Shown here: in pieces, positions 1-35,334 of the stretch
Layout: the number at the start of each line of letters is the position of its first letter
How positions within the stretch are numbered: position 1 is the first letter of the stretch
Assembly: GCA_021162935.1 (NCBI GenBank)
Contig: JAGGXR010000091.1
Location: forward strand, 1-35,334
Origin: Deltaproteobacteria bacterium
GTDB taxonomy: Bacteria > Myxococcota_A > Polyangia > HGW-17 > SLPX01
Length of the DNA stretch: 35,334 nt
Reading direction: 5' to 3'
The notes under the pieces: model-generated
Told to the model about the DNA's origin: nothing
The model's database searches: none
The model's input: the letters and a program-made list of their open reading frames with translations, nothing else
Program-made: the position numbers and the translations under genes

Positions 1-79
1 CAAGCCGTCCGAGAGAGGCCAACGTGCGGAGCCCAAGTCTCGGCGAAATCCACCCACGCACCACCACCGCCACTGCCAT

Positions 80-131
80 CCCAGACTGTCCACCCAGACT
101 GTCCAGCACCACTGTCCACCCAGACTGCCAT
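80..131. repeat. 13-bp tandem repeat, about 4 copies
   Basis: Two perfect 13-bp copies (cccagactgtcca, 80-92 and 93-105) are followed by two degenerate copies (106-118 and 119-131). The array lies just beyond the 3' end of the PPC-domain gene, which runs on the minus strand. No coding function was seen. Confidence 0.7.
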
Positions 132-147
132 CGCCGCGCGATGGCAG
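125..147 (-). terminator. Perfect 9-bp hairpin downstream of the PPC-domain gene (possible terminator)
   Basis: The arms ctgccatcg (125-133) and cgatggcag (139-147) are perfectly complementary around a 5-nt loop. The hairpin begins 26 nt past the stop of the minus-strand gene ending at 174. There is no T-tract after it in the direction of transcription, so it is not a canonical intrinsic terminator. It could stabilise the 3' end or be chance. Confidence 0.25.
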
Positions 148-173
148 CAAAACCTGACGATGCCCCCAACCCT

Positions 174-1229
174 TCACTCTTTGATGAGACGCGCTTCGAA
201 AACCTGATGTCCCTCTTCGTAGCCCAATAAATTCAACCGGATCACATCAAGACTCAGACGGACCGTTCGGTTGTTCTTGAGCCGCACATGTAGGAACTCG
301 CCGTCCTCCACCCCCTCGATCAGGCCACGGCCGAACTTGGGATGGATCAGCAAGTCGCCGGCTTCCGGCTCAATCCAGTCGTCGTCTTCCTCGCCAGAAT
401 CGTCCGCACCATCGGCCGCTTCCACCGAAGCGGATGTGTCCGCAGCGTCCCGGTCGCCGTCCGATCCGTCTGCTCCGTCTGCTCCGTCTGCTCCGCCCTC
501 CGCTTCATCCGGATCCGCGGTACGATCCAACGTGGCCTGAAGCACATCGTCCCAAGTCACGTCGCCCGATGCCCCGGCAGACGCCCCCCCTGCCTGCTCC
601 CCAAATTCATTGCCAGCCTTCCCGGTCTTGCCAGCCTTCCCGACCTTGCCAGCCTTCCCGGTCTTGCCAGCCTTCCCGACCTTGCCAGCCTTTCCAGCCG
701 CCTGACCGGCCCCTTGCCCATCCGATCCTTCGGCCGGTTCTGGCCGCAGTTCGATCTTATCCTGCCACAGACCGAGCCCCGTCTTCCGATCCACTTTGCG
801 GCGCAAAATCACGTCGTCCAACGTGTCCAACACAAACTCGCAGGCAAACACGGTGCCCTGCTTCACGTGCCCACCCAAAACTTGGAGCCCGTTGTCGGTA
901 TCCCGCGCAATCGTGGCATGGAGATGACAGAACAAGTCGCCGTCCTTCTCGGTCACGTTGCCCACCAAAGAGAGGATCTCCAGATTCCCAGCGAAACGAT
1001 GCGGCGGCAGGTACTGGCCCTTTGACTGGTCGTAGGCCGTTAACTCGACCTCCTGGAACGCCCCCAAACCACGAATCTCAGCCGACCGGACCGAGTACTT
1101 CCTGCAGACCTGCAGCAACGAATCGATGAGGCTGTCGCCCCGATCGAGTCGTCCCATGATGGACCGTCCCTTACGACTCACTGCAACCAGCACCACAGCC
1201 ACCTCCTTTGCCGTCGCAACGGCACCCAT
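174..1229 (-). CDS. PPC (DUF296) domain protein with Gly-Lys-X repeat linker and CarD-like C-terminal domain
   Basis: The N-terminal ~150 residues match the PPC/DUF296 fold: RLDRGDSLIDSL, GLGAFQEVELTAYD, then LHATIARD and a GGHV...GTVFACEF core, followed by DRKTGLGLW, which is typical of myxobacterial members. A lysine-rich stretch with strict G-K-X periodicity (GKVGKAGKTGKA repeated) comes next, then an acidic GAD-repeat region. The C-terminal ~60 residues (GDLLIHPKFGRGLIEGVE...) resemble the small beta-rich CarD-like tail seen in related proteins. PPC domains often form trimers, and some bind DNA with AT-hook or basic extensions, so nucleoid or DNA binding is an inference. The start is uncertain: ATG at 1229 was chosen, with TTG at 1244 and ATG at 1157 (AGGGA 9 nt upstream) as alternatives. 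The gene is divergent from nadE. Confidence 0.75.
   Translation of the reverse strand: MGAVATAKEVAVVLVAVSRKGRSIMGRLDRGDSLIDSLLQVCRKYSVRSAEIRGLGAFQEVELTAYDQSKGQYLPPHRFAGNLEILSLVGNVTEKDGDLFCHLHATIARDTDNGLQVLGGHVKQGTVFACEFVLDTLDDVILRRKVDRKTGLGLWQDKIELRPEPAEGSDGQGAGQAAGKAGKVGKAGKTGKAGKVGKAGKTGKAGNEFGEQAGGASAGASGDVTWDDVLQATLDRTADPDEAEGGADGADGADGSDGDRDAADTSASVEAADGADDSGEEDDDWIEPEAGDLLIHPKFGRGLIEGVEDGEFLHVRLKNNRTVRLSLDVIRLNLLGYEEGHQVFEARLIKE
610..705 (-). repeat. In-frame Gly-Lys-X minisatellite within the PPC-domain gene
   Basis: About 96 bp of a 9-bp-like unit (ccagccttc / ccttcccgg on the + strand) with a 36-bp higher-order period. It encodes alternating GKA, GKV, GKA and GKT triplets. The unit length keeps the reading frame, so copy-number change would alter linker length without a frameshift. 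Confidence 0.8.
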
Positions 1230-1500
1230 GACGAGCACTCTCAAAGCGTGTGTTCGAACTCATCCAGTCTGTCTTGGAACTGGCACCTCATTTACATCTG
1301 ATTCGCCCTATACTGTAGCAGATTTTTCGCAATGCAAAACGTTGTCATTTCTTTCCTGTGCTATTAGAAAGAGAGATTCGTTTTGAATGGACCAGCAACA
1401 AGAAACAAACGGATCAACGGATCAACGGAGAAACGGACAAACCAACCATAGGCACGCTCCTTGCGGGCGTCCTCACGATTGTGGACAGGAGGAGGCGATC

Positions 1501-3279
1501 ATGCGCGTGGCGCTCGCCCAGCTCGACCCCATCGTTGGAGACCTGGAAGGCAACCTAAGTCGAGCCATCCTGATTCTCCAGGAACAGGGAAACAACGTGG
1601 ATCTCCTCCTGTTTCCCGAACTCTACCTGACGGGCTACCCGCCCCTCGATCTCTTGGAGCGCCCCCTCTTTCTGGATCGACTCGCCGAGACCATCGACCG
1701 ACTCGCCAAACGAACCACCGGCCAACGGGCCGCCGTGATCGTGGGCACCGCCGTGCCAACCAAACTCCCCACGGGCAAAGGCCTCTACAACGCCGCCCTG
1801 GTCCTTCGAAATGGTACCATCACCGATATGCGGGCCAAGCGTCTGCTGCCCACCTACGACGTGTTCGACGAAAACCGCTACTTCGACCCAGGCCCGAGCG
1901 ACCAACGACCCGTCGTCATCGCCGGCCATAAACTGGGCCTGACCATCTGCGAGGACGCCTTCACCGACTCGGACCTGTGGCCCGAACTGCGCTACGACGT
2001 GGATCCAGTCGCAGACCTGGCCCGAGCAGGCGCTGACACGATCATCAACCTGTCCGCCTCGCCCTTCGTCCTGGGCAAGGACGCCATGCGATTCCAATGC
2101 ATGGCCGGCCATGCCAAGCGGCATCACGTCTCGTTCGTCTACGCGAACCAGATCGCGGGCAACGACGAACTCATCTTCGATGGAAACAGCTTCGCCGTGG
2201 ACCCAGACGGGCGGCTCCTGACCGAGCCGAGCCCCTTTGTCGAGTCCGTCCTCGTGTGCGAACTACCGGCTCCCACTCGCCCTGCGGTGATTCCCAGCAA
2301 CCCATCGGTCGCCACGAAGGGCGACAGCATGACCGCCTCTGGGTTGACCAACGGCAAAACGGGTGGCACCTCGACGAATCACGACGAACGCCCAGCCGCG
2401 CCAGCCGAAGCGACCTCCTGGCCGGGCCTTGCCACCGAAGACGCCCTGCGCCGGGCCCTGACCCTCGGCCTTGCCGACTATGTGCACAAGTGCGGCTTTT
2501 CCTCGGTCGTCCTCGGCCTCTCGGGCGGTATCGACTCCGCCGTGGTCTGCTGCCTGGCCGCCGAGGCCCTGGGCCCAGAAAATGTCATGGGCATCGCCAT
2601 GCCATCGGTCTTTTCCGCCGACGAAAGCCTCGACCTCGCCCGCACCCTCGCCGAAAACCTCTCGGTGCGCTTCGAGATCATGCCAATCCGCGCCCCCTTC
2701 GAAGCCTACAAAAGCCTCCTTGCGCCCCACCTGGACTGGAAGGACGGCCAGGTGGACCTGGCACAGGAAAACCTCCAGGCCCGCATCCGCGGCAACATCC
2801 TCATGGCCTTTTCCAACCGGACCGGCAGTCTCGTCCTGTCCACGGGAAACAAGAGCGAACTGGCCGTGGGCTACTGCACGCTCTACGGCGACATGTCCGG
2901 CGGCCTCGCCGTCATCTCCGACGTGCCCAAGGTCCTGGTCTATCGCCTGGCCGAACACATCAACCAGGATCGGGAGATCATCCCGAATCGCATCATCACC
3001 CGACCGCCGTCCGCTGAATTGAGACCAGACCAAAAAGACGAAGACAGCCTGCCCCCCTACCCGGTCCTGGACACGATTTTGAAACTGCACGTCGAAGACA
3101 AACTCGGTGGAGCGGAAATCGTCGCTGCGGGTCATGACCCGCAGATCGTCTCCGACGTCCTGCGCCTCATCCAACGCAACGAATACAAGCGGCGCCAGGC
3201 CGCTCCCGGTCTGAAGGTCACCTCCAAGAGCTTCGGCATGGGCCGTCGCATGCCCATTGCCGCACGCTTCACCCCATAG
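1501..3279 (+). CDS. nadE: Glutamine-dependent NAD+ synthetase
   Basis: This enzyme amidates nicotinic acid adenine dinucleotide to NAD+ using ammonia from glutamine, the last step of NAD biosynthesis in the cytosol. The N-terminal nitrilase-type glutaminase domain (about residues 1-270) shows the catalytic triad Glu40 (LLFPELYLTGYPP), Lys113 (AKRLLPTYD) and Cys150 (LTICEDAF). The C-terminal synthetase domain has the ATP pyrophosphatase P-loop SGGIDS from residue 341, plus STGNKSELAVGY and TRPPSAELRPDQKDEDSLP. The start at ATG 1501 is fixed by AGGAGG at 1489-1494; in-frame sequence upstream has no family similarity. A ~50-residue low-complexity linker (Pro/Thr/Ala-rich, about residues 265-315) separates the domains and makes the protein (592 aa) somewhat longer than usual for this type. 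Confidence 0.96.
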   Translation: MRVALAQLDPIVGDLEGNLSRAILILQEQGNNVDLLLFPELYLTGYPPLDLLERPLFLDRLAETIDRLAKRTTGQRAAVIVGTAVPTKLPTGKGLYNAALVLRNGTITDMRAKRLLPTYDVFDENRYFDPGPSDQRPVVIAGHKLGLTICEDAFTDSDLWPELRYDVDPVADLARAGADTIINLSASPFVLGKDAMRFQCMAGHAKRHHVSFVYANQIAGNDELIFDGNSFAVDPDGRLLTEPSPFVESVLVCELPAPTRPAVIPSNPSVATKGDSMTASGLTNGKTGGTSTNHDERPAAPAEATSWPGLATEDALRRALTLGLADYVHKCGFSSVVLGLSGGIDSAVVCCLAAEALGPENVMGIAMPSVFSADESLDLARTLAENLSVRFEIMPIRAPFEAYKSLLAPHLDWKDGQVDLAQENLQARIRGNILMAFSNRTGSLVLSTGNKSELAVGYCTLYGDMSGGLAVISDVPKVLVYRLAEHINQDREIIPNRIITRPPSAELRPDQKDEDSLPPYPVLDTILKLHVEDKLGGAEIVAAGHDPQIVSDVLRLIQRNEYKRRQAAPGLKVTSKSFGMGRRMPIAARFTP

Positions 3280-3288
3280 CGGCTCCGC

Positions 3289-3447
3289 CTCCCCTACTTC
3301 TTGTACTTTTTGCCCCCATCGGATGTCACTCACAAACAGCACGAGGCCCTGCGTGCGTTCTTTGAAGAAAAGGAGAAACCTTCTGGCATTGCTGACCGCT
3401 ATGGACCGCTACCAAGCGAAGTCGCTTGCCGTTTTCGGCAGTCGTGA
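3289..3447 (+). pseudogene. Decayed N-terminal fragment of a transposase-like protein
   Basis: The frame ending at TGA 3445-3447 reads HKQHEALRAFFEEKEKPSG then IADRYG...ACRFRQS. This recalls the N-terminal helix-turn-helix of a transposase group beginning '(R)YEALRAFFVEGL...A.RFGYTPG...CHQFR'. There is no ATG, and the helix-turn-helix appears shortened by about three residues before the frame ends. The similarity is from memory and short. It lies in the 606-bp gap between nadE and the LamG/GH123-like lipoprotein gene, which holds no other convincing gene. Confidence 0.3.
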
Positions 3448-3517
3448 GGCAGGACCGTGAACCAGCGCTCCCCTTCTGGGTACTGTGGGCAGATGAAGCA
3501 CCCGTACATGCCGTCCA

Positions 3518-3564
3518 GGTTGGTCGTCTGCCGGAGGTTGGTCGTCTGCCGGAGGTTGGTCTCC
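3518..3564. repeat. 18-bp tandem repeat, about 2.6 copies
   Basis: The unit ggttggtcgtctgccgga occurs perfectly at 3518-3535 and 3536-3553, with a partial third copy from 3554. It sits in the intergenic region 3280-3885, apparently non-coding. The same stretch carries short cysteine-rich reading frames on the minus strand, broken by stops. Confidence 0.75.
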
Positions 3565-3761
3565 CACAGATGTCCGCATCGGACCTCGTTGCGCAGTGGC
3601 TATGTTCCACATCGCGGGCAACACGCAGCATCGGGCGCCCCTTACGACGCACGCCTCATGCGGTGCCCTGTCGGGGTGTACGTTCACCGCCTCCACTCCA
3701 CCACCCCCGCATTCCGTTTCTCTGCGCTGTCCGGATTCGCTGTATTCCAGATGAAAAGCGG

Positions 3762-3791
3762 TTGACAGAGGTTTTGTACGGGGGCTAGCAT
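3762..3791 (+). promoter_or_regulatory. Candidate sigma-70 promoter for the LamG/GH123-like lipoprotein gene
   Basis: A perfect -35 box TTGACA (3762-3767) is followed after 18 nt by TAGCAT (3786-3791), with an A/T-rich discriminator. Transcription would start near 3798, giving a leader of roughly 90 nt before ATG 3886. The same -35/-10 pair recurs upstream of the tetR-efflux operon. Confidence 0.55.
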
Positions 3792-3885
3792 TAAAAATGC
3801 GATCATGAAAAAGAGCGGCTTTCTTGCACTGGAGGCTGCGTGGTCTCATTTCCGAAAATCGGGAAGGGAATGTCTGGAGGACGAA

Positions 3886-6777
3886 ATGATGAGGACTCGA
3901 TGTGTTTCGTGTGGCGGTCTGGCAGTCGTGATGGCTCTAATTTTATGGACCCTGTCTGGTTGTGGGGACGACACGACTCATAATGAGCAACCTCCTACCT
4001 GCAGGAACGGGGTCATGGATGGGGAGGAGACGGACGTGGATTGCGGCGGGTCGGAATGCAGTGCATGCGGCCTGGGACAGCATTGTGGCCAAGACAGTGA
4101 TTGTGAATCCGAGCGTTGTCAGCAGGGCATATGTGTAGAACAACAAAACGGCCTGTCGATCCAGTTCGTGGACCCTACGGAACCGGATGGGGCAGAAATC
4201 GATAGAAATTGGTTTGAGGTGGCAGTCAGTATCACGTCAGATGAGCCTGCCTCCGGTTTCATTGACTGGGACCACAGTCTGGTCGGCTACTGGGCCTTCG
4301 ATGAGGGAACAGGGGAACAGGCTGGTGATTCATCCTCCTACGATCATCCTGGGGTTGCAGAAAACGGGCCCCAATGGGTTTCAGGCCTGTTCGGCACGGC
4401 GCTGTCCTTCGACGGGGACGATGACCGTGTGGTCGTGGACAGTGATGGAGACCTGGAAGTTTCCGGGCCGTTTACCATCGAGGTCTGGATTCGTCCATCC
4501 CAGGAGCAGGAAGTGTGTTCGAACAGCCCCAACGAAGTAGGCAATTTCGGGGTGATGGCCAAGGCTTCGAATGGCATGGAAGGAAGTTGGCAGTTGCGGT
4601 TTGGTGCCCCGGACAGTTGCTATCTCGGTTTCCACGTCCATGATCAGGCAGGGCCGTTCGTATGGGTGACCGTGGGCCAGCCTCTCGAACCGGGGCAATG
4701 GTATCATGTGGCAGCCACCTATGACGGCTCTGCCGTCACCTCGTATCTCAATGGGGTGGAGGCCGAGTCGACGCCGCTGTCGGGGCTGTTCGTGAGTTCT
4801 GCACCGCTGCTTATCGGTGATGACGGGTGGGGAAACCACTTTGCCGGGGAAATAGACGAAATCAGGATTCAGAAGCGGGCCCTGTCGGTAGACGAGATTG
4901 CGGCCTCGTATCAGGCCGATGGCCGAACCTTCACGCGGCGTTTTTCGAACTTGATCCAGGGAACGCATGTCTATCAGGCGTTTGCAGTGGCGACCAACGG
5001 CCAAAGAGCCGAAACCGAGGTCAGAACGCTCTCGGTGTCCGGCGGTCAGTTGTGTCGGGACGTGGACTGTTCGGGACATGGGTCCTGTGCCGAAGAACTG
5101 GGTGAAGCCCGGTGCCATTGCGAGGACGGCTATCACCCGGAAGGGCTGTCTTGCGTGGAAAACGGGGAGCCCTTTTCCGTAATCACGGCACACAGCAAGA
5201 CCATCAGGGAAGACTGGCAATGGAAAGACGGAACATCTACGCTCATTTTGGCCGCGTGCCGGGGTCAAATCATCTCCGGCGTGGTCAAGGTCGTGCCCTC
5301 CGTCGATGTGGAAGGACTCCTGGTAGAGACATCGAATCTGGTTTCGGGCCAGGACGTTATTGCCGCCTCCGCAGTGGATGTTCGGGTGGTCAAACGTTGG
5401 TACCGGCACTATCACGGAGACAGGCGTCTGCAGCCTGACCTCCTGCTCAAAGACGATGCGCTGGTCCGGGTGGACCAGGCCGCCGAGCACAATTATGTGC
5501 GGAGCACGGACGACGGTGTGGACACGTATCTTCTTGCCAGCCGCGACCTTGCGGACGGTGAAATAGACCGTTCCCTCGACAACCTGCATCCCTATGATGC
5601 GACCTCACTGCAGCCCGTGGATCGCGGAATCGGGGAGACGATAGAATACTGGGTCAACTTTGAGATTCCAGACGACGCACCTTCCGGCACCTACCAAGGG
5701 GAGCTGTATATCACAGCCAATGGAGCCGTTCAGGTCCTGCCCGTCTCCCTGAGGGTCTATCCTTTCAATCTCGAACCAAGTCCGCTGCTCTATAGCTTGG
5801 CCGATGTGAGCCGTATCTGTGACCCGGGTGCGCGGGTCAATGGTGCTCCCTATGGCTACTGTCGGACCGAAGAACAGTACCGGGCCCAGTTGGTGGACAT
5901 GAAGAAACATGGTGTGGAATATCCCACTTGTTATGAGACACGCAGTCATGCGACACATTTGCAGACGTTGCTCCAAATTCGGCAAGATGTGGGCCTGCCC
6001 ACCGACAAGTTCTTCGTCATGGGCTTGCCGGATTGGGTGGGCGACGAGACATCGGAAAGCGCTTTGAATGCAATTCGGGCGAATGTTACGGCCTGGAAGG
6101 ATATCCTAGACGACTACGGATACCAGGATGTCTACTTCTACGGCATGGACGAATGGCGCATGCCCCGCTTCGGAACGGAGATGCCCGCTTGGGAGGCGGT
6201 CCATGATGCCGGCGGAAAGATGTTCGTTGCCGTGCGGGCCGAATCCCAATACGTCGAGGCCGCCGGTTCCCTCCTCGATATTCCCGTTTTGGCAGGAACT
6301 CTCCAGCCCGAGATTGCTGCCCAGTGGCATGCGGTGGGTTCGAAGGTCTATTCGTATGCGAACCCGCAGGTCGGCGCCATCATTGCGCCTTTGGTCTACA
6401 GGAACAATTTCGGCCTGGCTTTGTGGAAAGCCGGTTACGATGGGGCCGAAGACTGGGCTTACCAGTATCAGCATGGAACCATGTGGAATGATTTCGACGG
6501 CACGATGCAAGACGAAGTCTTCGCCTTCGTGACCATGACCGGGGTCGTCGACACGATTGCTTTCGAGGGATACCGTGAGGCCATCTATGACGTGCGTTAC
6601 GTGGCCACCTTGGAGCAGGCAATCGCACAGGCCCCTGCAGGTAAGGAGCAGATCGCCCAGCAAGCCCAGGCCTACCTCGACGGTTTGGAAATCCCGGACA
6701 AACGATGGGATTTTCAGGTGGATCTTGATGAGGTCAGAGCGCAGATTGCGAGTTGGATCCTGCAACTCCAGCCGTAA
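3886..6777 (+). CDS. Multidomain surface lipoprotein: Cys-rich, LamG, EGF-like and GH123/DUF4091-like domains
   Basis: The product (963 aa) starts with a lipoprotein signal ending LILWTLSGC (lipid Cys26). GGAGG at 3876-3880 supports ATG 3886 or 3889. A cysteine-rich segment (about residues 36-85, NGVMDGEETDVDCGG...) is of a type common on myxobacterial and bradymonad surface proteins. A LamG/concanavalin-like domain follows (about 130-345, LVGYWAFDEGTG...GTALSFDGDDDRV), then an EGF-like module (about 390-423, CSGHGSCAEE...CHCEDGYHPEGLSC). The C-terminal half resembles GH123/DUF4091 proteins: a beta domain (GTYQGELYITANG) and a TIM-barrel region with YGMDEWR. Asp755-Glu756 there is the candidate Asp-Glu pair of substrate-assisted hexosaminidases. 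The predicted role is cell-surface binding and cleavage of an N-acetylhexosamine-containing glycan. The substrate is unknown and the GH123 link is moderate. Confidence 0.8.
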   Translation: MMRTRCVSCGGLAVVMALILWTLSGCGDDTTHNEQPPTCRNGVMDGEETDVDCGGSECSACGLGQHCGQDSDCESERCQQGICVEQQNGLSIQFVDPTEPDGAEIDRNWFEVAVSITSDEPASGFIDWDHSLVGYWAFDEGTGEQAGDSSSYDHPGVAENGPQWVSGLFGTALSFDGDDDRVVVDSDGDLEVSGPFTIEVWIRPSQEQEVCSNSPNEVGNFGVMAKASNGMEGSWQLRFGAPDSCYLGFHVHDQAGPFVWVTVGQPLEPGQWYHVAATYDGSAVTSYLNGVEAESTPLSGLFVSSAPLLIGDDGWGNHFAGEIDEIRIQKRALSVDEIAASYQADGRTFTRRFSNLIQGTHVYQAFAVATNGQRAETEVRTLSVSGGQLCRDVDCSGHGSCAEELGEARCHCEDGYHPEGLSCVENGEPFSVITAHSKTIREDWQWKDGTSTLILAACRGQIISGVVKVVPSVDVEGLLVETSNLVSGQDVIAASAVDVRVVKRWYRHYHGDRRLQPDLLLKDDALVRVDQAAEHNYVRSTDDGVDTYLLASRDLADGEIDRSLDNLHPYDATSLQPVDRGIGETIEYWVNFEIPDDAPSGTYQGELYITANGAVQVLPVSLRVYPFNLEPSPLLYSLADVSRICDPGARVNGAPYGYCRTEEQYRAQLVDMKKHGVEYPTCYETRSHATHLQTLLQIRQDVGLPTDKFFVMGLPDWVGDETSESALNAIRANVTAWKDILDDYGYQDVYFYGMDEWRMPRFGTEMPAWEAVHDAGGKMFVAVRAESQYVEAAGSLLDIPVLAGTLQPEIAAQWHAVGSKVYSYANPQVGAIIAPLVYRNNFGLALWKAGYDGAEDWAYQYQHGTMWNDFDGTMQDEVFAFVTMTGVVDTIAFEGYREAIYDVRYVATLEQAIAQAPAGKEQIAQQAQAYLDGLEIPDKRWDFQVDLDEVRAQIASWILQLQP

Positions 6778-6853
6778 TGGCGACGAGATCCGCCAGATAG
6801 CCCGTTATCAAGCCGCCACCGGCGGAAAGGCCGTGGTCTCGCCGCGTTTCTGC

Positions 6854-7042
6854 TCACTCACGGGACGGTCGCCCGATGATGCGATCTCCGAGGCCAAGAT
6901 CCTTTGCCCATGGAGATCACCGATCAGACCTGACCATCCGGTACGGGAAGCTGTACCTCCGACAAACCCGGCGCAACTTCTTCCGCTCCGACGCCTTCAG
7001 GAATATTCTTCGCGTCGCCGCGGGACCTTGTCGCTTTTCCAT
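6854..7042 (-). pseudogene. Decayed N-terminal fragment of an IS630-type transposase
   Basis: Reading from ATG 7042 on the minus strand gives RIFLKASERKKLRRVCRRY and then SFPYRMVRSDR, a stop at 6917-6919, and then AKDLGLGDRIIGR in the same frame. This order resembles the IS630-family N-terminus ('...LSEEER.ELERLVR....PYRLV.RARI...A.GLGNREIARRL'), with one in-frame TGA and nothing after it. No terminal inverted repeats or target duplications were found. The fragment lies between the convergent LamG/GH123-like and H-NOX genes, and the rest of 6778-7191 shows nothing recognisable. Confidence 0.35.
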
Positions 7043-7191
7043 TTCCCGAGGATCGCACAACAAAAACCGAATGTCGATCCCCCTGGCTTGAAAACCCTAT
7101 CCGAACTTCTGGATCGTCGAACTAGGGGACCTTTCATTCGAAGTTTCTTCGATGTGTTTTGTGATCTCCAATGCTTCGCACTTATTCGTAC

Positions 7192-7740
7192 TTATGGGAT
7201 GGGAACGAGCTTGAACTTGATGACACAGTTCGGGTCGCCCTTGAGCATGCAGACGTCATGGGTGACCTCGATGCTTTCGCCATAGTGCTCGGCAAGGCCT
7301 TTTGCGATGCCCACGGCCACACCACACATTTTCCGGGGCGACCTGTAGTCGATGGTGACCTCGTCGGGTGCGGTCCGGATGCAGGATAGGCTCGGCGGTT
7401 GTGCTTTCGGGTCCTTTGCCTTGACGGCGGTGTGGATGCTCCGTTCGGCGTTTTCCAAGACGTCGAGAGTCTTCCATTCGGTTCGGATGAGCATGCCGAA
7501 CAATTTGTAGAGGTCGGGAACGAGGTACTTCCCGAAGTCTTCCAAGATGGCGGGTGCCGGATTGCCCGTGATATTGGAGGCGGTGGTCACCAGGGCCAGA
7601 GCGTCTTCATCCGGATAGGCCTGGGTGGGCATGAAGACGCGCCCCGGCATGCCTGCTCCCTTGAGCAACGCATCCCACGCGTCGTTGCCAAGGTTTGTCT
7701 CCACGTATTGCTGCAGTTCCTGGAAAATGATGCCATGCAT
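7192..7740 (-). CDS. hnoX: Stand-alone H-NOX (haem-nitric oxide/oxygen binding) protein
   Basis: This 182-residue protein spans one complete H-NOX domain: MHGIIFQELQQYVE at the N-terminus, SYPDED-like AYPDEDALALV, then NAERSIHTAVK with His103 as predicted proximal haem ligand. DYRSPRKMC holds the Tyr132-x-Ser134-x-Arg136 haem-propionate signature. The position equivalent to the O2-stabilising Tyr140 of the Thermoanaerobacter protein is Val141, so the haem is predicted to bind NO rather than O2. It is cytosolic, with no membrane segment. ATG 7740 is preceded by GGAGGG at 7745-7750; longer in-frame starts would run into the upstream gene. It is the last gene of the stressosome operon, 10 nt after a GHKL ATPase. 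H-NOX proteins usually act by binding a partner kinase or cyclase encoded nearby. Confidence 0.93.
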   Translation of the reverse strand: MHGIIFQELQQYVETNLGNDAWDALLKGAGMPGRVFMPTQAYPDEDALALVTTASNITGNPAPAILEDFGKYLVPDLYKLFGMLIRTEWKTLDVLENAERSIHTAVKAKDPKAQPPSLSCIRTAPDEVTIDYRSPRKMCGVAVGIAKGLAEHYGESIEVTHDVCMLKGDPNCVIKFKLVPIP

Positions 7741-7750
7741 TGCACCCTCC

Positions 7751-8218
7751 TCATGAAAACGGGTTGTCGTTGTTGAGCCACTTATGTCCCACGATCTTTG
7801 TGCCGCCCTGGGGGCGAAGTTCGATGATGATTTCCGCCAGAAGCCGGCGGGCCGCGCCGAGTCCGGAGCCAAGCCCCCTCCTGGGAACGACCGGATCCTG
7901 ATCGGAAAGATACATGCCTTCCGAGTAGCCGTCCACCACTGCGGCCTGCGGGTCGTCGATGCCCGGTCCGTCGTCTTCGACCACGAGTTCGAGACCGATT
8001 TTCGGAGTCAGGATGCGTCGGACGGTCAAGCCACCATGACCGGCGAACTTGAGGACATTCGAGACGAGTTCACTCACCGCGATGCCGATGCTCCACACGG
8101 CATTGTCGTCGAATCCCATGTTCTTGGCAAACCGCATGGCTTCATGGCTACACCAGGTCACATCGACGTCCCCAGCGATTTTCATGAACTGGTAATGCTC
8201 CATTTTTGCTGCTACCAC
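7751..8218 (-). CDS. GHKL-type serine/threonine kinase (RsbT/RsbW-like ATPase)
   Basis: This 155-residue protein has the single HATPase fold of anti-sigma/switch kinases. The N-box is ISVSELVSN-like (IAVSELVSNVLKFAG), G1 is EDDGPGIDD and G2 is RRGLGSGLGAARRL. It ends with GGTKIVGHKWL, matching the terminal strand of RsbT-like proteins. The start is GTG 8218, because GGAGG at 8228-8232 lies 9 nt upstream; ATG 8203 is much too far from it. It is the fifth gene of the operon and a second ATPase besides the RsbT homologue. It may be the output kinase, a second switch kinase, or the direct partner of the H-NOX encoded 10 nt downstream. No RsbV-like antagonist or sigma factor was seen in the window. 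Confidence 0.88.
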   Translation of the reverse strand: MVAAKMEHYQFMKIAGDVDVTWCSHEAMRFAKNMGFDDNAVWSIGIAVSELVSNVLKFAGHGGLTVRRILTPKIGLELVVEDDGPGIDDPQAAVVDGYSEGMYLSDQDPVVPRRGLGSGLGAARRLLAEIIIELRPQGGTKIVGHKWLNNDNPFS

Positions 8219-8249
8219 GAAATTTGCCTCCGATTCGACATTCCCTGGT

Positions 8250-8810
8250 TCAGCATTTGACTACGATACAAGTGGCATCGTCGTACTGCTTACCGTGTTC
8301 GCGCAAGATAGCTTCGGCCATCTTGTCCAATTCCAAGTTACGATACCGTTTTGCATCGAATCGGCTGGAAATTCCGTCGGAGAAAAAAACGAGCAGGTCT
8401 CCTTCGGACAATATGAAGTCGAATTTGAGGACTTTTCCCAGGCGTCTGCCCAGCACACCTGGCCTGGACACCGGTCGGATCGGGGCCTTGCTGAGTGCCA
8501 CCAGATCGATGTTGCCCACGCCAACGTACTGCATGGCACGGCTTTCCGTGTCGATGCGCAAGATCGCTCCAACGGCCCCCCTGGTGGTCCGAAGCTGGGC
8601 GTGCACGCCCTTGATGATGTCGGTTAAGGCATCATCACGATGCTCGGCGACAAACGTGCAAAATGCATGGCCCGCTTCTGCGGCCATGGGTCCGTGTCCC
8701 AAACCATCGGCAAGAGCAATGGTGGTTTTGGATCCGGAAGTGAGGACCACGAAGGCATCTCCGCACACGCGTTCTCCAACCTTCGGCCTTTGTGCGGACC
8801 CCACGTTCAT
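8250..8810 (-). CDS. rsbX: PP2C/SpoIIE-family serine phosphatase, RsbX-like
   Basis: RsbX dephosphorylates RsbR and RsbS to reset the stressosome. This 186-residue protein matches that small PP2C/SpoIIE type without extra domains. It has GERVCGDAFVV and ALADGLGHGPMAAEAG, containing the metal-binding Asp-Gly motif, then GAVGAILRID, YVGVGNID and GDLLVFFSDGISSRF, and ends DDATCIVVK. Length is close to the usual ~200 aa. Its ATG overlaps the stop of the rsbT homologue by 4 nt (ATGA), implying translational coupling. Confidence 0.9.
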   Translation of the reverse strand: MNVGSAQRPKVGERVCGDAFVVLTSGSKTTIALADGLGHGPMAAEAGHAFCTFVAEHRDDALTDIIKGVHAQLRTTRGAVGAILRIDTESRAMQYVGVGNIDLVALSKAPIRPVSRPGVLGRRLGKVLKFDFILSEGDLLVFFSDGISSRFDAKRYRNLELDKMAEAILREHGKQYDDATCIVVKC

Positions 8811-9463
8811 CGTCTGGCATCCAGATATTTCCGGACACGTATCTTGGTGCCTTCTCCGAGTGCACTTGAAACCTCGAATTCGTCCATCATCTTTTTCACC
8901 ACGAGTAAACCCTGTCCCAGGCCGGTTTTGGATTTGTATCGTCCGCTCAAAACTTCTTCGATGAACGGAATCCCCGGGCCGTCATCCACCGCGAACACTT
9001 CGATACCGCCTCGTTCACCCTTCATGAGGCTGAGCACAATGTTCCCCGTTTTGGCATACTGATGGATGTTTCGCGCCAATTCGGAGATGACCGTGGCCAC
9101 GCCGATTCGGACGGAAATTGGGAAACCGATTTCTTCGCACATGTCTCGTCCGGTGGCCCTGGCGACCACGATGTCGCGCTCCTCTTTGATGGTCACTACC
9201 GTGGAGTCCACGGATGAACCGGCCATCGCTTCCGTCAGGAGGACATCGAGATCCTTACAGCACTTGGCGTAATCCCTTGAGTTTCGCACGAAGAGTTTGC
9301 ACGACTGCTTGAGCACACGAACGAGACGAGAGCCGTCCCCCATGCGGATGTTGTCCGGATCCACGCCGCTGCGCAGCACCGCCGCTTCCATGATGGGATC
9401 GGTCAGGATCGGACTCATGTACTGCTTCAGGATCGTTGCTGCTTTCGCCGTGATTTCAGACAT
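8807..9463 (-). CDS. rsbT: RsbT-type switch kinase with an extra N-terminal domain
   Basis: The C-terminal ~130 residues are a clear RsbT: RDIVVARATGRDMCEEIGFP, N-box VISELARNIHQYAK, G1 VDDGPGIPFIEEV, G2 KTGLGQGLLVVKKMMDEF, and EGTKIRVRKYL at the end. RsbT phosphorylates RsbR and RsbS and is released from the stressosome to activate a downstream partner. RsbT is normally ~130 aa; this protein has 218, because about 85 residues precede the kinase (KQYMSPILTDPIMEAAVL...GDGSRLVRVLKQSCKLFV). I do not assign that extension to a named family; it looks helical and could be a docking or output domain. The gene overlaps rsbS by 8 nt and rsbX by 4 nt. Confidence 0.9.
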   Translation of the reverse strand: MSEITAKAATILKQYMSPILTDPIMEAAVLRSGVDPDNIRMGDGSRLVRVLKQSCKLFVRNSRDYAKCCKDLDVLLTEAMAGSSVDSTVVTIKEERDIVVARATGRDMCEEIGFPISVRIGVATVISELARNIHQYAKTGNIVLSLMKGERGGIEVFAVDDGPGIPFIEEVLSGRYKSKTGLGQGLLVVKKMMDEFEVSSALGEGTKIRVRKYLDARR

Positions 9464-9860
9464 TGGCCTTGTTTTGCGACGTGCCTTCGGGGCCCGGTAC
9501 GTGTTTGCTTCTCAAGTAGTCCAGTGCTGCTTCAAGATTGAGGGCCGTGGTGATACCCTCTGGACTCAGGTCCATCTCCACGAGGGTGATGGCGATCATC
9601 GGATCGAGACTGCAGAGCACGGTTTCCACGCCCATGAGGCGGGACACCAAACCGATGTCACGGATTGCCTTTGTGATATAGCTGTCCATGACGTCCATGC
9701 CGGATAGATCGATGATGAGACCGGTGGCATCGGTCCGGTCGATCTCCATGGTAATGTCTTGCTTGAGCTGACGAACGAGTTGGTCTGTAAGCGCCATCTG
9801 GATCGACACGATGAGCGTGTCATACAACTTGATGATCGGAATTTTGAAAACGTCGAGCAT
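9456..9860 (-). CDS. rsbS: Stressosome scaffold STAS protein RsbS
   Basis: This 134-residue single STAS domain begins FKIPIIKLYDTLIVSIQMAL, as RsbS proteins do. Ser60 in DLSGMDVMDSYITKAI corresponds to the serine phosphorylated by RsbT. The rest (LMGVETVLCSLDPMIAITLVEM) completes the fold. RsbS and RsbR co-assemble into the large stressosome that sequesters RsbT. The gene lies 80 nt downstream of rsbR, with GAGAGG about 14 nt and a closer AAGG just before ATG 9860. A ~15-residue tail after LDYLRSKH is not needed for the fold. Confidence 0.93.
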   Translation of the reverse strand: MLDVFKIPIIKLYDTLIVSIQMALTDQLVRQLKQDITMEIDRTDATGLIIDLSGMDVMDSYITKAIRDIGLVSRLMGVETVLCSLDPMIAITLVEMDLSPEGITTALNLEAALDYLRSKHVPGPEGTSQNKANV

Positions 9861-9940
9861 GGCCTTGGTTGCCTCTCATGCTTGGTTGGCCCTCGATGGC
9901 CCCAGTGATTCGCGACGACAGAGATGCTGCCCAGATGGTT

Positions 9941-10732
9941 TCAGACGCTGCTTTCACCCTTTCGCCTCAGACACTCGCGCAGTCCCGCATGGAGGTTGCG
10001 CAACGTGGTGATGGAAGACAGGTCCACACCAAGATCGGCCAATGTTTGGGCCACCGCCGGCCGAATTCCGGTCAGCATGCAGGTGGCCCCCAACAACTCG
10101 GCAGCCTTGATGAGTTTGAGGAAGTGATCGGCCGTTTTCGTGTCCACGACCTCCACTCCTGTGATATCCAGGATGACGAAACGGGATTGCTTGTCCACGA
10201 TTTCAGAAAGGAGCCGTTCCATGATTTCCATGGAGCGCCGCGTGTCCACGATACCGATCACGGGAAGGACCAACACGCTGTCCCACACCTGAAGAATCGG
10301 GGTGGACAGTTCCTGGATCACGATTTGCTGGTGCTGAATCATTTCGAGTTGCTGGGACAACTCGTCGAGTGTTTCATTCAAGGTCTCGCCGAGGCCCACG
10401 ATGAGTTCATTGTCCGATTGCAGCACCGTGTCGCTCACCCTTGCATGGAGCCTGCCGTGCTTGACCTCACGCAACGCCTTGATGCACTCCGACACACCCA
10501 GGTTCATGTTGATGGCCATGCGATTGTACTCGTCCACCCGCTGGTCCAACAGGGCTGATACCTCTCCGACTTGCTTGGTCAGCCCTTCCATTGTCGGGTC
10601 ATCGAATTCGATGTCGGGACGGACCGCGAGCCTTCCCTTGAGGATCGCGTCCAAAGACTGCACGAGCCGTTCGAGCTTGTCCACGTCGACCTGGATGCGT
10701 TTTGCCTTCTTGCCGCTTTTTGATGGAGCCAT
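9941..10732 (-). CDS. rsbR: RsbR-type STAS protein with HAMP-like N-terminal half and no recognisable sensor domain
   Basis: The C-terminal STAS domain (about residues 140-255) matches RsbR: ELSTPILQVWDSVLVLPVIG, LDITGVEVVDTKTADHFLKL, GIRPAVAQTLADLGVDL. Thr198 (VVDT) and Thr230 (AQT) are candidate phosphorylation sites. Canonical RsbR has a non-haem globin-like sensor at the N-terminus. Here a Lys-rich start is followed by two HAMP-like helical stretches (LDAILKGRLAVRPDI... and IKALREVKHGRLHARVSD), with no globin, PAS or membrane segment. ATG 10732 (MAPSKSGKK) was chosen; 22 more residues are open upstream but hydrophobic and atypical. It is the first gene of the operon. Confidence 0.88.
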   Translation of the reverse strand: MAPSKSGKKAKRIQVDVDKLERLVQSLDAILKGRLAVRPDIEFDDPTMEGLTKQVGEVSALLDQRVDEYNRMAINMNLGVSECIKALREVKHGRLHARVSDTVLQSDNELIVGLGETLNETLDELSQQLEMIQHQQIVIQELSTPILQVWDSVLVLPVIGIVDTRRSMEIMERLLSEIVDKQSRFVILDITGVEVVDTKTADHFLKLIKAAELLGATCMLTGIRPAVAQTLADLGVDLSSITTLRNLHAGLRECLRRKGESSV

Positions 10733-10985
10733 CGCTTTTCTCCCCGAAAGGATTTTGTCATCTTTGAGAGAAAACAGTAAACGAGAAATTCCAAACAAGA
10801 AAAAAATATATTGTGAATCTCAATTAGCAATCGAGTATCGAAAGATGCTATTCGTTCTTGTCTCGTGCGTCAACAATGGATTCACTGTGCCTTGCCCTTG
10901 CGACCGGCCGGCATACTCCCATTCGGTTTCACTGGAAATCCGTCCGTGAAGCATCGCATCCATCCTCACACATCCAGATCCCGGT

Positions 10986-11008
10986 CCCATGAACCGACGG
11001 TTCATGGG
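10986..11008. promoter_or_regulatory. Perfect 11-bp-arm palindrome, candidate operator
   Basis: The arms cccatgaaccg (10986-10996) and cggttcatggg (10998-11008) are exact reverse complements around one central base. The near-zero spacer fits a site for a homodimeric DNA-binding protein better than an RNA hairpin. It lies 254 bp upstream of the rsbR start and 168 bp upstream of rsmD. Confidence 0.5.
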
Positions 11009-11085
11009 CAATCATCTCTTCCCGTATTCGGCAGTGCCATTTTACCAGGGGAGCATTCAGGTGTCATCGAAGAAACTCTGGTGGC

Positions 11086-11125
11086 ACCGACCATCCGTTG
11101 ACAGGACCGACCATCCGTTGACAGG
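11086..11125. repeat. 20-bp perfect tandem duplication upstream of rsmD
   Basis: The unit accgaccatccgttgacagg is present twice without mismatch (11086-11105, 11106-11125). It is flanked by ggcacc (11083-11088) and the complementary ggtgcc (11127-11132). Each unit contains ttgaca, which could act as a -35 element, so duplication may double a promoter element. Confidence 0.75.
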
Positions 11126-11175
11126 GTGGTGCCCGATGGATATACAGGGCCCACCATCACGAAGGATGTGCGGTC

Positions 11176-11952
11176 GTGCTGAGAATCGTGGCAGGAAAGC
11201 TCCGGGGCCGAGTCCTCGATGCTGCCCGCGGAGCGGTAACGCGCCCCACGGCGGCGCGCGTGCGTGAGGCTCTCTTCGATGTCCTCGAACATGGATTGGA
11301 CGAAGGACTGTGTCTCGAAGGAGCAAGGGTCCTGGACCTCTTCGCCGGGACCGGCGCACTGGGCTTCGAGGCGCTGAGCCGTGGGGCAGCCCATGTCCGA
11401 TTCATCGACGGAAGCAGGCAGGCGAAACGCGCCATCGACAAGAACCTGCAGCAGCTTCGCGCCGAAGACGCTTCCGACGACCAATGCGTGGTGTCCCTGG
11501 GAACGCTACCAGGAGCCCTTCGGACCTTGGATGTTCAGGGGCCTGGATACGACCTCGTGTTCATGGATCCACCCTATGCGGCGGCGCAACTCGCCGATGC
11601 GGTTCTCACCCATCCGGCCTTTGCGCCTCTCCTGGCGCCGAATGCCGTGATCGTGATCGAGGGTCCTGCCAGGAACGACGAAAGACAGAATCGACGCGGC
11701 GGCGAAGATGGACGCCGAAACAATGATGCGTTCAGACTGATCGACACGCGCCGCTGGGCGGAAGCCCAGGTGCGGTTCTTTCGCTTCGTCGAAAAGTCGG
11801 TGGAGCCGCTCTTGCAGACTCCAAACTTGGAGACTCCCAACGAGACGGCGCAACCTCGAAACCGTCAAGACGTGGCTGAGACAACGCAACCACCAGAGCA
11901 GGAAAACAAAACTGAAACGACGCAACCTGGAGAACAGGACGAGACATCATGA
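11176..11952 (+). CDS. rsmD: 16S rRNA (guanine(966)-N(2))-methyltransferase RsmD
   Basis: RsmD methylates G966 of 16S rRNA in the assembled 30S subunit. The family start MLRIVAGKLRGR and TRPTAARVREALFDVL are present, followed by the SAM-binding LDLFAGTGALGFEALSRGA and the catalytic MDPPY. The start is GTG 11176, with GAAGGA at 11161-11166. The family is usually ~185-200 aa; this protein is 258, with about 55 extra C-terminal residues rich in Gln, Thr, Glu and Asn and containing repeated ETTQP. That tail has no recognisable domain. The stop overlaps the coaD start (ATGA), a common rsmD-coaD arrangement. Confidence 0.93.
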   Translation: MLRIVAGKLRGRVLDAARGAVTRPTAARVREALFDVLEHGLDEGLCLEGARVLDLFAGTGALGFEALSRGAAHVRFIDGSRQAKRAIDKNLQQLRAEDASDDQCVVSLGTLPGALRTLDVQGPGYDLVFMDPPYAAAQLADAVLTHPAFAPLLAPNAVIVIEGPARNDERQNRRGGEDGRRNNDAFRLIDTRRWAEAQVRFFRFVEKSVEPLLQTPNLETPNETAQPRNRQDVAETTQPPEQENKTETTQPGEQDETS

Positions 11953-12458
11953 GCTGCAAACTCGCTGTGTATCCCGGGTCCTTCGACCCCATCACGAACG
12001 GGCACGTGGACCTCATCTACCGGAGCCTGGAAATCTTCGACAAGGTGACCGTGGCGGTGGCCAAGAACCCGAGGAAGTCCACGCTCTTCACTGCTGAAGA
12101 ACGGGTGGAGATGATCCGAGAGATCGTCCAGGACGAACCAAGGGTCGATGTGACGTCCTTTTCGGTGTTGCTGGTGGAGCACATTCGGAAACTCGGGGCG
12201 AGAACCATCATTCGAGGCCTGCGCGCGCTGGCTGACTTCGAATACGAGTTCCAGTTCGCCCACATGAATCGGCGGCTGGCGCGCGAAATCGACAGCGTCT
12301 TCATGATGACGTCCGAGGAAAACTTTTACGTGAGTTCGTCCCTGGTCAAGGAGGTCGCTGCCTTTGGAGGGGATGTATCGAGCCTGGTTCCGGAAATCGT
12401 CAAGCGCACCCTGGCAGAAAAATTCTCCGACGGGCACGTGGAACCGGGACGCATGTGA
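11949..12458 (+). CDS. coaD: Phosphopantetheine adenylyltransferase
   Basis: CoaD transfers AMP from ATP to 4'-phosphopantetheine, making dephospho-CoA in coenzyme A synthesis. The protein (169 aa, usual length) has the nucleotidyltransferase start AVYPGSFDPITNGHVDLI with TxGH-type TNGH, then KSTLFTAEERVEMI, TIIRGLRALADFEYE and YVSSSLVKEVA, all characteristic of CoaD. ATG 11949 overlaps the rsmD stop by 4 nt, so the pair is probably translationally coupled. Confidence 0.97.
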   Translation: MSCKLAVYPGSFDPITNGHVDLIYRSLEIFDKVTVAVAKNPRKSTLFTAEERVEMIREIVQDEPRVDVTSFSVLLVEHIRKLGARTIIRGLRALADFEYEFQFAHMNRRLAREIDSVFMMTSEENFYVSSSLVKEVAAFGGDVSSLVPEIVKRTLAEKFSDGHVEPGRM

Positions 12459-12510
12459 CGGCAAGCAGGAAGCGCTGCGATCGCGCTGCAACCATGTGAA
12501 CGATTGGAAT

Positions 12511-12571
12511 AGGCGACGCTCTCGCCGCCAGGTCATGGAATTTGATTGAATCAGGCGACGCTCTCGCCGCC
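12511..12571. repeat. Two copies of a 19-bp element with internal dyad
   Basis: aggcgacgctctcgccgcc occurs at 12511-12529 and 12553-12571, each preceded by a similar gattg-aat stretch. Each copy can fold as ggcga/tcgcc around a cgctc loop. The pair lies between coaD and the aminotransferase start at 12594 and could affect termination or translation there. Confidence 0.65.
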
Positions 12572-12593
12572 CAGACAGGAGACAGTGGATATC

Positions 12594-13796
12594 ATGACTG
12601 CTTCATGGAAAACCTTTCAGCTTTCCGAACGTGCTGCGAATTTGCCAGCCTCGGCCACTCTGGCACTGGCCGCCAAGGCAGGCGCGCTGCGGGCCGAGGG
12701 CAAGCCGGTCGTCAACATGACCGTCGGCGAACCCGATTTCGCCACGCCCCAAAACATCGTAGACGCAGCGTTTCGCGCCGTGGCCGAGGGCGCCACGCGC
12801 TACACGCCCACTGCGGGCACACCGGCCCTGCGCCAGGCTGTCGCAGACCTCTGCTCCAAGTGCCATGGCATCAACCTCGAACCGGAAAACGTCGTGGTGA
12901 CCCCGGGAGGCAAATTCGCCCTGTTCTCCGCCTGTCAAGCCCTGCTCAATCCAGGTGACGAGGTCCTTATCCCGGCGCCCTACTGGGTCTCCTATCCCAG
13001 GGCAGTGGAGTTGGCTGGAGGCGTGGCACGGGCGATCCCCACGAGCATCGGGCAGCATTACCTGCTCACGGCAAAAGAGTTGGAGGCCAACCTCACCCAC
13101 AAGGTGAAGCTCCTGATCCTCAACAGTCCGTCCAATCCAACGGGCGCGGGCTATGGACGCAAGGGTCTGGAGAAACTGGCCGAGGTGCTCGCCGCACATC
13201 CGCAGGTGCGCGTGTTGTGGGACGATATCTACCGCCGGCTCGTCTACGACCACTTCGAATACGTCAGCCCTGCCACCGTGTCCGACCTGGCGGAGCGTTG
13301 TCTCTTCCTGGACGGCGTTTCCAAAACTTACGCCATGACCGGTTGGCGCATCGGCTGGGCCATCGGCCCCAAAGAAGTCATCGCCGCGATGACCAGAATC
13401 CAGGGCCACGCAACCTCGAACGCAGCCGCCGTATCCCAGGCCGCTGCGTTGGAGGCCCTCACCGGGCCACAGGACAGCGTTGACCACATGCTCCTGGAGT
13501 TCACGAGGCGACGTTCCCTCATCATGAAGCTCTTCGGCGGCATCCGCGGTGTCCGCTTCGTGCCGCCCGACGGCGCCTTTTACCTGTTCTGTGACGTCTC
13601 GGCCATCCTGGACGAACAGGGCGGCACCGACGAGGAACTGGCGGACCGGATCCTCCATGAGGCTCTGGTGGCCGCTGTGCCAGGGACCCCCTTCGGCGCG
13701 CCTGGGCACCTGCGCTTCAGCTTTGCCACCTCGGACGAGAACATCGAAGAAGCCGCCCGCCGCCTCAAGAAAATGCTCGGAACGGCGTCGCACTGA
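12594..13796 (+). CDS. Class I/II pyridoxal-phosphate aminotransferase (aspartate/aromatic type)
   Basis: This 400-residue protein is a fold-type I aminotransferase. It has KPVVNMTVGEPDFATPQNI near the N-terminus, TPTAGTPALRQAVAD, and the cofactor-site sequences NSPSNPTGAGY, WDDIYRRLVYD and VSKTYAMTGWRIGW, with the Schiff-base lysine in SKTYAM. It ends with PGTPFGAPGHLRFSFATSDENI, giving the carboxylate-binding Arg. Aspartate or prephenate transamination fits best, but specificity cannot be read with certainty. ATG 12594 is preceded by AGGAGA at 12577-12582; in-frame TTG 12546 would run through the repeat element and is less likely. It converges on the next gene with a single base between the stop codons. 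Confidence 0.93.
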   Translation: MTASWKTFQLSERAANLPASATLALAAKAGALRAEGKPVVNMTVGEPDFATPQNIVDAAFRAVAEGATRYTPTAGTPALRQAVADLCSKCHGINLEPENVVVTPGGKFALFSACQALLNPGDEVLIPAPYWVSYPRAVELAGGVARAIPTSIGQHYLLTAKELEANLTHKVKLLILNSPSNPTGAGYGRKGLEKLAEVLAAHPQVRVLWDDIYRRLVYDHFEYVSPATVSDLAERCLFLDGVSKTYAMTGWRIGWAIGPKEVIAAMTRIQGHATSNAAAVSQAAALEALTGPQDSVDHMLLEFTRRRSLIMKLFGGIRGVRFVPPDGAFYLFCDVSAILDEQGGTDEELADRILHEALVAAVPGTPFGAPGHLRFSFATSDENIEEAARRLKKMLGTASH

Positions 13797-13797
13797 A

Positions 13798-14961
13798 TCA
13801 CATCGAACTGACTTCGTATTCGGTCTGGGCCGCAAGGGCTGCGATCCGCAACCACACACGAGCCAGCACGAACACCTGGCCGAAAAGCGCGAGGAGGGCC
13901 CAACCCACAAGGCCGTCGCAGACGCCCAGCACCGCAGGGGCAATCCCGGCCACGAGAATGGCTCCCAACACGAAAGTCAGGTGCACCCAAAGGCCCGAGG
14001 CGCCCCGTCGTAGGGTCACGAGCCAGCCGGATTTGAAGGAGTGCCACAGGAGCCGCAGGCCACGTACGAACCAGCGGGCCATGCGATACGGCGCTTTGGA
14101 TCCACCAGAAAAACTGCCTTCGCTGTGGGCTCGAAAGCCGCCTGCCCCACCGATGGAGTTCGGATTCGAATCCCGAACGGACAAAGCCACCGCACCTGAA
14201 ATACGCGCATAGTCCAGGGCTGAATCGGCAAGCGCCATAAGCGCCAAGCCCGGCAAGACGGATAGGATCCGCACCGAAAACCCACCGAGGGAACCCATGT
14301 CGGCAGCAAGGAACCGGCCCAGCGAGAGGCCCACCCAAACCAGACCGCCGCCTGCCACCAACCCGATTCCGGTCACCAGGCCCACGAAGAACACAAACGG
14401 CCCTGTGGTCACGGCCCACCTGACGAGGTCTCCCGTAGTGATGGATTCGCCATTCACACCAACCGGCACGTCGGTCGAACGTCTCTGGAACGATCGCGCC
14501 AAAGCTGCCACCAACCCAGCCATGACCAGGGTGGACAGAACCCAGTACGCCAACAGGCTGTACAGGGCCGTGCTCACGGCGAGGCGCCCCAGTGATGCAT
14601 GGTTCATGATGAGTTCGGACAGGACCTCAAGATTCAGCCCGTGCGAAAGGGCCTGGCCGGCCGGCCTGCGGCCAAGGAGATGTCCCAGTTCGGACCAGAT
14701 GGGCAGGATCCACAAAACGGTCCACAGGAGGAGCATCCCGTAGATGGCGGCCACGATCCTCGAATTTCGCCAGGTCCAGCGCAATCCGCCGGCCAGCGCC
14801 GACCGCCCTGTGACCACCGAGGCCCTGGGTGAGGAGAAAGTGATATCGACCGGCTCCACCCGACCGTCCGATGCGATCGACGTGCTCTCGCCCGCATCCA
14901 CAGGGGGGACCGATGCAATGCCGTCGATCCCGATTGGTTCCTCGGAAAATGGTCCATCCAT
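13798..14961 (-). CDS. Polytopic membrane protein of unknown function
   Basis: This 387-residue protein has a soluble N-terminal ~55 residues followed by six or seven hydrophobic segments, among them IVAAIYGMLLLWTVLWILPI, LLAYWVLSTLVMAGLVAALA, FVFFVGLVTGIGLVAGGGL, ILSVLPGLALMALA and AILVAGIAPAVLGVC. No motif identifies a transport or enzyme family. A Ser/Gly-rich loop (RDSNPNSIGGAGGFRAHSEG) separates the last two groups. ATG 14961 lies 2 nt after the stop of the upstream M1-type peptidase gene, so the two are almost certainly co-transcribed and may act together in the envelope. Longer in-frame starts lie inside the peptidase gene and were not used. Confidence 0.8.
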   Translation of the reverse strand: MDGPFSEEPIGIDGIASVPPVDAGESTSIASDGRVEPVDITFSSPRASVVTGRSALAGGLRWTWRNSRIVAAIYGMLLLWTVLWILPIWSELGHLLGRRPAGQALSHGLNLEVLSELIMNHASLGRLAVSTALYSLLAYWVLSTLVMAGLVAALARSFQRRSTDVPVGVNGESITTGDLVRWAVTTGPFVFFVGLVTGIGLVAGGGLVWVGLSLGRFLAADMGSLGGFSVRILSVLPGLALMALADSALDYARISGAVALSVRDSNPNSIGGAGGFRAHSEGSFSGGSKAPYRMARWFVRGLRLLWHSFKSGWLVTLRRGASGLWVHLTFVLGAILVAGIAPAVLGVCDGLVGWALLALFGQVFVLARVWLRIAALAAQTEYEVSSM

Positions 14962-14963
14962 GG

Positions 14964-17015
14964 TCAAAACCCCACCGCGCCCATGAGCCACTGGAGAGTC
15001 AGCCCGTACCAAGTTCCCACCCGGTGCGCACCCGCCCGATGAACCTGAGCCGTCAGCCCGTCGTTCAGGAAATCCAGGTCGAGCCACAGCTTCCGGTCCG
15101 GATCCAATTGAACCTCGGCGATACGACTCTTGCGGGAAAACCGATACCGGACCCATCGCTTCTTGCCATCCCAAGTCTTGCGGATCACGGCGCCATCGTC
15201 GAATCGCACGAGCACGTCGACCGGCCACCGCAGACTGCCCACCCTCTGGATGAGGACCTCGGACGGACGTCTCGTCCGCTTTTCGCGCTTGCCTTCGATG
15301 GTCGATGGATTCCGAATGGACGCCACTCGATAATCCAGGGTACCCGATGTGTCCAAAGCCTCACGCAGCAATGACGCCACCTGCGAACCCGCCACATCGC
15401 GGACCACGGCCAAGAAGTCGTCCGTGGTGGGATGCCGAAACGCAAACCGCGCAACGTAGAGCCGCAGGATCCGACGCATGGCGTCCTGTCCGATGAGTCC
15501 CTGAAGGGACCGGAGCAGACAGGTCGACTTGTAGTAGGTGATGGTGCCGTAGGATTCGATGTCGGCGTACCGCCAGGACGACTGTCTGATGGGATCCCAC
15601 CCTGGTTTGTAGAGGTACACGAGGCGCGATTGCGGAAAGTAGCCAAGGGCGAGCGGACCGAATCGAAGGACCGACCGGTCCGCCCCAAACATCCGGTCCA
15701 TGAGCAGACCGGTGACATACGTGGTGAACCCCTCGTCCAGCCACGCCTCTTCGGCCTCGTTGCTCGCCAGGATCCCCTGAAAATACTGGTGGGTGAGTTC
15801 GTGCACGGTGGTCTGTTCGTCGAGCAGGACCCCAAGCCAAGAAAGCAGACCGGGAGGCGAGACGCTCGTCACGAACAGGGTCGGATACTCCATGCCCGAA
15901 GCGGCCTCGGCTTTGACCGGCGGCACCACCACAGTCAGTTCGTCATATGGATAGCTGCCAAACATCGCTTCGAGGAGCCCGAGGGCGCGAGCGGTCAACC
16001 TGAGCTGCCCCCTTGCCGGGGCAAACAGGCGCCGAGCCGACACGAGGCGCAGCCGCACGGTGCCAGCGCCGATGCGATGATGAATGGTGATCGATGTTTC
16101 GCGCAGATTGGGCCCGGTGGCAAAGGCGAAATCATGGACTCGATCCGCCTCGAAGCGAACGACCTGTCTCCCCTTGGCTGGCTTCGATTCCTGCTCGACA
16201 GCCTTTCGAATCCCGGTGGCGCCCACCACCCAACCGGCTGGCAGATCGATGGTCACGTCGTAGCGGCCAAACTCCGCGAAAAATTCGGACGCCGCGTGGA
16301 ACGCATGGCAGTTCCACTTTCCCTGCTGCCACACGCCAATGGAAGGATACCACTGGGCAACCATGTAGAACCGGCCCTCGTAGCCGGTGCGTGCGAACAC
16401 CCGAGGCAATCGCGTGGTGAAGTCCATCTCCACGAGCGACTGGCCGCCCGGCGGCACGGGCTGGTCCAGATCGATCCGCATGACCGTTTCGTCCCGACTC
16501 AGCATGCCCTTGCAGGGAGGATTCGGGCAGCCGGCCACGACCGGCCTCCGCTCCCGTCCATCCACCCGTACCTTGGACAGATCGATACCGCCCCAATGGT
16601 GACGGTCCATGTGGCGACCATTTGGAAACGAACCGCCGCTTTCCCTCATGAAGGCACTGTCATCATCCCGGAAGGCATTCATGTAAAGATGAAACGCCAG
16701 GTACGGAACCGGTTGCGTGCTCCGATTCGTCCAACGCAGCTTCATGTGCCCGTGAACCACCTTTTTCTCGGCGTCGAGGGTGGCCTGGATCCGATACTCG
16801 CACCAATCGGGCACGGAACGGTTCCACCAGGCGTGTCCGGTCCAGTCCGGCCATGCGACTGGCTTCGAACCAACAAATGGTCGTTTTCGACACGATGAGA
16901 TCCCAAGCCCACCCAAGACGCACAAAACCGACAACGCCACGACCAAACGGCGGAATCCAGCTTGCTGCGCCTGTGTCACGAATCGATGTCGTTGGGTGAG
17001 TTGATGTCGAACCAT
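14964..17015 (-). CDS. M1-family zinc metallopeptidase, predicted lipoprotein
   Basis: The zinc site HELTHQYFQ (His405, Glu406, His409) is followed after 18 residues by Glu428 in AWLDEGFTTY, the gluzincin M1 spacing. Upstream, ASGMEYPTLF replaces the GAMEN exopeptidase motif, and a Tyr-containing ESYGTITYYKS lies where M1 enzymes have the transition-state tyrosine. The N-terminus has a hydrophobic stretch ending LGGLGISSC, a plausible lipobox, so the enzyme is probably anchored in the envelope, facing the periplasm or outside. Start ATG 17015 (MVRHQLTQ) was chosen with AAAGGG upstream; a TTG at 17087 is possible. The protein (683 aa) ends in a beta-rich region. It is divergent from the NCKX-like exchanger and coupled to the membrane protein gene downstream. 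Confidence 0.9.
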   Translation of the reverse strand: MVRHQLTQRHRFVTQAQQAGFRRLVVALSVLCVLGGLGISSCRKRPFVGSKPVAWPDWTGHAWWNRSVPDWCEYRIQATLDAEKKVVHGHMKLRWTNRSTQPVPYLAFHLYMNAFRDDDSAFMRESGGSFPNGRHMDRHHWGGIDLSKVRVDGRERRPVVAGCPNPPCKGMLSRDETVMRIDLDQPVPPGGQSLVEMDFTTRLPRVFARTGYEGRFYMVAQWYPSIGVWQQGKWNCHAFHAASEFFAEFGRYDVTIDLPAGWVVGATGIRKAVEQESKPAKGRQVVRFEADRVHDFAFATGPNLRETSITIHHRIGAGTVRLRLVSARRLFAPARGQLRLTARALGLLEAMFGSYPYDELTVVVPPVKAEAASGMEYPTLFVTSVSPPGLLSWLGVLLDEQTTVHELTHQYFQGILASNEAEEAWLDEGFTTYVTGLLMDRMFGADRSVLRFGPLALGYFPQSRLVYLYKPGWDPIRQSSWRYADIESYGTITYYKSTCLLRSLQGLIGQDAMRRILRLYVARFAFRHPTTDDFLAVVRDVAGSQVASLLREALDTSGTLDYRVASIRNPSTIEGKREKRTRRPSEVLIQRVGSLRWPVDVLVRFDDGAVIRKTWDGKKRWVRYRFSRKSRIAEVQLDPDRKLWLDLDFLNDGLTAQVHRAGAHRVGTWYGLTLQWLMGAVGF

Positions 17016-17125
17016 TCTGTCTGGCCCTTTCGATTTGACAGCCACCGGGAATGCACGCCATGATGGCACAATCCGTCTGCGTTGCAAGAGACGGGAAAAA
17101 CCGCGAACTCGAACTCAGGTCGTTC

Positions 17126-18232
17126 ATGCTCACAACGCTCTTTTGGCTCGCTGCAGCAGCACTTAGTTCGATCATCATCTGGAAGGCCACCGATCCCTTC
17201 AGCGATGCATCCCATTATCTGGGCCGCAACATCCCCCCCTCGGTCCGAGGCGCCACCATCGATGCGGTGGCAAGTTCCCTGCCGGAGCTGTTCGCCACTT
17301 TTCTCTTTTTGATGGTCTACGGAGAATATGCGTCGGGCATCGCCACCGTGGCGGGATCAGCCATCTACAACATGCTCGTGATTCCCGGGGTCTGCGCCCT
17401 GATCGCCCGTTCCCTGACCGTGTCCAAAGAGGTGGTGTGGCGCGACGGGGTCTACTATCTCCTCTCCCAAATCGTGCTCATCGGCTTCCTCGTCCTGGGT
17501 GAACTCACCTGGGTCTCGGCCTTGGTCCTGATTGCCATGTACGTGGTGTACGTGTTTTGGCTGCACCGCGATGCTGTGTCCTACCAGAAAGGCCGACAGG
17601 CCGAGCACGAAAAATTGGTCCAAGCAGACATCGATGTCTCGGCTCCCGATCACGACCACGAGGCGCAACCAGACGACGAGAAAGGCAACGCCCCACAGCA
17701 AGACGACGAGCGAAACCAAGACAACCAGGACCAGCCCCTCGGCGTGACCCGTCCCTGGACCGTGCGACGCGCCTGGACTGTGGTGGCCCTGTCGGCCCTC
17801 GTGGTGGCCGGCTCCTGCCAACTCCTGGTCACCAGTTGCGTCCGACTCTCCGTGCAGTGGGAGGTCCCGGCCTACTTCATCGCCGTGGTCCTGGCCGCAG
17901 CCGCCACGTCCGTGCCCGATACGGTTCTGTCGATTTTCTCCACCCTCAAGGGAGACGACTCGGGAGCTGTTTCCAACGCATTCGGCAGCAACATCTTCGA
18001 CATCAACATCGGCCTGGGCCTGCCGCTCCTCTACTACACGGTGACCACGGGCAAGGCCATCCACATCGCAGGGCCCGGGCTGACCAACCTCTGGCTCGTC
18101 CTGCTCGCCGCGTCGGGAATCAGTCTCGTGATCTTCGGCAAACAGTACAGGCTCGGACGAGTCAAAGCTGGCCTGATGCTCCTTGTCTACGTCGGTTTTG
18201 TGACCTATGTTGTCCTAACAGCGCACCATTGA
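17126..18232 (+). CDS. Sodium/calcium exchanger family protein, NCKX (SLC24)-like
   Basis: This ten-segment CaCA-type antiporter has both alpha repeats. Alpha-1 reads VASSLPELFATF (Glu54) and GSAIYNMLVIPG (Asn82). Alpha-2 reads AATSVPDTVLSIF (Asp265) and SNAFGSNIFDINIGLGLP (Asp292). The two aspartates are 27 residues apart, as are Asp548 and Asp575 of NCKX2, where Asp575 confers potassium dependence; most bacterial CaCA proteins have Asn at the latter position. A ~55-residue hydrophilic, acidic and His-containing cytoplasmic loop separates the repeats. The predicted role is Ca2+ (or other cation) extrusion across the inner membrane driven by Na+ and possibly K+. The start is uncertain: ATG 17126 precedes the first membrane segment, but ATG 17051 is open too. 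Confidence 0.88.
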   Translation: MLTTLFWLAAAALSSIIIWKATDPFSDASHYLGRNIPPSVRGATIDAVASSLPELFATFLFLMVYGEYASGIATVAGSAIYNMLVIPGVCALIARSLTVSKEVVWRDGVYYLLSQIVLIGFLVLGELTWVSALVLIAMYVVYVFWLHRDAVSYQKGRQAEHEKLVQADIDVSAPDHDHEAQPDDEKGNAPQQDDERNQDNQDQPLGVTRPWTVRRAWTVVALSALVVAGSCQLLVTSCVRLSVQWEVPAYFIAVVLAAAATSVPDTVLSIFSTLKGDDSGAVSNAFGSNIFDINIGLGLPLLYYTVTTGKAIHIAGPGLTNLWLVLLAASGISLVIFGKQYRLGRVKAGLMLLVYVGFVTYVVLTAHH

Positions 18233-18302
18233 CCAACCAGCGTTTCCGTCAACGGTCGGCGCAGAAGGGTCGGTGTGAAAACACGGCTCGAGGATGGACA
18301 CC

Positions 18303-19334
18303 ATGCTGAATGTGATACTCAACGCTGCTTGGCACGGCACCATGATCACCATCTTTATCCTGATGATGATGCTCCTGGTGGACTATCTCAACGTGGCCAC
18401 GAAGGGCGAACTGACCCTCGGCATGCAGAAGAGCCGGGGCAGACAGTATGCCACGGCGGCCCTGCTGGGGGCCAGCCCCGGATGTCTGGGCGCCTTTCTG
18501 AGCGTCACCCTCTACGTCCATGGGCTCGTGAGCTTCGGTGGAATGACCACTGCTGCAGTGGCCACCGTGGGCGACGAAACGTTCATGATGCTGGCCATGT
18601 TCCCCGGCAAGGCCGTCATGCTGCTGGGCGTCTTGATGGTCCTTGCCGTGCCCATGGGATACGTTGCGGATCTGATCAACGACCGGTTCCATGTGGAACA
18701 GTGTGAAACCTGTGGTAGGCAGGAGGTCCACGACCATCCGGACTGCGTGCCCATGATCCGCAGCGCGCTGGTGCGCCAACTCCTGCACCCAACAGCCAAA
18801 AGGCTGCTCCTTGTGGCCATCGTCGGCACGGCCCTCGTCCTGCTCGCAACAGGCGCCATGGGTCCAGAGGGGTGGAATGCCTGGCGCATCCTCTTCGTCG
18901 CCCTGGGAACGCTGGCCACCTTCATCGCCCTGACCGTGCCGGACCGGTACGTGTCCGAACACGTCTGGAACCATCTCATGGTCCACCACCTCCCCAGAGT
19001 GGCCATGTGGACTATCGGCACCCTGGTCGTCCTGGTGGCCGTGCAGCACTTCGTGGACGTCACGAGCTTCGTCAAGACCCACATGCCATGGGTCCTTGTG
19101 TCCGGGTTGCTCATCGGCCTCATCCCAACCTCCGGGCCAAACCTGGTTTTCGTGGCCCTCTTCGCCCAGGGCTCCATCCCGTTTTCGGTTCTCCTGGCGA
19201 ACTCCATCGTCCAAGACGGGCATGGCATGCTCCCCCTGCTCGGCACCAGCGTCAGAGACGTGGTTATCATCAAGGGATACAAGGTCGTCGTCGCGGCCGC
19301 CCTGGGATCCATCCTCCTGGTCTTTGGTCTATAA
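18303..19334 (+). CDS. Putative 10-TM heavy-metal exporter (ArsP_2/DUF2899-type)
   Basis: This 343-residue protein is highly hydrophobic, with about ten membrane segments in two halves. The features are those of the PF11449 type: VDYLNVATKGEL near the N-terminus, a GASPGCLGAFLSVTLYVHG half and a matching LIGLIPTSGPNLVFVALFAQG half, suggesting internal duplication. Between them lies a Cys/His motif, EQCETCGRQEVHDHPDC, which could bind a thiophilic metal. The family is annotated as heavy-metal or manganese export, but the substrate here is inference. ATG 18303 has AGGA 8 nt upstream; ATG 18294 lies directly on that Shine-Dalgarno sequence. It follows the NCKX-like gene by 70 nt on the same strand, suggesting a cation-efflux operon. 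Confidence 0.82.
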   Translation: MLNVILNAAWHGTMITIFILMMMLLVDYLNVATKGELTLGMQKSRGRQYATAALLGASPGCLGAFLSVTLYVHGLVSFGGMTTAAVATVGDETFMMLAMFPGKAVMLLGVLMVLAVPMGYVADLINDRFHVEQCETCGRQEVHDHPDCVPMIRSALVRQLLHPTAKRLLLVAIVGTALVLLATGAMGPEGWNAWRILFVALGTLATFIALTVPDRYVSEHVWNHLMVHHLPRVAMWTIGTLVVLVAVQHFVDVTSFVKTHMPWVLVSGLLIGLIPTSGPNLVFVALFAQGSIPFSVLLANSIVQDGHGMLPLLGTSVRDVVIIKGYKVVVAAALGSILLVFGL

Positions 19335-19458
19335 CGACAAGAACACCAGCCAAGGGCCATGAACACAACGACCAAACCGGTCGCCCCTGGCAATCGCCTG
19401 GCCAGGCTGCGTTTTCGGCTGGACTTGGAAGGAAGCATCCGCTAAGAGTGATCGCGTC

Positions 19459-19755
19459 ATGGCAAAGAAAAAAACAAAGACGAATGCTCCCAAAGCGCCC
19501 GAGAAGAAGGCAGAACCCACCTCCGACAAGGCGCTGGATGTGATGAAAAAGAAGCAAACGGACGCAGCCCCCGCTCAAGGCAAGGCTGCTTTGGACGAGC
19601 CGCTCACGGGCTTCAACCGGATTCCCCATTGGCTCCGCAAAGAAAAGCGTCTGCCCGACTCCATTTCGGGCGCCATCGTGGTCACGGTGTCAGGCCTCGT
19701 CCTGATCCTGATCACCTACCTGTTCATTCTGATCTGGCCTGCTGGAAGCGGCTGA
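19459..19755 (+). CDS. Small Lys-rich protein with one C-terminal membrane segment
   Basis: This 98-residue protein has a Lys/Ala/Pro-rich N-terminal ~45 residues (MAKKKTKTNAPKAPEKK), a central DEPLTGFNRIPHWLRKEKRL stretch and one C-terminal hydrophobic helix (IVVTVSGLVLILITYLFILI). This makes it tail-anchored, with the basic part predicted in the cytoplasm. It is not recognised. It lies 124 nt after the metal exporter on the same strand and may belong to that unit. Its base composition and strand bias match its neighbours, which supports it being real. Confidence 0.6.
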   Translation: MAKKKTKTNAPKAPEKKAEPTSDKALDVMKKKQTDAAPAQGKAALDEPLTGFNRIPHWLRKEKRLPDSISGAIVVTVSGLVLILITYLFILIWPAGSG

Positions 19756-19832
19756 TCTTCCCTGCCCCATCTTTCTATTCATGGTCTGCAGAGCGTGCGC
19801 CACGCCGTGATTGGTCAAAATAAAGACTCATT

Positions 19833-20861
19833 TCAGCGGCGCATGGCCCCAGGCGTCACGAGACGGATGGTCGCGGTATCGGCGTCTGACTGCTTCTGGA
19901 CTCGATGGAAGCTGACCCGCAGCACGGCATTTCTCGCACGACGGATCCTCGTCTGCACGAACAGGCGGCCTGCGGCCCCACAAAACGATCGAAGGTCTCG
20001 CTGCGCACGAGACGAAGCCAGCCACTCCATGCCAAACCCCTTCCATCGATAGACGGACACGCGTCGCTGGCCGCGCCCCACCCGTTCCAGAGCGTAGAGT
20101 TCCATCCGACCATCCCCATCCAAATCCGCCAGGGCGAGATCGGAAAACCGACGCGCCAATCGAGACGCGAGCCAGCGGGGCATGAAAAGGCCCCTGGTCC
20201 AGTCGTAGAAAAACGGTCGGTTCGCCGGCATCCGGTCTAAAGGGCTCCGCTTGAACACACCCACGAGGATCTCCGGTCGGCCATCACCGTCCACGTCGCC
20301 GAGTTCCAGGTGCCAGGGAGCCCGCACATGATGGCGAGCCAGCACGGCAATGCCATCGGGGCCGTCCGACAGGACCACGAGCGACCCTCGCCCGGCGGCC
20401 CGAACGAGGGTGAGCCATTCCTTCCTGCCGTCACCGTCCAGATCCGCTCGCATGGCCGCCAGAATCCGAGTCCGCCGCGACAAGGCCCGGGCCAACCGAC
20501 GACGGACAGCCAAAGGAATTGGAACGAATCTGCGCGTCGATCCGCAGACTCTGAGCCCCAGCCCCGTTCGGTGCTCCGGAAGTGGCCTGGAATGGACGAA
20601 AAGCCCGCCACGGGAAGAAGGTTGGCCACGGGAAGAAGGTTGGCGACGGGCAGATGGCTGGCCACGGGCAGGAGGCTGACCACGGGCAGGAGCCAGGGCC
20701 CGTACAGGAGGCCCACCCCGTGCCTCGGCGACGGCGGAACAGCGCATCCAACTCCCCCAGGCCAGAATGGACCTCTGACCGCCGGGCATCGCCACGTTCA
20801 CGCCAAAAGTCAGGCCAACGGCCACGAAGAAACGTTGGTGCCTGTTGCGGAGGCTCAACAT
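19833..20861 (-). CDS. Secreted FG-GAP/VCBS-type repeat protein
   Basis: This 342-residue protein has three calcium-binding-type loops: ADLDGDGRKEW, GDVDGDGRPEI and ADLDGDGRMEL. They are spaced about 65-75 residues apart, as in FG-GAP beta-propeller blades; with only three it cannot form a full seven-blade propeller alone. The N-terminus (FFVAVGLTFGVNVAMPG) looks like a signal peptide. A 6-residue tandem repeat (RGQPSS/RGQPPA type) at about residues 60-90 is encoded by an 18-bp minisatellite. ATG 20861 overlaps the stop of the upstream DUF3160 gene, so the two are translationally coupled and probably act together at the cell surface. Function unknown. Confidence 0.78.
   Translation of the reverse strand: MLSLRNRHQRFFVAVGLTFGVNVAMPGGQRSILAWGSWMRCSAVAEARGGPPVRALAPARGQPPARGQPSARRQPSSRGQPSSRGGLFVHSRPLPEHRTGLGLRVCGSTRRFVPIPLAVRRRLARALSRRTRILAAMRADLDGDGRKEWLTLVRAAGRGSLVVLSDGPDGIAVLARHHVRAPWHLELGDVDGDGRPEILVGVFKRSPLDRMPANRPFFYDWTRGLFMPRWLASRLARRFSDLALADLDGDGRMELYALERVGRGQRRVSVYRWKGFGMEWLASSRAQRDLRSFCGAAGRLFVQTRIRRARNAVLRVSFHRVQKQSDADTATIRLVTPGAMRR
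20609..20698 (-). repeat. 18-bp minisatellite, 5 copies, inside the FG-GAP gene
   Basis: On the + strand, five consecutive 18-bp units of the form cacgggaagaaggttggc run from 20609 to 20698. The first two are identical and the other three have a few substitutions. The unit encodes six residues on the minus strand, so copy-number changes stay in frame. Confidence 0.85.
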
Positions 20862-23227
20862 TCGGGCAGTCGCACCTTGATGTGTGATTGATGATGACCA
20901 ATCTGCCGCCCCACGAAGAAACTCTTGAGCCACGGCCATATCTGGGGCAGCTTACCTCGCTTCAACCAGGCCTTCCAGGCCTCGTCCGTCATGCGATCCG
21001 ATGCGGCATGCGCAAACTCGTACTGGGTGAACATGGCGCCCCGGGCGATCTGGAAGCCACGCCCCTTCGGAACCACGACGTAGATGAGGGCCGGGCCGCC
21101 GACCGCTTCTTCCAGAACCAGAGGAGCTGCCTTGTGCACGTCCACGACCAACCCCATGTGGCGCTGGCTGGGCGTGAGCATCTTGAAGGCATCCCCGGCA
21201 ACAGTCACCGCATGCATGGACTCCAACTCCGCCCCGAACATGGTCATTTTTTTATAGTCGGCATGCGTCACCGCATGGCCTGTCAATTCGGCAATGCTCA
21301 CGCGCCGACAGAATGCCGCCCATTTCTCCAGATCCTTGAGGGCGTTCGTCACCCGCTCCAGGCCCGATGCTGGATGCCGCTGCGTCAGCACCAGGCGTGT
21401 TGCCTGAGCCAGAGCCTGCAACCTGGTCCAAAGCTCCACGTTGGGCTCCACGTATCCTTTGGCCATGGGCGGTTCGTCCTCGTCGCCACCGCACTCGGCC
21501 CCTGACTGCTTCGCATAGAGCACGGTATTGTGCCGCAGTTCCGTCCAAGACCCCAAAAACGTGACCAGGCTCTTGTCACGCCAGGCAGCCCCCATCATGA
21601 AAGAGGGATATCCCTTGGGCACGTCCATGAGCAGAGCCGCTGCCGTGGCGAGCCAGCCCCAATACAGATTCGAATCCCATGTTTTGGTGGATACGGCGGC
21701 CGTCTCGGCCCGAAGCCTGGCCAGGGTCTTCTGATAGGCCTGTCTCATGGCAGGGGCCATCTTGGCCTCGGCAAGCTTCGCAGCGCGATCGGACCCAAAG
21801 ACGGCCGGCACATCGAGCGCCGTTGGAAACATGCGCTTTGCCACCTTGGGATGCACGAGATTCTGAAGCAAGTACGAATCGAAGATGAACCGCTGCCCCA
21901 TGAGCCGGAATTTCTTCCGGGCCGCTGCGGCAGACGATTCTCCTACGTGCACCTGCACGATCCTCGGCTTGGAAAACGCCTGGCCCAACGCAGCAAACCG
22001 CTTGATTTTGGCTGCTGAGGCCAAGCCGTCCACGCCGCCACCGGTCCAAACCTTCACCATGACACGGTGGAAGTCGACGGGCGTCAGGTCGTCCGAAGGG
22101 CCCACGAACTTGGACGTGATGCGGTAGACGTCATTCCACAGATCGATGCAGCGCCTGCGTCCCACCTTGGCCTCATACAGGCCCCTGGTCATGAGCAAAG
22201 CCCGCAGCGTGGCGCGTCCCTGAGGCGAATCCACACCCTCGGACGCCGTCATGAGCGGCATGGAAGCCAGGCCGTACCACATCATGCCGCGGAAATACCG
22301 CTTCAGGCGCCCCGTTCTCGTGTAGTGGCCTCGCGGCACGAACATGGTAAAATCCACCGGGACGCCGAGGATGGCCGACGGCTCTCGTACCGCATGGGCC
22401 ATGATACGCGTCAAATCCTTGCGAACCAGCCCCGCCACCACACGTGGCACCTTGCGACCGGTCAGAAGAGACTGCGCCACCGCAAAGAACGCCGCATCGT
22501 CCAGGGCCGCCTGCTTGACCACAGGATTGGCCGCCCGCCTGGCCTGGCCGAGGCACCACCGCACCATCGCATGCGACAGGGCAGACATGCGTCGGGCCAG
22601 AACCTTCTGTTCCACCAGTTCCAGGCCTCGGTCGAACAGCATGTGATAGGCCTGTAGCAGGGCATCGGTGGTGATGAACGACGGGTAGCGATGGGGCCTT
22701 GCATACTCGTTGGCCTCATACACCTCGTAGAGCTGGCGAAACTGGCTGAAGCTCGCCGGCTGCGCCACGAAACCGTTCTTTGCCAGAATCTTCCGAAGCT
22801 TGGGGCTCAGTTCTCGTCGAAAGTCCCGCGCATTGCGGACATGGGCGAGTCGCCTCGTCACCCGGTACGGCCGCACCGTGGCAATCACCGGTTTGGCTCC
22901 GTTGCGCAGACGGCCCAATGCAGCCTGGACCTGCGCCGGAGTCATGGCCGACGCCTTGGTGGCCCATCCCGAACCCGCCGCCGCAGCCCCACGGGTTCCA
23001 GATGACGATCCGCCGGTTCCAGACGACGGCCGAACCCTCGATTGGCGACCCGCCTGGACCCCTGAATGCGCCCCCGGCAGGACGTCCGACTGCATGCCCG
23101 AACTCGCAGCAGGCTGCGTGGCCCCTGGGTGCTTCGACGAGGCGGGAGTCGGACAACCAGCCCCCAGCGGCAACAAGAAACCAATGACAGCGAGCATCCA
23201 AAGCGGCAACAACATACGTCTCTTCAT
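20855..23227 (-). CDS. DUF3160-family lipoprotein
   Basis: This 790-residue protein starts at ATG 23227, with AGGAGG just upstream, and has a lipoprotein signal ending PLGAGC. A ~90-residue Ser/Gly/Pro-rich linker follows. The remainder has the DUF3160 pattern: YEVYEANEYARPHRYPSFI, TTDALLQAYHMLFDRGLE, then LMGQRFIFDSYLLQNLVHP, SNLYWGWLATAAAL, AAWRDKSLVTFLGSWTELRH and YVEPNVELWTRLQALA. DUF3160 proteins are large, mostly helical, exported and of unknown function; several are lipoproteins in Myxococcota. The gene is upstream of, and overlaps, the FG-GAP gene, so the products may form one envelope complex. Confidence 0.85.
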   Translation of the reverse strand: MKRRMLLPLWMLAVIGFLLPLGAGCPTPASSKHPGATQPAASSGMQSDVLPGAHSGVQAGRQSRVRPSSGTGGSSSGTRGAAAAGSGWATKASAMTPAQVQAALGRLRNGAKPVIATVRPYRVTRRLAHVRNARDFRRELSPKLRKILAKNGFVAQPASFSQFRQLYEVYEANEYARPHRYPSFITTDALLQAYHMLFDRGLELVEQKVLARRMSALSHAMVRWCLGQARRAANPVVKQAALDDAAFFAVAQSLLTGRKVPRVVAGLVRKDLTRIMAHAVREPSAILGVPVDFTMFVPRGHYTRTGRLKRYFRGMMWYGLASMPLMTASEGVDSPQGRATLRALLMTRGLYEAKVGRRRCIDLWNDVYRITSKFVGPSDDLTPVDFHRVMVKVWTGGGVDGLASAAKIKRFAALGQAFSKPRIVQVHVGESSAAAARKKFRLMGQRFIFDSYLLQNLVHPKVAKRMFPTALDVPAVFGSDRAAKLAEAKMAPAMRQAYQKTLARLRAETAAVSTKTWDSNLYWGWLATAAALLMDVPKGYPSFMMGAAWRDKSLVTFLGSWTELRHNTVLYAKQSGAECGGDEDEPPMAKGYVEPNVELWTRLQALAQATRLVLTQRHPASGLERVTNALKDLEKWAAFCRRVSIAELTGHAVTHADYKKMTMFGAELESMHAVTVAGDAFKMLTPSQRHMGLVVDVHKAAPLVLEEAVGGPALIYVVVPKGRGFQIARGAMFTQYEFAHAASDRMTDEAWKAWLKRGKLPQIWPWLKSFFVGRQIGHHQSHIKVRLPEC

Positions 23228-23585
23228 CAACTTTCCTCCTGTTCCATACCCAAAAACGCCGTTTCCGAATCCTTCATGCACCGAAGCCACAGAACTCCCA
23301 ACGCGCCATGAACCACAAAACCGGCGTCATCCCCGTACCCCGAGCCCTCAGACCTCGAATGGGTATCAGTAGCACGGATTGGGCTGGTGAACAGGGGCAT
23401 TTTCTGGACGGACAGCGAACCGCGGATGGCCCACAGTTCCGTGACCCCTGTCGATGCTCGAACAGAGATGTCCGACCCAATCGATGCCGCACGGCCTCCT
23501 CGGTGTCTACAAGGCCATCGTCCATCAAAGAAATAGCCGCAGCCTCACGACCTCCAGACGCTCCGAAACAGCCTTCATGGAGACG
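23228..23585. other. Non-coding stretch upstream of the DUF3160 gene
   Basis: This stretch should hold the minus-strand promoter of the DUF3160-FG-GAP pair. I see no gene, no clear -35/-10 pair and no strong dyad. The SHOCT-like remnant begins at 23586. Confidence 0.5.
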
Positions 23586-23837
23586 TCACTTCCTCAATTC
23601 GGTCAGCCGACTTCGATACTCCTCACCCTCGATTTCACCGCAAGCATACCGTTCCTTGAGCAGAGCCTCCGCATCACGGCTGCTCCTCCCGCATCCGCGA
23701 CCACTCACCAAGGATGCAATGAACTATATGAAAAACGCCATCATGGCGAACCCCGCGACTCGAAGCAAGCCATCGAAATCAAGGCATTTGTGCACGTATC
23801 CTTGCAAAAATGAGGTGCCGAACCTATCATGATGCAT
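23586..23837 (-). pseudogene. SHOCT-domain small membrane protein interrupted by an in-frame TAG
   Basis: On the minus strand the frame ending at TGA 23586-23588 reads SSRDAEALLKERYACGEIEG then EEYRSRLTELRK. This is a textbook SHOCT motif (short C-terminal helix-turn-helix ending in LxxLR-like residues). In the same frame upstream, a hydrophobic stretch (LLRVAGFAMMAFFI-stop-FIASLV) looks like the single membrane segment that usually precedes SHOCT, but it is broken by TAG at 23724-23726. ATG 23837 and ATG 23744 precede the stop; only TTG/GTG are available after it. Either this is a recent amber pseudogene, or a short SHOCT peptide starts at a rare codon. Confidence 0.4.
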
Positions 23838-23881
23838 GGACACATTCCAACGATACCAAACGCCACAAAAGGACATTTGCG

Positions 23882-26563
23882 ATGTCTCGAACGAGAGCAC
23901 GAACGACAAACGATCGCCCCAATGCCCGGACGCCACTGTCCGGGAAGGCCTCCGCCACCACCGATGAGACACGAGCGGCCTTGAGGCCTGCATCGAGAGG
24001 TCTCTGGTTTTGGCTCCTCGTGCCGGCCCTGGTCGTCGCCACACCCTGGTCGATGGCCCGGGCGCAGCTCACCCATGCCGGTCGGTGGCTCAAATATGAT
24101 GGGCAGTACCTTTACATGGTGGGCATCGACCTGCAAAGCGTCGTGGGAGCCGAACCCTGGCACAGTGGCAGTGACGGCTACGACGGCGACTACACCCGCA
24201 TCCTCGATGAACTCCAAACCGCCAGGATCAACAAAGTCCGAATCTGGGCCAACGTGTTTTTTCGCCCGGCGGACCAGGTCCAGCAACCCTTCAAGCAGCT
24301 TTCGAACGGTAGATACGACTTGAACCAATGGAACGACACCTACTGGGCACGGCTCAAGGATTTCGTCTCCAAGGCAAAACAACGCCACATCATGGTGGAA
24401 TATTGCCTGTTCTCCCAATATCCCCATGCGGACATGGCGGACGGCACCCGTGACTCGAACTACTGGGCCGCAGCGGTCAACGTGAACGGTGCCTTCAATG
24501 ACACCGATAGTACGAATGGCCTCCTCTTCGAGTTCTTCAAGGACCAGGGTGGCACCATATCCGGGCACCCGTTCTCGTACTACCAGGATCGCCTCATCGC
24601 TAAAGCGGTGTCGGAAATCGGTGGATACGGAAACGTCTTTTTTCTCGTCATGAACGAACCGGATACCACGGATGTGTCGGCCTTCCCCTGGATGCGGAGC
24701 CGGGCATCGACCCTCAAAGCCCAAGGCAACGTCCTAGTGGCAGTGGAACTCCGACCCGATCCATGGCAAGGGCGGGGCAGCATCCAGGAGGATCTCCACG
24801 AATTCTGGGACGATTCCGACGTGGACATCGTCGGTGGCCACGCGTACGACACGGATCCTACGAGCGTGGGCAACAAGCTCCATGACGCCCAACTCAAAGG
24901 CAAAATCCTGCACGACAATGAGGGACACGGCATCCGGACAGAGACCGACCAGGCGGTCCGCGAGGCCTGGGGCTGGGCCATGGCGGGCGGCTACTACAGC
25001 TTCTACAGCAGGGATCGCGACTTCAGTAAAATCGGAGACTCTACATGGGACACGGTGATCGCCGCCGCCACGACTCTGAGGGACGTATTCGAATCCGTGC
25101 CCTTCTGGAACATGTCGCCGGTGGATGCGACCGGAGCCGAATACGACTCCCTGGTCAGCCAGGCTCCCGGCTCCTCGGGATGGCAGGTCTTCGCCGAACC
25201 AGGCCTCGCCTATATCGTCTACACATGGGGCACGCCCACCAGCCACGCCTTGCAAATCCAACTCGCGGCGGGCAACTACACGTATCGCTGGGTCAACGCA
25301 CGAAACGGATCCATCGTGGGCACCGGTCAGCTCGACGGGGGACAGACCGCCTCGATTGCGGCTCCGGCGACAGGACAATGGTCCGGCACCTACGGGTTGG
25401 CGCTCGTCGTGAAAACGACGGCAAACCAACCGCCCGTCGTGTCCGCCTCGGCAGCGCCACAAACCATGGCCTTGCCGAACGCGGTCACCCAACTCACCGC
25501 AACGGTCACCGATGACGGGCTCCCAAATCCACCCGCCACGGTGACCACGACATGGAGCAAGGTTTCGGGACCAGGTGACGTCCAATTCTCGGATGACACG
25601 GCACGCCAGACACAGGCACAGTTTACCGTTGCAGGCGATTACGTCCTACGTATCACGGCAGACGACAGTGACCTGACTGCATCGGACGACGTGACCGTCC
25701 ACGTCCAGGACTCGGCTGATATCGACGTGCCTCGTTCCACCTCGCCCATTACCGTAGACGGAGCGTTCGACGATCCGGCCTGGAACAAAGCTCCTGCCTT
25801 CGACGTGGACAAGGTCATCGGCGGAACCATTTCCAGTCCGTCGGACCTTTCTGCTTCGGTTCGATTCCTGTGGGACGACGACTACTTCTACATCGCCCTT
25901 TCGGTGACCGACGACGTCCTCGTGTCCGACTCGGGCGCCGACTACTTCCAGGACGACGGCCTGGAACTGTACTTCGACGCCAACAACGACAAGGCGAAAT
26001 CCTACGGGACGAACGACTTCCAGTGGTACTTCCGACACGCCGAGCCGATCATCAAGGAACGGCACCACGATATGACCCAGGGCGTGCTCTTCGCACAGCA
26101 AGACACCAGCCACGGCTATGCCATGGAAATCGGCCTGCCCTGGGCAAACGTGGGGCAGATTCTTCCCATATCCGGTGGCCTTATCGGCCTCGAAGTCCAA
26201 GTGGACGACGACGACGACGGCGGAGCCAGAGACAAGTCGGTCCATTTATTCAGCCCGCTCAATGAAACATGGCACGATCCCTCCACCATGGGGTCCGTCC
26301 ATCTCGTGGAGGCTGCAAACCCAAACGACGACGGCGGCGTCGATGCTGCCAGAAGATCCGATGGCGGCACCGCAGCCGACGCAGCGCCCTCCGCCGATGG
26401 TGCAGTCGGAGGAGACGCAGGCTATCAGCGCTCCGCCAAAGTCACGGGAGGGTGCGACTGCCATGAGAGTGCTCCCGGCCACAATCCCTCGGGCGGCGCG
26501 TGGCTGCTCCTCCTGTTGGCCCTCGTCGCGCTGGCAGGGAAGCGAACCGGTGCATCGCGATAG
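23882..26563 (+). CDS. Secreted GH5-like glycosidase with PKD-like and CBM9-like domains and MYXO-CTERM-like tail
   Basis: This 893-residue protein has a long basic N-region, a hydrophobic core (WFWLLVPALVVATPW) and a likely cleavage after ARA. The catalytic domain (about residues 60-470) is a clan GH-A-type barrel, with LYMVGIDLQSV near the start, FLVMNEPDTTD (acid/base Glu259) and KILHDNEGHG (nucleophile candidate Glu347). A PKD/Ig-like domain (about 520-615) and a CBM9-like domain (from SPITVDGAFDDPAW at about 620 to about 805) follow. After an Asp/Ala-rich linker, the C-terminus has GGCDCHES, a hydrophobic LLLLLALVALA and basic residues, like MYXO-CTERM sorting signals. It probably degrades a plant- or microbe-type polysaccharide at the cell surface. 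The exact GH family is uncertain. AAAGGAC lies upstream of ATG 23882. Confidence 0.85.
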   Translation: MSRTRARTTNDRPNARTPLSGKASATTDETRAALRPASRGLWFWLLVPALVVATPWSMARAQLTHAGRWLKYDGQYLYMVGIDLQSVVGAEPWHSGSDGYDGDYTRILDELQTARINKVRIWANVFFRPADQVQQPFKQLSNGRYDLNQWNDTYWARLKDFVSKAKQRHIMVEYCLFSQYPHADMADGTRDSNYWAAAVNVNGAFNDTDSTNGLLFEFFKDQGGTISGHPFSYYQDRLIAKAVSEIGGYGNVFFLVMNEPDTTDVSAFPWMRSRASTLKAQGNVLVAVELRPDPWQGRGSIQEDLHEFWDDSDVDIVGGHAYDTDPTSVGNKLHDAQLKGKILHDNEGHGIRTETDQAVREAWGWAMAGGYYSFYSRDRDFSKIGDSTWDTVIAAATTLRDVFESVPFWNMSPVDATGAEYDSLVSQAPGSSGWQVFAEPGLAYIVYTWGTPTSHALQIQLAAGNYTYRWVNARNGSIVGTGQLDGGQTASIAAPATGQWSGTYGLALVVKTTANQPPVVSASAAPQTMALPNAVTQLTATVTDDGLPNPPATVTTTWSKVSGPGDVQFSDDTARQTQAQFTVAGDYVLRITADDSDLTASDDVTVHVQDSADIDVPRSTSPITVDGAFDDPAWNKAPAFDVDKVIGGTISSPSDLSASVRFLWDDDYFYIALSVTDDVLVSDSGADYFQDDGLELYFDANNDKAKSYGTNDFQWYFRHAEPIIKERHHDMTQGVLFAQQDTSHGYAMEIGLPWANVGQILPISGGLIGLEVQVDDDDDGGARDKSVHLFSPLNETWHDPSTMGSVHLVEAANPNDDGGVDAARRSDGGTAADAAPSADGAVGGDAGYQRSAKVTGGCDCHESAPGHNPSGGAWLLLLLALVALAGKRTGASR

Positions 26564-26668
26564 ACCTCACTGTCACTGGCAACGCACGAATCCATCGGTT
26601 CCTCCGCCCGGAGCCGCACGAAGATCCAGGCTTTCTTTCCTCAGAAGCGTCTCATTTTGTTTTGATTC

Positions 26669-26697
26669 TTGAAAAATCGCAAAATGTGCGCTACAGA
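26669..26697 (+). promoter_or_regulatory. Candidate promoter for the small lipoprotein gene
   Basis: TTGAAA (26669-26674), a 17-nt spacer and TACAGA (26692-26697) lie in an A/T-rich segment about 70 nt before ATG 26766. Imperfect arms cattttg and caaaatg flank the -35 box. Confidence 0.4.
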
Positions 26698-26765
26698 TAC
26701 GTCTATTCAATTTCTCATTATTGTGATTTCTAACAGTTCCGTGGTTGAACCTGCATCCCTGTAGG

Positions 26766-27275
26766 ATGCGCAACGAGGCTTGGAACGTGGTCTGGCTGAG
26801 ACGCTCAGTGCTTTTGATCGTGGTCGCAGGAGCCGTCCTGCAGGTGCAGGCCTGTCGGCGTCTGAAGATCCACGATGATTTCCGGTCGCCGTACGAGGCC
26901 GAAGACCTCGTGCCCCCAGCCTCGTCCCGATTCTATTCCGTTTCGGCCCCCACCGGGGTCATGGTGGACATCGCCGTAGACTATGACCAGGCTCCGTCTG
27001 CGACCCCGCCTGTCCAACTGATGGTTCGCAGCGGCCACCGTCGCCCACGTCTGGCCGACAAAGTGGCTGGGGGCGCTATGAAGCGTGCGGTCTGCGGCGT
27101 ATCTATCGGTGCGGCATCATCAATCGACGTTCAGGTCCAGAACCTGAAACTGACGAGGTCCGTGCCCTTCTCCATCCGCATTGAGCGATCGCCATCGCCC
27201 ATTTGCCAGCCCTACAACACGGTGCCGTCCATGGTGCTGGTGCGCAACGAAAGCGCCCCGGTTCCTCTCCCCTGA
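26766..27275 (+). CDS. Small predicted lipoprotein of unknown function
   Basis: The N-terminus has the hydrophobic run SVLLIVVAGAVLQVQAC, a plausible lipoprotein signal with lipid cysteine about 30 residues from ATG 26766. GTG 26787, preceded by GAGG at 26775-26778, is a reasonable alternative start. The mature part (~140 aa) has YSVSAPTGVMVDIAVDYD, PPVQLMVRSGH and SIDVQVQNLKLTRSVPFSIRI, a beta-rich pattern without recognised family. It may be a small surface beta-sandwich. The stop codon is the first three bases of a 16-bp tandem repeat. Confidence 0.6.
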   Translation: MRNEAWNVVWLRRSVLLIVVAGAVLQVQACRRLKIHDDFRSPYEAEDLVPPASSRFYSVSAPTGVMVDIAVDYDQAPSATPPVQLMVRSGHRRPRLADKVAGGAMKRAVCGVSIGAASSIDVQVQNLKLTRSVPFSIRIERSPSPICQPYNTVPSMVLVRNESAPVPLP

Positions 27276-27336
27276 CTGCTTTCTTCCCTGAGTGCTTTCT
27301 TCCCTGAGTGCTTTCTTCCCTGACTGCTTTCTTCCC
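27273..27336. repeat. 16-bp tandem repeat, 4 copies
   Basis: Four contiguous 16-bp units, tga(c/g)tgctttcttccc, run from 27273 to 27336; copies 1 and 4 have c and copies 2 and 3 have g at the variable base. The unit is not a multiple of three, so the array is non-coding. It begins exactly at the stop codon of the lipoprotein gene and gives C/T-rich RNA on the plus strand. The rest of 27276-27593 holds the tetR promoter region. Confidence 0.9.
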
Positions 27337-27483
27337 TGATTTCTTCGCGTCTCTTTGCTCCTCTTCGGGCATCCACCGACATGTCTGGCGCCGGCTCTTT
27401 CGGTCACGCCCCCCTGCTGCCTGCCATGGCCATGGCCGGACCAGGCGTTCCGTTTGATCCACAGTGAATCCATATTCAGTATT

Positions 27484-27513
27484 CTGATTCCCGTTGACAA
27501 CAATTCAAATCAG
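27484..27513. promoter_or_regulatory. Interrupted palindrome, candidate TetR operator
   Basis: The outer arms ctgatt and aatcag and inner arms ttg and caa are arranged symmetrically over 30 bp with 4-nt spacers. The palindrome covers the whole -35 box and most of the spacer of the promoter at 27494-27521. It lies about 80 bp upstream of the tetR start, where an autorepressor would bind. Confidence 0.45.
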
Positions 27514-27521
27514 CATAGCAT
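27494..27521 (+). promoter_or_regulatory. Candidate sigma-70 promoter of the tetR-efflux operon
   Basis: A perfect TTGACA (27494-27499) is followed after 16 nt by TAGCAT (27516-27521). The leader to ATG 27594 would be about 65 nt. The hexamers are identical to those at 3762-3791. Confidence 0.55.
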
Positions 27522-27593
27522 CTCAAGAAGAAACGGCACCGCTCGTGCAGAACGGGCGCCAACGCCAAAACGAACTCGTCACAGAAAGTCGTC

Positions 27594-28457
27594 ATGGCAC
27601 GAACGAGACTCAGCAGGCGGGAACGACTCAAGCAAACGCAACGAAATGCCATCATCGAGGCGGCCGAAGCGGTCTTCGCCGAACAGGGCTTCCACAAGGC
27701 GAAGATGGAGGACATCGCCAGACGTGCTGATTTCGCAACAGGGTCTCTCTACAACTACTTCCGGTCGAAAAACGCGATCTTCGCAGCCCTGTGGCAGAAA
27801 CGAATCTCCATGCTCTACGACCGACTCATCGAGGCGCTCGACGATCGTCTGTCGTTCACGGAACTCATCCAGCGCCTCGCTGCCGTCCACCTCTCCTTCA
27901 TGGATCGCCACCGCTCGTTCTTCGACCTATTTTTGGCCGTGGGGCACCGCAGCGCCCCTGCCCTCCCCATGGGCATGGGAAAAGAAACGGTCCTGCAATA
28001 CGATCGATACGTCAAACTCGTGGAACACATCATTGAAAAGGGCATCGCAGAAGGGCTGCTCCGACCAGTCCATGTGCAGGCGTCTGCCCAGGCATTCCTG
28101 GCGGCGATGAACGCGCTTGTTTTCTATTGGAGTGCCAACAATCCTACTAAATCCTTTGCGAGGCGATTTCCCGAGGTCCTGGATCTGTTCTTCTTCGGCA
28201 TGGCGTCGGATCGGAGCCTCTCGGTGGATGTCTCCACGTGGGCATCGGACCGTCTCGAACGGCCCGCCACCTTGGCATCCCTGCGTGCGCCGACCGACCG
28301 GACGGTCAGCGCGATCCTACGGGGAATCGATTCGTCCACCAAAACAGCGAACGCCGCCGATACGGCCTCAAAGAAACTGAATCGTTCATCCAAGGCCGTC
28401 AAAGCCCCAGCCAAAGATGGCAAGGGCAATCAGGACAACGGCAGGAGCACTCCATGA
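27594..28457 (+). CDS. TetR-family transcriptional regulator
   Basis: The N-terminal domain is a TetR helix-turn-helix: RNAIIEAAEAVFAEQGFHKA, MEDIARRADFATGSLYNYF, SKNAIFAAL. The ligand-binding domain follows to about residue 205. The last ~80 residues, rich in Ser, Lys, Thr and Ala, are an unusual extension without a recognised domain. It is the first gene of a four-gene unit; its stop overlaps the TolC-family start by 4 nt. By analogy it should repress its own promoter and the efflux genes until an effector binds. A candidate operator lies at 27484-27513. Confidence 0.93.
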   Translation: MARTRLSRRERLKQTQRNAIIEAAEAVFAEQGFHKAKMEDIARRADFATGSLYNYFRSKNAIFAALWQKRISMLYDRLIEALDDRLSFTELIQRLAAVHLSFMDRHRSFFDLFLAVGHRSAPALPMGMGKETVLQYDRYVKLVEHIIEKGIAEGLLRPVHVQASAQAFLAAMNALVFYWSANNPTKSFARRFPEVLDLFFFGMASDRSLSVDVSTWASDRLERPATLASLRAPTDRTVSAILRGIDSSTKTANAADTASKKLNRSSKAVKAPAKDGKGNQDNGRSTP

Positions 28458-29830
28458 ACCGACATCATGTGACGCCCCGGCGCCTGCTCTTCCTGCTGTT
28501 CCTGCTCCATTCCGCCGTGGTTTGGGCGGCTCCGGTTCCCAGGAATGTTGGCCCTCAAAATCTGAGCCTGGCCCGCGCCATCCAGATCGCCATGGCGCAC
28601 AACCCCGACATCTTGGCCCAACGCGCCAGGATTACCCAGGCAATCGCCAGGGCAAAACAGGCACGGTCGAGCATGATGCCATCCATCTCGGTCCTCGGGG
28701 TCGGCCAGGTCGAAAACACGTACAAGCTGGACACGTTGCCTCCGGAAATGAAGGATACACTCCAAACATTTTTCCCGGACCTGGATCCAAATTCCCTCAA
28801 GATGCAGGTCCTGAAACGATGGAATCTGCTCCTGGGCGTTTCGGTCATCCAGCCCCTGACCTCCCTCTACCCGCTCTACAAGCTTCTCAAGATTCGACGT
28901 CTCGATCAAAACGTGGCCAAAGACAACCTGGCCATGCTGCGTCGCAAGATTCGTAAGGAAACCATCGGGGCCTATCTGCAGGTTTACCAGGCCAGGGCGT
29001 ATCTCAAGATCGCCATCCAGGCCAAAAAACTCATCCAAGCACACCTGCGCCGCGTCAAAATCCTCGTTCGAGAGGAAGCCGCCCGCAAGGCGGAACTGCT
29101 CCAGGTCCAGGTCAAACAGGCGGAAATCGAACATGCCATCATCCGAGCCCAATCCGGCAACGAACTGGCTGAATCCCTGCTCAAATACACAATCGGCCTG
29201 CCACTCGAGACCAAGATTCGTCTCACCGAACGGTTCGCAGACCCGCCCCCACCCTTCCATACGAGCCTGGCAACCTGTACGGCTCTGGCCATGAAGCGAC
29301 GGGCAGAAATCCACCTCATCCGAACCAGGATGAACCAGGCCCGACTGGGCCGCCAGGCCGCACTGTTCCAGTACGTGCCCACCATGGCCCTCATTGGAGG
29401 GTACCAGTTCTCGAAAGGGCTCGAAACCATGTTTCCGATGCACAGATGGTTCGCCGGCGCCCTTTTTACCTGGAGTTGGGAATGGGGCAAAAAAAAGTAT
29501 CGCATCGACGAAATCGAGGCCCAGGAGGCACAGGCACAACACCTCTACGCCAAGGTGCGACTGGGCATCCAACTTCAGGTCAAACGATACTTCTTGGCCA
29601 TGCGGGCCTCCTACCAGGCCATCGCCATCGGCCGGACCGCCATGGCCCAGGCCGCCGAAAGGCTCCGCATGGAAGAAATCCGATACAAGGACCAGGCCGC
29701 CACGAGCACCGACGTCCTAACGGCGCAGACGGCGATGGAAAAGGCGAACGCCGACCACGCCAACGCGCTGTACGGCTACTACCAGGCGCGAGCAGCCCTC
29801 GAAGAGGCCGTGGGAGGGACCTTGCCATGA
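28454..29830 (+). CDS. TolC-family outer-membrane efflux channel
   Basis: This 458-residue protein has a signal peptide (LLFLLFLLHSAVVWAAP). It shows the two-fold repeated helical layout of outer-membrane efflux proteins: LSLARAIQIAMAHNPDILAQ near the N-terminus and, in the second half, RRAEIHLIRTRMNQARLGRQ followed by QYVPTMALIGGYQFS. Long charged helices would form the periplasmic tunnel. ATG 28454 overlaps the tetR stop (ATGA), and its own stop overlaps the adaptor start in the same way. It should provide the exit duct for the RND pump encoded downstream. Confidence 0.92.
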   Translation: MNRHHVTPRRLLFLLFLLHSAVVWAAPVPRNVGPQNLSLARAIQIAMAHNPDILAQRARITQAIARAKQARSSMMPSISVLGVGQVENTYKLDTLPPEMKDTLQTFFPDLDPNSLKMQVLKRWNLLLGVSVIQPLTSLYPLYKLLKIRRLDQNVAKDNLAMLRRKIRKETIGAYLQVYQARAYLKIAIQAKKLIQAHLRRVKILVREEAARKAELLQVQVKQAEIEHAIIRAQSGNELAESLLKYTIGLPLETKIRLTERFADPPPPFHTSLATCTALAMKRRAEIHLIRTRMNQARLGRQAALFQYVPTMALIGGYQFSKGLETMFPMHRWFAGALFTWSWEWGKKKYRIDEIEAQEAQAQHLYAKVRLGIQLQVKRYFLAMRASYQAIAIGRTAMAQAAERLRMEEIRYKDQAATSTDVLTAQTAMEKANADHANALYGYYQARAALEEAVGGTLP

Positions 29831-30987
29831 AGGATCGACCGAACATGACCACGAGCGTCGCATTCCTCATCGGAATGATCGCTCTGTCGCCGGCCTGCGG
29901 CCACCGCGGAGCTGCGGCGGAACATCGAAAGAACAAGGTGGGCCACATCGCCGTGAAGATATGGAAGGTCGGCCCCAGGACCTTCCACCGGACCCTGCGG
30001 TTGGACGGCAGCCTCCAACCCAGCAAACGGGTCCTGATAGGGCCGTCCATTCCCGGTCGCATCACCTCGATCACCAAACGAGAAGGGGATCGGGTCAAGC
30101 AGGGCGAGGTGCTTGTTCGCGTCAGCCCAAAGGAAATCTACGTGCAGACCATCCCGCTTCGGGTCCAGATCGCTGCGGCCCAGGCACAGGCCACGGCGGC
30201 TTCGACGGTCATCGCAAAAATCAAGGATCCATACGAACGGACCAAACGCCTCTACAAGGAAGGCGTCATCTCCAAACTCAAATTGGATCGGGTCGAAATC
30301 CAATACGCCACGGCCGTCGCAAAGAAGAACGCGGCCATGAGCACACTGACCCAGCTCCGCAAGGGTCTCAAGAGAGCCTATTCGAAACTGTCGGACACGG
30401 TGCTCCGCGCCCCTTTCGATGGATACGTAATCCGGCGCCTCGTAGACGAAGGAGACACGGCCCGCGCCTTTCCTCCCACCATCGTCTTGGTGCTGGCCCA
30501 AATAGACCCCCTCTACGCCACCGCCGAGGTCCCGTCCCGATACCTAAGCACACTGCACAAGGGAATGAAGGTCCGCATCCAGGTCGATCCATTGCCCGAA
30601 AAAACCATCGGTGGAACCATCGAGGCGATCCGTCCCGACGTGGATCCCATCACCCGAACCGCGCAGATCCGCGTGCTCCTGCCGAATCAGGGCCGGACCA
30701 TGCTGCCGGGCATGACCGCCCAAATCTCGGTGAACCTGGCACCTGAACAGGCCCTGGCCGTCCGACGCTCGGACCTGGCATCGAAGCCGGTTGGCCATGA
30801 CGCATCGGTATTCGTTGCGGTACAGGGCAAGGCACGACTACGCAGGGTCCAACTTGGTAGAACCATGGACGCCAAGTGGGTGGAAATCACCAAGGGCATC
30901 CAACAAGGTGACCTCCTCGTGATCGGGGACAACCGCGACCTGACCGATGGCGCTGCAATCACCACAACCCTTGTCGAGCAGCCATGA
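29827..30987 (+). CDS. RND efflux periplasmic adaptor (membrane fusion protein), predicted lipoprotein
   Basis: This 386-residue protein has a signal with lipobox ALSPAC, so it is probably lipid-anchored. The adaptor domains are in order: a barrel-sandwich/lipoyl half (GPSIPGRITSITKREGDRVK), a helical hairpin (YERTKRLYKEGVISKLKLDR), the second lipoyl half (LRAPFDGYVIRRLVDEGD), a beta-barrel (RIQVDPLPEKTIGGTIEAI) and a membrane-proximal domain. It links the inner-membrane pump to the TolC-like channel. The ATG overlaps the previous stop, and the stop overlaps the RND start, each by 4 nt. Confidence 0.93.
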   Translation: MKDRPNMTTSVAFLIGMIALSPACGHRGAAAEHRKNKVGHIAVKIWKVGPRTFHRTLRLDGSLQPSKRVLIGPSIPGRITSITKREGDRVKQGEVLVRVSPKEIYVQTIPLRVQIAAAQAQATAASTVIAKIKDPYERTKRLYKEGVISKLKLDRVEIQYATAVAKKNAAMSTLTQLRKGLKRAYSKLSDTVLRAPFDGYVIRRLVDEGDTARAFPPTIVLVLAQIDPLYATAEVPSRYLSTLHKGMKVRIQVDPLPEKTIGGTIEAIRPDVDPITRTAQIRVLLPNQGRTMLPGMTAQISVNLAPEQALAVRRSDLASKPVGHDASVFVAVQGKARLRRVQLGRTMDAKWVEITKGIQQGDLLVIGDNRDLTDGAAITTTLVEQP

Positions 30988-33900
30988 CGGACGAGACGAA
31001 CGTGCCAACGCCCAACCAGGTCCGACGCGGTCTCGCGGCTAGGGTCGTGCGCCGACCGATCCTCGTGATCATGTTCTACGCGGCGCTCACCCTCTTTGGC
31101 GTCTACTCGTTGATGAACCTTCCGGTGGACCTGCTCCCAAAAATCGAAGCGCCAGTGATCACGATCATCACCGTGTATCCCGGGGCCGGGCCCTCGGACG
31201 TGGAGACCAAGGTCACCGACGTCATCGAACGGTCCGTGGGCACCCTGTCCGGTCTGGATCGCCTCACCTCTTCGTCCAAGGAAAACCTGTCCGCCGTCAC
31301 CTGCGAATTCGCCTATGGCACCGACCTGGAAGCAGCGGCAAACGACATCCGACAGCGCATGGAGTTCGCCCAGACGTTTCTCCCGTCGGATGCACACAAA
31401 CCCATGATCTTCAAATTCAACACCTCCATGTTTCCAGTGTTCATCGTGGGCGTGCTGAACAAACGCGGCGACGTGAGGCCCTACCGTAAAGTGATCGAGG
31501 AGCATGCGGCAGAGCCGCTCGAACGGATTCCAGGCGTCGGCTCCGTAATGCTGCTCAACGCGCCGAAACGGCGCGTCCTCATCGAGGTCAACCGACCGGC
31601 CCTGGACGCCCGAGGCATCTCGCTACTCCGCCTCACCCAAACCCTGGCCCGAGCGAACCTGTCGGTTCCCGCCGGCCGTGTTCTGTGGAACGACAAGGAC
31701 CTGCCTGTCCGAGTCCCGGGCACCTTCCAGAATCTCGACGACATCCGCATGCTCCCCATCGGCTTTTCAGTCGTTCGTCCCTTTGCAGGCGCCATGCGGT
31801 ACGACCTGCAAGAACCGTACAGCAACGAAATGTCGGTGGTGCGACTCAAGGACGTGGCCACGGTCCACTGGGCCATGCCGGATCGTCGCTCCGTCGCCCT
31901 GTTCCAGGACCAGGACACCACCTGGCTCATGGTTTTCAAGAAGTCCGGGGTGAACACGGTCCAGGTGGCAAACCGCGTGATGAAATCTCTGAGCCGCATC
32001 CAGGCAGGCCTCCCCTCGGAACTCAAAATCGTTCCCATTCTGGATGGATCTGAAATGATCCGTCAGACCATCGACAACCTCACCAGCACGGTCTGGATCG
32101 GCAGCATCCTGGTGGTGCTCGTCATTTTCCTGTTCCTGCGCCGTATCCGCACGTCCCTCGTCGTGGCCGTGACCATTCCCGCATCGATCGTCACCACCTT
32201 CCTGGTCATGTACTTGATGGGCTATACCATCAACTCCATCTCGCTGCTGGCCATGGCGCTCGGCATCGGCATGGTGGTGGACAACGCCATCGTGGTGCTC
32301 GAATCCATCACCCTCCGGGTGGAACGAGGAGAAGACCCGCACGATGGAGCCATCTCCGGAACCAAGGAAGTGGCCCTGGCAATCTCCGCATCGACCCTCA
32401 CCACTGTAGTGATCTTTGCGCCGCTGGTCTTCATGCACGGCTTCATCGGCATCATCTTCGGCCAACTCGCCTTGGTCATCGTGGTCACACTCTTGTCCTC
32501 GTTGATGGCAGCCCTGCTCCTAACCCCGACCCTCACGGCGCTCATCCTCAAACGGGGAGGCACCACATCGGGCAGCAGAAGATTTCGGCCACTCGCCTGG
32601 TTCCACGACCGATCGGAACGCGTTCTCACGGCCGTCGAGAGCGGATACGGCCGACTCATTTCCGGAGCATTGCACCACCGGTGGCTCGTGGTAGGCATCG
32701 CGATTCTCATCTCCGGAGCCAGCGGCTTCCTCGTATATGCCACCGGAATCGACTTCGTGACCAAAGACGACGAAGGGTTCATCCAGGTCACGGTCGAAAT
32801 GCCCGAAGGATGCACCCTGACCGAAACCACCAAGGTCGCCCGTACGGTGGCGGCCGAATTCCGCAAGGAACCAGAGGTTAGGAGCACCTTCCTCAACGGC
32901 GGCACCACGGACACCGCCATGATGACATCCATCGGCGGCAAGGAAGGCCCCAACATCGCCCAGGTCTACACAAGATTGATCGCCAAGGTTCGTCGGACCA
33001 GGTCGGAAGACGACGTGGCCGAGGCCGTTCTACCCAGGATCCGCAAGCGATTCCCCAAGGTACGGTTCACGGCCCGAACGGGAAACCCGCTCGGCCAGGC
33101 CATCATGGGCACCGAAAAGCCCATTGCTTTGTACCTCAAGGGAAAGAAGTTCTCCGACCTCACCACGGCTGCTCACCAGGTGCTCCGTATCCTCAAGTCC
33201 ATTCCTGGCGTGCGGAACGCAACAGCGGAGATCATGCCCCAGCGCCCTGGATTCCAGGTCGATGTGAACCGGCGAAAGGCGAGTCAGTCCCTGCTGAACG
33301 CCACCTTCATCGGCGCCACGGTCCGAGCTGCCCTCTATGGCAAGAAGGTCGGCACCTACCACGGCAAGAGCCAGGACGCGGACCTCTTCGTTCGTCTGCG
33401 TCCCCAGGACCGAAATTCGCCCCAGGCCATCGAGGCCCTCAAAATCACCACGGGACTGCCCCTCATCGGACCACCTCTCGTGGGGGCGTCGGGCCCCACC
33501 ATGTTGCTGGGCCTCGGCGCCGAGCGCCTCGTTCCCCTCGGGGCGGTAGCCCAAGTCATCCGGAGCAAGGCGCCCACCGAGATCCACCACATGGACAAGC
33601 AGCGGATGATCGTGGTGGGAGCCAACTACAAGGGCCGGGCCCTAGGCGACATCATTTCGGACCTGGACCATCGGCTGAGCAAAGAAACGCTTCCCGGCGA
33701 TGTTTCCTACAGCTATGGATCTCAGGTCAAACGCCAGAAGGACTCACTCCACGACCTCATCAGGGTCCTTTTGCTGGGCATCGCCCTCGTCTACATGGTC
33801 ATGGCGGCCCAATTCGAATCCCTGCTGGACCCGTTCGTGATCATGTTCTCCCTCCCGTTCGCATTCACGGGCGTGTTTCTGGGCTTCCTCGCAACGGGCA

Positions 33901-34307
33901 CCAAGCTGTCCCTGCCAGCATTTCTCGGCTTGATCGTCCTCATGGGCATCGTGGTGAACAACGCCATCGTCCTGCTCGACTACGCCAGGCAACTCCGCGA
34001 CGGAGGAATGGGGCTGACCGAATCTTTGGTCGCTGCAGGCAGACGGCGCCTGAGGCCAGTGCTCATGACCACGTTTACCACGATCTTCGGCATGCTCCCC
34101 CTCGCCCTCACGCAAAAAGAAGGGGCCTACCTCTGGGCGCCCATGGGCCAGGCCGTGGCATCGGGCCTGCTCGTCTCCACCCTGGTCACCCTCATTCTGA
34201 TCCCGGTGGTCTACAGCCTGACCGATAGGCTCCGCCGGCGCTCCCGTCACGTTCCAGTCGCCCCCAAAGGCGAAACGAACGCCGCCCCCTCCGCAACAAA
34301 CGGATAG
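30984..34307 (+). CDS. RND-family efflux transporter, inner-membrane permease (AcrB/SwrC-like)
   Basis: This 1107-residue protein is a full-length RND pump: VRRPILVIMFYAALTLFGVY as first membrane helix, YPGAGPSDVETKVTDVIE in the porter domain, two six-helix bundles and a second porter region. In TM4 the sequence is MVVDNAIVVLES, keeping the first of the two aspartates seen in AcrB but with Asn in place of the second. In TM10, GIVVNNAIVLLDYARQL has Asn where AcrB has the key Lys. This VDN/NNAI combination is common in the SwrC-like clade, so the pump is probably active with a variant proton relay. The substrate is unknown. The start overlaps the adaptor stop (ATGA). Confidence 0.95.
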   Translation: MTDETNVPTPNQVRRGLAARVVRRPILVIMFYAALTLFGVYSLMNLPVDLLPKIEAPVITIITVYPGAGPSDVETKVTDVIERSVGTLSGLDRLTSSSKENLSAVTCEFAYGTDLEAAANDIRQRMEFAQTFLPSDAHKPMIFKFNTSMFPVFIVGVLNKRGDVRPYRKVIEEHAAEPLERIPGVGSVMLLNAPKRRVLIEVNRPALDARGISLLRLTQTLARANLSVPAGRVLWNDKDLPVRVPGTFQNLDDIRMLPIGFSVVRPFAGAMRYDLQEPYSNEMSVVRLKDVATVHWAMPDRRSVALFQDQDTTWLMVFKKSGVNTVQVANRVMKSLSRIQAGLPSELKIVPILDGSEMIRQTIDNLTSTVWIGSILVVLVIFLFLRRIRTSLVVAVTIPASIVTTFLVMYLMGYTINSISLLAMALGIGMVVDNAIVVLESITLRVERGEDPHDGAISGTKEVALAISASTLTTVVIFAPLVFMHGFIGIIFGQLALVIVVTLLSSLMAALLLTPTLTALILKRGGTTSGSRRFRPLAWFHDRSERVLTAVESGYGRLISGALHHRWLVVGIAILISGASGFLVYATGIDFVTKDDEGFIQVTVEMPEGCTLTETTKVARTVAAEFRKEPEVRSTFLNGGTTDTAMMTSIGGKEGPNIAQVYTRLIAKVRRTRSEDDVAEAVLPRIRKRFPKVRFTARTGNPLGQAIMGTEKPIALYLKGKKFSDLTTAAHQVLRILKSIPGVRNATAEIMPQRPGFQVDVNRRKASQSLLNATFIGATVRAALYGKKVGTYHGKSQDADLFVRLRPQDRNSPQAIEALKITTGLPLIGPPLVGASGPTMLLGLGAERLVPLGAVAQVIRSKAPTEIHHMDKQRMIVVGANYKGRALGDIISDLDHRLSKETLPGDVSYSYGSQVKRQKDSLHDLIRVLLLGIALVYMVMAAQFESLLDPFVIMFSLPFAFTGVFLGFLATGTKLSLPAFLGLIVLMGIVVNNAIVLLDYARQLRDGGMGLTESLVAAGRRRLRPVLMTTFTTIFGMLPLALTQKEGAYLWAPMGQAVASGLLVSTLVTLILIPVVYSLTDRLRRRSRHVPVAPKGETNAAPSATNG

Positions 34308-34799
34308 GCGACTCGGTCGCACTCGACCCAGGCCCCCCGATGACGCGCAACCCTCCAAGGGTCACCAAGGTTCCCTCGTACCCGGAAACAGGTGCTCCGT
34401 CGAAATGGAGCCACAGGCCGTTCCATGGGCCCTTGGTCGCTCGTTTGCCGATCCATCTATCCAGTGCCACAAACTCTTCGATTCGGATCACAATATGAAT
34501 GGGCTGCCAAGAATTGCTTGGGCGGCATCAGGCGTGAACAATCGATCAGGAATCGCGAATCGAGGCACGCGTCGAAGCAAACCAATGGCCAAAACTCCGC
34601 TTTTTCGTTGACGACCGAAACGTTCTGGGTAATGCTCGCAACGTTCATATCGAAATTTGTTTGTATCAGGGAAGAAAGTCGCGTCAAGAGCCGTAGATAA
34701 TCTGCGAAACTGGGGGTTCTCCAATCCACGTAGGGATTTTGAATTCCCCGAAAAAACTGGCCGCCACGAGCGGTCGAGCACCCATCCAAGGAGGAGATC
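34308..34799. other. Intergenic region between the RND gene and the Cys-rich lipoprotein gene
   Basis: This 492-bp gap has no convincing gene. TTGACG (34608-34613), a 16-nt spacer and TAATGC (34630-34635) form a weak promoter candidate for the lipoprotein gene. Just before its ATG lies AAGGAGGAG (34788-34796), a very strong ribosome binding site. A minus-strand reading frame (34192-34491) overlaps the RND gene end and is not supported. Confidence 0.5.
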
Positions 34800-35141
34800 A
34801 TGTTCAAAAAAGCCGCTGGAATCGCCCTCATCGTCACGATGCTCGCATGGGCTGGCTGCGGAAAGAAATTCAACTGCAAAAACTTCTGTGAAAAGAACAA
34901 AAAATGCTCCGACGAGATCGCAACCGTCATGAGCGAAGGCATGCCCAAGGCGGCCCAGGACAAGATGAAGGAGATGATGAAAAAAGAGTTCTCCGACATC
35001 GACAAATGCACCAAGCGATGCGAGAAGAGCATGAAGGGGGACTCCGACAATGCGAAGAAGCACAAGAAAGATGCCGAAAAGTGCTTCAAAAAGTCAAGCT
35101 GCTCCGACTTCGCCAAGTGCATGAAGGAAAACATGCACTAG
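34800..35141 (+). CDS. Small cysteine-rich lipoprotein
   Basis: This 113-residue protein has a clear lipoprotein signal (ALIVTMLAWAGC, lipid Cys20). The mature part is Lys-rich with eight cysteines: C26-x3-C30-x5-C36, C70-x3-C74 and C95-x5-C101-x5-C107. The two Cx3C pairs, about 40 residues apart in predicted helices, recall twin-Cx3C helical hairpins held by two disulfides. No family was recognised; metal binding or a disulfide-stabilised helical bundle in the periplasm or outer membrane is possible. AAGGAGGAG immediately upstream suggests high expression. Confidence 0.85.
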   Translation: MFKKAAGIALIVTMLAWAGCGKKFNCKNFCEKNKKCSDEIATVMSEGMPKAAQDKMKEMMKKEFSDIDKCTKRCEKSMKGDSDNAKKHKKDAEKCFKKSSCSDFAKCMKENMH

Positions 35142-35334
35142 CATCAATGGTCTTCTGCACGTCTGACATCTCACCTCATTTTGCTTCACTGGTCGTCCTG
35201 CTGCCCGCTGCTTCAGCGCGTCTTCGTCAAGATACTCTGGATACCTTTGAAATCGACTCGTTTTCAAGAATCCGAATATCCACGACTGATGGGTATCGCA
35301 CGGTGAGACGCGTCTCGGCGTAACTGGCCCAAGG

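Follow-up and report, generated by a model that had tools for sequence, protein, structure and literature searches.

The window, by which we mean the whole analysed stretch of 35,334 nucleotides (Deltaproteobacteria bacterium, assembly GCA_021162935.1, contig JAGGXR010000091.1), carries a stressosome operon that includes a gene for a stand-alone H-NOX protein. Six genes, all on the minus strand, follow each other in the order rsbR-rsbS-rsbT-rsbX-HATP2-H-NOX, where HATP2 is our name for the second GHKL ATPase of the operon. Membership of the H-NOX gene in the stressosome operon is supported in three species. We consider it probable (roughly 0.7) that H-NOX is the sensor of the stressosome, supplied in trans, which docks on the RsbR turret and alters the activity or the release of RsbT. 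This is the best reading because of the operon linkage in three species, the pairing with rsbR in a second H-NOX lineage, and the lack of a sensor domain in RsbR. The haem, its ligand, the docking site, the direction of the switch, and the output are parts of the model that we infer.

Results

The preliminary description of this DNA reported six minus-strand genes, from rsbR to H-NOX, that overlap or are separated by short gaps. Family profiles and corrected coordinates confirmed this arrangement, which is as follows.

9941..10732, minus strand: rsbR, ATG start, 263 aa, HAMP-like helical N-terminus (residues 17-143) and STAS domain
9456..9860, minus strand: rsbS, single STAS domain with S60, matching RsbS structures (E 1.7e-25)
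8807..9463, minus strand: rsbT switch kinase, 218 aa, N-terminal four-helix domain (approximately residues 1-85) and GHKL kinase domain
8250..8810, minus strand: rsbX, SpoIIE/PP2C-type phosphatase, metal-site aspartates D18, D35, D145, and D177/D178
7751..8218, minus strand: HATP2, RsbT/RsbW-like GHKL ATPase, GTG start, 155 aa, N-box and G-boxes intact
7741..7753, minus strand: ribosome-binding site (GAGGAGG) preceding H-NOX, located at the HATP2 stop codon
7192..7740, minus strand: stand-alone H-NOX (HNOB), ATG start, 182 aa

The spacing at the junctions, in operon order, is +80, -8, -4, +31, and +10 bases, and no terminator-like sites were found on the minus strand inside the operon. An apparent overlap between H-NOX and HATP2 was rejected as an artefact of the ORF caller, whose listed 226-aa frame opens with a fortuitous TTG. 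Translation begins instead at the ATG at 7740, which lies behind GAGGAGG, and therefore H-NOX does not overlap HATP2. The profile matches were to HNOB (E 1.9e-36), HATPase_c (7.1e-9 and 6e-9), SpoIIE/PP2C (6.2e-10), and STAS (1.4e-10 and 1.5e-16).

Judged by sequence, the stressosome parts are complete, with phospho-acceptor, ATP-binding, and metal residues present. In the alignments, the phospho-acceptor threonines T164 and T198 of RsbR correspond to T175 and T209 of the Listeria protein, and S60 of RsbS corresponds to Listeria S56; the best PDB match of the latter protein was the B. subtilis RsbS. The nucleotide-binding motifs of RsbT are intact (the SELARN box with N132, DDGPG, and TGLGQG), and a fold search matched it to SpoIIAB and RsbW. 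Its four-helix N-terminal extension corresponded to no Pfam family, and the fold search was dominated by the ATPase domain. RsbX retains the motifs CGDA, ADGLGHG, SDG, and DD.

An N-terminal sensory domain is a usual, although not strictly defining, feature of stressosome RsbR proteins. The RsbR encoded in the window could be aligned through its STAS domain (E 1.5e-16) with the stressosomes of Listeria and Vibrio, starting at residue 130; its N-terminus matched no sensor family at E values up to 1 and no PDB entry before residue 130. A predicted model (mean pLDDT 80.9) places helices at residues 17-31, 46-91, and 109-143, in a pattern resembling that of HAMP modules. The match of this protein to the HAMP profile was weak and below the cut-off (E 0.063); a comparable short RsbR, that of L119, matched at 1.8e-4. 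A fold search on the N-terminus gave no identification, with the STAS domain dominating the matches. Since RsbR and RsbS are each single-copy in a genome that is 97% complete, no other sensory RsbR was found. RsbR-like proteins lacking a sensor were also seen in some cases elsewhere in the class.

The check for conserved neighbourhoods that the preliminary description had suggested was carried out on 84,980 species genomes using short peptide patterns, and the scan therefore reaches close relatives only. Two loci were recovered, L013 (JAFCZJ010000248) and L014 (JALVPF010000038), both in Myxococcota MAGs and both with the identical six-gene order; the adjacency is thus not confined to this genome. 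The genes flanking the operon are unrelated among the three. Amino acid identity between the window and these two loci is highest for H-NOX (74 and 72%), followed by RsbR (66-70%) and RsbS (63-66%), and lower for RsbX (57-63%), HATP2 (54-57%), and RsbT (43-49%). In the same comparison the dN of H-NOX, 0.18-0.21, is the lowest of the six genes, with synonymous sites near saturation.

A survey that took in 318 genomes from the class and 379 from the phylum, in which the surroundings of approximately 104 H-NOX loci were examined, placed this linkage in context. H-NOX genes are present in 72 of the 318 genomes of the class, and five of the approximately 104 loci are rsb-linked (the window, L013, L014, L110, and L151). 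In G215 (L110), H-NOX lies directly upstream of a short sensor-less rsbR on the same strand, with a convergent rsbS-rsbT-rsbX-HATP2 set, and in G114 (L151) it directly precedes an rsbR, likewise sensor-less, that is truncated at the end of the contig. The H-NOX proteins of G215 and G114 are sisters and are distant from the window group; the five linked proteins were joined in 0 of 200 bootstrap trees, indicating two lineages. An AU test on a single clade of the five gave p 0.07, by which a common origin is not formally rejected, and because of this value two independent H-NOX/rsbR pairings are likely but not proven. A third case is found in G293, where H-NOX is paired with a more divergent STAS protein. 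Searches with the profile of the second lineage found no further close members of it, and no open frame containing both H-NOX and STAS was found among the approximately 104 loci. The linkage between H-NOX and the stressosome is rare but recurrent.

Chance adjacency was rejected on the strength of the conservation in three genomes together with the second H-NOX lineage. From the frequency of H-NOX in the class, where nearly all of the other genes are not rsb-linked, it could be argued that the co-transcription is accidental and that H-NOX is unconnected with the stressosome. This is, however, very improbable in view of the position shared by three diverged genomes under strong purifying selection, the pairing of the second lineage with rsbR, and the sensor-less nature of RsbR.

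The H-NOX protein had been described as complete, which agrees with its match to the HNOB profile over the full length of the latter (1-163/163). It also matched H-NOX structures in the PDB and is the one full-length H-NOX in the genome. The Nostoc H-NOX aligned with it, including the proximal haem histidine H103, P115, and Y132-x-S134-x-R136; H103 and YxSxR are invariant in the alignment of the window, L013, and L014 proteins. The V4R profile also hits the C-terminal part of H-NOX, with a weak match for the window protein and one that passes the cut-off for L110; the H-NOX and V4R folds are grouped together by Pfam. Inspection of the sequence and the alignment for the distal tyrosine of O2-binding H-NOX revealed no Tyr in residues 133-152 (R136-K-M-C-G-V). 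Because this tyrosine is absent, the sequence points to NO more than O2 as the ligand (PMC8738867). The preliminary description had proposed a NO-responsive stressosome with a separate sensor. The second half of that proposal stands as the best reading of the linkage and the headless RsbR, and NO is what we infer as the signal.

Oxidants acting at a zinc-type site would, by analogy, be a real alternative input to NO. Residues C139, H161, C164, and C172 fit a 3Cys+His zinc motif when positions 139/161/164/172 are matched to the published ligand residues of the zinc site of Vibrio/Shewanella H-NOX. The motif is known from Vibrio and Caulobacter H-NOX, and the partner kinase of the Caulobacter protein is switched by cysteine oxidation only, not by NO (PMC12329717). 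It is because of this response of the Caulobacter protein that oxidation of the zinc-type site is taken seriously here. A redox (thiol/zinc) sensor that is not a NO sensor would still act on the stressosome, so that this is a variant of the sensor-in-trans reading with which its probability overlaps. We regard it as possible but doubtful: neither the haem ligand H103 nor YxSxR varies among the three proteins, which argues against redox-only sensing, and the zinc-ligand His is replaced by Glu in the L014 H-NOX.

HATP2 is a recurrent fifth gene of the rsb module in the class, and it is the direct neighbour of H-NOX in all three six-gene operons. Since the H-NOX gene lies directly behind it, H-NOX could act on HATP2 instead of RsbR, as in the inhibition of histidine kinases, with the stressosome receiving its input separately. 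HATPase-bearing histidine kinases are indeed among the known H-NOX partners (PMC8738867). Nevertheless, we find such regulation quite unlikely. HATP2 has no dimerisation/phospho-histidine domain, many HATP2-bearing modules are devoid of H-NOX, the neighbour of H-NOX in G215 and G114 is rsbR and not HATP2, and the window RsbR has no sensor of its own. Regarding the output, no output gene and no RsbU were found linked to the operon in the window. The other SpoIIE matches in the genome were a HAMP-type membrane phosphatase, a Ser/Thr phosphatase, and one match below the cut-off, none of them RsbU-like. In L112, a gene for an FHA-SpoIIE phosphatase comes next after HATP2, which suggests a partner-switching phosphatase branch.

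RsbR searches showed that the five-gene core rsbR-rsbS-rsbT-rsbX-HATP2 without H-NOX is common to many families of the class. RsbR in these modules usually carries a fused sensor, such as PAS in L104, GAF in L105, and XylR_N plus V4R in L114; L105 and L108 each have, in addition, a XylR_N+V4R gene that stands alone and lies directly upstream of rsbR.

Other gene sets were observed near such modules. In G002 and G005, which belong to the same order as the window, genes of a [NiFe]-hydrogenase set (FlpD/MvhD, the small subunit, the NiFe large subunit, and an HdrA-like protein) separate rsbX from an rsbR that is similarly short. In G049, also of this order, the PAS-type stressosome is flanked by an HdrA-like gene on its upstream side and a HypB-like gene on its downstream side.

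Discussion

The nearest precedents of the arrangement are the Vibrio haem-globin RsbR, which is fused and senses O2, and the H-NOX/kinase pairs. The operons of Vibrio vulnificus and V. brasiliensis resemble that of the window in being Gram-negative rsbRSTX sets with rsbX directly behind rsbT, a haem-protein sensor (presumed in the case of the window), and no SigB module (PMC9237108, PMC4976288). In the Vibrio stressosome, however, the O2-sensing globin is itself the N-terminal part of RsbR, whereas the window encodes a separate H-NOX and a headless RsbR, and has an extra GHKL ATPase gene after rsbX. B. subtilis and Listeria share the same STAS, kinase, and phosphatase parts, including the phosphorylation sites T175/T209 and S56 in Listeria (PMC7705745), but the window operon differs from theirs in the absence of the RsbU-RsbV-RsbW-SigB output, the additional four-helix domain of RsbT, and the putative sensor in trans. 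With the H-NOX/HnoK and H-NOX/diguanylate cyclase systems it has in common a stand-alone H-NOX in the operon of its partner, with the haem His, no distal Tyr, and the zinc-type motif (PMC8738867, PMC12329717). The known partners are a histidine kinase, a GGDEF/EAL enzyme, or a chemoreceptor, while the partner indicated by the genes of the window is a stressosome. In the accessible text of the open-access papers, no coupling of H-NOX to a stressosome, RsbR, or STAS was found, and the listed open-access matches on stressosomes and nitric oxide contained no H-NOX control. Within that literature, the statement of the preliminary description that no H-NOX-controlled stressosome has been described holds.

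In known stressosomes, the N-terminal heads of RsbR form turrets, and the signal is passed on when RsbT is released from the core (PMC9237128). Applied to the window, the core would be assembled from the STAS domains of RsbR and RsbS, and RsbT, held on it, would phosphorylate RsbR (T164, T198) and RsbS (S60), with RsbX resetting the phosphorylated sites. Haem-loaded H-NOX would take the place of the missing RsbR head by binding the HAMP-like turret helices, as it does with kinases or cyclases elsewhere. The binding of NO, or the oxidation of the zinc-type cysteines, would then change the docking of H-NOX and, through it, the kinase activity or the release of RsbT. The likeliest carrier of the output is HATP2, probably as a partner-switching kinase or an anti-sigma-type protein.

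It may be common for these stressosomes to rely on separate sensors. We tentatively propose, at somewhat less than even odds, that Myxococcota stressosomes are of a plug-in type, in which an RsbR made of HAMP-like helices and STAS accepts separately encoded and chemically diverse sensors. These could be H-NOX (NO/redox), XylR_N-V4R (small molecules), or a [NiFe]-hydrogenase/HdrA-like cluster (H2 or electron flow).

For most stressosomes it is not known which signals they sense, in part because the sensor is an integral piece of a megadalton particle. In the window, the presumed sensor is a soluble haem protein encoded on its own and belonging to a well-studied family. It can be added or omitted, and its ligand state can be chosen; the transfer of a signal into the stressosome would therefore be directly measurable. 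If H-NOX is the sensor in trans, stressosomes would be a new class of partner for H-NOX proteins, and NO or redox sensing would be brought to the stressosome.

Domain Additions and Other H-NOX Occurrences

The RsbT encoded in the window (8807-9463) carries an additional N-terminal domain (residues 3-81, predicted to form four helices). This extra domain is common to the class, and it matched no Pfam family. A second, partial HNOB match was found elsewhere in the window's own genome (L002 1501-1707, equivalent to C154 13905-14111); it covers the C-terminal half only, in a 101-aa frame. At locus L118 of genome G293 (13719-14824), the gene after H-NOX encodes a STAS protein of 196 aa. The STAS domain of this protein is without the VDT threonine motif, and it and the H-NOX constitute a degenerate H-NOX/RsbR-like pair.

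Gene Neighborhoods of Other Stressosome Modules

Stand-alone XylR_N+V4R ligand-binding proteins are encoded directly upstream of a GAF-type rsbR at two loci:
L105, 6599-7285, minus strand
L108, 4645-5337, plus strand
In locus L114, XylR_N+V4R and RsbR are one fused protein.

At locus L112 of genome G051 (326-2050 and 4932-5879), HATP2 is followed by an FHA-SpoIIE phosphatase, and a short rsbR is preceded by two small paralogous proteins of unknown family; the phosphatase and the paralogous proteins are candidate output and input parts, respectively.

In G002 (L221 6641-8443; L102 2-6783) and G005 (L103 3-7261), both genomes from the window's order, rsbX is separated from a sensor-less rsbR by a [NiFe]-hydrogenase/HdrA-like gene set. 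A PAS-RsbR stressosome module in genome G049 (L104 499-7503), flanked by genes for an HdrA-like flavoprotein and a HypB-type protein, likewise has a hydrogenase context. The layout in G002 and G005 may represent a hydrogen- or redox-linked stressosome.
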